Below, one piece after another: positions 1-64,000 of a DNA stretch of 64,000 nucleotides (position 1 is its first letter; every line of letters starts with the position of its first letter). Location: positions 124,001 to 188,000 of the forward strand of contig CALUOP010000005.1 in NCBI GenBank assembly GCA_944322305.1, read 5' to 3'. This DNA is from an uncultured Coriobacteriaceae bacterium. GTDB taxonomy: Bacteria; Actinomycetota; Coriobacteriia; Coriobacteriales; Coriobacteriaceae. The translations under genes were made by a program, and so were the position numbers. Below the pieces are notes generated by a model. That model saw nothing but the letters and a program-made list of their open reading frames with translations. It was not told the origin of the DNA and did no database searches.

Positions 1-1158
1 CGCGGAAGGCGGCGCAGCGGGCGCGTGTCGATGGTCGCCGGCGTCGCCATGCTGGCGGTTGGTCTTGGCCTGCTGCTCTATCCTGCGATAACGGCGGCAA
101 TTGCCCAACATGACGTAGACGAGGCTTTGGCGGCCTGGCGCTCGGGCGCGGTAGACGGCGGCGACGCCGGAACCGTTGGCGAAACCGGCGCCGGTTCAGG
201 CTCCAACGCGGCGGGCTCAGGCTCCGCGGACGGCGCGGTGGCTTCGGAGGACACCGCGGCAAATGTCAGCGCCGACGCGTCCGCCTTTCGCAGCAAAGAG
301 GGCGACGCCACCTACCAACAGCTCGTTGACTATAACGCGCGCGTGCTCTCTGGCGAGGGCGGGCAGATCAACGACCCGTTTGCCTTCAGCGGTGATGACT
401 TGGCCGAGCTCGGCCTGCCGGACGGTATTATCGGCAGCATATCCATCCCTTCTATGAGCGTTGAGATCCCGCTGTACCTGGGCGCTACGGCCGCGAACAT
501 GGAGTACGGCGCTGGCGTGGTGGCCGGTACGTCCATGCCGCTGGGAGAGAGCACGTCCAACACGGTGATCGCGGCGCACCGCGGTGGCTGGCACGGGTTG
601 CCGATGTTTCGCGATATCGAGGACCTGCAGGTAGGGGACACGGTCACGGTGACCACGCCGTGGGACAAGCTCACCTACCGCGTGAGCGCGTTCAAGGTGG
701 TCTCGCCCGACGACACGGTCGCGGTGGGCATCCAGCCGGGGCGCGACCTGATAACGCTGCTCACCTGCCATCCGTACGGCGAGCACCCGTCGCACCACCG
801 CATGCTGGTGTTCTGCGAGCGCGTGCCAAACGACGAGGCCGAACAGGCGCCCGGCCCCTTGGCGGCGGCGATCTCGCAGATCGTGCCGGGCAACGCCGGA
901 GACTCGCCGCTGCTTGCGCTAGAGGACGCGCTGCGCGTAGCGGGGCTGGGCATTTTGCTGGGGACCGGCATGTTTCTCGTGATGGATTCGGCGCGGCGGC
1001 GGAGAAGGACGCGGGAGCAGCAGCGGCAGAAGCAGCGCCAGCGGTGTCAGCAGCAGGGGCCTGGGCTCCACCGCGCGGAGATGCGCGGACAAGGGTTGGT
1101 TCCCGCAGACGCGGACGGCGCAGGCGATCCGCCCAGCACGGGGCTGCACTTCAAATAA
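1..1158 (+). CDS. Class C-type sortase (5' end outside window)
   Basis: Membrane-bound transpeptidase expected to join LPXTG-type surface proteins into pili or attach them to the wall. The reading frame is open to base 1; the first in-window start is GTG at 25 (then ATG at 31), but basic residues upstream suggest the true start lies outside. An N-terminal membrane segment (VAMLAVGLGLLLYPA) is followed by a ~60-residue Ala/Gly/Ser-rich stretch, then the sortase core with the catalytic His (AAHRGGWHG, about 185), the Cys in TLLTC (about 248) and Arg in HHRMLVF. A second hydrophobic segment near residues 300-318 and a basic tail follow, typical of pilin-polymerising class C enzymes. No pilin gene is inside the window; it could lie just upstream. 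The family call is firm, the substrate is inferred. Confidence 0.88.
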   Translation, partial: RGRRRSGRVSMVAGVAMLAVGLGLLLYPAITAAIAQHDVDEALAAWRSGAVDGGDAGTVGETGAGSGSNAAGSGSADGAVASEDTAANVSADASAFRSKEGDATYQQLVDYNARVLSGEGGQINDPFAFSGDDLAELGLPDGIIGSISIPSMSVEIPLYLGATAANMEYGAGVVAGTSMPLGESTSNTVIAAHRGGWHGLPMFRDIEDLQVGDTVTVTTPWDKLTYRVSAFKVVSPDDTVAVGIQPGRDLITLLTCHPYGEHPSHHRMLVFCERVPNDEAEQAPGPLAAAISQIVPGNAGDSPLLALEDALRVAGLGILLGTGMFLVMDSARRRRRTREQQRQKQRQRCQQQGPGLHRAEMRGQGLVPADADGAGDPPSTGLHFK

Positions 1159-1324
1159 GCGGAGCAGGGCGGGGCGTGGCGATGGGCGCGAGCGGCAGGA
1201 CATGCGGCAGCATGACTCCCGCGCCCGTCTCCCTTGCTAAGTGAATTAGCGCCCCCATGCGCCGCCCCCCCGCGCAACGCCCGAAAACGCTTGGTAACAC
1301 CAGCCGCATCGCTTGCCGCCCCGT

Positions 1325-1353
1325 TTGAGTCAGTCACTTTACCATGATAAAGT
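1325..1353 (+). promoter_or_regulatory. his operon promoter with overlapping dyad
   Basis: TTGAGT (1325-1330), a 17-nt spacer and TAAAGT (1348-1353) form a good sigma-A type promoter, with TG just before the -10 box (TGaTAAAGT). A perfect 6-bp inverted repeat, ACTTTA (1336-1341) and TAAAGT (1348-1353) with a 6-nt spacer, covers the spacer and the -10 box, so a repressor there would block polymerase. The remaining 1159-1447 holds no gene I can support; the ~95-nt leader to hisD shows no clear His-codon leader peptide or T-box. Confidence 0.6.
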
Positions 1354-1447
1354 ATGGAACCGTCGCAAGCCGCGCCGCCGCATTCCGGCGGCGCGTCATC
1401 CGCCCGCCTTCGCCCGCGCCGCGCGCCGGGCAAGCCATAAGGAGACG

Positions 1448-2938
<1,491 letters not shown>

Positions 2939-2939
2939 C

Positions 2940-4040
2940 ATGGCCGAGCTTTCCGCGCGCATGCGCGCCCTGGTGCAGCCCCACCTGGCCGGCATCGAGC
3001 CCTACGACCCCAACTTCACCCCCACGCGGATCAACCTCTCGGCCAACGAGAACACCTACCCCATGCCCGCGCCGGCCCGCGCCGCCATCAACGAGGCGCT
3101 GGCCGCCACGCCGCTCAACCGCTATCCCGACCCCATGTCGGGCGCGCTGCGCAACGAGCTCGCCCGCTGGCACGGCGTCGACCGCGCGTGCGTGTGCGTG
3201 GGCAACGGCGGCGACGAGCTGCTCTACAACTTCCTGCTGGCGTTCGGCGGCCCGGGCCGCACGCTCGTGACCTGCCCGCCGGACTTCTCGGAATACGCGT
3301 TTTTCGCCTCGCTGGCGCAAACCGAGGTGGCGCGCGTCTGGCGCGACCCCGCAACGTTCGAGATAGACGCGCCGGCCCTTCTCGAGGCCGCGCGCACCGC
3401 CCAGCTCGTGATCCTCACCTCGCCCAACAACCCTACGGGCAACCTGGTGAGCGCCGAGCTGGTGGAGCGGGTGTGCGCCGCGTGCCCCGGCCTGGTGATG
3501 GTGGACGAGGCGTACGGCGAGTTCGCACCCGCCGGAACCTCGGCTGCGCCGCTGCTTGAGCGCTGCCCCAACCTGGTGGTGCTCCACACGCTTTCCAAGG
3601 CCTTCGGTGAGGCGGGCATCCGCTGTGGCTACGTGCTGGCCGCGCCCGACGTGGTGGAGGTGTTCGCCGCCATCCGCCAGATCTACTCGGTGAACGTGCT
3701 CACGCAGGCGGCGGCCACGGCGGCGGTGCGGAACCGCGCGTCCTTTGGGCGGGTGGTGGAGCAGATCTGCTCCGAGCGCGAGCGCTTGCTGGCGGCCTTG
3801 CGCGCCCCGCGCTTTGCGGCGGCAGGGCTCGAGGTGTGGCCCAGCGCGGGCAACTTCGTGCTTGCGCGGATGCCGCGCGCCAGCCAGGTGCGCGCCCGCT
3901 TGCGCGACGAGTACTCTATACTCGTACGTGACTTTTCGTACGTGCCGGGGCTTGACGGCTGCTTGCGCATCACGGTGGGCACGCCGGACGAGAACAACGC
4001 CGTGCTGGCCGCGCTCGCCGAGCTCACAGGTGCCGCTTAA
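2940..4040 (+). CDS. hisC: Histidinol-phosphate aminotransferase
   Basis: PLP enzyme converting imidazole-acetol phosphate and glutamate to histidinol phosphate. 366 residues, normal length. Visible motifs: NLSANENTYP, NGGDELL (cofactor phosphate site), SPNNPTG, DEAYGEF, the Schiff-base lysine in TLSKAFG (about residue 220) and RITVGTPDEN near the end with the substrate-carboxylate Arg. Start ATG 2940 overlaps nothing and sits one base after the hisD stop, with GCAGGAGG inside the hisD end as ribosome site. A 152-nt gap with a strong hairpin-forming GC-rich sequence separates it from hisB. Confidence 0.96.
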   Translation: MAELSARMRALVQPHLAGIEPYDPNFTPTRINLSANENTYPMPAPARAAINEALAATPLNRYPDPMSGALRNELARWHGVDRACVCVGNGGDELLYNFLLAFGGPGRTLVTCPPDFSEYAFFASLAQTEVARVWRDPATFEIDAPALLEAARTAQLVILTSPNNPTGNLVSAELVERVCAACPGLVMVDEAYGEFAPAGTSAAPLLERCPNLVVLHTLSKAFGEAGIRCGYVLAAPDVVEVFAAIRQIYSVNVLTQAAATAAVRNRASFGRVVEQICSERERLLAALRAPRFAAAGLEVWPSAGNFVLARMPRASQVRARLRDEYSILVRDFSYVPGLDGCLRITVGTPDENNAVLAALAELTGAA

Positions 4041-4192
4041 GTACCCGAAGGCGGAGCGGCCACGGCCGGGCCCACGCTCAGGGGCGCCCGCTGGGCGAGA
4101 AGCGCTCGGGCGGTTCCTGCTTCGGGCGCTTCAGCCCCATGCGGTCCCGCGCGCGTGCGTACTCAGGCGTTTTGAGAAGGGGAGGAGCCCCG

Positions 4193-6043
4193 ATGACCAT
4201 TTACCGCAAGCAGCGCAGCACGGCCCCGCGCGGTCGTTCGGTGTACGGATCCTACACGCCGAGCTGGGTTGCGCAGCCTGAGCCGCAGCCCGAGCCCGAA
4301 GCGGCGGAGGCCCCTGCGGCCGTGGGGGAGGCGCCGGCGGAAGATCCTGCCGCGTTTGGGTTTGACACCTTCGCCGCGGGGTACGACGCGGAGGAGCCTG
4401 CGGGCTACGACGCGTCGAGCGCGTACGCATACGGCGCGGAGGATGCGGGCGACGCGCTTGCGGCGCCGGCGGCGGGTGACGCCGCGGCGCCTGCGAGCGC
4501 GTTTAACGCGGCATCTGCGGTGCCCGAGCCGGAGCGCATCGGCGCGTTCGGGGCGCTGGACAGCGCGGCGCCGACGTACGACGCCTACGCATGGCCCGCG
4601 CCGGACGACGGCGTGGCTGCTGCGTGGGAAAGCGCAGCCGCCGCGCCTTACGGCGAGCAGGCGGTTGCTGCCTACGACGCGCCCGGCGAGGTCCAGGCGG
4701 TAAGCGAGCCGGCCCCTGAATATGTTGCGGACGACGAGGCCGACGCGGACGTGGCGCCGGTCGCCGACGAGGTCGATGCGGCGGAGGAGCCCGCGGTTGA
4801 GCTGGTAGACGCCACGGTCGAGAACCTCGCCTTCGACGTGTCGCTCGCACAGGGGGCTGCCGACGACCTTGCGGCTGCTGAGGCGCCGGCCGAACCTGCG
4901 CTTGCGCCTACCGAGACGGTTGCGCTTGAAGGAGACGCTGCGCCGGAGGCGGTGGCGGCTGAGGGTGACGCGCTTGGCAAGGAGCCCGCGGCCGAGGATG
5001 CCCTTGCCGCTGACGGAGAGGCCGGGACGTCGGATGGCGAGCCGGCTGAGAAGGCGGAAGCGCCGGCAGCTGAGGCGGACGGGCGGCCCGAGAAACCCGC
5101 TGAGCCCGCGGCCGAGGACGGCACGCACGTTGACGACGCCGCTGCGCCTGCCGCTCCGGCCGAGGTGGCCTCCGGCGCCGATGAGCCCGCTGAGGCGGAA
5201 AGCGCCGCCCCCACCTCCGACCTTATCGCCCCCGCGCCGGTGGATCCGAGCATCGCCCCGGCTCCGGCGGAGCCGGCGGGTGCTGGCGCTTCGGCTTCCG
5301 AGGAGGGCCCGGCGGGTACCACCGTTACGCTCGCGCTCGACTTGGGCGACGAGCCCGCGCCGGCCGCCGCCCCCGCGGAGGACAAGCCCGCGGCAAGGCC
5401 CAAGCGCAAACGCGCCCGCCGCGCGTCTCGCACGGCGCGCGCCGAAGAGCCGGCGCCCAACCGCACGGCGACCGTGCACCGCGCCACCGGCGAGACCGAC
5501 ATCACCGTGGAGCTCGACCTTGACGGTTCGGGCACCGCGCACATCGCCACCGGCGTGCCGTTTTTCGACCACATGCTCGACGCGTTCACGCGCCACGGCT
5601 TGTTCGACCTCACGGTCGACGCAACCGGCGACGTGGAGGTCGACGCGCACCACACCGTTGAGGACACGGGCATCGTGCTGGGTCAGGCCTTTGCCGAGGC
5701 GCTGGGCGAGAAGCGCGGCGTCACGCGCTTCGCCGACGTGGCGGTGCCGCTTGACGAGGCGCTGGTGCAGGCGGTGGTTGACCTTTCGGGCCGCGGCCAG
5801 GCGTACTGCCAGCTGCCGATGCCGACCGAGCGCGTGGGTGCCTTCGACACCGAGCTGGCGGTGGAGTTCTTCTACGCGTTCGCGCGCGACGCCCGCGCCA
5901 CGCTGCACGTGCGCGAGCTGGCCGGCGCCAACAGCCACCACATCATCGAGGCGGCGTTCAAGGCCGCGGGCCGTGCGATGCGCCGCGCCTGCGAGCTGGA
6001 TCCGCGCGTGACGGGCGTTCCCTCCACCAAGGGCTCGCTTTAG
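4193..6043 (+). CDS. hisB: Imidazoleglycerol-phosphate dehydratase with ~420-residue disordered N-terminal extension
   Basis: The last ~195 residues (about 423-616) are a complete IGPD domain: FFDHMLDAFTRHG, DAHHTVEDTGI and NSHHIIEAAFK carry the metal-binding His residues, and VPSTKGSL closes it. It dehydrates imidazole glycerol phosphate. Ahead of it lies an extension not found in ordinary ~195-residue HisB: a basic, Tyr/Arg-rich head (residues 1-25), ~370 residues of Ala/Glu/Pro/Asp-rich low complexity, and a Lys/Arg cluster (about 398-418) just before the enzyme. The frame is open throughout with one strong ribosome site (AAGGGGAGGAG) before ATG 4193; I see no good start and site immediately before the IGPD domain. 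The extension has no recognised fold and its role is unknown. A bifunctional phosphatase-type HisB is excluded: no HAD motif is present. Confidence 0.93.
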   Translation: MTIYRKQRSTAPRGRSVYGSYTPSWVAQPEPQPEPEAAEAPAAVGEAPAEDPAAFGFDTFAAGYDAEEPAGYDASSAYAYGAEDAGDALAAPAAGDAAAPASAFNAASAVPEPERIGAFGALDSAAPTYDAYAWPAPDDGVAAAWESAAAAPYGEQAVAAYDAPGEVQAVSEPAPEYVADDEADADVAPVADEVDAAEEPAVELVDATVENLAFDVSLAQGAADDLAAAEAPAEPALAPTETVALEGDAAPEAVAAEGDALGKEPAAEDALAADGEAGTSDGEPAEKAEAPAAEADGRPEKPAEPAAEDGTHVDDAAAPAAPAEVASGADEPAEAESAAPTSDLIAPAPVDPSIAPAPAEPAGAGASASEEGPAGTTVTLALDLGDEPAPAAAPAEDKPAARPKRKRARRASRTARAEEPAPNRTATVHRATGETDITVELDLDGSGTAHIATGVPFFDHMLDAFTRHGLFDLTVDATGDVEVDAHHTVEDTGIVLGQAFAEALGEKRGVTRFADVAVPLDEALVQAVVDLSGRGQAYCQLPMPTERVGAFDTELAVEFFYAFARDARATLHVRELAGANSHHIIEAAFKAAGRAMRRACELDPRVTGVPSTKGSL

Positions 6044-6054
6044 AACCTGCCACC

Positions 6055-6081
6055 TGCCATCCGTACCCGTCCCCAATGGCG
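6055..6081 (-). repeat. REP-like palindromic repeat, copy 1
   Basis: Reverse-orientation copy of a ~27-bp palindromic unit: TGCCAT arm, core CGTACCCGTCCCC, near-ATGGCA arm (ATGGCG, then ATGGCA at 83-88). It lies in the 162-nt hisB-hisH gap. Further copies are at 9147, 19013 and 19047; core-only copies are at 17085, 17101 and about 32203. Confidence 0.7.
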
Positions 6082-6205
6082 AATGGCACAACGGCAGGGC
6101 AATTGTTACAACCTGACGCAGATGTTGCGCGCGCGGCTGGGCGGCGGTGACAATAAGAGGGTTCGCAACGGCCCTTGGGCTTTTCTCGCAGGAACGGAGG
6201 CGCGC

Positions 6206-7024
6206 ATGGCCACTCAGCCAACCATCGCGGTTATCGACTACCACAAGGGGAACCTCTCCAGCGTGGCGCGCGGCCTTGCGCGCGCCGGCGCCCATGCGCT
6301 GGTGACCGACGACCCCGCCGCTATCCGCGCGGCTGACGCGCTGGTGCTGCCGGGCGTGGGGTCGTTTTACGACGCGATCACCTTCATGCGCGCAGCGGGG
6401 CAGGACCAGGCGGTGATCGACGCGGTCACCGGTGAGCATGCCGTGCCGTTTTTAGGCATCTGCCTGGGGCTTCAGCTGCTGTTCGACCGCGGCGACGAGG
6501 GGGTTCCGGATCCGGGCGACGAGGCAGTCGCACCGGGCGGCGCGGCGTCTGCGTCCTCTAGTGCCGTTTCCCTTGCCCAAGCCTGCGACGCGCGCGGCTC
6601 GGATCTCGCCCCCGGCACGGTGTTTTGCGATGCGGACGGCAAGCGCTGGGTGCGGGGTTTGGGTCTTCTGCGCGGCTCGTGCACGCTGCTGCCCGCGCGG
6701 CGGCTCAAGGTGCCGCACGTGGGCTGGGACCAGGTGCACCTGACCGAGCGGGGGCGCGCCTGCCCGCTGCTTACCGGCTTTGCCGAGGGCGCCAACATGT
6801 ACTTCACGCACTCCTACGCGCTGGACGCCGACGCCCAGGCCGACGCGGTGGCGGCGGAGACCTTTTACGCGCGTGCGTTCGCCTCGGTGGTGTGGCGCGG
6901 CAACCTCTACGGCTGCCAGTTCCATCCCGAGAAGTCCTCGACCCAGGGCCACGAGATTCTCGAGAACTTCGTGGCGCTTGCCGCGGCCCGCGCCCGCGGC
7001 GACGAGCCAGAGGAGCGCCGTTAG
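6206..7024 (+). CDS. hisH: Imidazole glycerol phosphate synthase, glutamine amidotransferase subunit
   Basis: Class I glutaminase that releases ammonia from glutamine and channels it to HisF. Nucleophile Cys is in GICLGLQLLF (about residue 84), and the His/Glu pair in GCQFHPEKSS near residue 240. 272 residues, against ~200-210 usual: the excess is an inserted Gly/Ala/Ser-rich segment of about 55 residues directly after the nucleophile helix (about 95-145). Start ATG 6206 has AACGGAGG upstream. It follows hisB after a gap holding a REP-like palindrome and precedes hisA by 67 nt. Confidence 0.95.
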   Translation: MATQPTIAVIDYHKGNLSSVARGLARAGAHALVTDDPAAIRAADALVLPGVGSFYDAITFMRAAGQDQAVIDAVTGEHAVPFLGICLGLQLLFDRGDEGVPDPGDEAVAPGGAASASSSAVSLAQACDARGSDLAPGTVFCDADGKRWVRGLGLLRGSCTLLPARRLKVPHVGWDQVHLTERGRACPLLTGFAEGANMYFTHSYALDADAQADAVAAETFYARAFASVVWRGNLYGCQFHPEKSSTQGHEILENFVALAAARARGDEPEERR

Positions 7025-7091
7025 CGCCGAGCCCGCCTGCTTTTCTCGCCTGACCCGCGGCAACGCGCCGCAACAGATAAGGAGCCCGTGC

Positions 7092-7832
7092 ATGATTCTC
7101 TTCCCTGCGATCGACTTGGTTGGCGGCAAGGTGGTGCGCCTGGAGCGTGGCGACCGCCGCCGCATGAAGGTGTACGCAAACGACCCGGTAGCCGTGGCGG
7201 AGGACTTTGCGCGGCAGGGCGCCACGTGGCTGCACGTGGTGGACCTTTCGGCCACGTTGGAGGAGGACGAGGACGCGCGCGCTGCCAACGTCGCGGCGAT
7301 CCGCGCTATCTGCCAGGTACCGGGGCTGTCCATCGACGTGGGCGGCGGCGTGCGGTCGCTTGCGCGCATCGACGAGCTGGCGGCCTTGGGGTGCAAGCGC
7401 ATAGCGCTGGGTACGGTGCTGGTGCGCGAGCCGGGCTTTGCCGAGGTTGCGGCCCGCGCGTTCGGCGACCTGCTCGTTGCGGACGTTGCGGCGCGCGAGG
7501 GCCAGGTCAAGGTGAACGGGTGGCGCGACGACGTGCCGCTTGGCTTGGAGGACGTAGTGGGGCACCTTGCCGAGCTGGGCTTTAAGCACCTGGTGTTCAC
7601 CGACATCGCGCGCGACGGCATGCAGACCGGCATCGACGTGGAGGCGTATCGGCGCGTGGCCGCGCTCGCTGGCTTCCCGGTGGTGGCCTCGGGCGGGATC
7701 TCCACCCTGGACGACATCCGCGCGCTTGCCGCAGCCGGCCCGGAGGTTGTCGAGGGAGCCATCACGGGGCGCGCGCTGTACGAGGGGAACTTCTCGCTTG
7801 CCGAGGCGCTTGCCGCCGCGCGCGAGGCGTGA
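7092..7832 (+). CDS. hisA: ProFAR isomerase (phosphoribosylformimino-AICAR-P isomerase)
   Basis: (beta/alpha)8 barrel enzyme carrying out the Amadori rearrangement of ProFAR to PRFAR. 246 residues, normal length. [13 protein letters not shown] has the first catalytic Asp, DVGGGVRS and VASGGIST form phosphate-binding loops, and TDIARDGM holds the strand-6 Asp/Thr region. Start ATG 7092 with AAGGAG at 7079-7084. The second catalytic strand reads VADVAAREG rather than the usual iDardG, still with an acidic residue. Fifth gene of the his operon, 43 nt before hisF. Confidence 0.95.
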
Positions 7833-7875
7833 GGCAAGGCCGCCCACCCGTTTCACCCGCAACGAAGGAGTGCCG

Positions 7876-8769
7876 ATGCTGACCAAACGAGTGATCCCGT
7901 GCCTGGACGTGAAGGACGGGCGCGTGGTGAAGGGCGTGAACTTCGTGGCGCTGCGCGACGCCGGCGACCCGGTTGAGCTCGCCGCCGCGTACGACCGCGA
8001 GGGTGCCGACGAGGTTATCTTCTTGGACATCACCGCCACGAGCGACAAGCGCGCCACGACCATAGACATGGCGGCGCGCGCTGCCGAGGAGCTCTCGATC
8101 CCCTACACGGTGGGAGGCGGCTTTCGCGACCTAGGTGGCATGCGCCAGATGGTGGCCGCGGGCGCCGACAAGCTCTCGCTCAACTCGGCGGCGGTGAAGA
8201 ACCCCGAGCTCATCACGGCGGCGGCGCAGATGTTCGGCAGCCAGGCGGTGATCTGCGCGATCGACGCCAAGCGCGTGGGATCGGAGGGCTTCCGCGGCGA
8301 CGGCTCGGGTCTGGGCGCCGCGCTGGCGGCCGGTCCGGCAGCGGCGGGCGCGGAGGCATCCGGCCCGGGGCGCTTTCCCGAAGGCGCGGCGGGCGGCAGC
8401 TGCGCGGGCCCCGACCGCTGGGAGGTGTACCTGGCGGGTGGGCGCGTGCCCACGGGCATCGACGCGGTGGCGTGGGCCGCAGAGGCCGCGCGCCGCGGGG
8501 CCGGCGAGATCCTGCTCACGAGCATGGATCGCGATGGCACCAAGGAGGGCTTCGACCTGGCGCTCACGCGCGCGGTGGCGCGTGCGGTGAGCATCCCGGT
8601 GATCGCCTCGGGCGGCGTGGGCGCGCTCGAGCACTTTGCCGAGGGCGTTATCGAGGGCGAGGCCGACGCGGTGCTGGCTGCCAGCGTGTTCCACTTCGGC
8701 ACGTTCAGCATCCGGCAGGTGAAGGAGTACATGGCGGCCCAGGGCATCCCGGTGCGCCTGGACTTTTAG
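7876..8769 (+). CDS. hisF: Imidazole glycerol phosphate synthase, cyclase subunit
   Basis: Cyclase half of IGP synthase; uses ammonia from HisH to turn PRFAR into imidazole glycerol phosphate and [20 protein letters not shown] carries the first catalytic Asp, TVGGGFRD and VIASGGVG are phosphate loops, and [11 protein letters not shown] holds the second Asp. 297 residues, about 45 more than usual: a Gly/Ala/Pro/Ser-rich insertion occupies roughly residues 136-182, between AIDAKRV and WEVYLAGGR, where HisF normally has a short loop near the HisH interface. Start ATG 7876 behind GAAGGAG. Confidence 0.95.
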
Positions 8770-8813
8770 GGGCGCAGCCTCGCCTCGAGGCTGTCCAGCG
8801 GGGAAGGGGAAGC

Positions 8814-9140
8814 ATGCAGATCGACGAGCTGAAGTTCGATGAGCGCGGGCTTATCCCGTGCGTGGTGCAGCAGCACGACACCGGCGAGGTGCTCATGGTG
8901 GCGTGGATGAACGCCGAGTCCATTCGCCGCACGCTTGAGACCGGCACCACCTGGTTTTGGAGCCGCAGCCGCCAGGAGTATTGGAACAAGGGCGTTACCA
9001 GCGGAAACATGCAGCAGGTCAAAGAGCTGTGGGCAGATTGCGACGCCGACACCCTGCTGGTGAGGGTTGACTCGCCGGGCCCCGCCTGCCACACCGGCGC
9101 GCGGAGCTGCTTCTTCAACCGGCTGGACGGACAGCGATAA
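8814..9140 (+). CDS. hisI: Phosphoribosyl-AMP cyclohydrolase
   Basis: Opens the adenine ring of PR-AMP, the third step of histidine synthesis. 108 residues, a stand-alone PRA-CH domain: [32 protein letters not shown] (metal-binding Asp/Cys) and CHTGARSCF (zinc Cys). Start ATG 8814 behind GGGGAAGGGGA. The companion pyrophosphohydrolase is a separate gene, hisE, 120 nt downstream, rather than fused as in enterobacteria. Confidence 0.95.
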
Positions 9141-9146
9141 CCTGCC

Positions 9147-9173
9147 TGCCATGGGGGACGGGTGCGAATGGCA
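9147..9173 (+). repeat. REP-like palindromic repeat, copy 2
   Basis: Arms TGCCAT and ATGGCA enclose the core GGGGGACGGGTGCGA in the hisI-hisE gap. Same family as the copy in the hisB-hisH gap (opposite orientation) and the tandem pair at 19013-19073. Confidence 0.75.
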
Positions 9174-9260
9174 GCACGCGCAACCTGCCGTTCGCGCTTG
9201 TGCCCCATGGCCGGCGATACAGCGCGTCCGGAGATGCGCACACGTAAGCAAAGGAGCACC

Positions 9261-9584
9261 ATGGGAGAGAGAACAGCCAACGTCAAACCGGGGGACATCG
9301 GCGCCACGCTTGCCAAGCTGGCGGCGGTTATCGCCCAGCGCGACGCCTCGGGCGCAGATCCGAAGGAAAGCTACACGGCGCGCTTGCTCAAAGGGCCGGA
9401 GGACTACCGCCTGAAGAAGGTGGTCGAGGAGGCCTGCGAGGTCACGCTTGCCGTGAAGGACGGCGACCACGACCACGTTCGCTACGAGGCGGCCGACCTC
9501 ATCTACCACCTGCTGGTGGTGTGCCACGCCAGCGGCGTCACCATAGACGAGCTCGCCGGCGAGCTCGACGCCCGCGCGCACTGA
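9261..9584 (+). CDS. hisE: Phosphoribosyl-ATP pyrophosphohydrolase
   Basis: Second step of histidine synthesis, PR-ATP to PR-AMP plus pyrophosphate. 107 residues of the all-alpha MazG-like fold: the EEACEVTLA and EAADLIYHLLV helices carry the acidic metal-binding residues. Start ATG 9261 behind AAAGGAGCACC. Last gene of the operon; an inner 12-bp hairpin downstream (9640-9676) is a plausible terminator. hisG is absent from the operon. Confidence 0.95.
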   Translation: MGERTANVKPGDIGATLAKLAAVIAQRDASGADPKESYTARLLKGPEDYRLKKVVEEACEVTLAVKDGDHDHVRYEAADLIYHLLVVCHASGVTIDELAGELDARAH

Positions 9585-9606
9585 CGTAAGCGCCTGATCA
9601 TTGTTA

Positions 9607-9723
9607 TTCCTGTTGTTTTAGGCCTCTGCACGCGGTAGGGCTCCTTACCTGAAAAACAAACCAGCAGGTAAGGAGCTTGCTGTTTTCCGGGCTACTCAGT
9701 GAGGTGGCCCAAAACAACAGGAA
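9607..9723. repeat. Palindromic element A (left flank of nuclease gene)
   Basis: Outer arms at 9607-9624 and 9706-9723 are inverted copies matching at 17 of 18 positions and contain CCTGTTGTTTT and AAAACAACAGG. Nested inside is a perfect 12-bp inverted repeat, GCTCCTTACCTG (9640-9651) and its complement (9665-9676), with a 13-nt A-rich loop and a T-rich tail. It lies just after the his operon and could end its transcription. An element of similar size and sharing the arm core lies at 11303-11423. Confidence 0.75.
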
Positions 9724-9881
9724 CAACGCGAGGGCTGGTCAAACGCGCGATAAAAGAGGGCTCTGCGCCGGGATAGGGCGAACCGTTTCGCATCCGATTG
9801 CGCGGGATAGGGCTCACGGGCAGCGCGCAGGGGTGCGCGCGGCTGGTGTGTTTCATCGCACCTACAACCCGCTTCATATCT

Positions 9882-9902
9882 TTGTTTACATAAATTTATA
9901 AT
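9882..9902 (+). promoter_or_regulatory. AT-rich promoter region of the nuclease gene
   Basis: An abrupt AT-rich stretch with a perfect -10 hexamer TATAAT at 9897-9902. No well-spaced -35 box is visible; TTGTTT (9882) is too close and CTTCAT (9872) is weak. The rest of 9724-9997 shows no gene. Confidence 0.4.
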
Positions 9903-9997
9903 TTTAACACTGTTGGCACTATATGAATTCGAGAACAGCTCATCTGTCGAGCCATAGGGTGAAATCGTCCCATTGGTTTACGGTGGAGGGAGCGTAC

Positions 9998-11155
9998 ATG
10001 GCAGTGCTTTGCGGGAAATCTGCTTGGGAGTATTGGTCTACACCGCCTCTTGTTGCGGGCGCAGCTTTAACAAATGAGGACATGGCTCAATGTTCGGCGC
10101 AGGGCGGGGGCGACGCGCGCTTGGCTTCTGTGCGCGTTAACGCGTGCGAGACAGTGCGTAAGGTGCATGGACGGTTGCGCACCGACCTAAAGAACCTGTC
10201 TCTTCCTGTTTGCGTTTCTGCCGACAATAGCTCGTCGTTTCGGGATAGCGCGCTCATCGCGCCGCACGCGTTTAGCCAGGTAGCGCTGAAGCAGCATGCG
10301 TTGTCCTTGGGCGGCGGGCTCTTTGTCGCGTCGGTTCCGCTTGCATTGGCGCAGGCTTCTCGTAGCTGGTCGTTTTACGAGCTTGTTTTGCACATGTTTG
10401 AAGCGTGCGGCACGTATTGCGTGGCAAACTTCACCGATGCGGCGTCGTATACGTTGGATGCCCTGCGGGCCAACGGCATTGTTAGCCCGGACATGCCAGG
10501 CGGCGTGCGCGAGTACTACGACGCCGACGGGCGACGCGCGGTAGCCGTTTGCGACGATTTCCACGATGTTCCATGGGTGCTTTCATACGACCGCTTCGGC
10601 AAGCCGACCAACTTGTGGCGGCGTCCTCCTCTGGCAACCGTCGAGGAGCTGGAGAACTTTGCGGTGCAGGTGCGGAGGCTTCGCGGGATTCGGATGTTCC
10701 GCCAGGCGGTTGGCTGTGTGCTGAACGGCTCTGCCTCGCCGCTGGAGTCGCGCTTGGTCATGCTGCTTTGCCTTGAACCGCGTTTGGGCGGGCAGGGCTG
10801 GCCGCGGCCGTATCTCAACCGGCGGATCGACTACGCGCCTGCGGCACGCTTGCTTGCAGAAAGAAGCTACGCAATCGCCGATCTCATGTGGCCCGACCAG
10901 CGTGTTTGCATAGAGGTAAACGGCGAGGACTACCATGCTGACCGCGAGGGTTTTACCCTGCAGTCGGGACGGCGGGCGGCGCTCGAGGCCATGGGCTACA
11001 CCATGTTTGAAATCAACTATGACCAGATGTGCGATCTCAGCTGTTTCGAAGCGATGTTGGAAACGTTTTGCGCGCGACTTGGTTTTACGCTGCAGCCGCT
11101 AACGCGTATGTTCCAAATAGAGCGCTCTAGGCTGCATCGGGCGTTGTTTCCTTAA
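9998..11155 (+). CDS. DUF559-like (Vsr/PD-(D/E)XK-type) endonuclease-domain protein
   Basis: 385 residues. The C-terminal ~130 residues resemble the DUF559 nuclease family: SPLESRLVMLLCL, then PYLNRRID, IADLMWPDQRVCIEVNGEDYHADR with the expected acidic catalytic residues, and RRAALEAMGYTMFEINYDQM. The N-terminal two thirds have no domain I can name; in related proteins this part often resembles an AbiEi-type winged helix region, which I cannot confirm. Start ATG 9998 is preferred because GTGGAGGGAG lies just upstream; ATG 9923 in frame has no ribosome site. Base composition and codon choice are less GC-rich than in neighbours, and the gene sits alone between two similar palindromic elements, suggesting acquisition. 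DNA-cleaving activity and biological role are inferred. Confidence 0.7.
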   Translation: MAVLCGKSAWEYWSTPPLVAGAALTNEDMAQCSAQGGGDARLASVRVNACETVRKVHGRLRTDLKNLSLPVCVSADNSSSFRDSALIAPHAFSQVALKQHALSLGGGLFVASVPLALAQASRSWSFYELVLHMFEACGTYCVANFTDAASYTLDALRANGIVSPDMPGGVREYYDADGRRAVAVCDDFHDVPWVLSYDRFGKPTNLWRRPPLATVEELENFAVQVRRLRGIRMFRQAVGCVLNGSASPLESRLVMLLCLEPRLGGQGWPRPYLNRRIDYAPAARLLAERSYAIADLMWPDQRVCIEVNGEDYHADREGFTLQSGRRAALEAMGYTMFEINYDQMCDLSCFEAMLETFCARLGFTLQPLTRMFQIERSRLHRALFP

Positions 11156-11302
11156 GGAAAGACCGTAATGTGGGCGCGCGAGCTGGGGTGGCCGCGCTGA
11201 ATTGCGGTTTGGAGGCGATTTGGATTGTTGTCGGGCGGCGATGGCGGGGCGTTTTTGACCGTGAGGAAAGGTATTCTGTGTGCTAGGAAGGAGCGAGGCT
11301 CA

Positions 11303-11423
11303 TAAACCTGTTGTTTTTGAATACCATCTAAAGTATGGAGGTTATATAACATTTTGCGACCTGCGGAAATGATGGCAGATAACGGTTGTCTACTTTGCGG
11401 GGGTGTCCAAAACAACAGGTTTA
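11303..11423. repeat. Palindromic element B (right flank of nuclease gene)
   Basis: Arms at 11303-11320 and 11406-11423 are inverted copies matching at 17 of 18 positions, again built around CCTGTTGTTTT / AAAACAACAGG as in element A. The spacer is 85 nt (81 in A). Inside is a 10-bp perfect palindrome GTTATATAAC (11342-11351). It lies between the convergent nuclease and TetR genes, so it could also act as a two-way terminator. Nothing else is evident in 11156-11482. Confidence 0.75.
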
Positions 11424-11482
11424 ATGAAACCACGGCTTGACAAGCCGTCCAAGCAGGCCGGTTGGCGCGGATTCTGCTGCAG

Positions 11483-12172
11483 TTATCCCAGCAAGTCGTA
11501 GGGCGAGAGGCGCTTGGCCTTGCCGATCATGACGGCAACGTCCTCGCACGGCTCCTCGGCGCCCTTCTTGAGCCACAGCAGCACCACGGCCATGACACCG
11601 CCCAGCGCGATCTCGCGCGCATAGTCGGCGGGGATGCCGTGCGTGTCGATGGTGAGCGTGTCCGAGCGCTGGATCTCCGCCAATAGACGCTCTCCCAGCA
11701 TGTTTTTGAACCGCTCGGCAAACTGGGCGTCACCGCCGGGGCCGATAAGCGCGGTGAAGAACGCGCGGTCCTCCTGCACGAAGCTCAGGGCGCGCAGGAT
11801 CGCCTCGTCTGAGACGAACTCGTCCGGGGCGTCTCCGCAAGCTGGTGCGGCGCTGCTCGCCGCCATATCCCGCGCGGCCGGGCCAGCTTCTGCGGCTGGC
11901 GTTTCAGCGTCTGGCCCCGGTGCCGCCTTTGCGGCGCCTTCTTCCCGAGCCGTCGGGAAGAGCAGCTCGCCCAGGTGCGCCAGCGCGTCGTCCTCAAGCT
12001 GGTGCATGAGGTCGTACTTGTCAACGAAGTGCAGGTACACGGTGCCGCGGTTGATTCCCGCGCGCCGCGCGATGTCGCTTATCGACAGCGCGTCCAGGCC
12101 CTTTTCGGCGATGAGCTCGGTAAACGCGCGCTTGATGTTGCGGCGCGTGGCGGTGTTGCGCTTCTCGGCCAT
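11483..12172 (-). CDS. TetR/AcrR-family transcriptional regulator
   Basis: 229 residues. The N-terminal helix-turn-helix (about 10-55) is typical: IKRAFTELIAEKG, LSISDIARRAGINRGTVYLHFVDKYDLM. The C-terminal part ends with FFTALIGPGG...IALGGVMAVVLLWLKKG, like TetR_C subfamilies that bind small hydrophobic ligands. An Ala/Pro-rich insertion of ~45 residues (about 78-120) interrupts the regulatory domain. Start ATG at 12172 behind AAAGGGA. Divergent from the ABC exporter genes; it probably represses them and itself from the dyad in the 277-nt shared gap. The effector is unknown. Confidence 0.88.
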   Translation of the reverse strand: MAEKRNTATRRNIKRAFTELIAEKGLDALSISDIARRAGINRGTVYLHFVDKYDLMHQLEDDALAHLGELLFPTAREEGAAKAAPGPDAETPAAEAGPAARDMAASSAAPACGDAPDEFVSDEAILRALSFVQEDRAFFTALIGPGGDAQFAERFKNMLGERLLAEIQRSDTLTIDTHGIPADYAREIALGGVMAVVLLWLKKGAEEPCEDVAVMIGKAKRLSPYDLLG

Positions 12173-12293
12173 GGGATCCCTTTCGTTCGCAGTGCATGCG
12201 GCGCTTTCAGCTCTGTGGTGCCGATGTGGCTATCTCAACGCTTCGGCAGGTTCTGTTCATTGAACCGCCCTACTCCCAACTCTAGAATATGCC

Positions 12294-12328
12294 CACGCTT
12301 AAATCAACATGTTGTTTATTTAGGCGTG
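12294..12328. promoter_or_regulatory. Candidate TetR operator (double dyad)
   Basis: A perfect 10-bp palindrome CAACATGTTG (12305-12314) flanked by AAA and TTT lies inside an outer inverted repeat, CACGCTTAAA (12294-12303) and TTTAGGCGTG (12319-12328), matching at 9 of 10 positions. Its place in the TetR/ABC divergent gap fits an autoregulatory operator. A smaller dyad GTTCATTGAAC lies at about 12255-12265. Confidence 0.5.
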
Positions 12329-12449
12329 AAACGGGAACGATCAGGGTATCGCAGGACGCGTTGCGCGCGGACGTCTCGCAGACGCGGCGCGGATCCCGGC
12401 GCACCCCTGCCCGCGGCTTTGCCGCAGGCGCGGAACGAAAGGAAGGCCC

Positions 12450-13151
12450 ATGGCCTACATCGACGTGGAGCACCTGTACCGCCGCTACCACACCGGCGGC
12501 ACGGAGATCATCGCCAACAACGACGTCACCTTTTCGGTGGAGAAGGGCGAGCTCGTGATCATCCTCGGCGCGTCGGGCGCCGGCAAGTCTACCCTGCTCA
12601 ACATCCTCGGCGGCATGGACAGCCCCAACGAGGGCCGCGTGGTGGTGGCGGGCCGCGATATCGCCCGTCTCGACCGCCGCGAGCTCACGCGCTACCGGCG
12701 CACCGACGTGGGCTTCGTCTTCCAGTTCTACAACCTGGTGGCCAACCTCACCGCCAAGGAGAACGTGGAGCTCGCCAGCGAGATCGTCCGCGACGCGCAG
12801 AACCCCGTGGAGGTGCTCAAGCTCGTGGGGCTCGAGGGCCGTCTCAACAACTTCCCCGCGCAGCTCTCCGGCGGCGAGCAGCAGCGCGTGGCCATCGCCC
12901 GCGCCGTGGCCAAGAACCCCAAGATCCTGCTGTGCGACGAGCCTACCGGCGCGCTCGACTACCGCACCGGCAAGCAGGTGCTCAAGATCCTGCAGGACAT
13001 GTGTCGCGTTCGCGGTGCCACCACGCTCATCGTCACGCACAACGCCGCGCTCGCGCCCATCGGCGACCGCGTGATCCACATGCGCGACGCCCGCGTGGTC
13101 AAGATCGAGCGCAGCGAGCACCCCGCCGACATCTCTGCCATCGAGTGGTAG
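12450..13151 (+). CDS. ABC transporter ATP-binding protein (MacB/LolD type)
   Basis: 233 residues, one complete nucleotide-binding domain: Walker [10 protein letters not shown] (about 40-48), Q-loop in FVFQFYNLV, signature [14 protein letters not shown], Walker [13 protein letters not shown], switch His in IVTHN. Closest to the LolD/MacB/SalX group that pairs with FtsX-type permeases, which move lipids, peptides or do mechanical work rather than import. Start ATG 12450 behind AAAGGAAGG. The permease follows after 9 nt, and the divergent TetR gene probably controls both. Confidence 0.93.
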
Positions 13152-13160
13152 GGGGTCGCC

Positions 13161-16100
13161 ATGGAACCGCGCAACCAAAACGCTCCCCGCGCGCGGCATC
13201 GCCTGCGCCGCGGCGGCAAGCATGCCCTGTGGCGCGACATCCGCGCCTCCATCCGCCGCTCCAAGGGGCGGTTCTTCTCCATCGTGGGCCTCATGGCGCT
13301 CGGGTCCTTCGCGCTCGTGGGCCTCAAAGTGGCCGGCCCGGACATGCGCGCGGCCGGCGCGCAGTACTTCCAAAGCCTCAACGCCGCCGACCTCACCGTC
13401 ATCGCCGACTACGGCCTCACTTCGGCCGACCAAGAGCTTATCGCCCAGGTAAACGATCTGCGTCAGGTTGAGTACGGCTACCTGAAGGACGTGGTGATCA
13501 AGGGCACCGACACCAGCGTGCGCCTGCAGTCGGCGCCCGAGGACGTCTCGCTGTACGAGGTTGTGCAGGGCAGCATGCCCGAGGTAGCCGACGAGGTGGC
13601 GCTGGACGAGAAGCTCGCAGACGCCTACCGCCTGGGCGACACGTTCTCCGTGACCGAGAAGGCCGACGCCCAGGGCAACACGGTGCTCACGCGCACGAGC
13701 TTCACCGTGGTGGGCTTCGTGCGCTCTCCGGAGATCGTCTCGAAGATCAACCACGGCGAGTCAACGGCGGGCTCCGGCGAGCTGGACGCGTACGGCGTGG
13801 TGGCGCCCGCGGCGTTTGACTCGGACGTGCACATGACGGCGCGCCTCACCTTCACCGACACCGAGGGGCTCGACCCCTACAGCGACGCCTACGACGAGGC
13901 CGTGCACGAGCATAAAAACGAGCTGGAGGATCTGCTCGCCCAGCGTCCGGCGGCGCGCCTGGCCGAGGTGCGCGCCGACAGCCAGCAAGAGATAGACGAC
14001 GGGCAGGCGCAGGTCGACGACGGGCGCGCCGAGCTCGCCCAGGCGGCCGCCGAGCTCGCCGACGCGCGCACCCAGCTGGACAGTGGGGCCGCGCAGATAA
14101 CAACGGCCGAGAACACCCTGACCTCGCAGCTCGCGGCGGCGGGCGACAAGCTCGCGTCCGGCGCCGCGCAGATACGAAGCGGCCGCATACAGCTTGCCGC
14201 AGGCGAGGCCGAGCTCGCGCGCAAGGAGGCCGACCTCGCTGCGGCCCGCCAGCAGATAGCCGCGGGCCAGGAAGCCTACGACGCCGCCGCGTCGGAGCTC
14301 GCCGCCAAGAAGCAGGAGTACCACGCGGGCGTGGCGGCGTACAGGCAGGTGGCCGCCGAGCTCGCGCAGAAGCAGGACGCCTACGGCCAGGGCGCCGCGG
14401 CGCTTGAGGACGCCCGGGCCGAGCTCGCCGCCGCGCAGGATGCGGTGGATGCCGCCCAGGCGCAGATCACCGCGGCGTCCGAGAAGCTCGAGCAGGGCAA
14501 GCAGGGCTATGACGCCGCACTTGACCAGGCCGCCTCCGCGCGCGGGCAGGCCGAGCAGGCGTGCGCTGATGCAACCGAGAAGATCGACGCCCTCGACGCT
14601 CAGCTCGCCGTACCCGACCTGGCGGACGAGAAGCGCGCCCAGCTTGAGGCCGCGCGCGCCGAGGTTGCCGTCCAGCTGGAGAAGGCGCAGGCCGCGGCTG
14701 CAGCTGCGGCAGACGCAGAGGCGCAGGCGCAGGCGGCGCGCGACGCCTTTATGGACGAGACCTACAACCCCGGTGCGCAGGAGCTTGCGCACAAGCAGGC
14801 CGAGCTCGACGCGCAAGCGGCGGCGCTCAAGCCCAAGCAGGAGGAGCTCGCCGCCAAGGAGCAGGAGCTCGCCGGAGCCGCGCAGCAGCTCGAGGAGGGC
14901 CGCGCCGCGCTGGCGCAGTCCAAGCAGCAGCTCGACGACGCGGCAGCGCAGCTTGCCACCGGCCGCAGTAAGCTCGCCGCCTCGGCAACCCAGCTGGCGC
15001 AGGCCCGCTCGCAGGCTGACGACGGCGCGGCGCAGCTCGCCGCCGGCCGCCAGACCCTCGAGCAGGGCGCCGACCTTCTCGCCCAGAAGGAGCAGGAGCT
15101 CGCCGCCGGCCAAGCCGAGCTTGCCCAGGCGCGTGCCGCCGGCGAGGCCGAGATCGCCGCCGCCAAGCAAGAGCTGGCCGAAAAGGAGGCTGCCTACGAA
15201 AAGGCCCGCGCGGCCTACGAGGACGAGCGCCCCGGCGCCGAGGCGGATCTCGCCCAGGCCGAGGCCGAGCTCGCCGAGGCGCGCGAGGAGCTCGCCGGCC
15301 TGGAGCAGCCCAGCTACACGGTGAGCTCGCGGCGCGAGGTGCCCGGCGGCGACGGCTACCGCGTGTACCAGACGGTCGCCGAGATCATCGACGCGCTGGC
15401 CAACGTGTTTCCCATCTTTCTGTACTTCGTGGCGGCTCTGGTGACCTTCACCACCATGACGCGCATGGTCGAGGAAGAGCGCATCAACTCCGGCACGCTC
15501 AAGGCGCTGGGCTACTCCGACCGCGACGTGATGCTCAAGTTCGTGGTCTACGGCTTTGCCGCGAGCACCTTGGGCTCGCTTTTGGGCATTGCGGCGGGCC
15601 ACACCGTCCTGCCGTGGATCGTGTACGCCGCGTACGGGGCCAAGTTCACCCTGCCCGCCATCACGCTGACGTTCGACCCTGCGGTAAGCGCGGTGGCGCT
15701 TGCGCTGGGCTACGCGTCGGCGGTGCTGCCGGCGGCGCTTTCGGCCAAGCAGGAGCTGACCGCGCGTCCGGCCGAGCTGCTGCTGCCCAAGCCGCCTGCG
15801 GCCGGGTCCAAGATCCTGCTCGAGCACGTGAGGCCGCTGTGGCGCCGCCTGTCCTTCACGCAGAAGGTCACCGCGCGCAACCTCTTCCGCTACAAGAAGC
15901 GCATGCTCATGACCATCTTCGGCGTGGCGGGCGCGGTGGTGCTTCTCGTGGCTGGCTTCGGCACGCAGTACTCCATCTCGGGCATCTCCGACGAGCAGTT
16001 CGGCCGCCTGGTGAGCTACGACATGATCGTGGCCGAGTCGCCCACGGCCACTTCCACAGAGCTCGACGCGCTTGCCAGCTGCCTGGCCGAGAAGGACGTG

Positions 16101-16997
16101 GCGCGCAGCCTGCCGCTGTACTACGAGAACGTCACCCGCGAGGCCGGCGCGCGCATGGACACGCAGGACATCACGATGATCGTGCCCGACGACCCCGCCG
16201 AGCTGGCGGACTACATCACCTTGCAGGTGCGCGCCACCGGCGAGCCCATCACGCTCACGGACGACTCCGTGGTGCTCTCCGAGCGCCTGGCCGAGCTTCT
16301 GGGCGTCGGCCCCGGCGACACCTTCACCGTGACGGACGCCACCGGCACCGAGCGCACCCTTGCCGTGACCGACGTGTGCGAGATGTACCTGGGGCACTTC
16401 CTCTTCGTGGGCAAGGGCGCCTACCGCCGCGCCTTCCACGCTCCGTACGAGAAGAACGCGTACCTGGTGACGCTTGCCAACGGCAGCGCCGACGCGGTGA
16501 ACGCCGCGGCCTGCTCGTTCATGGAGCTGCCGGCGGTCAAAGGCATCCAGCAGAACACCTCGCTCAAGGCCGAGATCGCCACCATCGTCGACTCGCTCAA
16601 CATGATCATGGTGGTGCTTATCGCGGTGGCCAGCATGCTCGCCGTGGTGATCCTGTACAACCTCACCACCATCAACGTGTCCGAGCGCCTGCGCGAGCTT
16701 TCCACCATCAAGGTGCTGGGCTTCTACGACAACGAGGTGACCATGTACATCTACCGCGAGACCATCATCCTCACGCTGATAGGCATCGTGGCGGGCTGGG
16801 TCATAGGCGTGTGGTTCCGCAACTACATCATCACCGTGGTGCCGCCCGACAACGTGATGTTCGACCCGGGCTTTGCCGTGTACGTGTTCGTGATCCCCCT
16901 GGTGATCGTGGGCGTCATCACCGTGGCGCTGGGCTTTGCCGTAAACCGCCGCCTGGTGAAGGTCGACATGCTCGAGGCGCTGAAGAGCGTGGAGTAG
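13161..16997 (+). CDS. FtsX-like ABC permease with a very large coiled-coil extracytoplasmic domain
   Basis: 1278 residues. A basic N-terminus is followed by TM1 (about 37-57, FFSIVGLMALGSFALVG), a MacB-like periplasmic segment to ~240, then about 480 residues (~250-730) of Ala/Gln/Glu-rich heptads, a long coiled coil. The FtsX core follows: ~three TM segments at ~745-860, a KVTARNLFRYKKRM region beginning a second MacB-like unit with TM near 920, and three TM segments at ~1120-1270. It pairs with the ATPase 9 nt upstream. Similar proteins occur in Firmicutes and Coriobacteria as putative exporters; substrate unknown. The coiled coil would project from the membrane and suggests a mechanical or wall-spanning role (inference). 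Confidence 0.9.
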   Translation: MEPRNQNAPRARHRLRRGGKHALWRDIRASIRRSKGRFFSIVGLMALGSFALVGLKVAGPDMRAAGAQYFQSLNAADLTVIADYGLTSADQELIAQVNDLRQVEYGYLKDVVIKGTDTSVRLQSAPEDVSLYEVVQGSMPEVADEVALDEKLADAYRLGDTFSVTEKADAQGNTVLTRTSFTVVGFVRSPEIVSKINHGESTAGSGELDAYGVVAPAAFDSDVHMTARLTFTDTEGLDPYSDAYDEAVHEHKNELEDLLAQRPAARLAEVRADSQQEIDDGQAQVDDGRAELAQAAAELADARTQLDSGAAQITTAENTLTSQLAAAGDKLASGAAQIRSGRIQLAAGEAELARKEADLAAARQQIAAGQEAYDAAASELAAKKQEYHAGVAAYRQVAAELAQKQDAYGQGAAALEDARAELAAAQDAVDAAQAQITAASEKLEQGKQGYDAALDQAASARGQAEQACADATEKIDALDAQLAVPDLADEKRAQLEAARAEVAVQLEKAQAAAAAAADAEAQAQAARDAFMDETYNPGAQELAHKQAELDAQAAALKPKQEELAAKEQELAGAAQQLEEGRAALAQSKQQLDDAAAQLATGRSKLAASATQLAQARSQADDGAAQLAAGRQTLEQGADLLAQKEQELAAGQAELAQARAAGEAEIAAAKQELAEKEAAYEKARAAYEDERPGAEADLAQAEAELAEAREELAGLEQPSYTVSSRREVPGGDGYRVYQTVAEIIDALANVFPIFLYFVAALVTFTTMTRMVEEERINSGTLKALGYSDRDVMLKFVVYGFAASTLGSLLGIAAGHTVLPWIVYAAYGAKFTLPAITLTFDPAVSAVALALGYASAVLPAALSAKQELTARPAELLLPKPPAAGSKILLEHVRPLWRRLSFTQKVTARNLFRYKKRMLMTIFGVAGAVVLLVAGFGTQYSISGISDEQFGRLVSYDMIVAESPTATSTELDALASCLAEKDVARSLPLYYENVTREAGARMDTQDITMIVPDDPAELADYITLQVRATGEPITLTDDSVVLSERLAELLGVGPGDTFTVTDATGTERTLAVTDVCEMYLGHFLFVGKGAYRRAFHAPYEKNAYLVTLANGSADAVNAAACSFMELPAVKGIQQNTSLKAEIATIVDSLNMIMVVLIAVASMLAVVILYNLTTINVSERLRELSTIKVLGFYDNEVTMYIYRETIILTLIGIVAGWVIGVWFRNYIITVVPPDNVMFDPGFAVYVFVIPLVIVGVITVALGFAVNRRLVKVDMLEALKSVE

Positions 16998-17030
16998 CTT
17001 AAGGCCCGGGCTGAGAAGATCGGGCAGAGG

Positions 17031-17066
17031 CGCGGGGGTGCTTGCCGGAGGGCGGGCACCCCCGCG
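17031..17066 (+). terminator. Probable terminator after the ABC permease
   Basis: Perfect 11-bp arms CGCGGGGGTGC (17031-17041) and GCACCCCCGCG (17056-17066) with a 14-nt loop, followed by TCTGTTT. The T tract is poor, so efficiency is uncertain. Confidence 0.5.
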
Positions 17067-17081
17067 TCTGTTTCCGCTATG

Positions 17082-17113
17082 CTTGGACGGGTACGGACTT
17101 GGACGGGTACGGA
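17082..17113 (+). repeat. Tandem 16-bp repeat carrying the REP core
   Basis: CTTGGACGGGTACGGA occurs twice back to back (17082-17097 and 17098-17113), directly before the ribosome site of the next gene. It contains GGACGGGTACG, the core of the REP-like palindromes found elsewhere in the window, but without the flanking arms. Confidence 0.7.
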
Positions 17114-17128
17114 GAAAGGGGTCGGCGC

Positions 17129-18004
17129 ATGGCGGCGTTTGCGGAGTTCGTCTCGGGGTGGCTGATCAATTTTGTGATCGCGTGGGTTGCCATGCTGCTT
17201 TTGCCCATGCGCCGGCCGCTGGCGTTTTTCGTGGTCTTCAACCTCGTCACGGCGGTGCTCACCACGGTGCAGGCGAGCATGGCCGCGTTTTTCTCGCTGA
17301 TCAACCTTGTGATCAACTACTGCGGCGTGCCCGTGCTCTTTTGGCGCGGCGCCCTCGGTCGCCGCGTTATGTGCGGACTGCTGTTGACTGCCCTCGTTGC
17401 CGTTGACGAGACCCTCAGCATGCTGGTGTTCTCGCTGGTAGGCATTCCCCAATACCGTGCCGACGTCCTGAGCCCGGAGTTCCTCACGGCTCTGCGCGTG
17501 CCGTACGCGGCGTTTCTGGTTGCGGGCGGCTTGGGGTTGCAGTACCTGCTTGCCCGCGTGGGTTTTGGGGTAAGGGGCCGGGCCGGGCAGGCGTTCGTGG
17601 CGTTTGCGGCGCTGGAGCTCGCCATGGTGCTCGCGCCGTTCTTTCTGCTGTTTTACTACGCGGAAAGCGGCCGGGCGCCGTTATACGTTTTCACGGGCGT
17701 CATCCTGTTTGCGCTGGCGGCGCTCGTTGCGGTGCTGTTCAGCGCGGAGCGATTCAACCGCGCCGAGCGCGAGCGGGCGCGCTCCCGCGAGCTCGAGGAC
17801 GACCTGCGAGCGTATCTGGAGCGTTCGCGCGCGGCGCTGTTGGCGTCGGGCCAGGTGGCGCGCTTCCGTCACGACCAGCGCAACCACTTGCAGGTGGTTG
17901 CGAGTCTCATCGAGCGCGGCGAGCTGGGCGAGGCCCGCGCCTACGTGCACGAGCTGACGGATGCCTTGCGAGCGGAGGAGCAGGCGCAGGAGGGGTCGCG
18001 ATGA
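17129..18004 (+). CDS. Membrane sensor with phospho-acceptor domain but no ATPase domain
   Basis: 291 residues. About six hydrophobic segments fill residues 8-205 (for example FVIAWVAMLLLPM, LELAMVLAPFFLLFYY, FTGVILFALAALVAVLF), as in AgrC-like sensors. Then comes a coiled linker and a dimerisation helix with the H box RFRHDQRNHLQVV, His at about 248, of the HDxxNH type used by GHKL kinases. The protein ends ~43 residues after this His, so no N, G1 or G2 boxes are present. Start ATG 17129 behind GGAGAAAGGGG. Its stop overlaps the next start by four bases (ATGA); that gene supplies a GHKL ATPase domain. A working kinase from the two proteins together is inference. Confidence 0.75.
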   Translation: MAAFAEFVSGWLINFVIAWVAMLLLPMRRPLAFFVVFNLVTAVLTTVQASMAAFFSLINLVINYCGVPVLFWRGALGRRVMCGLLLTALVAVDETLSMLVFSLVGIPQYRADVLSPEFLTALRVPYAAFLVAGGLGLQYLLARVGFGVRGRAGQAFVAFAALELAMVLAPFFLLFYYAESGRAPLYVFTGVILFALAALVAVLFSAERFNRAERERARSRELEDDLRAYLERSRAALLASGQVARFRHDQRNHLQVVASLIERGELGEARAYVHELTDALRAEEQAQEGSR

Positions 18005-19008
18005 CGGTTGCCTACGTGCTGTGCGCGGCTGCGCTTGCGGCCTTGGCGGTCACGACGGCGCGCCTGTGGAGCATGCTTGCCGAGGTGGCGCCGGCCCGCC
18101 GGATGCTCAACATGCTGTACCCGGCAAGCCAGATGCTCGCGGTGGCTTTTGCGGTGTGGCTGGTGGGCGCGTACGCGTTCGGCCGCGACGCCGCGGTGTT
18201 CGTGGCGCTCTTGGGGATGGTCTGCGCCGTGCTTGACCCGGTGCTGTTCCGCAGCGTGCTCACGGCCGAGCGCGCCGACCGCGAGGCGGCGCGGGCGCGC
18301 CTGCTCGAAGAGCAGGTGGCGGCCCAGAAGCGCCATGCGGACCTGGCTCAACGCGGCGCGGCGCAAGCCGACGAGCTGCGCGTGAAGCTGCTGCGGGAGC
18401 TGGAGGGGCTCGAGGCGGCGCTTGCCGCAGGAGATGTTGCGCGGGCTGACGGAGCGCTTGCGGGCGCCGAGTACGTGGTGCGCCCGCCCGAGAAGCGCTT
18501 CTGCGAGCACCCGGCGGTGGACGCGCTGCTGGCCGCCAAGGCCGCGCAGTGCGCCGAGGCCGGCGTTGAGCTGGGCGTTGCGGCCGCGGTGCCGCTCGAC
18601 GCCGGCATGCAGCCCGTAGAGCTCTGCGCCGTCTTCGCCAACGCGCTCGACAACGCGTTGCATGCCTGTACGGCGCCCGGGGCTGCCGGGGTAGACGGTG
18701 TCCGTCCGCGCATCGAGCTTGCGGCGCGGCCGGCGCACGGGTTCTTCTCGCTTGTCGTGCGGAACCCGTGCGCGCCTGGCGCCGCGGCGCCTGCCCGCGG
18801 CGTGTCCGGTGGGTTCCGCTCTCCGTTGGGCGAGAAGCGTCGGGGCGGCGGGGCTGCCGGCGGGGCCCGCGCGGATGCCGCCGCTGCGCTGCCCGAGCAC
18901 GGCTGGGGCCTCTCCATCATCGAGGCCATCGTGCGCCGCCACGACGGCGACCTGTCGTGCACGGCCGAGCGCGGCGTCTTCACCCTGAGCGCGCTCTGGA
19001 GGCTCTAG
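18001..19008 (+). CDS. GHKL-ATPase sensor kinase partner
   Basis: 335 residues. Two hydrophobic segments (about 4-20 and 44-84) precede a helical linker and a GHKL ATPase: N box FANALDNALHAC (about 212-223), and HGWGLSIIEAIV (about 300-311) as the G box. Aligning the helix before it (about 120-150) with that of the preceding gene places Val/Lys where the phospho-His should be; the nearby RHADLAQ at 111-117 does not fit an H box. A Gly/Ala-rich insertion (about 257-298) interrupts the ATP lid region. The start overlaps the upstream stop (ATGA), so the two are translationally coupled. It likely phosphorylates the upstream partner in trans, or is a degenerate kinase. Confidence 0.75.
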   Translation: MTVAYVLCAAALAALAVTTARLWSMLAEVAPARRMLNMLYPASQMLAVAFAVWLVGAYAFGRDAAVFVALLGMVCAVLDPVLFRSVLTAERADREAARARLLEEQVAAQKRHADLAQRGAAQADELRVKLLRELEGLEAALAAGDVARADGALAGAEYVVRPPEKRFCEHPAVDALLAAKAAQCAEAGVELGVAAAVPLDAGMQPVELCAVFANALDNALHACTAPGAAGVDGVRPRIELAARPAHGFFSLVVRNPCAPGAAAPARGVSGGFRSPLGEKRRGGGAAGGARADAAAALPEHGWGLSIIEAIVRRHDGDLSCTAERGVFTLSALWRL

Positions 19009-19012
19009 GACT

Positions 19013-19073
19013 TGCCATGAGGGACGGGTACGAATGGCAGGGAATGTGCCATGGGGGACGGGTACGAATGGCA
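19013..19073 (+). repeat. REP-like palindromic repeats, copies 3 and 4 in tandem
   Basis: Two units, 19013-19039 and 19047-19073, each with arms TGCCAT and ATGGCA around GGACGGGTACGA, 34 bp apart in the same orientation. They begin the 487-nt gap between the kinase pair and the response regulator. The rest of that gap (19074-19495) shows no gene, clear promoter or terminator to me. Confidence 0.8.
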
Positions 19074-19495
19074 GGGTGTGGCATGCGCCGTTCGCATCCG
19101 CTTTTCGCGGCAGGCTGGCGGCGGTCACTGCGGTAGGTTCGTGGGCGCTGCCGGGCAAGATCGGTCTTGCCGTCTGTGGCGAGACGCGCGATAAGCGTAG
19201 CGCCGGCGTTGGCGCTGCTTCCTTGTTTGTCGCTACGCCCGAGCATGGTGTCTTCACGTTTGGTGCACCTTGGCGTCCCCAAGCAACGAGGGCGTTACGC
19301 GCCTGGTCGGTTTTGCGCAGCTTGTTCCTGCCGCAGTCGGCTCTCCTCTTGCCTCTTCTCGTGCCTTTGCTTTTGCGCATCCGGCTGCTTTTTTGTCATT
19401 TTTAACCGTGCGATCCCGCCGTGCGCCCTCGCCGGCGCGCGGTATCGTTGTGAGGGAAGGCGGGCGTTGCTCGTCTTTTGCGTTGGGGCAAGGCC

Positions 19496-20377
19496 ATGGG
19501 TGCAAGTAAGGGGGCGCTTGTGTATTCCGTTGCGATCGTGGACGACAACCTGGCTCAGGCGCAGGAGCTGGCGCGCATGGTGGAGGCGTCGGCTTTCGGC
19601 GCGGAACTGTCCGTTACGTATTGGACAGCTGCCGAGGGGCTGGAGGAGCGCGTGCGCGGCGGGCATGCCCCCGACATCCTGTTCATGGACGTGTGCCTGC
19701 ACGACGCCGAGCAGCTAGTCCGCCGCGCTGACGCGGCGACTGATGTTGCTTCGGACGGCATGGCGCCAGAGGGGCCCAGTGCGGCTGCGGGGTCGGCTGC
19801 CAGTGCTTGGGCCCCTCGCGTCGCCGCCTTTGAGCCGGCGCAGGCCGGCGCTTCCCGCACGGGCATCGACGTGGTGGCCGACCTTCTCGCCGCGGGGCTG
19901 AACGCGCAGGTGGTCTACCTCAGCGGCTACGACGTGTACCACACGCGCATTTATCGCACGCCGCACGCTTGCTACCTGCAGAAACCGTTCCGCCAAGCCG
20001 ACGTTGACGAGGCGCTGGCTCAGGCGGTCGCCGGCCTGCGGCAGGCGGGCGGCCATCCGGTGCGGTTTCACCTCAAAGGCGAGGAGCGCGTGGTGAGCCC
20101 GCGCGACATCATATATATAGAGAGCAATCGGCGACGCGTGCAGGTGCACTTGCGTCGCGAGAGCTTCGAGACGTACGCGCGCCTGGCCGACCTTGAGCGC
20201 GAACTGCCGCCGAGTTTCGTGCGGTGCCACCAGAGCTTTCTTGTGAACCTCGACTACGTGAGCTCGCTGGGCACCTCGGCGATCGAGCTCGTAGGTGGTG
20301 GTACCGTGCCGGTGAGCCGCCGCTACCGCCCCGGTGTTCGCGAGGCGCTGTTCGCCCACATCCGCAGCGGCCAGTAG
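19496..20377 (+). CDS. LytTR-family response regulator
   Basis: About 293 residues. The receiver domain starts at VAIVDDN (acidic pair at 16-17), with the phospho-acceptor Asp in ILFMDVCLHD (about 65) and the conserved Lys in LQKPF. An unusual ~50-residue Ala/Ser/Pro-rich insertion (about 72-124) splits the receiver directly after the phospho-Asp strand. The C-terminal ~100 residues are a LytTR DNA-binding domain (FHLKGEERVVSPRDIIYIES, VRCHQSFLVNLDYV, VPVSRRYRPGVREALF). ATG 19496 is used, but GTG 19520 behind AAGGGGG gives a receiver starting exactly at the first strand and may be the real start. Presumed partner of the two-part kinase upstream; LytTR regulators commonly bind paired ~9-bp direct repeats. 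Confidence 0.88.
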   Translation: MGASKGALVYSVAIVDDNLAQAQELARMVEASAFGAELSVTYWTAAEGLEERVRGGHAPDILFMDVCLHDAEQLVRRADAATDVASDGMAPEGPSAAAGSAASAWAPRVAAFEPAQAGASRTGIDVVADLLAAGLNAQVVYLSGYDVYHTRIYRTPHACYLQKPFRQADVDEALAQAVAGLRQAGGHPVRFHLKGEERVVSPRDIIYIESNRRRVQVHLRRESFETYARLADLERELPPSFVRCHQSFLVNLDYVSSLGTSAIELVGGGTVPVSRRYRPGVREALFAHIRSGQ

Positions 20378-20463
20378 GGGCGCATTCGTTAGCGGCCGTT
20401 TGCGCGATCAGCCGGAGCGTTGGATGCCGAGCCGATGGGCAATGTTCCCCTAGACGTCAGAAA

Positions 20464-21003
20464 CGCGACCAATCGACTCACACGTCCCGCTCGGTTGCCC
20501 GCGCTCTTCTCCGCTAGCTGCCAGTTGGTCGCGCTTCTAGCGGCCAAGCACTTGGTTGATCGCTGCGACGACATCTAATTTCACGTTGGTCGCTCAAACG
20601 ACATCTCATCGCTGGAAAATCGAGAATTAGCTGCAGTTTGAGCTCCTAACCGCTCTGGAGATGTCGTAATAGCGACTAACTGAAGCCTTGGCGGACGGAA
20701 GCGTGGCCAACCGAACCTTGCCTGCGATAAGGGCGACCAACGCGAAGCGTCGCTCATCCGTTAGCAGTCGTTTCCGCGACAAACCTGAGCCTCGCTGTCA
20801 AAATAGCGACCAACCGCTGAAGCGGCAGGGCGCATAGGAGAGCCGTCCGCAGCTTACGCATCAAAAACGCGTCCAACCACCGGTGCTGCGCAGCATGCAA
20901 AGGCACCGCCAGCGCCTAGATCCCAAAATCGCGCCCAACCGCCGGCGTCATCGCCACGCGCAGGAGCACCCCCACCGCTTGCATGCCGCACCCGCGCCCA
21001 ACT
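20464..21003. repeat. Degenerate phased repeats with core GCGACCAAC
   Basis: About ten copies of a short core, best form GCGACCAACC, at about 20465, 20672, 20703, 20733, 20776, 20806, 20869, 20931 and 20994, plus reverse copies (GTTGGTCGC) at 20524 and 20585. Spacings cluster at 30-31 or 60-63 nt. AT-richer bases (for example AAAATA) usually precede the core. Variable sequence between cores and the core's own drift make it unlike a CRISPR. The region 20378-21201 holds no gene I can support apart from the str promoter at its end. Confidence 0.6.
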
Positions 21004-21078
21004 GCCCCCACCCCGCCTCAATTGTGGAGACTTTCCGCATTTGCCCTCAAAACTGGAAACGCCCGGACGCGTGGTCTG

Positions 21079-21107
21079 TTGACACCCCTATCGGGCGCGC
21101 CTAAAGT
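21079..21107 (+). promoter_or_regulatory. str operon promoter
   Basis: TTGACA (21079-21084), a 17-nt spacer and TAAAGT (21102-21107), 95 nt before the rpsL start. This is the best promoter match in the window and shares its -10 box with the his promoter. Confidence 0.8.
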
Positions 21108-21201
21108 ATCACCTGCTGTTTCGTGGGTGGATGCTGACGCCCCGAGGCTAGCCGTTGCACCTCTCATCATAAGCTGGACGTTTTTTGAGAAGGAGAAAGC
21201 T

Positions 21202-21573
21202 TTGCCTACAATCAACCAGCTCGTGCGCAAGGGTCGCACCAAGGCCGTCAAGAAGTCCAAGAACCCGGCCCTCCAGCACAACCCTCAGAAGCGCGGCGTG
21301 TGCACCCGCGTCTTCACCACCACCCCCAAGAAGCCGAACTCGGCTCTCCGCAAGGTCGCCCGTGTCCGTCTCGTGAACGGCATCGAGGTCACCGCTTACA
21401 TTCCGGGCGAGGGTCACAACCTGCAGGAGCACTCCATCGTCGCCGTCCGCGGCGGCCGTGTGCGCGACCTGCCTGGTGTGCGCTACAAGATCATCCGCGG
21501 CGCCTACGACTGCGCTGCCGTGCAGAACCGCAAGCAGGCTCGCTCCCGCTACGGTGCCAAGCGCCCGAAGTAG
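21202..21573 (+). CDS. rpsL: 30S ribosomal protein S12
   Basis: 123 residues, full length, decoding-centre protein of the small subunit. Signatures: [11 protein letters not shown] at the start, [25 protein letters not shown] and [14 protein letters not shown]; the loops with Lys residues that confer streptomycin resistance when mutated look wild type (TPKKPNS). Translation begins at TTG 21202 behind GAGAAGGAG; no ATG fits the family start. First gene of a short str operon. Confidence 0.97.
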
Positions 21574-21730
21574 TCTGACCACTTTCACGCGTCTTAGCGC
21601 CTCCGGGCGCCAGCGCCTGCGCCGGGCAAGAAGAGCGGCAGTTACGAGCGAAGCCGCCCCCTTCGGTTCCAAGCGCTTCCCGCGCTTCTCAAGACGCACA
21701 AGATACGCGATCTTTTAAGAGGAGAAACAC

Positions 21731-22204
21731 ATGCCGCGTCGTGCATCCAAGACTCATCGTCGCGAGGTTATGCCCGATTCCGTGTATAACAACCGTCTCG
21801 TGACGCAGCTTATCAACAAGGTCCTCCTGGACGGCAAGAAGTCTACCGCCGAGCGCATCGTTTACAACGCGTTCGACATCGTGGCCAAGAAGAGCGACGG
21901 CGACGCCCTCGCTGTCTTCAAGAAGGCCATGGACAACGTCCGTCCCACCCTCGAGTGCAAGCCCAAGCGCGTCGGTGGCGCCACCTACCAGGTGCCGATG
22001 GAGGTCAACTCCCGCCGCTCCACGCAGCTCGCCATCCGCTGGATGGTCAACTTCAGCCGCGCACGCAAGGAGAAGACCATGGCCGAGCGCCTGGCCAACG
22101 AGATCCTCGACGCCTCCAACGGCGTGGGCGCTTCCGTGAAGCGTCGTGAGGACGTCTTCAAGATGGCCGAAGCCAACCGTGCGTTCTCGCACTATCGCTG
22201 GTAG
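21731..22204 (+). CDS. rpsG: 30S ribosomal protein S7
   Basis: 157 residues, normal length; binds the 3' major domain of 16S rRNA and nucleates the head of the small subunit. Recognised by [50 protein letters not shown] and [22 protein letters not shown]. Start ATG 21731 behind AAGAGGAGAAA. It follows rpsL after a 157-nt gap with no gene and precedes fusA by 22 nt. Confidence 0.97.
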
Positions 22205-22226
22205 TTAGTAGAAGGGCTTTCGATCT

Positions 22227-24344
22227 ATGGCTACTAAGTACAACCTCGCAGACACCCGCAACATCGGCATCATGGCTCACATCGACGCCGGTAAGACCAC
22301 CACGACCGAGCGCATCCTGTACTACACGGGCAAGACGCACAAGATCGGCGAGGTGCACGACGGTGCTGCCACCATGGACTGGATGGTCCAGGAGCAGGAG
22401 CGCGGCGTAACCATTCAGTCCGCCGCCACCACCTGCTTCTGGCGCAAGGGCGGCGCCACCACCGGCACCTCCTACCGTATCCAGATCATCGACACCCCCG
22501 GCCACGTGGACTTCACCTCCGAGGTCGAGCGCTCCCTGCGCGTCCTCGACGGTGCCGTGGCGGTCTTCGACGCCGTTGCCGGCGTGCAGCCGCAGTCCGA
22601 GACCGTGTGGCGTCAGGCTCACAACTACAACGTCCCCCGCATCGCCTTCATCAACAAGTACGACCGCGTGGGCGCCGACTTCTGGAACGCCATCGAGACC
22701 ATGAAGGACCGCTTGGGCGCCAACGCCATCGCGATCCAGGTCCCCATGGGCGCCGAGGATCAGTTCTGGGGCGTCATCGACCTCGTGACCATGACCGCGT
22801 GGGACTTCAAGGCCGACGACAAGGGCATGACCTATCCCGAGCCGATGGACGAGATCCCGGACGAGTTCAAGGAGATCGCCGAGGAGAAGCGCGCTGAGCT
22901 GCTCGACGCTGCCGCCGACTTCGACGAGGACCTCATGATGATGGTTCTCGAGGACGAGGAGATCCCGGTGGACGTGCTCAAGGCCGCCATCCGCAAGGGC
23001 GTGCTGGCCAACGAGCTCAACCCTGTCCTGGTGGGCTCCGCCTACAAGAACAAGGGCGTTCAGGAGCTGCTCGACGCCGTCGTTGACTACCTGCCCAGCC
23101 CGCTGGACATCCCGGCCATCGTGGGCACCGACCCCAAGACCGGCGAGGAGGCCGAGCGCCACTCCGACCCCAAGGAGCCCTTCAGCGCCCTGGCCTTCAA
23201 GATCCAGGTCGACCCGTTCGTCGGTAAGCTCACCTACTTCCGCGTGTACTCCGGTCACGCCGACGCCGGCTCCTACGTGGTCAACGCCACCAACGGCCAG
23301 CGCGAGCGCCTGGGCCGCATCCTCGAGATGAACTCCAACCAGCGCATCGACCGCGAGGAGTGCTCCGCCGGCGACATCGTCGCCTCCGTGGGCTTCAAGC
23401 ACACCACCACCGGCGACACCCTGTGCTCCGAGGGCTCCGAGATCATCCTCGAGTCCATCGACTTCCCGGATCCGGTTATCGACATCGCCGTCGAGCCCAA
23501 GACCAAGGCTGAGCAGGACAAGATGTCCATGGCGCTTGCCAAGCTCGCCGAGGAGGATCCGACCTTCCAGGTGCACACCGACCACGAGACCGGCCAGACC
23601 ATCATCGCCGGCATGGGCGAGCTGCACCTCGAGATCATCGTCGACCGCCTGCTCCGCGAGTTTAAGGTTGAGGCCAACGTGGGTAAGCCCCAGGTTGCCT
23701 ACCGCGAGACCGCGGGCCACGACGTCGAGCGCGCCGAGGGCAAGTTCGTGCGCCAGTCCGGCGGCCGCGGCCAGTACGGTCACGCCGTCATCAAGCTGGA
23801 GAAGAACGAGGAGGGCAAGGGCTACGAGTTCGTCAACGCCATCGTCGGCGGCGTCGTGCCCAAGGAGTACATCCCGTCCATCGACAAGGGCATCCAGGAG
23901 GCGCTGCAGTCCGGCGTCATCGCGGGCTACCCGGTCGTCGACGTGAAGGTGACCCTCTTCGACGGTTCTTACCACGAGGTCGACTCCTCGGAGGCCGCGT
24001 TCAAGATCGCCGGTTCCATGGCCATCAAGGACGCCCTCAAGAAGTCCGACCCGGTGCTTCTCGAGCCGGTCATGTCCGTTGAGGTCGAGACCCCCGAGCA
24101 GTACATGGGCGATGTCATGGGCAACCTCTCTGGCCGTCGCGGCAAGATCGAGGGCATGGAGGATCGTCGCAACTCCAAGCTCATCCGCGCCAAGGTGCCG
24201 CTGGGCGAGATGTTCGGCTACGCTACCGACCTCCGCTCCCAGACGCAGGGCCGCGCGTCCTACACCATGCAGTTCGACTCGTACGAGCCCGCTCCCAAGA
24301 GCGTGCGCGACGAGGTTGTCGCCAAGAACGGCGGCAACGCGTAA
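22227..24344 (+). CDS. fusA: Elongation factor G
   Basis: 705 residues, full length, GTPase that drives ribosomal translocation. G1 [13 protein letters not shown] (about 16-28), G2 around [12 protein letters not shown]3 [10 protein letters not shown]4 reading NKYD (about 144-147; NKMD in most EF-G), then domains II-V with [12 protein letters not shown] and the C-terminal [14 protein letters not shown]. Start ATG 22227, ribosome site GAAGGGC weak. Follows rpsG as in most bacteria; no tuf gene follows, rpsJ does instead. Confidence 0.97.
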
Positions 24345-24394
24345 TCGGTAAGTAACCTGCGAGGATAGCCCCTCGTCTTACGTTGGAGGTACCA

Positions 24395-24703
24395 TTGTCT
24401 AGCCAGAAGATCCGGATCCGCCTCAAGGGCTACGACCACGAGGTTGTCGATCAGTCTGCCAAGCTCATCGTGGACACCGCTCAGAAGACCGGCGCCCGCG
24501 TTTCCGGCCCCATCCCGCTGCCCACCGAGCGCAACCTCTACACGGTTATCCGCTCGCCCCACGTGGACAAGGATTCCCGCGAGCAGTTCGAGATGCGCAC
24601 CCACAAGCGCCTCATCGACATTCTCGACCCCACCTCGGGCACCGTTGATTCGCTGATGCGTCTCGACCTCCCCGCTGGCGTGGACATCGAGATCAAGCTC
24701 TAA
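24395..24703 (+). CDS. rpsJ: 30S ribosomal protein S10
   Basis: 102 residues, exactly the usual length ([52 protein letters not shown]). It also takes part in antitermination with NusB. The start is TTG 24395 behind TTGGAGG; an earlier TTG at 24383 overlaps that ribosome site and is rejected. The gene is followed at once by a strong terminator, so here S10 ends the str transcript and is not joined to rplC and the rest of the S10 cluster. Confidence 0.97.
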
Positions 24704-24717
24704 GCTTGCGCTATGGC

Positions 24718-24745
24718 GGCCCCTCATCCGAGGGGCCGTTTTTTT
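24718..24745 (+). terminator. Rho-independent terminator of the str operon
   Basis: Arms GGCCCCT (24718-24724) and AGGGGCC (24731-24737) with a 6-nt loop, followed by G and seven or eight T. Confidence 0.93.
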
Positions 24746-24937
24746 GTGCCTCCGTTAGGCATGGGGGCGCAGCAGTGGGCTAGGTGCGTTTGGCAGATGG
24801 GAGGGGCTCTTCTCATCCCGCTTCGCGCATGAGGCGGCAAGGCTGGCCGGCGGGCTCTTCTCGCCGGTGCATAATAAGGATTCACAGGGATTCAGCGGCG
24901 TCACGTTCGGCGGCGTCACGCACAAGGGGAGAGGCAC

Positions 24938-26347
24938 ATGGGCGACACGCAGCGATCGCATAGGCCTACGCGGCTTTCGTACGAGTCGGTGCACGGGCAG
25001 AGCCACCTGCACCGCGCGGTGAGCATCGGGGCGGACAAGCGCGCGAGCCACGCGGCGATGAAGTGGCACGAGCTGGTTGAGGACGCCGCATGCCCGGCGC
25101 GCTGCGCCACGCTGTCCGACAAGAGCTCGATCGTGTGCCGCGCGGGCCTGCTCATGCTCTCGGCCGGCACGGGCGGCTATCGCGTGCGCGAGCTCATGAA
25201 CGCCATCGCCGAGGCGCTCGGCATCACCTGCGTGGTCGACTTGGGCCTCATCACCCTGGAGTGCACTTGCATTGACGGCCACGAAACCTATTCCGAGGTG
25301 GTGACGCTTGCCACCACGAGCGTGAACACCGAGCGCATCGCTTTGATGGTTCAGTTTGCCCAAAAGGCCCAGCGCGCGGCGGGCAGCTGGACGGTGGACG
25401 ACTTCCATCGGCGCATGGACGCCGTCGAGCACACGCCGGGCAACTACGGCCCGCTTGCTGTGGGGCTTGCGGCGGCCTTTGCCTGCGCGGCCTTTGTGTT
25501 TCTGCTCGGCGGCGGTCCCATCGAGATGCTGTGCGCCTTTATCGGCGCGGGCGCGGGCAACCTGGTGCGCCGCCTCATGATCGACCGGCACCTCACACAG
25601 TTCGCCTGCATCGGCGCGGGCGTGGCGGCGGCGTGCCTCACGTATCTGGGGGTGCTTCTCGCCCTGTCGCTGGTGATGCCGTCGGCGCTTGCGCACGAGG
25701 CGGGCTACATCGGCGCCATGCTCTTCGTGATCCCGGGCTTCCCGCTCATCACCAGCGGGTTCGACATCGCCAAACTCGATCTGCGTTCCGGCATCGAGCG
25801 CGCCGTGTACGCCGTCACGGTCATCGTGGTGGCAACGCTCGTGGCGCTGATGGTGGCCGAGCTCGTGCAGCTGTACCCGGACGACTTCACCGACTTGGGG
25901 CTGAACCCTCTCGTGCAGCTGGCCTTGCGCCTGGTCGCGAGCTTCGTGGGCGTGTACGGGTTCTCCATGCTCTTCAACAGCCCGCCTGCCATGGCGGCCA
26001 CGGCGGGCGTGATCGGTGCGGTTGCCAACACGCTGCGCCTTGAGCTGGTAGGGCTCCTCGGGATGCCGGCGGCCTTCGCGGCGTTTGTGGGCGCGTTTGC
26101 GGCGGGGCTGCTCGCCGCGGTGGCGCGTCGCAAGCTCGACTTCCCGCGCATCTCGCTCACCGTGCCCTCCATTGTCATCATGGTGCCGGGACTTTACCTG
26201 TACCGTGCCGTGTACTACCTGGGCACGCTGCAGGTGACCGACGCGCTCTCGTGGGGCACGCAGGCGCTCATGATCGTGCTGTTCCTGCCCATCGGGCTCA
26301 TCGCCGCGCGTATCGCCACCGACAGCCGCTGGCGCCACTGCAACTAG
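24938..26347 (+). CDS. Threonine/serine exporter family membrane protein (ThrE, DUF1212-DUF3815)
   Basis: 469 residues. A hydrophilic N-terminal domain (about 30-165: GTGGYRVRELMNAIAEALG, TSVNTERIALM) matches the cytoplasmic part of ThrE, and about ten membrane segments follow to ~460. The second half, with LTVPSIVIMVPGLYLYRAVYYLG, matches the DUF3815 half that many bacteria encode as a second protein; here both halves are in one chain. Expected to export small amino acids such as threonine or serine using the proton gradient; substrate inferred. Start ATG 24938 behind AAGGGGAGAGG. Two 9-bp GGCGTCACG repeats precede it, and the 30-bp repeat arrays start about 30 nt after its stop. Confidence 0.87.
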   Translation: MGDTQRSHRPTRLSYESVHGQSHLHRAVSIGADKRASHAAMKWHELVEDAACPARCATLSDKSSIVCRAGLLMLSAGTGGYRVRELMNAIAEALGITCVVDLGLITLECTCIDGHETYSEVVTLATTSVNTERIALMVQFAQKAQRAAGSWTVDDFHRRMDAVEHTPGNYGPLAVGLAAAFACAAFVFLLGGGPIEMLCAFIGAGAGNLVRRLMIDRHLTQFACIGAGVAAACLTYLGVLLALSLVMPSALAHEAGYIGAMLFVIPGFPLITSGFDIAKLDLRSGIERAVYAVTVIVVATLVALMVAELVQLYPDDFTDLGLNPLVQLALRLVASFVGVYGFSMLFNSPPAMAATAGVIGAVANTLRLELVGLLGMPAAFAAFVGAFAAGLLAAVARRKLDFPRISLTVPSIVIMVPGLYLYRAVYYLGTLQVTDALSWGTQALMIVLFLPIGLIAARIATDSRWRHCN

Positions 26348-26376
26348 CGGCAGGCGCTGTTCCCAAAGCCACAGCC

Positions 26377-26642
26377 CATACGAGACGCATGGGCGAGAAC
26401 CACGCTCGCGCGATGCCTGCGGGTAAAAAGCGCATCCGTACGACGCCGCCGGGCGAAAGGTGTGTCCGTGCGAAGCGTGCGGGCAAAGGCGCGTCCGTAC
26501 GACGCCGCCGGGCAAAGGCACATCCGTACAAAGCATGTGGGCGGAAATCGCATTCATACGAAGCTTATGGGCGAGAATCGAGTTCATACGACGGCCGTGG
26601 GCGAGAAGCGCGCTCGTACGACTGCAATGCTCGCCCACGCGG
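26377..26642 (+). repeat. 30-bp repeat array, left (forward units)
   Basis: Nine adjoining units begin at 26377, 26407, 26437, 26467, 26496, 26525, 26555, 26585 and 26615. Seven are 30 nt and two (26467, 26496) are 29 nt, so no reading frame is kept. Shared positions: CRTACGA(A)GC at the start, then about ten bases in GTGGGCGA(A/G)AA, then a variable end. The last unit folds back: GTGGGCGAG (26597-26605) pairs with CTCGCCCAC (26630-26638). Confidence 0.85.
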
Positions 26643-26755
26643 TTTCTAGACACGTTTTTATGCTGTTATGGTTGTTCTGGACGAGCACGATATAGCATCG
26701 TGAGTTTTCTTGCGAGAGGCGAGGGCCTGTGCTGTGGAGTCTCTTGCTCGCAGAC
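26643..26755. other. AT-richer centre between the opposed repeat arrays
   Basis: About 113 nt separating the two arrays, including a poly-T run and ATATAGCAT. It lacks the repeat unit and I find no gene in it. It could hold a promoter or a binding site, but no well-spaced -35/-10 pair is convincing. Confidence 0.5.
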
Positions 26756-26995
26756 TTCGTACGGACGCGCTTTTCGCCCAACGTTTTCGTATCAGTGCGC
26801 TCTTCGCCCACGAGCTTCGTATGACCGTGTTTTTCGCCCACAGGCTTCGTATCGATGCGGATTCCGCCCATGGGTTTCGTGCCAGTGCGGATTTCGCCCG
26901 CGGGTTTCGTATCGGTGCGCGTTTTGCCCACGAGCTTCGTACGGACGCGCTTTTCGCCCGCCAGGATCGTGCCGGCGCCTGTCCGAACCACGCCT
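26756..26995 (-). repeat. 30-bp repeat array, right (reverse units)
   Basis: Eight units spaced at exactly 30 nt begin at 26756, 26786, 26816, 26846, 26876, 26906, 26936 and 26966; the last is weak. Each reads TTCGTAnnnGnGCG then TTCGCCCA, the reverse complement of the left-array unit. The two arrays therefore face each other. The sequence from 26996 to the next gene start at 27129 has no further clear unit. Confidence 0.85.
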
Positions 26996-27128
26996 GTCGG
27001 GATCGCATCGGCGCCCATCTAGCCCGCGCACGCCGCGCGGGCGCCTTCCGCAAACGCTCCCTTGCGACGGTTGTCCGGGCGGCGTATGGTAAAAAGCAGG
27101 CGAATGCGAGCATGGGCAGGGCGGCGTT

Positions 27129-29228
27129 TTGAGCGAGGCAACGGGGCATACGGAGCAGGCGGGCGCGCAGGCGCGCAAAGGCGTGGCGCGTCACGTGGAA
27201 AGGCTGCGGGAACGCGCGATGGCGGCGCTGCGCACGTGGCGCACCGAGACCCTTCCCGGCTTGCCGGCCCAGTTCAAAAAGGCCGCTCCCACCTCGGCGT
27301 TTTTCATTGTCCTGTTCTGGGTTACCGTGCTTACCTTCGGGATAAGCCACGTGATGCCCGTCTCGTGCTACACCACGCTGTTCAACGTGCGTCACAGCAA
27401 GTACAACCCGCCCGCGCAGTACGCGCGCTTTTACCTGGTGAGCCTGCTGGCACTTGCGGCGGCGCGCTTGGCCACGCTCAACCTGGCGCTGTGCGCGGCG
27501 CTCAACCTGGCGATGCCGTTCGTCTTCGTGTTCATGCGCTCCTCGCAGCTGAACCCGCGACGCTACTTTCCCTACATGATGCTCTTCCTTTTTCTGCAGC
27601 TGCGCCCCGAGTTTCTCGACAACCTGCCCCAGCAGGTGCTCCTTCTTCTCATGTGCTGCACCGTCCTCACTGCAGCGCTTGTGATCTCAGGCGTGGTGCG
27701 TCATGCGGCCGATGCCAACGTGGCCAAGCTGCACGAGAACATCCGTCGCCTGGCCGAGGTGCTGCAGCACATGGCCGACCACGGCATCGGTCCCGCTACG
27801 CGTCCCATGGTGCTGAAGCTGCGCGCCGACTTCTCCGATTTGGCCTACGCCGTGCGCGAGGATTCCAGCGTGCAGCCGCTTATCGCCAACCTGTACGAGA
27901 TGTTCGCCATGCTCACCCAGCGCACGGCCTACCTGGTTGGCCGCCTGGAGTGGCACGAGGGCCCCGGCTGCCCGCACGCTCCGTACCTGTGCGAGCTCGC
28001 CGAGCTCACGCGCGCAGTCGACCAGCAGATCAACGTCACCGACAACCGCGTGCTCATCCGCCAGGCCGAGCAGCTCGCCGCTGGGGCGCCCTCCATCGCC
28101 AACGACCGCTTCCGGCTGTTTTACCGCAGCTACCTGCGGATGCTCATCCTCATCCTGCGCGACGCCGCAAGCCCGCACCGCCATGCCTGGCATCTCTCCA
28201 CCGCCAACCAGCTGCGCGTGGCGTCGTTCCGCAAGCACCCCAGCCTTGACTCCTTCGAGCTGCGCTTCACCATCCGCTGCGCCGTCATCATGGCCGTGTC
28301 GTGCACGGTGAGCCTAGCGATGCCGGTGGACCACCTGTACTGGTTCCCGCTCACGGCGTTTCTGCTCACCCAGCCCTGGCCGGCTGAGAGCATCCACCGC
28401 ATGCGCACCCGCACGGCGGGCACGGTGCTGGGCTGCGTCTTCGTGCACGCGGTGTCGCTTCTGGGTCTGCCGTACGCGGCGGTCATGCTGCTGGGGATGG
28501 TGCTCATCACCTGCCTGTACTCCTCAACCCCGGGCGGCACGGTCATGGCGTTTTTCGCCACGGCCTACGCGCTGTCCATGGCGTCCATCTCCATAGGCGA
28601 CCGCTACGCCATCGGGATGCGCCTGGCGTGCCTGGCGGCGTCGGTGGCGCTGGTGTTCGCGGTGAACCGCCTAGTCGTTCCCACGAGCGACCGCCGGCTG
28701 TTCCTGGCCAACGCGCACCAGCTCTTCGATCTGATCGAGCGCTATTGGGGGCTTCTGCGCACGAGCCTCACCTCCGACGTGGACGTGGCTGCGTCGAGCG
28801 AGGCGCTGCTGCATTTCCAGATGGTGCACGGACGCGCGGCAGCTTACCTGCGGAGCCTGCCAGAAGGCGACGAGGCCGGGCGGCGGGTCAAACACGCTGC
28901 GCGGCGGGTGCTCTTCTGCCTGTGGGAGCTCATGAGCGAGCTCGAGCAGCTGGGGATGCTCATCCGCTCCGGCGAGGTTAGCGAGGCCGAGTACGAGAAC
29001 CTGGGCCTGTTCATGGTGGTGGCCGAGAACCACTGCGTTCCGTTTACCTACGACGAGCGCATGCGCCCGGCCGAGCTGCTGGCCGACGCGTTTGCCGAGG
29101 AGGACCTGCGGTACGTGCTGGGGCAGTACCTCGAGCGTGCGCGGGCATTGGCGGCGGCGCTCAAGGACGCGCGCGAGCTTATCGGCGAGCGACCGCGTTA
29201 TGTGGAGGAGATCCGAGGCGAGGCGTAG
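27129..29228 (+). CDS. FUSC-family inner-membrane protein (YccS/aromatic-efflux type)
   Basis: About 699 residues. Two blocks of membrane segments (about 55-200 and 385-520) alternate with long cytoplasmic helices, the layout of FUSC/YccS/AaeB proteins. The second block includes VIMAVSCTVSLAMPVDHLYWFPLTAFLLTQPWP-like sequence and TRTAGTVLGCVFVH, typical of the FUSC_2 domain. The family is linked to efflux of aromatic acids or toxic compounds; the substrate here is unknown. The start is uncertain: TTG 27129 is the first in-frame start and has a modest GGGCAGGG upstream; GTG 27183 or ATG 27219 are possible. It follows the opposed repeat arrays, so any regulation through them would act here. Confidence 0.85.
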   Translation: MSEATGHTEQAGAQARKGVARHVERLRERAMAALRTWRTETLPGLPAQFKKAAPTSAFFIVLFWVTVLTFGISHVMPVSCYTTLFNVRHSKYNPPAQYARFYLVSLLALAAARLATLNLALCAALNLAMPFVFVFMRSSQLNPRRYFPYMMLFLFLQLRPEFLDNLPQQVLLLLMCCTVLTAALVISGVVRHAADANVAKLHENIRRLAEVLQHMADHGIGPATRPMVLKLRADFSDLAYAVREDSSVQPLIANLYEMFAMLTQRTAYLVGRLEWHEGPGCPHAPYLCELAELTRAVDQQINVTDNRVLIRQAEQLAAGAPSIANDRFRLFYRSYLRMLILILRDAASPHRHAWHLSTANQLRVASFRKHPSLDSFELRFTIRCAVIMAVSCTVSLAMPVDHLYWFPLTAFLLTQPWPAESIHRMRTRTAGTVLGCVFVHAVSLLGLPYAAVMLLGMVLITCLYSSTPGGTVMAFFATAYALSMASISIGDRYAIGMRLACLAASVALVFAVNRLVVPTSDRRLFLANAHQLFDLIERYWGLLRTSLTSDVDVAASSEALLHFQMVHGRAAAYLRSLPEGDEAGRRVKHAARRVLFCLWELMSELEQLGMLIRSGEVSEAEYENLGLFMVVAENHCVPFTYDERMRPAELLADAFAEEDLRYVLGQYLERARALAAALKDARELIGERPRYVEEIRGEA

Positions 29229-29402
29229 GGGCGATAAGCGCGCCTGCGGTTCCGCCTCGCTGCGACTGCCGCTGCGGGTAGCTGCGGGAGCTTGTTCAAG
29301 GGCGGCCAATTGCCAGCCGTGCCGCAAGGGTGGTTTGCCACCGCGACGCAAACGTTTTTTCGGGATATGGCGCTTGCCATGAATGAAATCGGCGCCGTTG
29401 GC

Positions 29403-29408
29403 TATACT
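29403..29408 (+). promoter_or_regulatory. Candidate -10 box of the rubredoxin-like gene
   Basis: TATACT at 29403-29408, 36 nt before the start codon. TTGCCA at 29374 is 23 nt away, too far for a standard spacer, so the -35 is unclear. Confidence 0.4.
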
Positions 29409-29444
29409 GTGGATACCCGTTGGAACCAAACGAAGGGAATTCCC

Positions 29445-29585
29445 ATGGCTGACGAGAAGAAGTACAAGTTCGTGTGCGTCGTGTGCGGCTACGAGGTTGA
29501 GGTCGACACTCCCGAGCTCCCCGAGGACTACGTGTGCCCCGTGTGCGGCGTTGGCGCCGACCAGTTCGAGCTTGTTGAGGAGTAG
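29445..29585 (+). CDS. Small rubredoxin-like iron protein
   Basis: 46 residues with two CxxC-G knuckles, VCVVCGYE (about 10-15) and [12 protein letters not shown] (about 31-42), the ligand set for one iron in a rubredoxin fold. The spacing of about 17 residues between the pairs is shorter than in classical ~53-residue rubredoxins and resembles the rubredoxin-like tail of rubrerythrins. A probable one-electron carrier, possibly for oxidative-stress or other redox partners in an anaerobe. Start ATG 29445 behind GAAGGGAA; a strong terminator follows, so it is a single-gene transcript. Confidence 0.88.
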
Positions 29586-29634
29586 GGTAGAGCCTTACCG
29601 CTCACTCACGCAGACAACCTGCACGCCAAAGAAA

Positions 29635-29667
29635 GGGAGCCGCGTTGCAAGCGCGGCTCCCTTTTTT
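29635..29667 (+). terminator. Rho-independent terminator after the rubredoxin-like gene
   Basis: Perfect 10-bp arms GGGAGCCGCG (29635-29644) and CGCGGCTCCC (29652-29661), a 7-nt loop and six T. The AAA before the left arm lets it also serve the convergent patatin gene. Confidence 0.93.
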
Positions 29668-29830
29668 GTGGACCGACTGGGTTTGGGGCCTGCCGGGCAA
29701 GCTGGCTGGGCGAACGGGCCGGCAGGTTGCTCGGACGGGCCAGCCGATGGCGGGCCGGCCGGATGATGCTCAGCCCTTGGTGCCCGATGCCCGGGGTGCT
29801 TATCGCCCGTGGCTGCCCGTTCTCGCTGCG

Positions 29831-30691
29831 TTAGTCGATAAACGCCCGCACCTGCTCGAGCGCCCGCGTGCCCTCTGCGCGCCCCTCAACATACAGGCGC
29901 AGGAGCTTCTCGCCGCTGTGCTCGATCTGCGCCACGTCAACCGGGCCGGCGGGGCAGATCACCAACGCGCGCCCCTCGGCCTCGAAGGCGCGGATGTGCT
30001 CGCGCTGGGCGTTGTAGCGCTCGTGCCGGTTGCGCAGCGCCTCGACGAAGTAGGGATAGGCGGCGTAGCGCGCCTGCGCGGCTGCGAGCGTCTGCTTGTC
30101 GTACGGCTCCTTCTTGAAGCCGCGCTCGCGCGTCAGCACCACCACGGCGCGCGCAAAGCCGGCCGCACCGAGCACATGCTCAACGGGAACCGCGTCCGCC
30201 AGCCCGCCGTCCAGGTACTGGTGCCCGTCGATCTCAACCGGCGGCGCCACCAGCGGCAGCGACGAGGATGCCCGCACGATGCCGAGATCGGCTACCGGGT
30301 CGGTTACCTCAAGGTAGTCGGCCGTTCCAAAGAGCAGGTCGGTCACCGCGGCGTAAAACGGCATGGGGTTCGCGCGGTACGCCTCGTTGTCGAAGGGGTC
30401 GATGCGGTTCTGAATGTCGTCGAGCAAAAAGTCGTAGCCAACCACGCTGCCGGTCTTTGCCAGCGCCGACAGGCTCATGTAGCGCTTGTCGTCGCGAAAC
30501 GCCAGGTTGATGCGGTTCGCACGCCCAATCTGGCGCGATTTGAAGTTCATGCCGTTCAAGGCGCCCGCCGACACGCCGTAGCACGCGTCAAAGGTGACGC
30601 CGGCCTCCATGAACACGTCGAGCACGCCCGCGGTGAACTGCCCGCGGAAGCTGCCTCCCTCAAGGATCAGCGCCGTCTTTTCCTGAGCCAT
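29831..30691 (-). CDS. Patatin-like phospholipase
   Basis: 286 residues. Acyl-hydrolase with the Ser-Asp dyad of the patatin family: oxyanion-hole loop EGGSFRGQF (about 11-19), nucleophile Ser in GVSAGALNG (about 39-47), and catalytic Asp in LDGGLADAVPV (about 161). The C-terminal part is RssA/YjjU-like. Likely cytoplasmic, as no signal peptide or membrane segment is seen; it would hydrolyse phospholipids or other acyl esters. Start ATG at 30691 behind GAGGAGG on the minus strand. It stands alone, convergent with the rubredoxin-like gene. Confidence 0.9.
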   Translation of the reverse strand: MAQEKTALILEGGSFRGQFTAGVLDVFMEAGVTFDACYGVSAGALNGMNFKSRQIGRANRINLAFRDDKRYMSLSALAKTGSVVGYDFLLDDIQNRIDPFDNEAYRANPMPFYAAVTDLLFGTADYLEVTDPVADLGIVRASSSLPLVAPPVEIDGHQYLDGGLADAVPVEHVLGAAGFARAVVVLTRERGFKKEPYDKQTLAAAQARYAAYPYFVEALRNRHERYNAQREHIRAFEAEGRALVICPAGPVDVAQIEHSGEKLLRLYVEGRAEGTRALEQVRAFID

Positions 30692-30905
30692 TGCCTGCCT
30701 CCTCGCCAGTGCGATTTTTCACGGGTCCCATTCTCTCATATCGCCGCAGGGCGACAAGGGCGGGCGTTGCCCAAGGGCGCGCGTCGTCTCGGCTCGGTTC
30801 CCGTTGCTGCCTGTGGGGCCTGGTTTCCACATCCACAGCGCGTTTGCTGCGCCGTTATCGTCCTGCCGCGCCTGAGCGGTTCGTGGAGATTGAGTTCGCG
30901 CGCCT

Positions 30906-30939
30906 GCGTTGCGCTATCCTAATGCTACTAGCGCAACGC
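30906..30939. promoter_or_regulatory. Perfect 11-bp dyad in the promoter region of the coiled-coil hydrolase
   Basis: GCGTTGCGCTA (30906-30916) and its complement TAGCGCAACGC (30929-30939) with a 12-nt spacer. A possible promoter overlaps it: TTGAGT (30890-30895), 19 nt, TATCCT (30915-30920). It could be an operator or an RNA hairpin in the leader. 30692-30889 holds no other feature I can see. Confidence 0.5.
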
Positions 30940-30973
30940 TAGCGAGGCGAACACAGTTTAGATGGAGCACGCC

Positions 30974-32194
30974 ATGTCTGATTGCAACAGCCGCCCCACC
31001 CCGCAGACCGGCCAGCGCACGTTGAGCCGCCGCGCGATGTTGGCGGCTTTCTTCGGCGCCGGTGCCGCCGTGATCCTGGGCAACCCTCTGCGCTCCTTCG
31101 GCGAGCCGCAGGCCTCGCAGGAGACGCTCGACGCGCTGAGTGATGCCCAGGCCCAGTACGACGCGGTGCAGGCCCAGCTCGACCAGATCGCCGACGAGTA
31201 CACCGCGCTCTCCGAGCAGCAGTCCGACACGCTCGATCAGATCGAGGACACCAACACCCAGATCGATGAGATCCAGCAGGACATCGAGGACAAGGAAGCG
31301 GAGCTCGCCGACAAGCAAGACCAGCTCTCCAACCGCCTTGCCGATGACTACAAGGCGGGTGACCAGGGCCTGCTCTCGGTGCTGCTGGCGTCCACGTCGT
31401 TTGAGGAGCTCACCTCCAACCTGTACTACATCAACAAGGTCAACGGCCGCGACCAAGAGCTCATCGACGAGGTGCGTGCCGCCCGCGAGGAGCTTGCGCG
31501 CCAGAAGGGCGAGCTCGAGGTTCAGCGCCAGGAGCTCGAGGAGCTGAACGCGCAGCAGACCTCGCAGCTTGAGCAGATGCGCGCCAAGCAGGAGGAGGCC
31601 ACCAACACCCTGCAGGGCCTGAGCCAAGAGGTGCAGGAGCTTATCGCCCAGCGCGACGCAGAGATTTTGGCCGCTGCGCAGGAGGAGGCCGAGGCCCGCA
31701 AGCGTGCCGAGGAAGCTGCGCGCCAGCAGAGCTCGTCGTCTGGCTCCAGCTCTTCGGGCGGCTCTTCCAGCTCCGGCAGCTCGGGCGGCGGCATGCCGCA
31801 GTCGTCGGCGGGCACCGGCTCGCAGCAGCGCGTGGTGAACGCGTGCTACTCCACGCCCTCCCCGGGCGCGGGCCTGTGCGCCGCGTGGGTGTCCAACGTG
31901 TTCTCGCGCGCCGGCCTTGGCTTTATCGGCGGCAACGCGTGCGACATGTACAACGCCTACTGCACGAGCTCCAACCGCTCGAATCTTCAGGTGGGCATGA
32001 TCGTGGCGGTATCTACGCACAGCCACACCACGGCGGGCCGCATTTACGGCCACGTGGGCATCTACATCGGCAACAACCAGGTGATGGAGAACATCGGCTC
32101 CATCAACACCCAGAGCCTTGACTCGTGGTGCGCCTACTATGGCACCACGGTCTCCCCGCGCTGGGGCTGGCTCGGAGGCATCGCGCTGTCGTAG
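30974..32194 (+). CDS. Exported coiled-coil protein with CHAP/NlpC-like hydrolase domain
   Basis: 406 residues. The N-terminus has a twin-arginine-like export signal (LSRRAMLAAFFGAGAAVIL, about 20-38). A long coiled coil (about 50-245) and a Ser/Gly-rich linker (about 250-275) follow. The C-terminal ~125 residues look like a CHAP or NlpC/P60 cysteine peptidase: Cys in AGLCAAWVSNVF and His in YGHVGIYIGNN. The layout matches PcsB/CwlO-type wall hydrolases, in which the coiled coil controls the enzyme; a peptidoglycan role in division or growth is inferred. ATG 30974 is chosen because GGAG lies 6 nt upstream; ATG 30962 lacks a ribosome site. Confidence 0.85.
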   Translation: MSDCNSRPTPQTGQRTLSRRAMLAAFFGAGAAVILGNPLRSFGEPQASQETLDALSDAQAQYDAVQAQLDQIADEYTALSEQQSDTLDQIEDTNTQIDEIQQDIEDKEAELADKQDQLSNRLADDYKAGDQGLLSVLLASTSFEELTSNLYYINKVNGRDQELIDEVRAAREELARQKGELEVQRQELEELNAQQTSQLEQMRAKQEEATNTLQGLSQEVQELIAQRDAEILAAAQEEAEARKRAEEAARQQSSSSGSSSSGGSSSSGSSGGGMPQSSAGTGSQQRVVNACYSTPSPGAGLCAAWVSNVFSRAGLGFIGGNACDMYNAYCTSSNRSNLQVGMIVAVSTHSHTTAGRIYGHVGIYIGNNQVMENIGSINTQSLDSWCAYYGTTVSPRWGWLGGIALS

Positions 32195-32278
32195 CCGCGT
32201 CGGGGGACGGGTACCAAGGTCACACCGAGCGGCGGCTGATCGGCATCCCTCCTCGACGGCATGCCCTGACAGCGCATG

Positions 32279-32287
32279 TGCTATGAT
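32279..32287 (+). promoter_or_regulatory. Candidate extended -10 promoter of ssrA
   Basis: TGcTATGAT at 32279-32287, an extended -10 motif without a clear -35, about 68 nt before the mature tmRNA 5' end, leaving room for a leader removed by RNase P. TTGACA at 32325-32330 is an alternative -35, but its -10 would fall on the mature end. Confidence 0.45.
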
Positions 32288-32354
32288 CGTCTTCTATGCG
32301 CGCGGTCTTCTCGCGCGCCGCACCTTGACAGGTCGGACACGACCTCGGGTATCC

Positions 32355-32722
32355 GGGGGCGACTGGTTTCGACGTGATAGCTCTGAGAGAGGAAGCAGGC
32401 CGTGGTCTCCTCACCACGCTAAACAGGGGTACTGTCAAATGAATTGACAACGATTCTTCTTACGAGCCTCAGCTGGCTCTTGCCGCTTAATTAACAGCAG
32501 GCACGTCTAACCGGGGATCATCCCCGTTCCCGGGGCGACGTCATTTCAGGGGATCGCTCGCGCGCACGTAGGCGGTATGGCGCGCGCTAAGACCGAACCG
32601 ACTCGGACGCCGCGGGTGCGTTGCCGCTCCCAACGCGTCTTAAATCCAAACGGCAACTGAGCCTGGAGATGCCTCTCAGGGGGTTATCGCGGACCGGAGT
32701 TCGATTCTCCGCGCCTCCACCA
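32355..32722 (+). ncRNA. ssrA: Transfer-messenger RNA (tmRNA)
   Basis: Rescues stalled ribosomes and tags the unfinished protein for proteolysis. The 5' end GGGGGCGACTGGTTTCGACG and the 3' end ...GCGCCTCCACCA pair as a 7-bp acceptor stem with one G-U; the T arm is GGAGTTCGATTCTCC. The tag frame ends at TAA (32488-32490) and reads about N-D-S-S-Y-E-P-Q-L-A-L-A-A, with Asp (32446-32448) as possible first codon; the LALAA end fits ClpXP recognition. The length of 368 nt, with the pseudoknot region between tag and T arm, is normal. CCA is encoded. Confidence 0.96.
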
Positions 32723-32731
32723 ACTGATCCG

Positions 32732-32763
32732 GCAGGTAGGACACCGCTCCTACCTGCTTTTTT
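32732..32763 (+). terminator. Rho-independent terminator of ssrA
   Basis: Perfect 10-bp arms GCAGGTAGGA (32732-32741) and TCCTACCTGC (32748-32757), a 6-nt loop and six T. Confidence 0.94.
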
Positions 32764-33048
32764 ATTGCGATAAGCGCCGGGCGAGAAGAACCTGGGGAGA
32801 ATCGAACTCCCTCTTCTTCGAGGCGCTGCCTCATTGCTGCCGGGGCCGGGAAGGTGGCTTGCATGCCATTGCCGTGGGCAACCGCACTCCTGGCCTTCCG
32901 GTTGCCCGCCAAGCTGTCTTCTAAGCTTTCGGCTAGCCGCCGAAACGTCGCCGCCGGAGCGGTTGGGAGCTCGCATGACATCTAACTCCCGGAAATCCGG
33001 GAGTTGCGTGTGCTTTGAGCTCCTAACTACAATTTACCTGCGATAATC

Positions 33049-33182
33049 GCGATCAGCCAGTACCTTGGCTGTCGTAAGCGCGGCCAACTGGGCTTTATAT
33101 GCGTCTATTGCGGTCAACCGAAGGCTCACATGCGGTTTCCGCGTGCAAATGGAAGCCTGATTGCGATTCTCGCGACCAACCG
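33049..33182 (+). repeat. Second cluster of GCGACCAAC-type phased repeats
   Basis: Cores at 33049 (GCGATCAGCC), 33080 (GCGGCCAACT), 33110 (GCGGTCAACC), 33141 (weak, GCGTGCAAAT) and 33172 (GCGACCAACC), spaced 31, 30, 31 and 31 nt. Same family as the array before rpsL. The whole 32764-33586 interval has no gene I can support; a TACAAT at 33480-33485 is a weak -10 candidate for glgB. Confidence 0.6.
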
Positions 33183-33586
33183 AACGTCAGGCGTTGCCCC
33201 TGCGGATAACTCAGCGGGCCACCGCTCCGATTACCCGCGGAAACGACCTGCGAGAATGCCCGGCTTGCCGGCTGATCGTGCGCATGACGCACAAGGATGC
33301 CTACGCGCTGGTCAGGTGGGGGCGAGGTCCGTTGCCTGCCGTCCGCCCCCGTATCCGTCTTGCGCCGGCCTCCGCTCGCCCTCGCGCACGCGTCTCCGCC
33401 TGCTGCGGCGCGCCCTACCACTTGCGCCCTAACTTGCGCCGCGCGTCGGTTCGTATGCATGGGGCCCGGGCAAACTGACTACAATAAACACGATTCTGCT
33501 GCGGTGTGCGTGCACGCCGCTTTTGCGCCCGCACGGGCGCCTCACGGTCGTTTGCGATCCGTAAAGACGGGAAAGTGGGGTTGCGT

Positions 33587-35740
33587 ATGGCTGCCACCAA
33601 GAAACGCGCGAGCAAGGCCGCCGCCACCGATGCGCACAAGACCACCGAGGTCGGCGTAGTCCTGGCGGGCACCGGCATGGCGCTCACCAAGGACGACCTG
33701 TACCTCAACGGTATGGGCAAGTGGTACAAGAGCTATGAGAAGATGGGTGCCCACCCGGCCGTGAAAGACGGCGAGAAGGGCTGGTCGTTCAACGTATGGG
33801 CTCCCGAGGTCAAAAGCGTCCACGTGGTGGGCGACTTCAACGATTGGGACGCCGAGGCCACCCCGCTCACCGAGGTTGAGACGGGCGGCATGTGGGAGGG
33901 CTTCGTGCCCGGCCTCGAGGAAGGTGCCCTGTACAAGTACGTGATCGAGACCCGCGCCGGCGACCTGCTCTACAAGGCCGACCCGTACGCGTTCTGGGCC
34001 GAGTGCCCGCCCGCCACGGCGAGCAAGACCTTCTCGCTCGCAGGCTACAAGTGGGGCGACGCCAAGTGGATGAAGAGGCGCGCCGCCACCAACCATATGA
34101 AGGAGCCGCTCAACATCTACGAGGTGCACCTGGGCTCTTGGCAGCGCCACCCCTCGGGCGACGAGGGCGAGATGGACGCCAACGGCGGCGACTACCTTAC
34201 CTACGACGAGCTGTCCGAAGAGCTCGTGAGCTACGTGAAGGACATGGGCTACACCCACATCGAGCTTCTGCCCATCTCCGAGCATCCCTTCGACGGCTCG
34301 TGGGGCTACCAGGTTACCGGCTACTACGCGCCCACCAGCCGCTACGGCAACCCCAAGCAGTTCATGCACTTCGTGGACGCCTGCCACCGCGCCGGCTTGG
34401 CCGTCATCTTGGACTGGGTGCCCGGCGGCTTCTGCAAGGACGCCCATGGCCTGGCCTCCTTCAACGGCAGCATGCTCTACGAGAAGGAGGAGCACCCGGA
34501 CTGGGGCACGCTCAAGTTCAACCTCGACCGCGGCGAGGTGCGCAGCTTCCTCATCTCCAACGCCCTGTACTGGTTCGACCTGTACCACATCGACGGCATC
34601 CGCATGGACGGCGTGACCTCGATCCTCTACCTGAACTTCGGCATCGACGACCCGAGCAAGAAGAAGTTCAACAGCAAGGGCACCGAGGAGGACTTCACCG
34701 CCATCGACTTCGTGCGCGAGGTCAACAAGACGGTGGAGCACTACCATCCCGACGTCATGATGATCGCCGAGGAGTCTACCGCTTGGCCGCTGGTGACCTA
34801 TCCGCCCGAGGAGGGCGGCCTGGGCTTCCACTACAAGTGGGACATGGGTTGGATGCACGACACCCTGCACTACATGCAGACCGACTTCCCGTGGCGCCCC
34901 GGCAACCACCGGCTGCTCACCTTCTCGATCATGTATGCCTTCAACGAGAACTTCGTGTTGGCGCTCTCCCACGACGAGGTCGTGCACGGCAAGTGCTCGC
35001 TCATCACGCGCATGCCCGGCGACATGTGGCGCCAGTTCGCGGGCCTGAGGACCCTCTACTTCTACCAGATGACCCATCCCGGCGCTAAGCACAACTTCAT
35101 GGGCAACGAGCTGGCCACCTTCATCGAGTGGCGTTACTACGAGGGCCTGCAGTGGTTCCTGATCGACAAGTACGAGACCCACCGCACCTATCACGAGTTC
35201 ACGCGCCGCATGAACGAGTTCTACCAGGAGACGCCGGCCCTGTGGCAGCGCAGCTACACGCCTGACGGCTTCGAGTGGATCGACGCCGACGACGCCGACC
35301 AGTCGATCATCTCGTTCGTGCGCAAGGGCGAGAATCCCGACGACGACCTGGTTATCCTCATCAACTTCGATCCGGCCACCTACCAGGAGTTCAAGGTGGG
35401 CGTGCCGCGCGAGGGCGACTACGTCGAGATCCTGAACACCGACGCCGTCGAGCTCGGCGGGTCGGGCGTTCTTAACACAGAAACGGTTTCGAGTCACCCC
35501 GAAAGCTGGAATGGGCGCGAGGATTCCATTACCATCAAGGTGCCCCCACTCGCGGGTGTGGTCTTCAAACGCGTCGGTCCGTCTTCGTACGTGCCGCCCA
35601 AGCCGCCCCGCGCCAAGCGGATCCCGCGCGTCAACAAGGCGCGCAAGGAGAAGCTGGCGCACGATCTGATAGGGGAGGTTCTTCCCAACGGGAGGGCCGA
35701 ACGTGCGCTGCGTCGTGTCAAGCGAAACGGAAGAGGTTAA
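33587..35740 (+). CDS. glgB: 1,4-alpha-glucan branching enzyme
   Basis: Makes alpha-1,6 branches in glycogen. 717 residues. After a ~50-residue Lys/Ala-rich N-terminus comes a CBM48 domain (about 65-165, FNVWAPEVKSVHVVGDFNDW) and the GH13 barrel with nucleophile Asp in DGIRMDGV (about 341), acid Glu in MIAEEST (about 395), transition-state Asp in SHDEVVHGK, and the beta-sandwich end. The C-terminus is a basic extension of ~45 residues. Start ATG 33587; ribosome site AAAGTGGGG. First gene of the glycogen operon, 6 nt before glgP. Confidence 0.96.
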   Translation: MAATKKRASKAAATDAHKTTEVGVVLAGTGMALTKDDLYLNGMGKWYKSYEKMGAHPAVKDGEKGWSFNVWAPEVKSVHVVGDFNDWDAEATPLTEVETGGMWEGFVPGLEEGALYKYVIETRAGDLLYKADPYAFWAECPPATASKTFSLAGYKWGDAKWMKRRAATNHMKEPLNIYEVHLGSWQRHPSGDEGEMDANGGDYLTYDELSEELVSYVKDMGYTHIELLPISEHPFDGSWGYQVTGYYAPTSRYGNPKQFMHFVDACHRAGLAVILDWVPGGFCKDAHGLASFNGSMLYEKEEHPDWGTLKFNLDRGEVRSFLISNALYWFDLYHIDGIRMDGVTSILYLNFGIDDPSKKKFNSKGTEEDFTAIDFVREVNKTVEHYHPDVMMIAEESTAWPLVTYPPEEGGLGFHYKWDMGWMHDTLHYMQTDFPWRPGNHRLLTFSIMYAFNENFVLALSHDEVVHGKCSLITRMPGDMWRQFAGLRTLYFYQMTHPGAKHNFMGNELATFIEWRYYEGLQWFLIDKYETHRTYHEFTRRMNEFYQETPALWQRSYTPDGFEWIDADDADQSIISFVRKGENPDDDLVILINFDPATYQEFKVGVPREGDYVEILNTDAVELGGSGVLNTETVSSHPESWNGREDSITIKVPPLAGVVFKRVGPSSYVPPKPPRAKRIPRVNKARKEKLAHDLIGEVLPNGRAERALRRVKRNGRG

Positions 35741-35746
35741 AGACAC

Positions 35747-38173
35747 ATGCGCCAGATTTTCAAGGACAAAGAGGACTTTATCGAGCAGTACCGCACGATG
35801 GTCCGCGCCAACACCGGCAAGGAGTTCGAGCAGTGCGGCTCTCACGACCGCTTCTACTCGCTGGCCGAGCTCATCGCCGTCCGCGCCCGCCGCATCGCGA
35901 GCGAGAACGAGGTTGAGATCGAGAAGACGGGCAAGAAGCGCGTGTACTACTTCTCGCTCGAGTTCCTCATTGGCCGCCTGCTCGACAACTACCTGCTGAA
36001 CTTCGGCATCCGCGACATGGTTGCCGAGGCGCTCGAGGACATGGGCACCACGCTCGAGGCGCTCGAGGAGCGCGAGCCAGACGCCGCGCTCGGCAACGGT
36101 GGCCTGGGTCGCCTGGCTGCGTGCTTTTTGGCTTCGGCTGCGCACGAGGGCATCGCCTTCTACGGCAACGGCATGCGCTACCAGTACGGCCTGTTCAAGC
36201 AGGAGATCAAGGACGGCCGCCAGGTCGAGAAGGCCGACAACTGGCTCAAGCACGACTACCCCTGGGAGGCCCGCCGTCCCGAGAGCTCGGTGGAGGTCGT
36301 CTTCGGCGGCAAGTCCGTCTCTTACGAGAAGGACGGCCGCACCATGTACCGCACCGAGGGCGGCCAGAAGATCATGGCCGTCCCCTATGACATCCCCGTG
36401 GTGGCCTACGGCGGCGCGCTGGTGAACAAACTGCGCGTGTGGAAGGCCGAGCCCGCCGAGGACCTGTTCGACCTGGACGCCTTCAACCGCGGCGACTACG
36501 CCGAGGCCAACGCCGGCCGCGCCGAGGCCGAGGCCATCTCCACCATCCTGTACCCGGCTGACGCCGGCGAGCACGGCAAGATCCTGCGCCTGAAGCAGGA
36601 GTACCTGTTCGTGGCCGCGGGCATCAACTCCATCCTGCGCACTTTCCGCCAGGAGCACGGCGACGACTGGAAGAGCCTGCCCGAGTACGTGGCCATCCAC
36701 ACCAACGACACCCACCCGGCCATGTGCGGCCCCGAGCTCATGCGCGTCCTCATGGACGAGGAGGGCCTGGAGTGGGACGAGGCTTGGGACATCGTCACCA
36801 AGACCGTCTCCTTCACCAACCACACCGTGCTGCCCGAGGCGCTCGAGAAGTGGCCCATCACCACGTTCAAGCCGCTGCTGCCGCGCCTGTACGAGATCGT
36901 CGACGAGATCGCCCGCCGCTACCGCGAGAGCTTCCCGACCGACAACCCCAACTGGCGCGAGATGTTCCAGAAGACCGCGATCCTGTGGGACGGCGAGGTG
37001 CGCATGGCGAACCTCTCCATCATCTGCAGCCACTCGGTCAACGGCGTGGCCGAGCTCCACACCCAGATCCTCGAGCACGACGTGTTCAAGGAGTTCTACG
37101 AGCTCACGCCCGAGAAGTTCAACAACAAGACCAACGGCGTGACCCACCGCCGCTTCCTGGCCGAGGCCAACCCCTCCTACGCCAAGCTCATCACGAGCCG
37201 CATCGGCACCGGCTGGCTCGACGACGCCTTCGAGCTCAAGAAGCTCGAGCAGTTTGCCGACGACGAGGAGTTCCTCACCGCCATGGCCGCGTCCAAGCGC
37301 AAGAACAAGGAGCGCCTGGCCGCCTACATCAAGAAGACCACCGGCGTCGAGGTTGACCCGAGCTCGGTGTTCGACGTGCAGGTGAAGCGTTTCCACGCCT
37401 ACAAGCGCCAGCTGCTCAACATCTTCAAGGTGATGGACGTCTACAACCGCCTCATCTCCGACCCGAGCTTCACCGTCCGCCCGACCACCTTCATCTTCTC
37501 GGGCAAGGCGGCTCAGAGCTACTACTTCGCCAAGGAGGTCATCCGCCTCATCAACTCGGTGGCCGACGTGGTGAACAACGACGAGCGCGTGAACAAGGTC
37601 ATCAAGGTCGCGTTCATTCCCAACTTCGCGGTCTCCAACGCCCAGCTCATCTACTCCGCCGCCGAGATCTCCGAGCAGATCTCCACGGCCGGCCAGGAGG
37701 CTTCGGGCACCTCGAACATGAAGCTCATGATGAACGGCGCCATCACGCTGGGCACCCTCGACGGCGCCAACATCGAGATCGCCGACCTCGCGGGCCGCGA
37801 GAACGTCAAGATCTTCGGCCTCACCGAGCCTGAGGTCGTGGCGCTGCAGAAGAGCGGCCAGTACTTCTCGTGGGACGAGTACAACGCCGACCGCGACCGT
37901 CTGGGCCGCTGCGTCGACGAGCTGACCGACAGCACCTTCTCGCGCCTGTCGGGTACCTTCGACTCCATCCGCCGCGAGCTCATGGACAACAACGACCACG
38001 ACCTCGTGCTCAAGGACTTCCGCTCGTACGTGACCGCGTGGGAGGAGCTCCTTGACGCCTACGGCGATCCCATCAAGTGGAACCGCATGGCGCTGATGAA
38101 CACCGCCAACTCCGGGCACTTCTCGAGCGACCGCACCATTCGGGAGTATGCACATGACATCTGGCATGTGTAA
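35747..38173 (+). CDS. glgP: Glycogen phosphorylase
   Basis: Releases glucose-1-phosphate from glycogen ends. 808 residues, normal for the GT35 family. GNGGLGRLAACF, HTNDTHPAMCGPELMR, FVQVKRFHAYKRQLLN-like sequence, and the PLP lysine in EASGTSNMKLMMNGA with GTLDGANIE afterwards identify it. Start ATG 35747 behind GGAAGAGG. Being in the same transcript as the synthetic genes suggests glycogen turnover is managed post-translationally or by flux rather than by separate induction (inference). Confidence 0.96.
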   Translation: MRQIFKDKEDFIEQYRTMVRANTGKEFEQCGSHDRFYSLAELIAVRARRIASENEVEIEKTGKKRVYYFSLEFLIGRLLDNYLLNFGIRDMVAEALEDMGTTLEALEEREPDAALGNGGLGRLAACFLASAAHEGIAFYGNGMRYQYGLFKQEIKDGRQVEKADNWLKHDYPWEARRPESSVEVVFGGKSVSYEKDGRTMYRTEGGQKIMAVPYDIPVVAYGGALVNKLRVWKAEPAEDLFDLDAFNRGDYAEANAGRAEAEAISTILYPADAGEHGKILRLKQEYLFVAAGINSILRTFRQEHGDDWKSLPEYVAIHTNDTHPAMCGPELMRVLMDEEGLEWDEAWDIVTKTVSFTNHTVLPEALEKWPITTFKPLLPRLYEIVDEIARRYRESFPTDNPNWREMFQKTAILWDGEVRMANLSIICSHSVNGVAELHTQILEHDVFKEFYELTPEKFNNKTNGVTHRRFLAEANPSYAKLITSRIGTGWLDDAFELKKLEQFADDEEFLTAMAASKRKNKERLAAYIKKTTGVEVDPSSVFDVQVKRFHAYKRQLLNIFKVMDVYNRLISDPSFTVRPTTFIFSGKAAQSYYFAKEVIRLINSVADVVNNDERVNKVIKVAFIPNFAVSNAQLIYSAAEISEQISTAGQEASGTSNMKLMMNGAITLGTLDGANIEIADLAGRENVKIFGLTEPEVVALQKSGQYFSWDEYNADRDRLGRCVDELTDSTFSRLSGTFDSIRRELMDNNDHDLVLKDFRSYVTAWEELLDAYGDPIKWNRMALMNTANSGHFSSDRTIREYAHDIWHV

Positions 38174-38212
38174 CGCCATACATCTGTAGGAAAGGCTTTT
38201 AAGGAGAGCAGG

Positions 38213-39358
38213 ATGAGCAAAAAGGAATGCATCGCCATGCTTCTCGCCGGCGGGCAAGGAAGCAGACTGAGGGAGTTGACGAAGAAGAACGCCAAACCAG
38301 CCGTCTCCTTCGGCGGCAAGTTCCGCATCATCGACTTCCCGCTGTCGAACTGCGCCAACTCCGGCATCGATACGGTGGGCGTGCTCACGCAGTACCGTCC
38401 GTATCTGCTGCACGCCTACATCGGCAACGGCGCGGCGTGGGACTTGGACGAGCCGGGTTCGGGCGTCACCACGCTGAGCCCGTACGCCACGCAGGAGGGC
38501 ATGCGCGAGTTCGCCGGCACCGCCGACGCCATCTACCAGAACCTCGACTTCATCAAGATGCATGATCCGGAAACCGTGCTCATCCTGTCCGGCGACCAGC
38601 TGTACCGCATGGACTACGGCAAGATGCTCGCCGCCCACAAGGCGCACAACGCCGGCCTCACCATCGCAGTCATGCCCGTGCCGTGGGAGGACGCCTCCCG
38701 CTTCGGCATCCTTCTGAAGGACGACGACGACCGCGTGGTCCGCTTCGACGAGAAGCCCGAGAAGCCCGAGAGCAACCTCGCCTCCATGGGCATCTACATC
38801 TTCGACGCCAAGCTGCTCATCGACGAGCTCGAGGCTGACGCGATCGACCCGCACTCCAGCCACGACTTCGGCGGCGACATCATCCCGAAGCTCCTGGCCG
38901 AGGAGAAGCCGGTGTACGTCTACGAGTTCCAGGACTTCTGGCGCGACGTAGGCACCGTGGCCTCGTACCATGAGACGAGCATGGACCTTCTGGGCGACGA
39001 CCCGAAGTTCGATCTCTACTCCGACGAGTTCCCGATCATGAGCAACGTCTCCACCCGCCCGCCGCACTACCTGGGCCCGGACGCCGTGGTGGACGACTGC
39101 CTCATCGACAACGGCGCCCGCATCTTCGGCACCGTGCGCCACTCGATCATCTCCACCGACTCCTACGTGGGCGAGCGCGCCATCGTCGAGGACTCCGTGT
39201 TGCTGCCGGGTGCCGTGGTGAAGGACGGCGCCCATGTGGCGCGCGCCATTCTGGGCGAGCGCGCCGTGGTTGAGGAGAACGTCAAGTTCGGCAGCGTCGA
39301 TACGACCAAGGACACCGCTCTTGCAGGTGACGACGTTGTCATCGGAAGGGGAGAGTGA
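38213..39358 (+). CDS. glgC: Glucose-1-phosphate adenylyltransferase, catalytic subunit
   Basis: Makes ADP-glucose from ATP and glucose-1-phosphate. 381 residues. [15 protein letters not shown] carries the nucleotide-binding GGxGxRL loop, [11 protein letters not shown] the metal-binding Asp, RFDEKPEKP the sugar-phosphate Lys region, and hexapeptide repeats form the C-terminal beta-helix (about 285-380). Start ATG 38213 behind AAGGAGAG. Followed immediately by its paralogue glgD, in the manner of Bacillus-type glgCD. Confidence 0.95.
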
Positions 39359-39360
39359 CC

Positions 39361-40461
39361 GTGAAAAACAAGGCGATCGGACTTATCACCGCGAACTACA
39401 AGACCAGCGTGCCGTGCGCCCTCTCTAAGCGCCGCCCGATGGCGGGTCTGCCGTTCGCCGGCCGCTACCGTCTCATCGACTTCCCGCTGTCCAACATGGT
39501 GAACGCCGGCATCCGCACCGTCGGCCTCATCGTCCCGCAGAACTACCGCAGCCTGCTCGACCACGTGGGCACCGGCCGCGACTGGATGCTCGACCGCAAG
39601 AACGGCGGCCTGTTCATCCTGCCCGGCACCGTGTACGGCGGCGCCCACGAGGGCTTCCGCTTCCTTCTGCGCGACATCATCGACAACAAGGCGCTGCTCA
39701 TCCGCGACAGCGCTGACTACGTGGTGCTCTCCGGCTCCAACGTGATCGTGAACCTCGACCTCGCGGCTGCCATCGAGGCGCACGAGGCCTCCGGCAACTC
39801 CGCCACGATCATCTGCCACCGCGCCACCGCCATCAACGACGACGTGTACGGCCTGAAGGTTGAGGGCGACCGCGTCGTGAGCCTCACCCGGGGCGTCAAG
39901 TACGGCGACCTGGAGTCCATCGACTACTGCATCTTCAACCGCGACGATCTGATCGACGTCATCGAGAACTTCGCGCAGGCTGACTACATGGCGCTCGAGG
40001 AGGCCATGTTCAAGGCCGAGCAGGCCTATCAGATCGGCTACTACGAGTTCGAGGGCTACGCAGCGGGCATCTACGACGCCAAGAGCTACTACGACCGCAC
40101 GATGGACATTCGTCGTCCCGAGGTGTACACGGCGCTGTTCAACCCCGACCGCACCATCTTCACCAAGGCTCACGACGCGCCGCCCGCGAAGTACTTCAAG
40201 GGCTCCGTGGTGCGCGACTCGCTCGTGTCCGCCGGCTGCCGCATCTCCGGCACCGTGCGCGGCTCGGCGCTCGGTCGCGGCGTTGTGGTCGAGCCCGGTG
40301 CGGTGGTGACCAACTCCATCGTCATGCAATCCTGTGTCATCGAGAGCGGCGCGCGCATCGAGAACGCGATCATCGACCGCTACAACCTCGTTCCCTCCGG
40401 TACGGAGCTGCGCGGCACTCCCGACGACATCCTCATCAAGGAGAAGGCAGAGTATGTCTAA
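39361..40461 (+). CDS. glgD: GlgD subunit of ADP-glucose pyrophosphorylase (catalytically degenerate)
   Basis: 366 residues, a paralogue of GlgC that normally forms a heteromer and modulates it. It lacks the GGxGxRL nucleotide loop (it reads LITANYKTSVP) and the catalytic Asp signature (SGSNVIVNLD instead of SGDxxxxMD), so it should be inactive alone. C-terminal hexapeptide repeats are retained (ISGTVRGSALGRGVVVEPG). Start GTG 39361 is chosen because AAGGGGAG lies 7 nt upstream; GTG 39355 overlaps the glgC stop and is too close to that site. Its last 8 bases overlap the glgA start. Confidence 0.93.
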   Translation: MKNKAIGLITANYKTSVPCALSKRRPMAGLPFAGRYRLIDFPLSNMVNAGIRTVGLIVPQNYRSLLDHVGTGRDWMLDRKNGGLFILPGTVYGGAHEGFRFLLRDIIDNKALLIRDSADYVVLSGSNVIVNLDLAAAIEAHEASGNSATIICHRATAINDDVYGLKVEGDRVVSLTRGVKYGDLESIDYCIFNRDDLIDVIENFAQADYMALEEAMFKAEQAYQIGYYEFEGYAAGIYDAKSYYDRTMDIRRPEVYTALFNPDRTIFTKAHDAPPAKYFKGSVVRDSLVSAGCRISGTVRGSALGRGVVVEPGAVVTNSIVMQSCVIESGARIENAIIDRYNLVPSGTELRGTPDDILIKEKAEYV

Positions 40462-41908
40462 TCGCAACCTGGGAGTAGTATTCGCCTCGTCCGAGGCCGC
40501 CCCGTTCGCCAAGACGGGCGGCCTGGGCGACGTTGCCGGCTCGCTGCCGGCGGCGCTCAAGGACGCGGGCTGCAACGTGGTGGTGATGCTGCCGAAGTAC
40601 GGCAGCATCCCGCAGCGCTACGTTGACCGCATGGAGCACATCGCAGACTTCTACGTGCCGCTTGGCTGGCGCCAGGAGTACTGCGGCCTTGAGAAGCTCA
40701 CCGAGCGGGGCGTCGACTACATCTTCATCGACAACGAGCGCTACTTCAAGCGCGACCAGCTCTACAGCTACTTTGACGACGGCGAGCGCTTCGCGTTCTT
40801 CTCGAAGGCCGTGGTCGAGAGCCTGCAGCACCTGGACTTCCAGTGCGACATCCTGCACTGCAACGACTGGCAGACCGCGCTGGCACCGGTGTTTCTGCGC
40901 GAGTTCTACATGGACATGCCGCTGTACCAGAACGTGAAGACCGTCTTCACGATTCACAACATCCTGTTCCAGGGCCAGTACGGCGACAAGATGCTCTCCG
41001 ACGTGTGCGGCCTGGCGCATATCCCCAACGCGGCGCGTCAGCTGTACTGCGGCCCGCAGACGGTGAACTTCATGAAGGGCGCCCTGTGCTACTCGGACCG
41101 CATCACCACGGTGAGCCCCACCTACGCCCGCGAGATCCAGATGCCGTTCTACGGCGAGCACATGGACGGCATCCTGCGCGAGCGCTCGAGCGTGCTGTCG
41201 GGCATCCTGAACGGCATCGACACCGTCACCTGGGACCCGCGCACCGACCAGTCCATCGCCGAGGACTACACCGCCGCCGACCTCTCCGGCAAGGCCGCCT
41301 GCAAGCGCGCCCTGCAGCAGGAGATGGGCTTCGAGGTCCGCGATGACGTGCCGCTCATCGGCATGGTCACGCGCCTGACCAAGCAGAAGGGCATGGACCT
41401 GGTGCAGTACGCGCTGGACGCCGTGCTCTCCCGCGGCATCCAGGTGGTGCTGCTCGGCACGGGCGACACCTGCTACGAGGACTCCATGCGCTACTTCGAC
41501 TGGAAGTACCCCAACATGGCGGCCCGCATCACCTTCGACTCCGACCTCTCGCGGCGCATCTACGCCGGCTGCGACATGTTCCTCATGCCGTCGCTGTTCG
41601 AGCCGTGCGGCTTGAGCCAGATGATCGCCATGCGCTACGGCACCCTGCCGATCGTGCGCGAGACCGGTGGTCTGAAGGACTCCGTCCAGCCCTACAACCG
41701 CTTCACCGGCGAGGGCACCGGCTTTAGCTTCGCCAACTTCAACGGTGACGAAATGACTGGCGTTATCCTTGCGGCGGCGGACGTTTTCTGGAACAATGCA
41801 GAGGCATGGAAGAAGCTGCAGATCCACGCCATGACACGCGACTTCAGCTGGAGGCGCTCTGCAGAGGAGTACTGCGGGCTGTACCACGGTCTGCATCCCG
41901 AGGTGTAG
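40454..41908 (+). CDS. glgA: Glycogen synthase (ADP-glucose)
   Basis: GT5 enzyme elongating alpha-1,4-glucan from ADP-glucose. 484 residues. Signatures: ASSEAAPFAKTGGLGDVAGSLP (nucleotide-sugar binding KTGGL), HNILFQGQYG, and the GT-B C-terminal SLFEPCGLSQMIAMRYGTLPIVRETGGLKDSV. Start ATG 40454, inside the end of glgD, with GAGAAGGCAG as ribosome site. A small hairpin (CCTCG/CGAGG, about 41925-41940) lies in the 50-nt gap to the next gene. Confidence 0.96.
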   Translation: MSNRNLGVVFASSEAAPFAKTGGLGDVAGSLPAALKDAGCNVVVMLPKYGSIPQRYVDRMEHIADFYVPLGWRQEYCGLEKLTERGVDYIFIDNERYFKRDQLYSYFDDGERFAFFSKAVVESLQHLDFQCDILHCNDWQTALAPVFLREFYMDMPLYQNVKTVFTIHNILFQGQYGDKMLSDVCGLAHIPNAARQLYCGPQTVNFMKGALCYSDRITTVSPTYAREIQMPFYGEHMDGILRERSSVLSGILNGIDTVTWDPRTDQSIAEDYTAADLSGKAACKRALQQEMGFEVRDDVPLIGMVTRLTKQKGMDLVQYALDAVLSRGIQVVLLGTGDTCYEDSMRYFDWKYPNMAARITFDSDLSRRIYAGCDMFLMPSLFEPCGLSQMIAMRYGTLPIVRETGGLKDSVQPYNRFTGEGTGFSFANFNGDEMTGVILAAADVFWNNAEAWKKLQIHAMTRDFSWRRSAEEYCGLYHGLHPEV

Positions 41909-41958
41909 CTGCGCGCGTCTAGTTCCTCGGGCTGACGAGGTTCGAGGGCTAGATATAT

Positions 41959-44900
41959 ATGGATGCACGTCACAACAGTCGAGACGCATCGTTCCGATCC
42001 CCGTTCGGGGCGGTGCGTCTCGGCACAACGGTAGACCTCGCCGTGGAGGTGTGGGACCGGCCGCGCGCCACCTGTACCTGCCGCGTGTGGGTTGACGGCG
42101 AGGGTGAGCACCTCTATCCCATGCAGGCTCAGCCCTGCGGAGACCACCTGCGCTTCACCTGCTCCGTCACTTGCGACGAGCAGGTTGTTTTTTGGTACAG
42201 CTTCATCATAGAGGAGCCCCACGCCCAGACCGTGTACCTGGGCGCGCAGCCCGGCACCGTGGGCGGCGAGGGCGTGCTGTGCGACCACATGCCGCCGTCC
42301 TTCCAGATCACCTGCTACAAGCCGCGCCCGGTTCAGCCCGAGTGGTACAACCGCGGCATCGTGTACCAGATCTTCCCCGACCGCTACCGTCGCGGAGCGG
42401 GCTGGGAAAAGCAGGTTGCCGCCGCCATGGAGCTGCACAAGAACGGCCCGCGCCGCCGCTTCATCGAGGACTGGTACAAGCCGGCCTACTACGAGCGCGG
42501 CGACGACGGCAGCGTGCTTACCTGGGATTTTTACGGCGGCACCCTCTCGGGCATCAAAGAGGACCTGCCGCGCCTGGCCGAGATGGGCGTCACCTCCCTT
42601 TACCTGAACCCCATCTTCGAGGCCGAGAGCAACCACCGCTACGACACGGGCGACTATCTCGAGATCGACCCGATGCTCGGCGACGAGGAGTCGTTCCGCG
42701 AGCTGTGCGGCGAGGCGGCCGCCTGGGGCATCTCCGTCATCTTGGACGGCGTGTTCAACCACACCGGCTCGGACTCGCGCTACTTCAACCAGCTGGGCAA
42801 CTACGACAGCGTGGGCGCGTGGCAAAGCGAGGACAGCCCATACCGCGACTGGTTCAGCTTCTCTGACGACGGCGCGCACTACGACAGCTGGTGGGGCGTG
42901 GCCGCGCTTCCCGCGGTGAACGAGAACAACCCCACCTTCCAGAAGTTCATCACCGGCGAGGGCGGCGTGGTTGAGAAGTGGCTGCGCGCCGGCGCCCGCG
43001 GCTGGCGTCTTGACGTTGCCGACGAGCTCCCCGACGACTTCATCGAGAAGATCAAGGCCCGCGCCACGGGTGTGAAGGAAGACGCCCTGGTGCTCGGCGA
43101 GGTCTGGGAGGACGCCTCCAACAAGACCGCCTACGGCAAGCTGCGCCGCTACCTTTTGGGCGACGAGCTCGACGCCGCTATGAACTACCCGTTCCGCGAC
43201 GCGGTTCTCGGCTTTCTGACGGGCGCCGTAACGGCCCAGGACGTTGAGGAGAGCATGGAGTCCCTGCGCGAGAACTACCCGCGCGAGGCCCTGTACAACT
43301 CGCTCAACCTCATCGGCAGCCACGACCGCCAGCGCATCCTCACCGTGCTGGGCGACGCCCCGGCCGAGAACAGCTTCTTCTCGGAGAAGGAGCGCGGCGA
43401 GTACCGCCTGCCCGGCGACAAGCTGCAGCTCGCCAAGAGCCGCTTCTGGCTGGCGGTGCTGCTCCAGATGACCATGGCGGGCGTGCCGTGCATCTACTAC
43501 GGCGACGAGGCCGGCATGCAGGGCTTCTCCGACCCGTGCAACCGCGGGCCGTATCCGTGGGGCCGCGAGGACCGCGACACCATGACCATGTACCGCAACG
43601 CCATCTCCGTCCGCCGCGAGCTGCCGTTCCTGGTTGACGGCGACATCCGGTTCTTCTCGCAGGGGCGCGACGTCTTCGGCTTCTGGCGCTTCGGCGACAA
43701 CATGGGCTCCGAGCGCCTGGCCGTGTGCGTGAACCGCTCGACCACGCGCCCGCGCCGCGTGCAGCTGCCCATGCACGGCGCCATGGCGCTGGACCTGGTT
43801 TCGGGTGCGGAGCTTGCGCCGGACGAGGAGGGCAACGTTACCCTGACGCTGTGGCCGCTCGGCGCCGCGTTGGTGTACTTCCGCGAGGGCCAGCCCCGTT
43901 ACGCGCGCCAGCTCGAGCGCGGCTCGGGCGTCGTGTGCCACATCACGTCGGTGCCCAACCACGGCAAGCCCGGCACGCTCGGCGCGCCGGCCCGGCGCTT
44001 CGTTGACTTTCTCGCCCCGGCGCACCAGCGCTACTGGCAGGTGCTCCCGGTGAACCCGGTGGATGCATACGGAAGCCCGTACGCGGGCGTGTCGGCCTTC
44101 GCCGGCAACGAGGCGCTGCTTGAGGAGGACGAGAAGACCCTCCGCGCGAGCTTCAAGGCCTTCGCCCCTGACGCCGCCTACCACACCTTCGTGCTCAAGA
44201 ACGCTGACTGGCTGCTGCCCTACGCCGCGTTCATGGCCATCCGCGATGCCCAGGGCGGCGCGGACTGGCACGAGTGGCCCGAGGAGTTCCAGCACTACGA
44301 CCGCGACCTGCTGGAGGACCCGCGCTTCATCGAGGCGGCGCGTTTCCACATGTTCTGCCAGTTCCGTTTCGACGTCGAGTGGCGAGACCTGCGCTCTTAC
44401 GCCCATGTGCGCGGCATCGAGATCATCGGCGACATGCCCATGTACGTCTCGGCTGACTCGGTCGACGTGTGGGCGCACCCGGAGCTCTTCAACGTGGACG
44501 AGACGGGCACGCCGGTGGAGGTTGCCGGCACGCCGCCGGACGCCTTTGCCGCGCAGGGCCAGGTGTGGGGCAACCCCACCTACCGCTGGGCCGAGCACAA
44601 GCGCACCGGGTACGCGTGGTGGACGGCGCGCCTGGCCCGCATGATGGAGCTGTACGACTGGACGCGCTTCGACCACTTCCTGGGCTTGGAGAGCTACTAC
44701 AGCATCCCGCTGGGCAAGCCCGCCTCCGAGGGGCGCTGGATCCCCGGTCCGGGGCTGGAGCTGTTCGAGCGCGCCCGCCGGCGCCTGGGGCCGCTGCCGC
44801 TCATCGCCGAGGACCTGGGCACCATCACGCCTGCGGTGCGCGCGCTGGTGGCGCGCACGGGCTTCGCCGGGATGGACGTGGCGCTGTTCGCCGACTACGA

Positions 44901-45306
44901 CGTGCGCGAAGGCTACCGCGCGCACCCCGGCAAGATCGCCTACACCTCCACGCACGACACGCAGACGCTCGTGGGTTGGTGCACCGGCTCGTTCGGCACC
45001 GGTGACGGCGCTGAGATCGCCGAGAAGATCAAGCGATCGGTCATCGCGAGCGACGCGGTGGTGGCCATGATGCCGCTGCAGGACGTGCTGGGGCTTACGG
45101 ACGACGCGCGCATGAACGTGCCGGGCGTGGCTGCGGGCAACTGGAGCTGGCAGGCCACCGAGGATCAGCTCGAGCCGCCGGAGGTGGCGCGCTCACTGGC
45201 GTCGCTGACCGACCTCGCCGGCCGCACGGTGAAGCAGCCGCCGCTGCTCTCGGCGCTCATCGAGCGCGCGCAAGGAGTGCCTGAGACGCGCCTGGCGCGC
45301 GTGTAA
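41959..45306 (+). CDS. Fused GH13 alpha-glucan hydrolase/debranching enzyme and GH77 4-alpha-glucanotransferase
   Basis: 1115 residues with two complete enzymes. Residues ~1-120: beta-rich carbohydrate-binding-like domain. ~125-640: GH13 neopullulanase-like barrel (YQIFPDRYRR, nucleophile Asp352 in GWRLDVADE, acid Glu381 in LGEVWED, Asp456 in GSHDRQR). ~655-1115: MalQ/GH77 (SVPNHGKPGTLG, VNPVDAYGSPYAG, Asp905 in RFDHFLGLESYYS, Glu951 in LIAEDLG, Asp1000 in STHDTQT). All six catalytic acids are present, so both halves should work. It would open alpha-1,6 or malto-oligosaccharide bonds and re-form alpha-1,4 chains, feeding GlgP. ATG 41959 has only a weak ribosome site (GAGGG, 10 nt away). Comparable GlgX/MalQ-type fusions are known in Coriobacteria; exact GH13 specificity is inferred. 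Confidence 0.92.
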   Translation: MDARHNSRDASFRSPFGAVRLGTTVDLAVEVWDRPRATCTCRVWVDGEGEHLYPMQAQPCGDHLRFTCSVTCDEQVVFWYSFIIEEPHAQTVYLGAQPGTVGGEGVLCDHMPPSFQITCYKPRPVQPEWYNRGIVYQIFPDRYRRGAGWEKQVAAAMELHKNGPRRRFIEDWYKPAYYERGDDGSVLTWDFYGGTLSGIKEDLPRLAEMGVTSLYLNPIFEAESNHRYDTGDYLEIDPMLGDEESFRELCGEAAAWGISVILDGVFNHTGSDSRYFNQLGNYDSVGAWQSEDSPYRDWFSFSDDGAHYDSWWGVAALPAVNENNPTFQKFITGEGGVVEKWLRAGARGWRLDVADELPDDFIEKIKARATGVKEDALVLGEVWEDASNKTAYGKLRRYLLGDELDAAMNYPFRDAVLGFLTGAVTAQDVEESMESLRENYPREALYNSLNLIGSHDRQRILTVLGDAPAENSFFSEKERGEYRLPGDKLQLAKSRFWLAVLLQMTMAGVPCIYYGDEAGMQGFSDPCNRGPYPWGREDRDTMTMYRNAISVRRELPFLVDGDIRFFSQGRDVFGFWRFGDNMGSERLAVCVNRSTTRPRRVQLPMHGAMALDLVSGAELAPDEEGNVTLTLWPLGAALVYFREGQPRYARQLERGSGVVCHITSVPNHGKPGTLGAPARRFVDFLAPAHQRYWQVLPVNPVDAYGSPYAGVSAFAGNEALLEEDEKTLRASFKAFAPDAAYHTFVLKNADWLLPYAAFMAIRDAQGGADWHEWPEEFQHYDRDLLEDPRFIEAARFHMFCQFRFDVEWRDLRSYAHVRGIEIIGDMPMYVSADSVDVWAHPELFNVDETGTPVEVAGTPPDAFAAQGQVWGNPTYRWAEHKRTGYAWWTARLARMMELYDWTRFDHFLGLESYYSIPLGKPASEGRWIPGPGLELFERARRRLGPLPLIAEDLGTITPAVRALVARTGFAGMDVALFADYDVREGYRAHPGKIAYTSTHDTQTLVGWCTGSFGTGDGAEIAEKIKRSVIASDAVVAMMPLQDVLGLTDDARMNVPGVAAGNWSWQATEDQLEPPEVARSLASLTDLAGRTVKQPPLLSALIERAQGVPETRLARV

Positions 45307-45351
45307 GCGCTTCACGGACGGACAACAGCGCTCTTTGAGGCTTTGTTGCAG

Positions 45352-45388
45352 AAACGCCGCAGGAACCGATCGGGTTCCTGCGGCGTTT
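45352..45388. terminator. Two-way terminator between the glycogen operon and M32 gene
   Basis: Perfect 16-bp arms, AAACGCCGCAGGAACC (45352-45367) and its complement (45373-45388), with a 5-nt loop; A and T ends suit both directions for the convergent genes. Confidence 0.92.
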
Positions 45389-45428
45389 GCCGTTCAATGC
45401 GAAGTGGTGTTTACGGGGTGCGTGCCCG

Positions 45429-46943
45429 CTACAGGCTGTACAGCGCGCTGAACTTCTCGGTCAGGTAGCGGCAGTAAAAGCCCGGGTCGAACGCGGTGCC
45501 GCATGCGCCGCGGACAAGCTCGTCGGCGTCCTTGGCGCGGCCCCAGCGCCAGATCCTCTCGCGCAGCCAGGCGTTTATCGGCGCCAGGTTGCCGGCAGCG
45601 CACGCGGCGTCGAAGGCTACGCCGTCGGTGCGCATGGCGGCCACGAACTGCGCGGCGTAGGCGCTGCCGAGCGCGTAGGTGGGGAAGTAGCCGAAGTCGC
45701 CGCCCGACCAGTGCGTGTCCTGCAGGCAGCCCACGGTGTTGTTGGGAACCTCGAGCCCCAGGTATTTGCGGGTGAGGCTCTGCCAGAGCGCCGGCACGTC
45801 GGCGGCGGTGGCCTCGCCTGCGAAAAGCGCCTGCTCGACCTCGTAGCGGATCATGATGTGCAGGGGGTAGGTGAGCTCGTCGGCCTCCAGGCGCACTAGC
45901 GAGGGCTGGGCGATGTTGGCGGCGCGGTAGAGCTCGTCTGCGGTGACGTTGGCGTAGGCCTCGGGGAAGCGCTTGGCGAGCAGCTCGAGCAGCGGCTCCA
46001 TGAAGGCGCGGCTGCGGCCCACCATGTTCTCCATCAGGCGGCTTTGGCTCTCGTGGATGCCCATGGAGGTGCCGCCCTCCAGGCAGGTGTAGGCGTAGGC
46101 GGGGTCGACGTTCTGCTCGTAGAGGGCGTGGCCGGCCTCGTGGATCACCGAGTACACGTTGGAGAGAACGTCGTCCTCGTAGATGTGGGTGGCAACGCGC
46201 ACGTCGCCTGCGGCGAAGCCCTCCGAGAAGGGGTGCTCGGTCTCGGAGAGCGCGGCCCCGTCCATCTCGAGCCCGAGCAGCGCCATGAGGTCGCGCGAGA
46301 GGGCCATCTGCGCGTCGTGGCTTCCGCGGGCGGCTCGGAAGGGGAGGGACGGCTGCTCGCCCCGCTCGGTGATGGCGCGCACAAGCGGCACGACGCTTGC
46401 GCGGACCTCGGAGAAGAACGCGTCGACGCTGGCCTGGGAGATGCCGCGCTCGTAGAGGTCGAGCATCACGTCATACGGGTCGGCGGCGGGGTTGAGCCGC
46501 GCAGCCCGCTGCTTGAGGGTGGCGACGATCCGGTCGACGTAAGGCGCGAAGGCCTCCCAGTCGCCGGTGGGCTTGACGCGGTGCCACACGGCGTCCGCCT
46601 CGCACACGAGGCGCGTCCAGGCGGCTTCCTCCTCAGCCGGCACGGCGAGGGCCTCGCGCTGGTCGCGGGCAAAGACGTTCAGCTCAAACGCGGTCTGCTC
46701 GTCCAGGGTTCCGGCGTCGCGCGCGGCGGAGAGGGCGGTCACGAGGTCTTGCGCGTCGGAGCCAGTGAGCAGGCGGTGGCGCTCCTCGGCCAGGGCGCCG
46801 AGCGCCTCTCCGCGCGCGGCGGCCCCGCGCTCGGGCGCCACGGTGGCGCCGTCGAACGAGAGGATCTTCATGGTGTAGTCGCGAGTCCACAGGCTGCGCT
46901 GCAGCTGCTTGAAGGCGCTGACGGATGCGGCAGGTTGGGTCAT
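45429..46943 (-). CDS. M32-family metallocarboxypeptidase
   Basis: 504 residues, normal for thermostable carboxypeptidase Taq-type enzymes, which remove C-terminal residues from peptides in the cytoplasm. Zinc motif HEAGHALYEQN (HExGH, about 265-270) with the downstream Glu ligand in GIHESQSRLMEN, plus VATHIYEDDVLSNVYSVIHE and DTHWSGGDFGYFPTYALG, all family hallmarks. Start ATG at 46943 behind AAAGGAGAA on the minus strand. A striking 19-bp palindrome lies 40 nt upstream, in its promoter region. Confidence 0.95.
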   Translation of the reverse strand: MTQPAASVSAFKQLQRSLWTRDYTMKILSFDGATVAPERGAAARGEALGALAEERHRLLTGSDAQDLVTALSAARDAGTLDEQTAFELNVFARDQREALAVPAEEEAAWTRLVCEADAVWHRVKPTGDWEAFAPYVDRIVATLKQRAARLNPAADPYDVMLDLYERGISQASVDAFFSEVRASVVPLVRAITERGEQPSLPFRAARGSHDAQMALSRDLMALLGLEMDGAALSETEHPFSEGFAAGDVRVATHIYEDDVLSNVYSVIHEAGHALYEQNVDPAYAYTCLEGGTSMGIHESQSRLMENMVGRSRAFMEPLLELLAKRFPEAYANVTADELYRAANIAQPSLVRLEADELTYPLHIMIRYEVEQALFAGEATAADVPALWQSLTRKYLGLEVPNNTVGCLQDTHWSGGDFGYFPTYALGSAYAAQFVAAMRTDGVAFDAACAAGNLAPINAWLRERIWRWGRAKDADELVRGACGTAFDPGFYCRYLTEKFSALYSL

Positions 46944-46982
46944 GCGGTTCTCCTTTGCGTGTTGGGGGGACGGGGGCGGGGC

Positions 46983-47033
46983 TATCGAGTATTTTTACTC
47001 AGCGTATTGAGTAAAAATACTCGATACGCTGAG
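46983..47033. repeat. Long perfect palindrome with two alternative hairpins
   Basis: Arms at 46983-47001 and 47008-47026 are perfect 19-bp complements with a 6-nt loop (TATCGAGTATTTTTACTCA and its complement). An overlapping second pair, CTCAGCGTAT (46998-47007) and ATACGCTGAG (47024-47033), cannot form together with the first. AT-rich in a GC-rich genome, placed just upstream of the M32 gene and after the yhbY terminator. Confidence 0.8.
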
Positions 47034-47058
47034 AACTTGCGAGCGTACGAGGGCTATC

Positions 47059-47106
47059 AAAAAAGCCGCGAACCGGTTGGGCATGGTGCCCGTCGGCTCG
47101 CGGCTT
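47059..47106 (-). terminator. Terminator of yhbY
   Basis: On the minus strand AAGCCGCGA (47106-47098) pairs with TCGCGGCTT (47071-47063), followed by a run of T (complement of 47059-47064). A small GGGCA/TGCCC hairpin sits in the loop. Confidence 0.85.
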
Positions 47107-47137
47107 GGCTGCGAAGGGCTCTGCTGCTCGGCGCGCC

Positions 47138-47437
47138 CTACACCAGCTGGATGTGCTCCACGTCCTTGCGGGAGCTTTTGCGGTACAGCGAGAACTTGCG
47201 GCCGATAACCTGCACGACTTCGGCGCCGACGCGCTCGGCCAGCTCGTTTGCTGCCTCACGGGCGGAGTAGTCGCTCATCTCCTGCACGGACACCTTCACG
47301 AGCTCGCGAAGCTCAAGCTCCTCTTCGGTCTGGCGCGCCACGGCGTCGGTGATGCCGTTTTTGCCCACGCTGATAACGGGGTCGAGGTGATGCGCCATGC
47401 TGCGGAGCTGGCGTACCTGCTTTCCGAGAAGTGCCAT
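47138..47437 (-). CDS. yhbY: YhbY-family (CRM domain) RNA-binding protein
   Basis: 99 residues, one CRM/CRS1-YhbY domain: LGKQVRQLRSMAHHLDPVISVGKNG with the GxxG-type loop, LVKVSV, and VGAEVVQVIGRKFSLYRKS. Family members associate with the pre-50S ribosome and help its assembly. Start ATG at 47437 behind AGGAAG on the minus strand; the in-frame sequence further upstream is Arg-rich, unconserved and lacks a better site. Single gene with its own terminator, divergent from nrdJ. Confidence 0.9.
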   Translation of the reverse strand: MALLGKQVRQLRSMAHHLDPVISVGKNGITDAVARQTEEELELRELVKVSVQEMSDYSAREAANELAERVGAEVVQVIGRKFSLYRKSSRKDVEHIQLV

Positions 47438-47728
47438 GTCTTCCTGCTTTCGGGGTAAGCGCATGCGGTGCGCGGTGTGTAAGGGAGTGCGTAACATGCC
47501 AACGATACCCGAAGCGGCCCGGCGCCGCGCCGCGGTTCTCGAACGGCAGAGAAACCCCACGGAGCGGCTGCGGCATAGCCGGGGTTTGCTTACACGCGGC
47601 GTCTCTTGCCTTGCGCGCTCGCGCTGTCAAGGCCGCTTGCCGGATAGGCGGGATGACTTTTCTCACAAGCGATGGGGCCCACCTGACCTGTGCGGATCGA
47701 GGCAAGACCTGCTCATAATTTCTACACA

Positions 47729-47744
47729 ACACAATATATAGTGT
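47729..47744. promoter_or_regulatory. NrdR box upstream of nrdJ
   Basis: ACACAATATATAGTGT is a 16-bp near-palindrome that fits the published NrdR consensus acaCwAtATaTwGtgt at every strongly conserved position. It contains TATAGT, a possible -10 box (47737-47742). NrdR represses ribonucleotide reductase genes in response to (d)ATP. Boxes usually come in pairs; I find no second one at the usual spacing. The rest of 47438-47893 shows no gene and no recognisable cobalamin riboswitch. Confidence 0.82.
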
Positions 47745-47893
47745 TCTACGGGTGAACCGCCCACCGATTAAGGGATTCTTTATACAAGAGGATAGGAGCT
47801 TCCTCTAAAATAAAATCCACGGCGCATTTTGTGTCCGCACGGAACCCTACGCTTTCCTCAAAGCAACCGTGCGGTTTTACGAAGGGGGAGTTC

Positions 47894-50800
47894 ATGGCAA
47901 CAAAGATCAGCGAGCTTGTTTGCCGTTACTACACCACCGAGCTCGACCAGCACCCCGAGCTGTCGGTGTACGACCTGTTTGAGTGGGAGAAGCGCAGCGT
48001 GCACCTGACCGACTACAAGTCGGGGCGCGTGCTGTGCGACATGGCCGACGTTGAGTTTCCCGCCGGCTACTCGCAAAACGCGGTGGACATCATCGTTTCC
48101 AAGTACTTCCGCAAGGCGGGCGTTCCCGGCACGGGGCACGAGACGTCTATGCGCCAGGTGGCGCACCGCATGGTCGACTTCTGGGTGGCGGCTTTGGTTG
48201 AGGAGGGCATGATCGAAACCGACGAGGAGGCCCAGATCCTCTACGACGAGCTGGTGTACCAGCTGCTCGACCAGCGCTTCGCCCCCAACTCCCCGCAGTG
48301 GTTCAACACCGGCATCAAGCGCGCATACGGCATCTCGGGAGGTCCGTCGGAGCTCTTCTACTACGATCCCGAGGCCAAATCGGTGGTGGAGTCGCCCGAC
48401 ACCTACACCCGCACGCAGGCCAGCGCGTGCTTTATCGTCTCCATCGAGGATTCGCTTCTCGGCCCCCATTCCATTGCCGAGGAGTACGTTACGGAGACCA
48501 AGCTCTTCCGCGGCGGCTCGGGCACGGGCACCAACTTCTCCCCGTTGCGCGCCGAGGGCGAGAAGCTCTCCTCGGGCGGGGTTTCCAGCGGTCTCATGAG
48601 CTTCCTCAAGGGGTTTGACCGCAACGCCGGCGCCATCAAGAGCGGCGGCACCACCCGCCGCGCCGCCAAGATGGTGTGCCTCGACATAGACCACCCGGAC
48701 ATCGAGGAGTTCATCACCTGGAAGGCCAAGGAGGAAGACAAGGCCCTGGCCCTCATGAAGATGGGCTACGACGGCGACATCAACGGCGAGGCGTACGCTA
48801 CGGTCTCAGGGCAGAACTCCAACAACTCCGTGCGCATCGACAACGAATTCATGCAGAAGGTGGCCGACCTGCCGGATCACCCGGACGCCGCCTACGAGCT
48901 CAAGGGCCGCGTTGACCATGCGCTCGACCGCGAGGTGTCCGTGCAGCATCTGTGGGACATCTTCAACGAGAGCGCGTGGCGCTGCGCCGACCCCGCTCCG
49001 CAGTTCTCTGACACCTTCAACGAGTGGCACACCTGCCCGGCCGGCGAGGACGGCGTGGTGGGCGCGAGCTACAACCGCCTGAACTCCACCAACCCCTGCG
49101 GCGAGTACGCGTTTTTGGACGATTCCAGCTGCAACCTGGCTTCCATCAACGTCTACCGCTTCTACGACCCTGAGTCGGGCGTGTTCGACCTCGAGGGCTA
49201 CAAGCACACCATCGCCACGGTGCAGCTGGCGCTCGAGGCATCCATCGTGTGGGGGCAGTTCCCCACGGAGGACATCGCGCGCAAGACCTATCGCTTCCGC
49301 GCCACCGGCTTGGGGATCTCCAACCTGGCGAGCCTGCTTATGTGCAAGGGCTTGCCCTACGACAGCCCCGAGGCCCGCGCCTACGCGGCGGCGCTGGTGG
49401 GCGTGCTCACCGGGCATTCGTACGCCGTCTCGGCGATCATGGCGCGCAAGGTGGGGCCGTTTGAGTGCTACGGCATCAACAAGCGCTACATGGAGCGCGT
49501 GATCCGCAACCACGCCCGTGTGGCCGGCGCCCGCACCGACGCGTTCGAAGGGCTTACCATCAAGCCGCTCTGCGTGAGCCACGAGCTGCTCTCCCAGCTG
49601 GGGGAGGACGAGCTTTCCAGCGCGCTTATCGAGGCGTGGACCTACGCCGAGGAGCTGGGCGAGCGCTACGGTTACCGCAACGCACAGGTAAGCGTGATGG
49701 CGCCTACCGGCACCATCAGCTTCGCCATGGACTGCGGCGCCACCTCCATCGAGCCGTTCTTCAGCCACATGGTGTACAAGAAGCTCGTCGGCGGCGGCTT
49801 CATGACGCTCGGCAACCCGGTGATCCCGGCGGCGCTCAAGCGCTTGGGCTATACCGAGGACGAGATCGCCGACATCATGGCCTACGTGGAGGAGAAGGAC
49901 GAGAACGGCATGGTGAAGGACGGCAAGCTGGAGGGCGCGCCGCACCTGCGCCCCGAGCACCTGCCGATCTTCGACACGGCCAACGTCTGCGGCTCCGGGG
50001 AGCGCTTCATCGCCCCGCAGGGGCATGTGCTCATGGTGGCTGCGCTCACGCCGCTGGTGTCCGGCGCCATCTCGAAGACGGTGAACCTGCCGCGGACCGC
50101 CACGGTGCAGGACTTCAAGGACGTGGTGATGCTCGCCTGGCAGACGGGCGTGAAGGGCATCACCCTGTACCGCGACGGGTCCAAGAACGCGCAGCCGCTC
50201 AACAACACCCTGGCCGACCAGGGTGCGCGCGACGATCTGGCCGACCTTTCCTACCAAGCGCTGCTCGAGTACGCGCGCGACGCCCGGCGCCGCCTGGCTG
50301 CCGACGCGCGTCCCGCGCACCGCGAGCGCATCCAGGGCATCCGCAACGGGCATACGCACCTTGCCCAGATCGACGGGGTGAAGATCTACACCACGGTGAA
50401 CCGCAACAGCCGCGGGGAGATCTCTGAGCTGTTCGTGACCACCGACCGCGAGGGCACCACCATCATGGGCCTGCTCAACTCGCTGTCCAAGACCATCTCG
50501 GTGATGCTGCAGTACGGGATCCCGGCGCAGAACATCTCCAAGATGCTGCGCGGGCAGAAGTACGAGCCGTACGGCTTCGTGCAGAGCCACCCCAACATCA
50601 AGTACGTGACGAGCATCTCCGACCTCATCTCCAAGGTGATCGACATCGAGCTGGGAGACTACAGCCGCGTGCAGGTGAAGCCGGTGGGCGCGCCTGCCCC
50701 GCTGCCGCTGGCGGACGTGGTGGCCGCGGTTGAGACGCGTGTTGCCGCAGCCGACGGGGTCGATGCGGAGGACGAGCCGGCGGTGAGCCCTGCGGCCATG

Positions 50801-51031
50801 GACCGACTGCGCGCTGAGAAGGCAAACGAGCTGCGTGAGGAGACGGGCGAGGCCGACACGCGCGACTTTTACACGTCGGCCTTTGTGAACGAGGCTGCGC
50901 GTGACGCCGCGCAGCACGGCGAGCGCCTGTACGACGGCAGCGTGTGCCCCAACTGCTCGAGCACGCGCATGGTGCAAAACGGCACGTGCAAGGTGTGCCT
51001 GGACTGCGGCACCACCACGGGCTGCTCCTGA
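47894..51031 (+). CDS. nrdJ: Adenosylcobalamin-dependent (class II) ribonucleotide reductase
   Basis: Reduces ribonucleotides to deoxyribonucleotides without oxygen, using vitamin B12 coenzyme. 1045 residues. Visible: PNSPQWFNTGI, QASACFIVSIEDS, RGGSGTGTNFSPLRAEGEKLSSGG, NPCGEYAFLDDSSCNLASIN with active-site Cys, APTGTISFAMDCGATSIEP, and a C-terminal zinc-like CPNCSS...CKVCLDCGTT with redox Cys. No ATP-cone is obvious at the N-terminus. Start ATG 47894 behind GAAGGGGGAG; an upstream in-frame start at 47831 has no ribosome site. The NrdR box ~150 nt upstream suggests repression when dATP is ample. Confidence 0.96.
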   Translation: MATKISELVCRYYTTELDQHPELSVYDLFEWEKRSVHLTDYKSGRVLCDMADVEFPAGYSQNAVDIIVSKYFRKAGVPGTGHETSMRQVAHRMVDFWVAALVEEGMIETDEEAQILYDELVYQLLDQRFAPNSPQWFNTGIKRAYGISGGPSELFYYDPEAKSVVESPDTYTRTQASACFIVSIEDSLLGPHSIAEEYVTETKLFRGGSGTGTNFSPLRAEGEKLSSGGVSSGLMSFLKGFDRNAGAIKSGGTTRRAAKMVCLDIDHPDIEEFITWKAKEEDKALALMKMGYDGDINGEAYATVSGQNSNNSVRIDNEFMQKVADLPDHPDAAYELKGRVDHALDREVSVQHLWDIFNESAWRCADPAPQFSDTFNEWHTCPAGEDGVVGASYNRLNSTNPCGEYAFLDDSSCNLASINVYRFYDPESGVFDLEGYKHTIATVQLALEASIVWGQFPTEDIARKTYRFRATGLGISNLASLLMCKGLPYDSPEARAYAAALVGVLTGHSYAVSAIMARKVGPFECYGINKRYMERVIRNHARVAGARTDAFEGLTIKPLCVSHELLSQLGEDELSSALIEAWTYAEELGERYGYRNAQVSVMAPTGTISFAMDCGATSIEPFFSHMVYKKLVGGGFMTLGNPVIPAALKRLGYTEDEIADIMAYVEEKDENGMVKDGKLEGAPHLRPEHLPIFDTANVCGSGERFIAPQGHVLMVAALTPLVSGAISKTVNLPRTATVQDFKDVVMLAWQTGVKGITLYRDGSKNAQPLNNTLADQGARDDLADLSYQALLEYARDARRRLAADARPAHRERIQGIRNGHTHLAQIDGVKIYTTVNRNSRGEISELFVTTDREGTTIMGLLNSLSKTISVMLQYGIPAQNISKMLRGQKYEPYGFVQSHPNIKYVTSISDLISKVIDIELGDYSRVQVKPVGAPAPLPLADVVAAVETRVAAADGVDAEDEPAVSPAAMDRLRAEKANELREETGEADTRDFYTSAFVNEAARDAAQHGERLYDGSVCPNCSSTRMVQNGTCKVCLDCGTTTGCS

Positions 51032-51293
51032 GTTTAGCTTTTCATGGCGTTTAGCTCGCTTGTAACCGAAGGGCATTGGCCGTGCGGCCTGTCCTTCTCT
51101 TTTCGGGGTGGCCACCTGGGACGCTGCGGGCCTCACGGACGGGGTATGCGGTGCAGGGTTTCGTGCGGCGATGGTGAAAAAGGAAGAGCGCTGACAGCGT
51201 ATGGCCGCTCGCCTGCGTGCGGTGATGGTATCCTTTCTCTGTTAGGGTCGGTTTTTCGCGCGTTTCAAAAACGCGGGTCTATAAGGGGTAAGG

Positions 51294-52781
51294 ATGATCG
51301 ACAACGACAAGGTTCCTGGCGAGGCCGAGCACTCGTTCGACATCATGCAGGATCTGGATCGCGGCTTGGACGACGAGCCCGCGGGCGGCTCGAAGCTTCC
51401 GCGGAAGCGCACGGCGTTTCCCGGGCATTCACGCGACGCGTTTGCATCCATCGCTGACGCCGACGAGGCGGATCTGTTCTCCACGGCGCTGATGGATCGT
51501 GAGGTGCCGGCGGCAAGCGACCAGCCGCAGGCGGCCGCCCCCATGGAGGGTGCCGACAAAACCGAGGCGATGCTTGATGCGGAGGACCAGCGTACGGCGC
51601 TGCTCTCTCTTGACGAGGACGTTGACGGCACGGCGCTGCCCACGAAGTGCTTCTCGCTTGCTGACAGCACCGAGCTTCCCCCCATCGACGGGGCGGCTGA
51701 CACCGACGAGACCTCGTTTGCGCCCTACACGTTTGCCGAAGGCGATGCCGACGAGGTGGAAGCTAACGCCAACACCTGGATCAACTACGGTTTTGACGGC
51801 GACGGCGGCGAGGACGAATCGGACAAGCGCAAGCGCATGGCGCTTGTCGCGGCGGTGGCTGCCGTGGTGGTTGTTGCCATTGCGGTCGCGGTCTGGTTCT
51901 TCTTCCTGCGCGCTCCCGAGCCCATGCCCGAGCCGGTGAAGAAGGAGCCGGTGGAGCAGGAGGAAGAGGTGCCGACCTCGCTTACGGCGTCGCTTACCGT
52001 TGACGCACCCGAGTGGGTGGCCGATTACGGCACGTTCAACTTCTCGGTTACCGACGCTGCCGGCGCGGAGGTGGCTGCGCTGCAGGTCACGCCCGGCACG
52101 CCCGCTCAGCTTGAGCTCGCGGCGGGAACGTACACGGTGACCGCCACGCAGATACCCTCCCTTGCCGACGGGCGCACCTACGCCTACCAGCCCAAGCACA
52201 CGATCGAGGTTACCGAGGACATGCTCAAGGAGGGTGCGTCGCCTTCCGACGCGTGGACCTTCACCATCCTCGATCCCAACGATCAGGCTGCGGTGGACGC
52301 GGCGGTGGCAGCCCTGCCGGCTGAGGAGCAGGAAGCTGCGCGCGCGTTCTACGACGGTCGCAAGACGGTGCAGCCAGAGGAGGAGCAGCCCGCCGAGACC
52401 TCTGCCGAGACTGACGACACCGCAACGGATACCGACACCTCGTCTACGCCGAACTACAACTACACGTATACGCCGCCTGCGTACACGCCTCCGGCGAACA
52501 ATTACAACCCGCCGGCAACCGGCGGCGATACCGGCAACAGCGGTGGCGGCGACGTGAATACCGGTGGCGACGCCGGTAACACCGGCGGCGATGTTGGCGG
52601 CGGAGATACCACCGGCGGCGATTCGGGTACCACCGGTGGCGATAACCCCAGCGACGGCACGGGTGGCTCCGAGACCAATCCCGGCGGTGGCAGCGAGGGC
52701 GGCAACACGGGCGACGGTGGCTCTGACAGCGGCACCAGCACTGAGGACCCCATGGGAGGCTCCACTGTTGCCATTTCGTAA
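51294..52781 (+). CDS. Single-pass membrane protein with acidic N-terminus and Gly-rich tail
   Basis: 495 residues, no family recognised. Layout: acidic, probably cytoplasmic region (1-180); basic stop-transfer-like KRKRM then a membrane segment (about 185-205, LVAAVAAVVVVAIAVAVWFFF); Pro/Glu linker; a ~120-residue beta-rich domain (about 222-330, SLTVDAPEWVADYGTFNFSV); a Tyr/Pro segment (about 385-405); and ~85 residues of Gly/Thr/Asn/Asp-rich repeats such as TGGDTGN. The domain outside the membrane ends in a flexible tail without LPXTG. It may be a wall- or surface-associated protein. Start ATG 51294 behind AAGGGGTAAGG; a terminator follows, so it is transcribed alone. The preceding gap (51032-51293) shows nothing further. 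Confidence 0.75.
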   Translation: MIDNDKVPGEAEHSFDIMQDLDRGLDDEPAGGSKLPRKRTAFPGHSRDAFASIADADEADLFSTALMDREVPAASDQPQAAAPMEGADKTEAMLDAEDQRTALLSLDEDVDGTALPTKCFSLADSTELPPIDGAADTDETSFAPYTFAEGDADEVEANANTWINYGFDGDGGEDESDKRKRMALVAAVAAVVVVAIAVAVWFFFLRAPEPMPEPVKKEPVEQEEEVPTSLTASLTVDAPEWVADYGTFNFSVTDAAGAEVAALQVTPGTPAQLELAAGTYTVTATQIPSLADGRTYAYQPKHTIEVTEDMLKEGASPSDAWTFTILDPNDQAAVDAAVAALPAEEQEAARAFYDGRKTVQPEEEQPAETSAETDDTATDTDTSSTPNYNYTYTPPAYTPPANNYNPPATGGDTGNSGGGDVNTGGDAGNTGGDVGGGDTTGGDSGTTGGDNPSDGTGGSETNPGGGSEGGNTGDGGSDSGTSTEDPMGGSTVAIS

Positions 52782-52807
52782 TCTGGAGAGCTACGCAAAG
52801 AGGTAAG

Positions 52808-52846
52808 AAAAGGCGCGCGGTCGAATGGCCGCGCGCCTTTTGTTTT
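52808..52846 (+). terminator. Rho-independent terminator
   Basis: Arms AAAAGGCGCGCGG (52808-52820) and CCGCGCGCCTTTT (52829-52841), 8-nt loop, then GTTTT. It probably also serves the convergent small exported protein gene. Confidence 0.9.
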
Positions 52847-52919
52847 GCTTCCTGCTTGGTCGGTGTGTTTGAGGCCTTGTTCTGCCGTGCTCCCGGCTGT
52901 CTCTTCTCTCTCTGCGGCG

Positions 52920-53351
52920 TTACTGCAGGTAGCTCAAGAGCGGGAGGTATTGCTGAGCGCTTTCGGGCACCGAGAGCGTGATATTTTGCCCGAGCGCGTC
53001 CACCGTTACGTAAGACGGGTCACTATAGGTGGTAACCGTGGCGTCTACGCCCTGGTAGGAAACATCTACCGAACCGGCTTGCTGGGCGTCGGCAGGTAGG
53101 TCGGTCGCATTCCATGAGGCGATGTCCAAACGGTCGATGGCGGCGTTTACCTGGTCTTCGCTCATGCCGGTAGCGGCGGCGATGTCGGCAACATGGCTGC
53201 GGAGCACGTCCTCCGCCTGCGTTTTCACGCCGGACGCCTCGAGCGCGGTGTTGACCACCGCGGTGCCCGAGCGTGAGATGAGCGTGAACGCGCCCACGAT
53301 CGCCACGGCGACAAGCGCCAGAACGGCAAGGATCTTGGTGACCGTTTTCAT
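52920..53351 (-). CDS. Small exported or membrane-anchored protein of unknown function
   Basis: 143 residues. A hydrophobic N-terminal segment (about 6-26, ILAVLALVAVAIVGAFTLI) is a signal peptide or anchor; no lipobox Cys. The rest is a small soluble domain with an acidic helical half (about 35-75, including MSEDQVNAAIDRLDI) and a beta-rich half (about 90-143). No family recognised. Start ATG at 53351 behind GAAAGGAG. It stands apart: convergent with the surface protein gene and 287 nt from the methyltransferase gene, a gap in which I see nothing. Confidence 0.7.
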   Translation of the reverse strand: MKTVTKILAVLALVAVAIVGAFTLISRSGTAVVNTALEASGVKTQAEDVLRSHVADIAAATGMSEDQVNAAIDRLDIASWNATDLPADAQQAGSVDVSYQGVDATVTTYSDPSYVTVDALGQNITLSVPESAQQYLPLLSYLQ

Positions 53352-53638
53352 AGCAGGCTCCTTTCGGTTGACAGCCGCTCGCCTGCGGCGGCAATGGTGG
53401 GGCAGTGCGGATGCGTTGTGCGTGAGGCGAGCGCTGTGCCTGTCCGCGCGGAAACGCGCGCGGCTGGCATCAGTCTATCCATTGCGCGATGCTGGCGTGT
53501 GCCCCTCTTGTGGGAAAAGCATGACGAAGTGCTTAAGGCGCAGGTAACGCGTATGGTATGGCGTGCGGGGTGCCAGAGGATGTGGAAGGTGTTTGAAACG
53601 TCGGCGTTCTCGCGCGCCAACCTGCGCCAGGCCGGTGC

Positions 53639-54520
53639 TTATCGGCGTGGTTCCCAGCTGACGAACGCCCAGCGCACCACGCGCTCGTGGTCCAGCGTGT
53701 AGCGTCCCAGCAGCTTGCCTTTGGGACCGGGCTGCCCCGCTTCGGGGTTCTCGACCATGTGGGCGGCGAGATAGGCACGCAGCTCATCCACCTTGTCCTC
53801 GTGGCCCGCTTCGAGCATGCGGGCAAAGTCGGCCACACCCTCTTCAAGCGTGTTGAAGGTGTCCTTGCGGAGGCTGTCCAGGTAGCGAACCTCGGGCGCG
53901 CGACCTGCCTGCACCAGGATGTTGAAAGCGTAGAGGTAGTCGACGCTTTCGCCTACCGAGACGCCCACGGCCTCGAGCACTTTGGCGTCGTAGCGTGGCC
54001 CGGCGTTGCAGGCAAGCGTGACGCAGCAGCGCCGGCGGGCGGCGCCTTCCAGCTTGAGCAGGGCCGCTCTGAGGTCGTGCGTGGCGATGGAGCGCGAGGC
54101 TAGCGCCACGTCGACGCAGCGCGGCGATACGCCGGCGGCTTGCCAGTCGTCTTCCCACGCAAGGCGGACGCGTTGGATGCGGCTGGAAACACCGGCCTCT
54201 TCGGCGGCCTCGCCCAGCGTGTCGAGCATGGCCTGGCTGAAGTCCGCGGCTATGACCTGGTGGCCTTGTTGCGCCAGGGGCACGGCCAGCGTGCCCGAGC
54301 CGCATCCCATGTCGAGCACCGTCTCGCCGGGCGCTATGGCCGCAAGCTCGAGGAACCGCTGCGCGTAGGGGCTCGTCTCCTTGGGGCGAAAATGCTTGGC
54401 GCGGCTGTCCCACCATGCGGCGTCGTCCGCCCGGCGGCGCGCTTTCTGCAGGCGCTTCCACTCGGCGTTCCAGTCGCAGGTGAGTAAAAGCGCGTCGGTG
54501 CGCGCGGGATCCACGTTCAT
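53639..54520 (-). CDS. Class I SAM-dependent methyltransferase
   Basis: 293 residues. A Rossmann methyltransferase core occupies about 70-190: motif I VLDMGCGSGTLAVPLA (about 76-91) binds SAM, with VIAADFS (motif II acidic residue) following. The N-terminal 70 residues contain AWWDSRAKHFRPKETSPYAQRFL, seen in a subfamily of uncharacterised methyltransferases in anaerobes. The substrate is unknown. ATG at 54520 with AAAGG upstream is chosen; the in-frame extension to 54568 runs into the inverted-repeat region and lacks a ribosome site. Confidence 0.85.
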   Translation of the reverse strand: MNVDPARTDALLLTCDWNAEWKRLQKARRRADDAAWWDSRAKHFRPKETSPYAQRFLELAAIAPGETVLDMGCGSGTLAVPLAQQGHQVIAADFSQAMLDTLGEAAEEAGVSSRIQRVRLAWEDDWQAAGVSPRCVDVALASRSIATHDLRAALLKLEGAARRRCCVTLACNAGPRYDAKVLEAVGVSVGESVDYLYAFNILVQAGRAPEVRYLDSLRKDTFNTLEEGVADFARMLEAGHEDKVDELRAYLAAHMVENPEAGQPGPKGKLLGRYTLDHERVVRWAFVSWEPRR

Positions 54521-54561
54521 GACGACGCCTTTCTGCCGGGAATCGGCCCGATGGAGCGGAT

Positions 54562-54696
54562 GGGGCACATTGGATGTGGTTTAGGGGTGGGATTCCCGGT
54601 AGCCAAGAACGCGGCAAGCTTTCTACCTGCGGGTTCTTCGGGCGGAATGTGCCGTGTACCAAGGGGGACCGCGCTAAACAACATCCAATGTGCCCC
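54562..54696. repeat. Inverted-repeat element of 135 bp
   Basis: Two 23-bp arms (54562-54584 and 54674-54696) are inverted copies matching at 22 of 23 positions; the left begins GGGGCACATTGGATGT. The 89-bp interior has a minor AAGAAC/GTTCTT pair and no gene. It lies between the methyltransferase promoter and the DUF711 terminator and could be a small non-autonomous mobile or REP-type element. Confidence 0.7.
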
Positions 54697-54731
54697 GGGG
54701 GCGCGCTGGGAGGCCAAACGCGCCCCCGGGG
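54693..54731 (-). terminator. GC-rich hairpin terminator of the DUF711 gene
   Basis: Perfect 13-bp arms CCCCGGGGGCGCG (54693-54705) and CGCGCCCCCGGGG (54719-54731), 13-nt loop, ten bases after the stop on the minus strand. No clean T run follows, so it may need Rho. Confidence 0.65.
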
Positions 54732-54740
54732 TGTTTGCCG

Positions 54741-56105
54741 CTAGTTCTTCAGCGAGTTCAGCGGGGCGGGGAAGTGGCCGCCGCGGTGCGCGAGCACCGT
54801 GCCCGCGTGGCTGTTGATGGGCATGACCGGCGCATAGCCCATGAGGCCGCCGTAATCCAGCCGGTCGCCCACCTGGCTGCCGATGGCGGGGATCACGCGC
54901 ACGGCCGTGGTCTTGTTGTTGATGACGCCGATGGCCATCTCGTCGGCGATGAGCCCGGCGATGGCCTCCACCGAGGTGTCCCCGGGGACGGCGATCATGT
55001 CGAGGCCGACCGAGCACACGCAGGTCATGGCCTCGAGCTTCTCGAGCGTGAGCGCGCCCTTCTCGGCAGCGGCGATCATGTCGGCGTCCTCGGACACGGG
55101 GATGAACGCGCCGGAGAGCCCGCCCACGCTGGAGCTGGCCATGACGCCGCCCTTCTTCACGCAGTCGTTGAGCAGCGCAAGCGCGCAGGTGGTGCCGGGG
55201 CCGCCGCAGGTGCCCACGCCGATGATCTCGAGGATGCGCGCCACCGAGTCGCCCACCGCCGGCGTCGGCGCCAGCGACAGGTCCACGATGCCCTTGGCCA
55301 CGCCGAGCCGCCGGGATGCCTCGCGCGCCATGAGCTCGCCGGCGCGGGTGATCTTGAAGCTCGTCTTCTTGATCTCCTCGGCCACCTCGGTGAAGTCGGC
55401 GGTTTCGGGCAGGCGCTCAAGCGCCGCCGCCATGACGCCGGGGCCGGAGACGCCCACGTTGATGACCGCGTCGGCCTCGCCGGTGCCGTGCACCGCGCCG
55501 GCCATGAACGGCGAGTCCTCAACCATGTTGGAAAACACCACGAGCTTGGCGGCGCCGTAGCACTGGTCGTCCACCGTGGCCTCGGCGGTTGCCTTGATGA
55601 CCTCGGCCATCTTGAGCACGGCGTCCATGTTGATGCCGGCGCGCAGGCTCGCCACGTTCACGCTGGAGCACACGCGGTTGGTCACGGCAAGCGCGTGGGG
55701 GATGGAGTTCATGAGGCGACGGTCGGCGTCGCCGATGCCTTTGTGCACCAGGGCGGAGAAGCCGCCGATGAAGTCGATGCCGATGGTCTCAGCTGCGCGG
55801 TTGAGTGCCTGGGCAAGCGGTGTGAGGTCCTCGTCGGCGCACGCGGAGGCGATCATGGCGACGGGCGTGACCGAGACGCGCTTGTTGACGATCGGGATGC
55901 CGTACTCGCGCTCGAGGTCTTGGGCCACGGGCACCAGGCGCTCTGCCTGGGTGGTGATGCGGTCGTAAACCTTTTGCGCCATGCGGTCGATGTTCTCGTC
56001 GGTGCAGCCCAGAAGCGAGACGCCCATGGTGGCGGTGCGGATGTCCAGATGCTGCTCGACGACCATGTCGCGCGTTTCGGCGATTTCCTGCGGGGTGATG
56101 GCCAT
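54741..56105 (-). CDS. DUF711 / PFL-family protein (UPF0210)
   Basis: 454 residues, usual length. This conserved family was originally linked by structure to glycyl-radical/PFL-like folds, but its reaction is not established to my knowledge. Diagnostic stretches: [36 protein letters not shown]-like [48 protein letters not shown] and [14 protein letters not shown]. In many bacteria it is paired with a small ACT-domain protein (UPF0237); none is adjacent here. Start ATG at 56105 behind AGGAG. Divergent from metF. Confidence 0.9.
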
Positions 56106-56218
56106 GGGCTCTCCTGTCGTACGCGGCGGATGCGCCGGGCGCCCGTCGGCATGCCGGCGGGCTGGTTTGCTACGCTGCCCATTTTAGCAGCAGGGCCGCG
56201 GACGCCCGCGCATTGCAA

Positions 56219-56288
56219 GCATGTTTCATTTCTCGGCACTAGGCGGGCGCGGCCGCGTTGGGCGATAATAGCGGGCGTTGAAACATGC
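56219..56288. promoter_or_regulatory. 10-bp inverted repeat in the DUF711/metF divergent gap
   Basis: GCATGTTTCA (56219-56228) and TGAAACATGC (56279-56288) are perfect complements 50 nt apart; GATAAT (56264-56269) between them is a possible -10 box for metF. The wide spacing could suit a looping regulator. The remainder of 56106-56419 has no other feature I can name. Confidence 0.4.
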
Positions 56289-56419
56289 GGCTCGGGTTGG
56301 CGCGCCCGCGATGCTTTTGTCTGGTCGCGCAAAGGGGCGCTGGCAGCGGATGGTTGGGCAACGGTCCGGGCGTCAGGGATAGGGCCCGGCGCGGGCTTTG
56401 AGAGTGCGAGGAGGACGGC

Positions 56420-57280
56420 ATGAGGGTTGACGAGGCGTATGCCCAGGCTCGCGAGGCGGGGCGCACGGCGCTTTCGTTCGAGATGTTTCCGCCCAAGGGC
56501 GCGCTGACGCTGGAGGAGGCGCGCGGCATCGCCGGCGAGCTTGCCGAGCTCGACCCGGCGTTCGTGAGCGTGACCTGCTCGGCCGGCGGCTCGGGCAACG
56601 CCGGCGCCACGCAGGACATCGCGTCGATGATCGCGCGTGAGTGCGGCGTGGCGTCCGTGGCGCATCTCACCTGCATGGGGCTTACCCGCGCCGACCTGGC
56701 CGAGAAGATCGCGTCGTTTAAGGCGGCGGGTATCGAGAACGTGATGGCGCTGCGCGGCGACCCGGTGCCGGGGGCAGCGGCGCGCGACTACCGCTTTGCC
56801 AAGGACCTTGTCCCGGAGCTCGCCGCGGCGGGGTTCTGCGTGGGCGCGGCGGCCTACCCCGAGGGCCACATCGCCTGCGACGACCTGGCGCTTGACATTC
56901 GCTACCTGCGGGAGAAGCAGGAGGCCGGGGCAAGCTTTTTGGTGACGCAGCTGTGCTTTGACAACGAGGCCATCCTGCGGTTCTTGGACCGCGCGCGGGC
57001 GGCGGGCGTCACGGTGCCCGTTGCGGTGGGCGTGATGCCGTTTATGAGCAAGCAGCAGCTCGAGCGCATGGTGTTCATGTGCGCGGCGTCGCTGCCGGCG
57101 CCGGTGATCAAGCTGCTGGCGAAGTACGAGGACGATCCGGCGGCGCTGCGGCAGGCGGGCATCGACTACGCGTGCCGCCAGCTGGCCGGTCTGAAGGAGC
57201 ACGGCGTTGAGCATCTACACGTGTACGCCATGAACCGACCGACGGTGGCGCGGGCGTGCGCCGCGGCGGTGAGGGGCTAG
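56420..57280 (+). CDS. metF: Methylenetetrahydrofolate reductase
   Basis: Reduces methylene-THF to methyl-THF, the methyl donor for MetH. 286 residues, normal for bacterial MetF: LSFEMFPPKG with the active-site Glu, VSVTCSAGGSG, HLTCMGLTRADL, NVMALRGDP, FLVTQLCFDNE and GVMPFMSKQQLERM. Start ATG 56420 behind GAGGAGGAC. It begins the cluster metF - reactivation protein - metH, with a 6-nt gap to the next gene. Confidence 0.96.
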   Translation: MRVDEAYAQAREAGRTALSFEMFPPKGALTLEEARGIAGELAELDPAFVSVTCSAGGSGNAGATQDIASMIARECGVASVAHLTCMGLTRADLAEKIASFKAAGIENVMALRGDPVPGAAARDYRFAKDLVPELAAAGFCVGAAAYPEGHIACDDLALDIRYLREKQEAGASFLVTQLCFDNEAILRFLDRARAAGVTVPVAVGVMPFMSKQQLERMVFMCAASLPAPVIKLLAKYEDDPAALRQAGIDYACRQLAGLKEHGVEHLHVYAMNRPTVARACAAAVRG

Positions 57281-57286
57281 CGTACG

Positions 57287-58132
57287 ATGTGCGGAAGCGC
57301 GGACGTTGCCGCGAAGGCACGGGAGACTGCGGCGGGCAGCGGCGGCGAGGCCCGCGCGCGGCGCGCGGATAGCGCTGCGGGCGTCCGCGGCGCGGAGGTT
57401 GGCGCGGCGTCGCTTTCGCCCGCGGCGCTGGATGTTCCGGCACAGCCTCTGGTTGCTCACATCGACCGCGCCGAGGCCCTGCGCTACCTGGGGTATACCG
57501 GCCAGGACATGGACGCCGAGCTCGCGGCGCGCATTGAGCGCGTGGTGGCCCGCTGCGAGCGCGAGCTGATCCCGCGCGGGCTTGCGCGGGTGTTCGCGGT
57601 GACGGGCGCCGCTCCCGTTCGGCTTGCCGGCACGGCGCTTGCGCTGCCCGGAGAGGACGTTGCCGCCCACCTGTTCGGGGCGGTGGCGGTGGCGGTGCTC
57701 TGCTGCACGCTCGGGCCCGCCAGCGAGCAGCGCCTGCGGGCGCGCGCGGCCACCGACCCGCTCGACGCCGTAGTGTACGACGCGGCTTGCTCCGCCTACG
57801 TTGAGGCTGCGGCGGACGCGCTGGAAGAGGCGGTGCGCGCCAAGGCCACGGCGGCGGGGTTCGTGCTGGGCGGGCGCTTCAGCCCCGGGTACGGCGACCT
57901 ACCGCTGGAGGTGCAGCCGGCGTTTCTCGCCGCGTTGGACGCCCCGCGCAGGCTGGGCGTAAGCTGCGCGCCTTCCTGCATGCTCGTCCCGAGCAAGAGC
58001 GTCACGGCGGTTGCGGGCGTGTTCGAGGCCTCGGCGCCGGCGGGGGAGAAGCGCCCTGCCTGCCAGGTGTGCCGCCAGCGCGCCGGGTGCGCCTTGCGGG
58101 CGCGCGGCCTTACGTGCGACCGCGCGCGGTGA
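57287..58132 (+). CDS. Stand-alone MetH reactivation-domain protein
   Basis: 281 residues. After an Ala/Arg-rich N-terminus (about 1-50), the body matches the cobalamin-dependent methionine synthase activation domain: EALRYLGYTGQDMDAEL, CTLGPASEQRLR, RFSPGYGDLPLEVQ with the RxSPGYG SAM-binding motif, GVSCAPSCMLVPSKSVTAVAGV, and a Cys-rich end (CQVCRQRAGCALRARGLTC) that may bind a metal. It should help reductive methylation of oxidised cobalamin on MetH in trans, as the metH product 127 nt downstream lacks this domain. Start ATG 57287; the ribosome site (GAGGGG) is weak. Confidence 0.88.
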   Translation: MCGSADVAAKARETAAGSGGEARARRADSAAGVRGAEVGAASLSPAALDVPAQPLVAHIDRAEALRYLGYTGQDMDAELAARIERVVARCERELIPRGLARVFAVTGAAPVRLAGTALALPGEDVAAHLFGAVAVAVLCCTLGPASEQRLRARAATDPLDAVVYDAACSAYVEAAADALEEAVRAKATAAGFVLGGRFSPGYGDLPLEVQPAFLAALDAPRRLGVSCAPSCMLVPSKSVTAVAGVFEASAPAGEKRPACQVCRQRAGCALRARGLTCDRAR

Positions 58133-58259
58133 GGGCGGCGCTGACGGGCGAGCCGGTTTTCCGGGTGCGCCGTGCGGGGATAACGGCGCAAGGCGGGTGC
58201 CCGGCGGTGCGCGCCGGCAAACGGATCGCATCGGGCGCCTGCCCGTTGCTTATGAGGGA

Positions 58260-60860
58260 ATGAGAACACCCATGCGCTTTGACGAGAACAACCACCCTTA
58301 CCGCGAAGCCCCCGGCGACCTCGCCGTGGCCGATGCCGAGCTGCTTGCCGTTCTGAGCGGCGCGCGCTGCCTGCTGCTCGACGGGGCCATGGGCACCATG
58401 CTGCAGCGCCAGGGGCTCGCCGCCGGCGAGCTGCCGGAGCTTCTGTGCCTGACGCACCCCGAGCAGATCACCGCCATCCATCGCGCCTACGTTGAGGCCG
58501 GCTCCGAGATGGTGACTACCAACACCTTTGGCGCCAACGCGGCCAAGCTTGGCTTTGCCGCGCAGGTGGACGAGGTCTTCTCCGCGGCGATCGCGTGCGC
58601 CCGCGCCGCCCGCCCGCGCTGGGTCGCCGCCGACATCGGACCCACCGGCGCGCTCCTGCGCCCGCTCGGCACGCTGTCCTTCGACGACGCCTACAACCTC
58701 TTCGCCGAGCAGGCCCGCGCCGCCGAGCGCCACGGTGCCGACGTGGCGCTTATCGAGACCATGTCCGACCTGCTCGAGATCAAGGCGGCGGTGCTGGCGG
58801 TGAAGGAGAACACCCGCCTGCCCATCTTCGCCACCATGACCTTCGACGCGGAGGGGCGCACGTTTCTCGGCACCAGCCCCGAGGTGGCGGCCGTCACGCT
58901 CGCCGGCCTGGGGGTGGAGGTGCTCGGCGTCAACTGCTCGCTGGGCCCTGACGAGGTGGCGCCCTTTGTCGAGCGGATGCTTGCCGTCTCGCCTGTGCCG
59001 GTGATGGTGCAGGCCAACGCCGGGCTCCCGCGCGACGAGGGTGGCCGCACGGTGTACGACATCCCGCCGCGCGCGTACGCTTCCGGTGTGGCGCACATGC
59101 TCGACGCCGGCGCGTCGGTGGTTGGCGGCTGCTGCGGCACCGACCCCTCCTACATCACCGAGCTCGCGGCTCTTGTCGCAGGGCGCATGCCTCAGCCGCG
59201 CCGTCCCGCCCCGTGCTTTGCCGTGACGAGCGCGCAGCAGGCGGTGGTGCTGCCCGCGGGGAGCCGTGACGTTGCCTGCGTGGGCGAGCGCATCAACCCC
59301 ACGGGCAAGCCGCGCCTGAAAGAGGCCCTGCGCGCCGAGGACCTGGACTACGTGGTCGGCCAGGCTATCGAGCAGGCCGAGCAGGGCGCCGACCTGCTCG
59401 ACGTCAACCTGGGCCTTCCCGAGGTGGACGAGCCCGCACTCTTCCCGCGGGTGGTCGAGGCGCTGCAGGGTGCCTGCCCGCTGCCGCTCATGATCGACTC
59501 GTCCGACCCCGCGGCGGTCGAGGCCGGGGTACGCGCCTACGCCGGCAAGCCCATCATCAACTCGGTGAACGCCAAGCAGGAGAGCCTGGACGCGGTGCTG
59601 CCCGTCGCGCGCCATTACGGCTGCGCGGTGGTGGGCCTCACGCTGGACGAGAACGGCATCCCCCCTACGGCCGAGGAGCGCTTCCGCCTGGCCGACAAGA
59701 TCGTGCGCGCGGCCGAGGCCGCCGGCGTCCCGCGCGCCGACGTGGCCATCGACTGCCTGGTGATGACCGCCTCCACCAATCAGGAGCAGGTGGCCGAGAT
59801 CCTGCGGGCGGTGTCGCTGGTGAAGGAGCGCCTGGGCGTGCGCTGCGTGCTGGGCGTGTCCAACGTGAGCTTCGGCCTGCCGCAGCGCCCGCTTCTGAAC
59901 GCGGTGTTCCTGGCGGCGGCGTTTGGTGCGGGGCTCGACCTGGCCATCATGAACCCGGGCGCCGCGCGCTACCGCGACACGCTGGCGGCCTGGCACGTGC
60001 TGAACGCGCAGGACGCGGGCTCCGCTTCGTTCATCGAGAAGTACGCTGGCTGGCAGGACCCGTACGCCGCGCCGGCGGGCGGGACTGTGGCGGGTGCGGG
60101 CGCGCTCGCGGCGCCGGCTCCGGCGGGCGCGGGCAGCGCGGGCGCGGTTGCGGCGCCCTCTCCGTCCGAAGGCCCCGCCGCCTCCGCCGCCGACCCGCAC
60201 GGCGTGCGGGCGCTTGTCATCTCCGGCCGCCGCGGAGAGGTTGCCCCCGCGGTTGCCGCAGCGCTTGACGAGGCGGCAGACCCCCTCGACGTGATGAACG
60301 GCCTGCTCATCCCGGCGCTCGACGAGGTGGGGGAGCGCTTCGAGGCGGGCACGTTTTTCCTGCCGCAGCTTATGGCCGCCGCCGAAGCCGCGCGCGTGGG
60401 CTTCGATCTGGTGAAGGAGCGCCTGGCCGCGGCGCGCGCGCAGGCGGGCGGGACAAGCGCTCCCGACGCCGTTGCCGCCGAGAAGGGCGCCATCTGCCTC
60501 GCCACGGTGCAAGGCGACATCCACGACATCGGCAAGAACATCGTTAAGATGCTGCTCGAGAACTACGGCTACCGCATCTACGACCTCGGGCGCGACGTTG
60601 CACCTGCCGCCGTGCTCGCCTGCGTGCGCGAACACGGCGTGCGGCTCGTGGGGCTCTCGGCGCTGATGACCACCACGGTTCCGGCCATGCGCGCCACCAT
60701 CGAGCTGCTGCATGCCGAGGCGCCGGGGGTTGCGGTCATGGTGGGCGGCGCGGTTCTCACGCCCGAGTACGCCGAGCAGATCGGCGCCGACGCTTACGCC
60801 AAGGACGCCGCCGCCTCAGCCCGCATCGCCGAGCGCTTCTTCTCCAGGGCGGACGCGTAG
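58260..60860 (+). CDS. metH: Cobalamin-dependent methionine synthase lacking the C-terminal activation domain
   Basis: Transfers methyl from methyl-THF through cobalamin to homocysteine. About 866 residues. Homocysteine domain ~15-320 (LLLDGAMGTMLQRQGL, zinc Cys in GVNCSLGP and GGCCGTDPSY); pterin domain ~345-600 (GERINPTGKPRLKEAL, DVNLGLPEVDE); an Ala/Gly-rich linker ~600-645; cobalamin cap and binding domain ~650-866 with QGDIHDIGKN, whose His ligates cobalt. The usual ~300-residue activation domain is missing and is encoded by the gene upstream. ATG 58260 is used; ATG 58272 is also possible, as neither has an ideally spaced ribosome site. Confidence 0.94.
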   Translation: MRTPMRFDENNHPYREAPGDLAVADAELLAVLSGARCLLLDGAMGTMLQRQGLAAGELPELLCLTHPEQITAIHRAYVEAGSEMVTTNTFGANAAKLGFAAQVDEVFSAAIACARAARPRWVAADIGPTGALLRPLGTLSFDDAYNLFAEQARAAERHGADVALIETMSDLLEIKAAVLAVKENTRLPIFATMTFDAEGRTFLGTSPEVAAVTLAGLGVEVLGVNCSLGPDEVAPFVERMLAVSPVPVMVQANAGLPRDEGGRTVYDIPPRAYASGVAHMLDAGASVVGGCCGTDPSYITELAALVAGRMPQPRRPAPCFAVTSAQQAVVLPAGSRDVACVGERINPTGKPRLKEALRAEDLDYVVGQAIEQAEQGADLLDVNLGLPEVDEPALFPRVVEALQGACPLPLMIDSSDPAAVEAGVRAYAGKPIINSVNAKQESLDAVLPVARHYGCAVVGLTLDENGIPPTAEERFRLADKIVRAAEAAGVPRADVAIDCLVMTASTNQEQVAEILRAVSLVKERLGVRCVLGVSNVSFGLPQRPLLNAVFLAAAFGAGLDLAIMNPGAARYRDTLAAWHVLNAQDAGSASFIEKYAGWQDPYAAPAGGTVAGAGALAAPAPAGAGSAGAVAAPSPSEGPAASAADPHGVRALVISGRRGEVAPAVAAALDEAADPLDVMNGLLIPALDEVGERFEAGTFFLPQLMAAAEAARVGFDLVKERLAAARAQAGGTSAPDAVAAEKGAICLATVQGDIHDIGKNIVKMLLENYGYRIYDLGRDVAPAAVLACVREHGVRLVGLSALMTTTVPAMRATIELLHAEAPGVAVMVGGAVLTPEYAEQIGADAYAKDAAASARIAERFFSRADA

Positions 60861-60910
60861 CGCCGCGCCTCGTCCGCAATGCTTGCCCGTACGCAAGGAA
60901 AGGACCTGCC

Positions 60911-61336
60911 ATGTACGACAACTCGCGCGCCCTGATGGCCGAGATGCGCGCTGCCGGGATCGACTACCGCAGCGACACGCCCGAGGAAGACGACAACCTC
61001 ATCGACACCGTGCGCGTTTCATGGAGGGGGCGCAGCCTGCCGCGCACCACGGTGCTGTTCCGCCTGAACGATCGCGGGGCGCACCTCGAGGCGCTGGGCG
61101 TGGCCGACCTGCTGGGCAAGCCGCGCGCCCAGGTGCTCGAGAAGCTCAACGAGCTCAACGCGACCTACCGCTGGCTCACCTTCACGCTGAACGAGAACGG
61201 CCAGGTAGACTGCCATACCGACGTGTTCATGGTGCCCGAGGTGGCGGGGCTTTTCGGCATCGCCGCGATGGGGCGCATGTTCGACACGCTGGACGAGGTC
61301 TACCCCGGCCTCGCGGCGCTCGAGGCGCCACATTAG
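60911..61336 (+). CDS. YbjN-like domain protein
   Basis: 141 residues. Sequence and length resemble the YbjN domain, an alpha/beta fold related to type III secretion chaperones: DDNLIDTVRVSW, TTVLFRLNDRGAHLEAL, NELNATYRWLTFTLNENGQVDCHTDVFM. Function is unknown. Start ATG 60911 behind AAGGAAAGG, 50 nt after metH, so possibly cotranscribed with it. Confidence 0.6.
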   Translation: MYDNSRALMAEMRAAGIDYRSDTPEEDDNLIDTVRVSWRGRSLPRTTVLFRLNDRGAHLEALGVADLLGKPRAQVLEKLNELNATYRWLTFTLNENGQVDCHTDVFMVPEVAGLFGIAAMGRMFDTLDEVYPGLAALEAPH

Positions 61337-61386
61337 GCCGTGCGTAATTTGGCGCGTTCCTGCAGCAGTTATCCGCCCCGCACCTG

Positions 61387-61404
61387 CCGCATGGTACCAT
61401 GCGG
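61387..61404. promoter_or_regulatory. Perfect 18-bp palindrome upstream of the ZIP transporter
   Basis: CCGCATGGTACCATGCGG reads the same on both strands and ends 34 nt before the start codon. A candidate operator for a dimeric, perhaps metal-sensing, repressor; it does not match DtxR or Fur boxes I know. Confidence 0.5.
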
Positions 61405-61438
61405 TTAGATACCGCCACCTAGTGCGTCGGGAGGATGC

Positions 61439-62260
61439 ATGTTCGATCAATCTACGCTGACGGCGCTTACGTGGGCGGCGCTTGGCTGCGGGTTCACGTG
61501 GCTCATGACCACGCTGGGCTCGGCCGTGGTGCTTTTCACCGGCAAGGACCCGGAGAGCGGCAAGCTCACACACCATATCTTCCTAGGCTTTGCGGCCGGC
61601 GTCATGGTGGCTGCGTCGGTGTGGTCGCTGCTCAACCCGGCGATCGAGCAGGCCGAGGAGCAGGGCATGATCGGCTGGGTCCCCGCGGCGGGCGGCTTTC
61701 TTCTGGGCGTGGCCTTCCTTATCGCGCTCGACACGCTGCTGCCGCACCTGCACGCCGACGCCGCCGAGCCCGAGGGAATCAAGACCAGCTGGAAGCGCAC
61801 GACGCTTATGGTGTCGGCGGTGACGCTGCACAACATCCCCGAGGGCATGAGCGTGGGCTTGCTGTTCGCCATGGCCTCGCAGGAGACGGGCGCGGCGGCC
61901 GGAACGTATCTGGGCATGGCGGTGGCGCTGGCCGTCGGCATCGGCCTGCAGAACTTCCCCGAGGGCGCGGCGGTTTCGCTGCCGCTGCGGCGCGAGGGCT
62001 TCTCGCGCGGCAAGGCGTTTTTGGCCGGCAGCCTCTCGGGCATCGTGGAGCCCATCTTCGGCATGCTCGTGGTGCTCGGCGCGAGCTGGATCAGCCCGTT
62101 CATGCCGTGGCTTTTGGCCTTTGCCGCCGGCGCCATGATCTACGTGGTGGTGGAGGAGCTCATCCCCGAGGCCCATCTCGGCGAGCACAGCAACGTGGGC
62201 ACCTTGGGCGTCATCGCCGGCTTCGTGGTGATGATGGTGCTCGACGTGGCGCTGGGGTAG
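61439..62260 (+). CDS. ZIP-family divalent metal transporter
   Basis: 273 residues, about eight membrane segments. Metal-site motifs in membrane helices 4 and 5: VTLHNIPEGMSVG (about 133-145) and GIGLQNFPEGAAVSLP (about 176-191), the ZupT/GufA pattern, with a further Glu pair in VVVEELIPEAHLG. A His-containing loop (PHLHADAAEPEG) may gather metal. Expected to import Zn, Mn or Fe; specificity cannot be read. Start ATG 61439 behind GGGAGG. Downstream it converges on the AmmeMemoRadiSam genes, 7 nt apart, with no room for a separate terminator. Confidence 0.9.
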   Translation: MFDQSTLTALTWAALGCGFTWLMTTLGSAVVLFTGKDPESGKLTHHIFLGFAAGVMVAASVWSLLNPAIEQAEEQGMIGWVPAAGGFLLGVAFLIALDTLLPHLHADAAEPEGIKTSWKRTTLMVSAVTLHNIPEGMSVGLLFAMASQETGAAAGTYLGMAVALAVGIGLQNFPEGAAVSLPLRREGFSRGKAFLAGSLSGIVEPIFGMLVVLGASWISPFMPWLLAFAAGAMIYVVVEELIPEAHLGEHSNVGTLGVIAGFVVMMVLDVALG

Positions 62261-62267
62261 GCGCCGC

Positions 62268-63302
62268 TCAGCAGTTGCCTGCGTGCACGTGGGCGAGGTG
62301 AGCGCGGGCAACGTCGGCGAGGCGGTGCACGTCCGCGGCGGGCGTGGGCGCGCGGTCGGTCAGGCGCCAGCGCGGGAAGAACCGCGTCACGTGGTAGGTG
62401 ACCTGGCTGTTCTCGGGCACCGACCCGCCCAGATACGCTGCGGCGAGCTCGTGCCAACGCGCGGGAGCCTCCTCGCGGTAGGCGAGCCCCGCAAGCCAGC
62501 GCGCAGCTGCGTCGATCTCCTCGTCTGCGTCGTTGAGGCCGGGGACCACCAGCGTGGTCACCTCTACGTGGCAGGTGGGGCAGCGGGCGAGAAGCGCTAT
62601 CGTGCGCTTGACGCAGGCGAGCGCGCGGGCGCCGTGCGCGGCGGAGCCTGCAGCGTCGCCGGGCGCCCGCCCGGTCCAGCACATCTCGTAAAACGCGGGC
62701 GAGAACCCCTTGAGGTCGATGTTGGCCGCATCGATGAGCGGCGCGAGCTCTTCTGCCACGCGCTTCTCGGCCAGGCCGTTTGAGACCAGCACGTTGGCCA
62801 GGCCCGCTTCGTGGGCGAGAAGCGCGCAGTCGCACACGTACTCCCAGCTCACCAGCGGCTCGTTGTAGGTGTAGGCGATGCCGGCCACGCGCGGGTCGCG
62901 CTCGCGCAGGGCGCAGGCGGCGGCTACGAGCTCGTCCGGCTGCAGGATGCGCCAGCCGACGCCGTCCGCGCCCACCTGCGCGATCTCGTGGTTCTGGCAA
63001 AACGGGCAGCTGAGGTTGCAGCCGTAGCTGCCCACGGAGAGCACCTGTGCGCCGGGCAGGAAACGCGCCAGCGGCTTCTTCTCTACCGGGTCGAGCGCCA
63101 GCGCCGTCACGCGGCCATATGCCTCGGGCGCCACGGCGCCGTCCGCACCCCGCCGCGCGCGGCACGCCCCGAGCTCGCCGGGGGCAAGCCGGCAGTGGCG
63201 TGGGCACACCGGGCACACGGCGGTTGCGCGGGCGCGCGCCTCTGCGCGCCTGCTCGCGTCCGGCGTCGCGCGGGTGCCCGCCGCTGCTCTTGTCGCGCTC
63301 AT
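62268..63302 (-). CDS. amrS: AmmeMemoRadiSam system radical SAM enzyme
   Basis: 344 residues. The radical SAM cluster motif CxxxCxxC is at Cys95, 99 and 102 (YGCNLSCPFCQN). An N-terminal Cys group (30, 33, 37, 47: CPVCPRHC, GAC) may hold a further metal site. VAGIAYTYNEPLVSWEYV, NVLVSNGLAEK and NIDLKGFSPAFY are typical of this PflA-like family. Its start (ATG at 63302) shares one base with the stop of the AMMECR1 gene, so the two are coupled. The reaction is not firmly established to my knowledge; co-occurrence with AMMECR1 and MEMO proteins defines the system. Confidence 0.9.
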   Translation of the reverse strand: MSATRAAAGTRATPDASRRAEARARATAVCPVCPRHCRLAPGELGACRARRGADGAVAPEAYGRVTALALDPVEKKPLARFLPGAQVLSVGSYGCNLSCPFCQNHEIAQVGADGVGWRILQPDELVAAACALRERDPRVAGIAYTYNEPLVSWEYVCDCALLAHEAGLANVLVSNGLAEKRVAEELAPLIDAANIDLKGFSPAFYEMCWTGRAPGDAAGSAAHGARALACVKRTIALLARCPTCHVEVTTLVVPGLNDADEEIDAAARWLAGLAYREEAPARWHELAAAYLGGSVPENSQVTYHVTRFFPRWRLTDRAPTPAADVHRLADVARAHLAHVHAGNC

Positions 63303-64000
63303 CACAGGTACCTCGTCACGGTGAAGCGCTCGAGCGCAACGTCGTCGTCCGCCAGGTCGATGCCGCCTTTGCGCGCGGCGATTTCGAGCTGCGCGTCCAC
63401 CGTGTCCACGCCGTCGAGGTCGGGCAGCAGCAGGCCGCGCCGCCCGTCGGGCGTGCTCACGATCACGCCGAAGCGCTCCGGGTCGAGCTCGCCGGGGCCG
63501 CTTACGCGCTCGGGCTCCGAGAGCACGTCCACGTCGTAGGCCAGCTCGGGCAGCTCGCCGACGGTCACGGGCGCAAAGCGCGGGTCGCGGCACCCGGCGC
63601 TCACGGCGTTGGCGCAGATCTCCTCGGCAAGGTTGGCGCGCGTGGCCGCGATGGTGCCGATGCAGCCGCGCAGCTGGCCGTCCTTCTTAAGCGAGACGAA
63701 CGCCCCGGCTCGCCGCTCGAAGGCTTCCCGGGGCAGGGTGGCGAGAAGGTCGGCCGGCGGCGTGCGGGGGTCGGTGGCTGCCGCTGCGTCGCGGCGGGCG
63801 GCCTGCGCTTCTGCGTAGGTTGCGGGCAGCTCGGGCCGCTGCCGCTTGGTTACGAAGAGCTCGAGCGCAAAGCGGGCGAGACGCACGTAGGGGCTCTCGT
63901 GCGCGGCGCGTTGCCGCATGTCCTCGGCATGCCAGGCGCGGTACTGCTCGTCAAACGCGCGGCTGGCGTCTGCGCCCTCGGGGCCCGCAGGCGTAAAGGC
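63302..64000 (-). CDS. amrA: AmmeMemoRadiSam system protein with AMMECR1 domain (5' end outside window)
   Basis: At least 232 codons to the window edge. The AMMECR1 domain is complete: PYVRLARFALELF, GAFVSLKKDGQLRGCIGTIAAT with the conserved LRGCIG motif, CRDPRFAPV, and VSTPDGRRGLLLPDLDGVDT. An ATG exists at 63919, but the frame is open through base 64000 with protein-like sequence (FDEQYRAWHAEDM), so the gene probably starts outside; in several bacteria an N-terminal MEMO/extradiol-dioxygenase-like domain is fused there. It overlaps amrS by one base, indicating coupled translation. Confidence 0.88.
   Translation of the reverse strand, partial: AFTPAGPEGADASRAFDEQYRAWHAEDMRQRAAHESPYVRLARFALELFVTKRQRPELPATYAEAQAARRDAAAATDPRTPPADLLATLPREAFERRAGAFVSLKKDGQLRGCIGTIAATRANLAEEICANAVSAGCRDPRFAPVTVGELPELAYDVDVLSEPERVSGPGELDPERFGVIVSTPDGRRGLLLPDLDGVDTVDAQLEIAARKGGIDLADDDVALERFTVTRYL

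Follow-up and report, generated by a model that had tools for sequence, protein, structure and literature searches.

The window (the whole 64,000-nt stretch of DNA analyzed) carries one of 19 intergenic elements of its genome, G000, all with the same obligate layout: a 30-bp unit under position-specific constraint is repeated in two opposed arrays around a center of helically phased length. We propose that the elements serve as DNA-binding platforms, each multi-site and dyad-symmetric, that are architectural rather than operators, a reading that we hold with about even confidence. Protein binding, nucleation at a palindromic cap, and the architectural role itself are what we infer from these features.

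Anatomy of the element in the window

The left array, on the minus strand, comprises about nine units of 30 bp (positions 26377 to 26628). Its outer units are decayed, including one from 26377, and are followed by units at 26391, 26421, and 26451, two units with 29-nt steps between 26451 and 26539, and units at 26539, 26569, and 26599. A 38-bp palindromic cap (26599 to 26636), absent from the description in the initial annotation, lies at the inner edge of this array; here the last minus unit and a plus unit overlap at an offset of 8 nt, and the palindrome is centered on the one TCGTACGA core that both units use. The 113-bp center (26637 to 26749) has a G+C content of 50%, compared with 66% genome-wide, and is related to the centers at G000:C6:149.6k and C4:195.3k. 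It does not contain the CAGGTA midpoint motif of other elements, and the core-to-core distance across it is 143 bp. On the plus strand, the right array keeps exact register over seven strong 30-bp units (26750 to 26959), beyond which lies decayed outer sequence (26960 to 26995) with an eighth unit at 26960 to 26989. The opposed arrays, the exact 30-nt spacing on the right, the two 29-nt units on the left, and the AT-rich center of ~113 bp, all noted in the initial annotation, were borne out.

The element is flanked by a threonine/serine exporter gene (ThrE, ThrE_2; 24938 to 26347, plus strand) and a FUSC_2 family membrane protein gene (27129 to 29228, plus strand). This placement had been reported correctly, but the pair of arrays is not tied to it, being one of many in the genome, and the same site is empty in the congener G003, the nearest species to carry arrays, where the exporter-FUSC gap is 199 bp. 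A tmRNA gene (Rfam RF00023) occupies positions 32355 to 32722 of the window.

Copy number, layout, and genomic placement

Further sites in G000 first surfaced in a BLAST search with the window element. A profile scan with a threshold of at least 18 bits, covering ~98.7% of the genome, returned 236 unit matches and none in the reversed genome, so the arrays are not a product of chance. All but three of the matches (233 of 236) fall inside the 19 elements; the remaining three are isolated and score 18 to 22 bits. Every element is intergenic, and the order is always minus array, center, plus array. Elements range from 331 to 859 bp in length with up to 13 units per arm, and in many of them the unit core is reused in a palindromic cap at the array/center junction.

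Neighboring genes are in tandem at 12 elements, divergent at 4, and convergent at 3, and they are functionally unrelated (e.g., ftsY/ffh, purF/purM, hypC/hypF, and pyrG). Since the neighbors are unrelated and all orientations occur, an architectural role is favored over local regulation. Array elements showed no 3′-end bias. With respect to origin and terminus, orthologs of the flanking genes were dispersed around the closed chromosome of a relative with no pattern, and synteny was weak.

Consensus and constraint of the 30-bp unit

The profile built from the units has the consensus AnnnnnnTCGTAYSARYGnnnTTYTCGCCC (28 bits), in which positions 1, 8 to 18, and 22 to 30 are conserved and positions 2 to 7 and 19 to 21 are nearly free. 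Apart from TCGTAYGA the unit is non-palindromic; each arm is unidirectional, with the unit running 5′ to 3′ away from the center in both arrays, and palindromes occur only at the caps. Of ~260 steps between units, 230 measure 30 nt; 29-, 31-, and 32-nt steps also occur. Identity between units of different elements was 0.625, compared with 0.626 expected from column frequencies, and 0.325 against an expected 0.328 at the free positions. Since this agreement leaves no pair of elements alike beyond the consensus, there are no recent copies and specific positions are under selection, so some reader of the unit maintains the conserved columns. Neighbors within one array are slightly more similar (68%), which suggests local duplication. 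Units ~63 to 68% alike are not the near-identical repeats with unique spacers of CRISPR, and, unlike in a CRISPR repeat/spacer layout, conserved and free positions interleave inside one 30-nt period. Scores fall from ~30 bits at inner units to ~24 bits at the outermost. The suggestion that the arrays are decayed mobile-element ends may hold, but decay is limited to the outer units, and conservation of the inner ones is strong.

Helical phasing of the center

Distances between the innermost TCGTAYGA cores cluster at 112 to 114, 121 to 125, 133 to 136, 143 to 144, and 166 to 167 bp, with one at 70 bp. After related centers and orthologous pairs were removed, the 22 remaining distances gave R = 0.79 with a best period of ~10.6 bp, although centers with unrecognized common descent would inflate R. 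All center lengths taken together gave a best period of 10.25 bp, for an overall quantization near 10.2 to 10.6 bp. Phasing of this strength was reached in 0 of 3,000 simulations under each of two null models, one uniform and the other permitting whole 30-bp units to be gained or lost. What the sequences argue for most strongly is that the units would be DNA recognition sites and the two arrays built in phase. The initial annotation had suggested a protein bound along one face of the DNA; such a putative protein agrees with both the helical phasing of the center and the position-specific constraint.

Distribution and inheritance among relatives

A search of relatives for the unit, suggested in the initial annotation, showed that it is not confined to the window: in addition to the elements of G000, 17 complete opposed ones occur in G003, along with a few remnants. 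The other two congeners, G001 and G002, have no more than a few weak, single matches, and their orthologous sites that were checked comprise the same gene pairs with short, unit-free intergenic regions. No arrays were found beyond G000 and G003 among 67 family genomes or 299 sampled order genomes, in which the other matches were single ones only (G009 and G273). The unit had no match among viral contigs, plasmids, or phages, and a phage or plasmid origin was rejected on this ground.

Six element sites are common to G000 and G003—hypC-hypF, purF-purM, two around one gene on C7, one on C5, and a pyrG neighbor (one flank)—and a possible seventh persists as a remnant. Synteny, which the initial annotation proposed to test, is present at six or seven sites but not at the window's own. 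One G003 element separates genes whose G000 counterparts overlap, and another G003 array site is occupied in G000 by a dyad of a different family (type B, below). On C2 of G003, two isolated minus-strand units (L085, 3463 to 3560) adjoin a predicted serine recombinase gene and are possibly an interrupted element.

A midpoint motif shared with sibling dyads

Of the 36 array midpoints, 14 (including 8 of the 19 in G000) carry a motif near AAAAnCGCWGGTAGA, the window's not among them, compared with 5% of random intergenic positions (P ~ 1e-9 for enrichment at array midpoints). The same motif centers other dyad families in G000 that have different, species-specific arms. Type B dyads (13 copies) have 26-bp inverted arms TGCAAACCTCnnnnTTAAAGTGCACA spaced 122 to 124 bp start to start around a CAGGTA midpoint; examples are C13:17468-17618, C2:77167-77317, and C7:103158-103306, with 10 others. 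Type C dyads (25 extracted copies, 130 to 131 bp each as cut) have AAAATGGATGTTGTTTT arms, inner AAGTAGA/TCTACTT, the center GCAGGTAGA, and a rigid length of ~130 bp; one lies in the window at 54563 to 54695, and type C-like arms with TGTTGTTTT are found at 9603 to 9727 and 11304 to 11422. Further dyad families were also seen in G000. The arms of types B and C are all but restricted to G000, and the exact type C arm pattern was not found in 59 other genomes. Paired arm changes within an element far exceed expectation in both types (21 versus 5.2 in type B and 37 versus 12.8 in type C); such arm covariation is seen in these dyads but not in the 30-bp arrays. Of 46 sibling dyads, 14 lie between convergent genes, an enrichment relative to 14% (P = 0.004), and an interpretation of them as invertible promoters is disfavored by that enrichment.

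The central motif, in contrast to these arms, is enriched in most of the Coriobacteriales sampled: the pattern AANNCSCWGGTARA exceeds its reversed control in most of 60 genomes. An inverted pair of AANNCSCWGGTARA was observed upstream of mraZ in G001 and G002 (L094, ~6590 to 6615; L102, ~1600 to 1630). Olsenella uli An820 (L064, ~4700 to 4830) has the CAGGTA midpoint motif with its own arms, TCGAGTCTGTACTTTT, over a span of 123 bp upstream of a FUSC gene. We tentatively suggest an undescribed class of bacterial chromosomal element. Its central site, AAAAnCGCWGGTAGA, would be order-wide and its arms lineage-specific, placed symmetrically on either side at distances fixed by the helical repeat. 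In two species these arms may have grown into opposed arrays that run outward, with as many as 13 binding sites each, and on which a large symmetric nucleoprotein complex would form at ~20 chromosomal places.

Platform model and competing explanations

In the proposed platform, a putative sequence-specific protein would recognize each unit through the TCGTAYGA core and TTYTCGCCCA. The protein would bind the cap beside the center as a symmetric pair, and further copies would occupy the direct repeats of each arm from the center outward, along the same helix face, while the length of the center would hold the arrays in helical register to form one symmetric nucleoprotein complex. Some 20 such complexes per chromosome could serve an anchoring, looping, boundary, or centromere-like role. 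Against the platform, no binding protein was found, presence or absence varies at several G000/G003 sites, there is no origin-related pattern, and the motif at the 14 midpoints is that of REP/REPIN-like dyads. That two congeners and the other family genomes lack arrays is odd for an essential architectural system.

Since the midpoint motif also centers other dyad families, a mobile or REP-like origin is a serious rival. The elements would then be non-autonomous REP/BIME/foldback-like mobile or selfish repeats, with units as sites for a trans-acting enzyme and arrays as expanded dyad ends that spread slowly and then diverged. We regard this origin as possible but doubtful. It is consistent with the differing presence of elements at orthologous sites, the site that holds an array in G003 and a type B dyad in G000, the CAGGTA midpoint common to families with species-specific covarying arms, and the preference of sibling dyads for convergent genes. 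A Y1 transposase (PF01797) is likewise present in G000 and G003, one gene each and at the same place, and not in G001, G002, or G006. However, the G000 gene, which is of the REP-associated type (C4:263591-266920; L246), is flanked by an unrelated repeat, GGGGACGTGTTCC, copies of which occur elsewhere in the genome, and no array unit lies near either gene. The transposase is therefore not an obvious array partner, and this RAYT was rejected as such although its presence pattern fits. The lack of recent copies and of a 3′-end bias of array elements also speaks against mobility. No defined ends or target-site duplication could be made out at the empty sites, whose flanks are too diverged for a duplication to show.

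Operator arrays through which a transcription factor would act on adjacent genes are improbable. Direct repeats with palindromes in intergenic positions would suit a regulator, but the neighbors are unrelated housekeeping genes in all orientations, including promoterless convergent pairs, and the same gene pairs lack arrays in G001 and G002. We consider a structured RNA, in which transcribed opposed arrays form one long imperfect hairpin, very improbable. The strand does fold far better than shuffled sequences (z = −12), as expected of any inverted repeat, but nested opposed units are not more alike than non-nested ones (0.645 versus 0.632; 0.354 versus 0.353 at free positions), and thus no long hairpin is being maintained. 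Helical quantization of the center is, moreover, a property of DNA. Opposed units show no compensatory changes and the site in the window matches no Rfam family, so the structured transcript offered in the initial annotation was not upheld; its broader proposal of DNA or RNA function stands at the DNA level, given the constraint, the phasing, and the absence of long-hairpin covariation. Degenerate protein-coding repeats can be dismissed almost entirely. Although 30 bases equal ten codons and overlapping open frames are present, steps of 29, 31, and 32 nt occur, the unit lies on both strands, each of the three codon phases includes fully conserved positions, and the free positions run consecutively. 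The frames contain no convincing domain, with one HC2 match below the cutoff. Since potentially silent third-codon positions are invariant and odd-length steps are present, the unit is not coding, in agreement with the earlier argument against protein, and no coding signature was seen.

Comparison with known systems

A literature search found no bacterial element with these features, in keeping with the initial annotation, which knew of no described element of this form. The arrays resemble foldback transposable elements, which in Drosophila and nematodes consist of long inverted repeats, themselves built of tandem subrepeats, on either side of a short middle. Foldback elements are eukaryotic, however, whereas the arrays have no transposase, no defined ends, copies unlike one another, and helical phasing. 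ParB-parS offers sequence-specific chromosomal sites and the idea of spreading, but the unit is unlike the TGTTTCACGTGAAACA-like site of parS. A canonical parS cluster exists separately near dnaA in G003 (C7:61089-71257), and the arrays were rejected as a parS replacement for that reason.

Split plasmid centromeres likewise have two blocks of sites flanking a center. In R1 parC and tubC, two tandem-site blocks surround a central stretch and the DNA is wrapped on an oligomer (PMC5016525). These centromeres are each one locus upstream of their own partition operon, with direct repeats in R1 parC (PMC5016525), in contrast to the ~19 chromosomal loci described here, whose arrays are opposed and have no partition genes beside them. 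The REP unit is an imperfect palindrome, and units are ordered in alternation or as inverted pairs (PMC2817692, PMC3116915). The REP/BIME/REPIN group, including RIBs and BIME-1 with its IHF-binding center, is similar to the arrays in being dispersed, extragenic, multi-copy, and species-specific, with inverted arms around a center that may bind protein. Unlike REP/BIME, the arrays have non-palindromic 30-bp units, up to 13 of them in one direction per arm, and helically phased centers, and the G000 RAYT is flanked by another repeat and not by array units. Unlike REPINs, the array arms lack paired compensating changes, which the sibling types B and C have.

Because the defining tests for REP/BIME, CRISPR, type II/III partition centromeres, parS, and structured RNA failed, the arrays were assigned to no family. 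They are best placed among dispersed intergenic repeat elements, and there is a fair chance that they are categorically new. If they are protein-binding platforms, they would represent a multi-copy, dyad-symmetric bacterial chromosomal structure without a named partner protein; if mobile, they would be a repeat family with tandem, helically phased arrays as ends. On either reading, a common central motif with lineage-specific arms provides a comparative handle on the turnover of dispersed intergenic elements in the Coriobacteriales.
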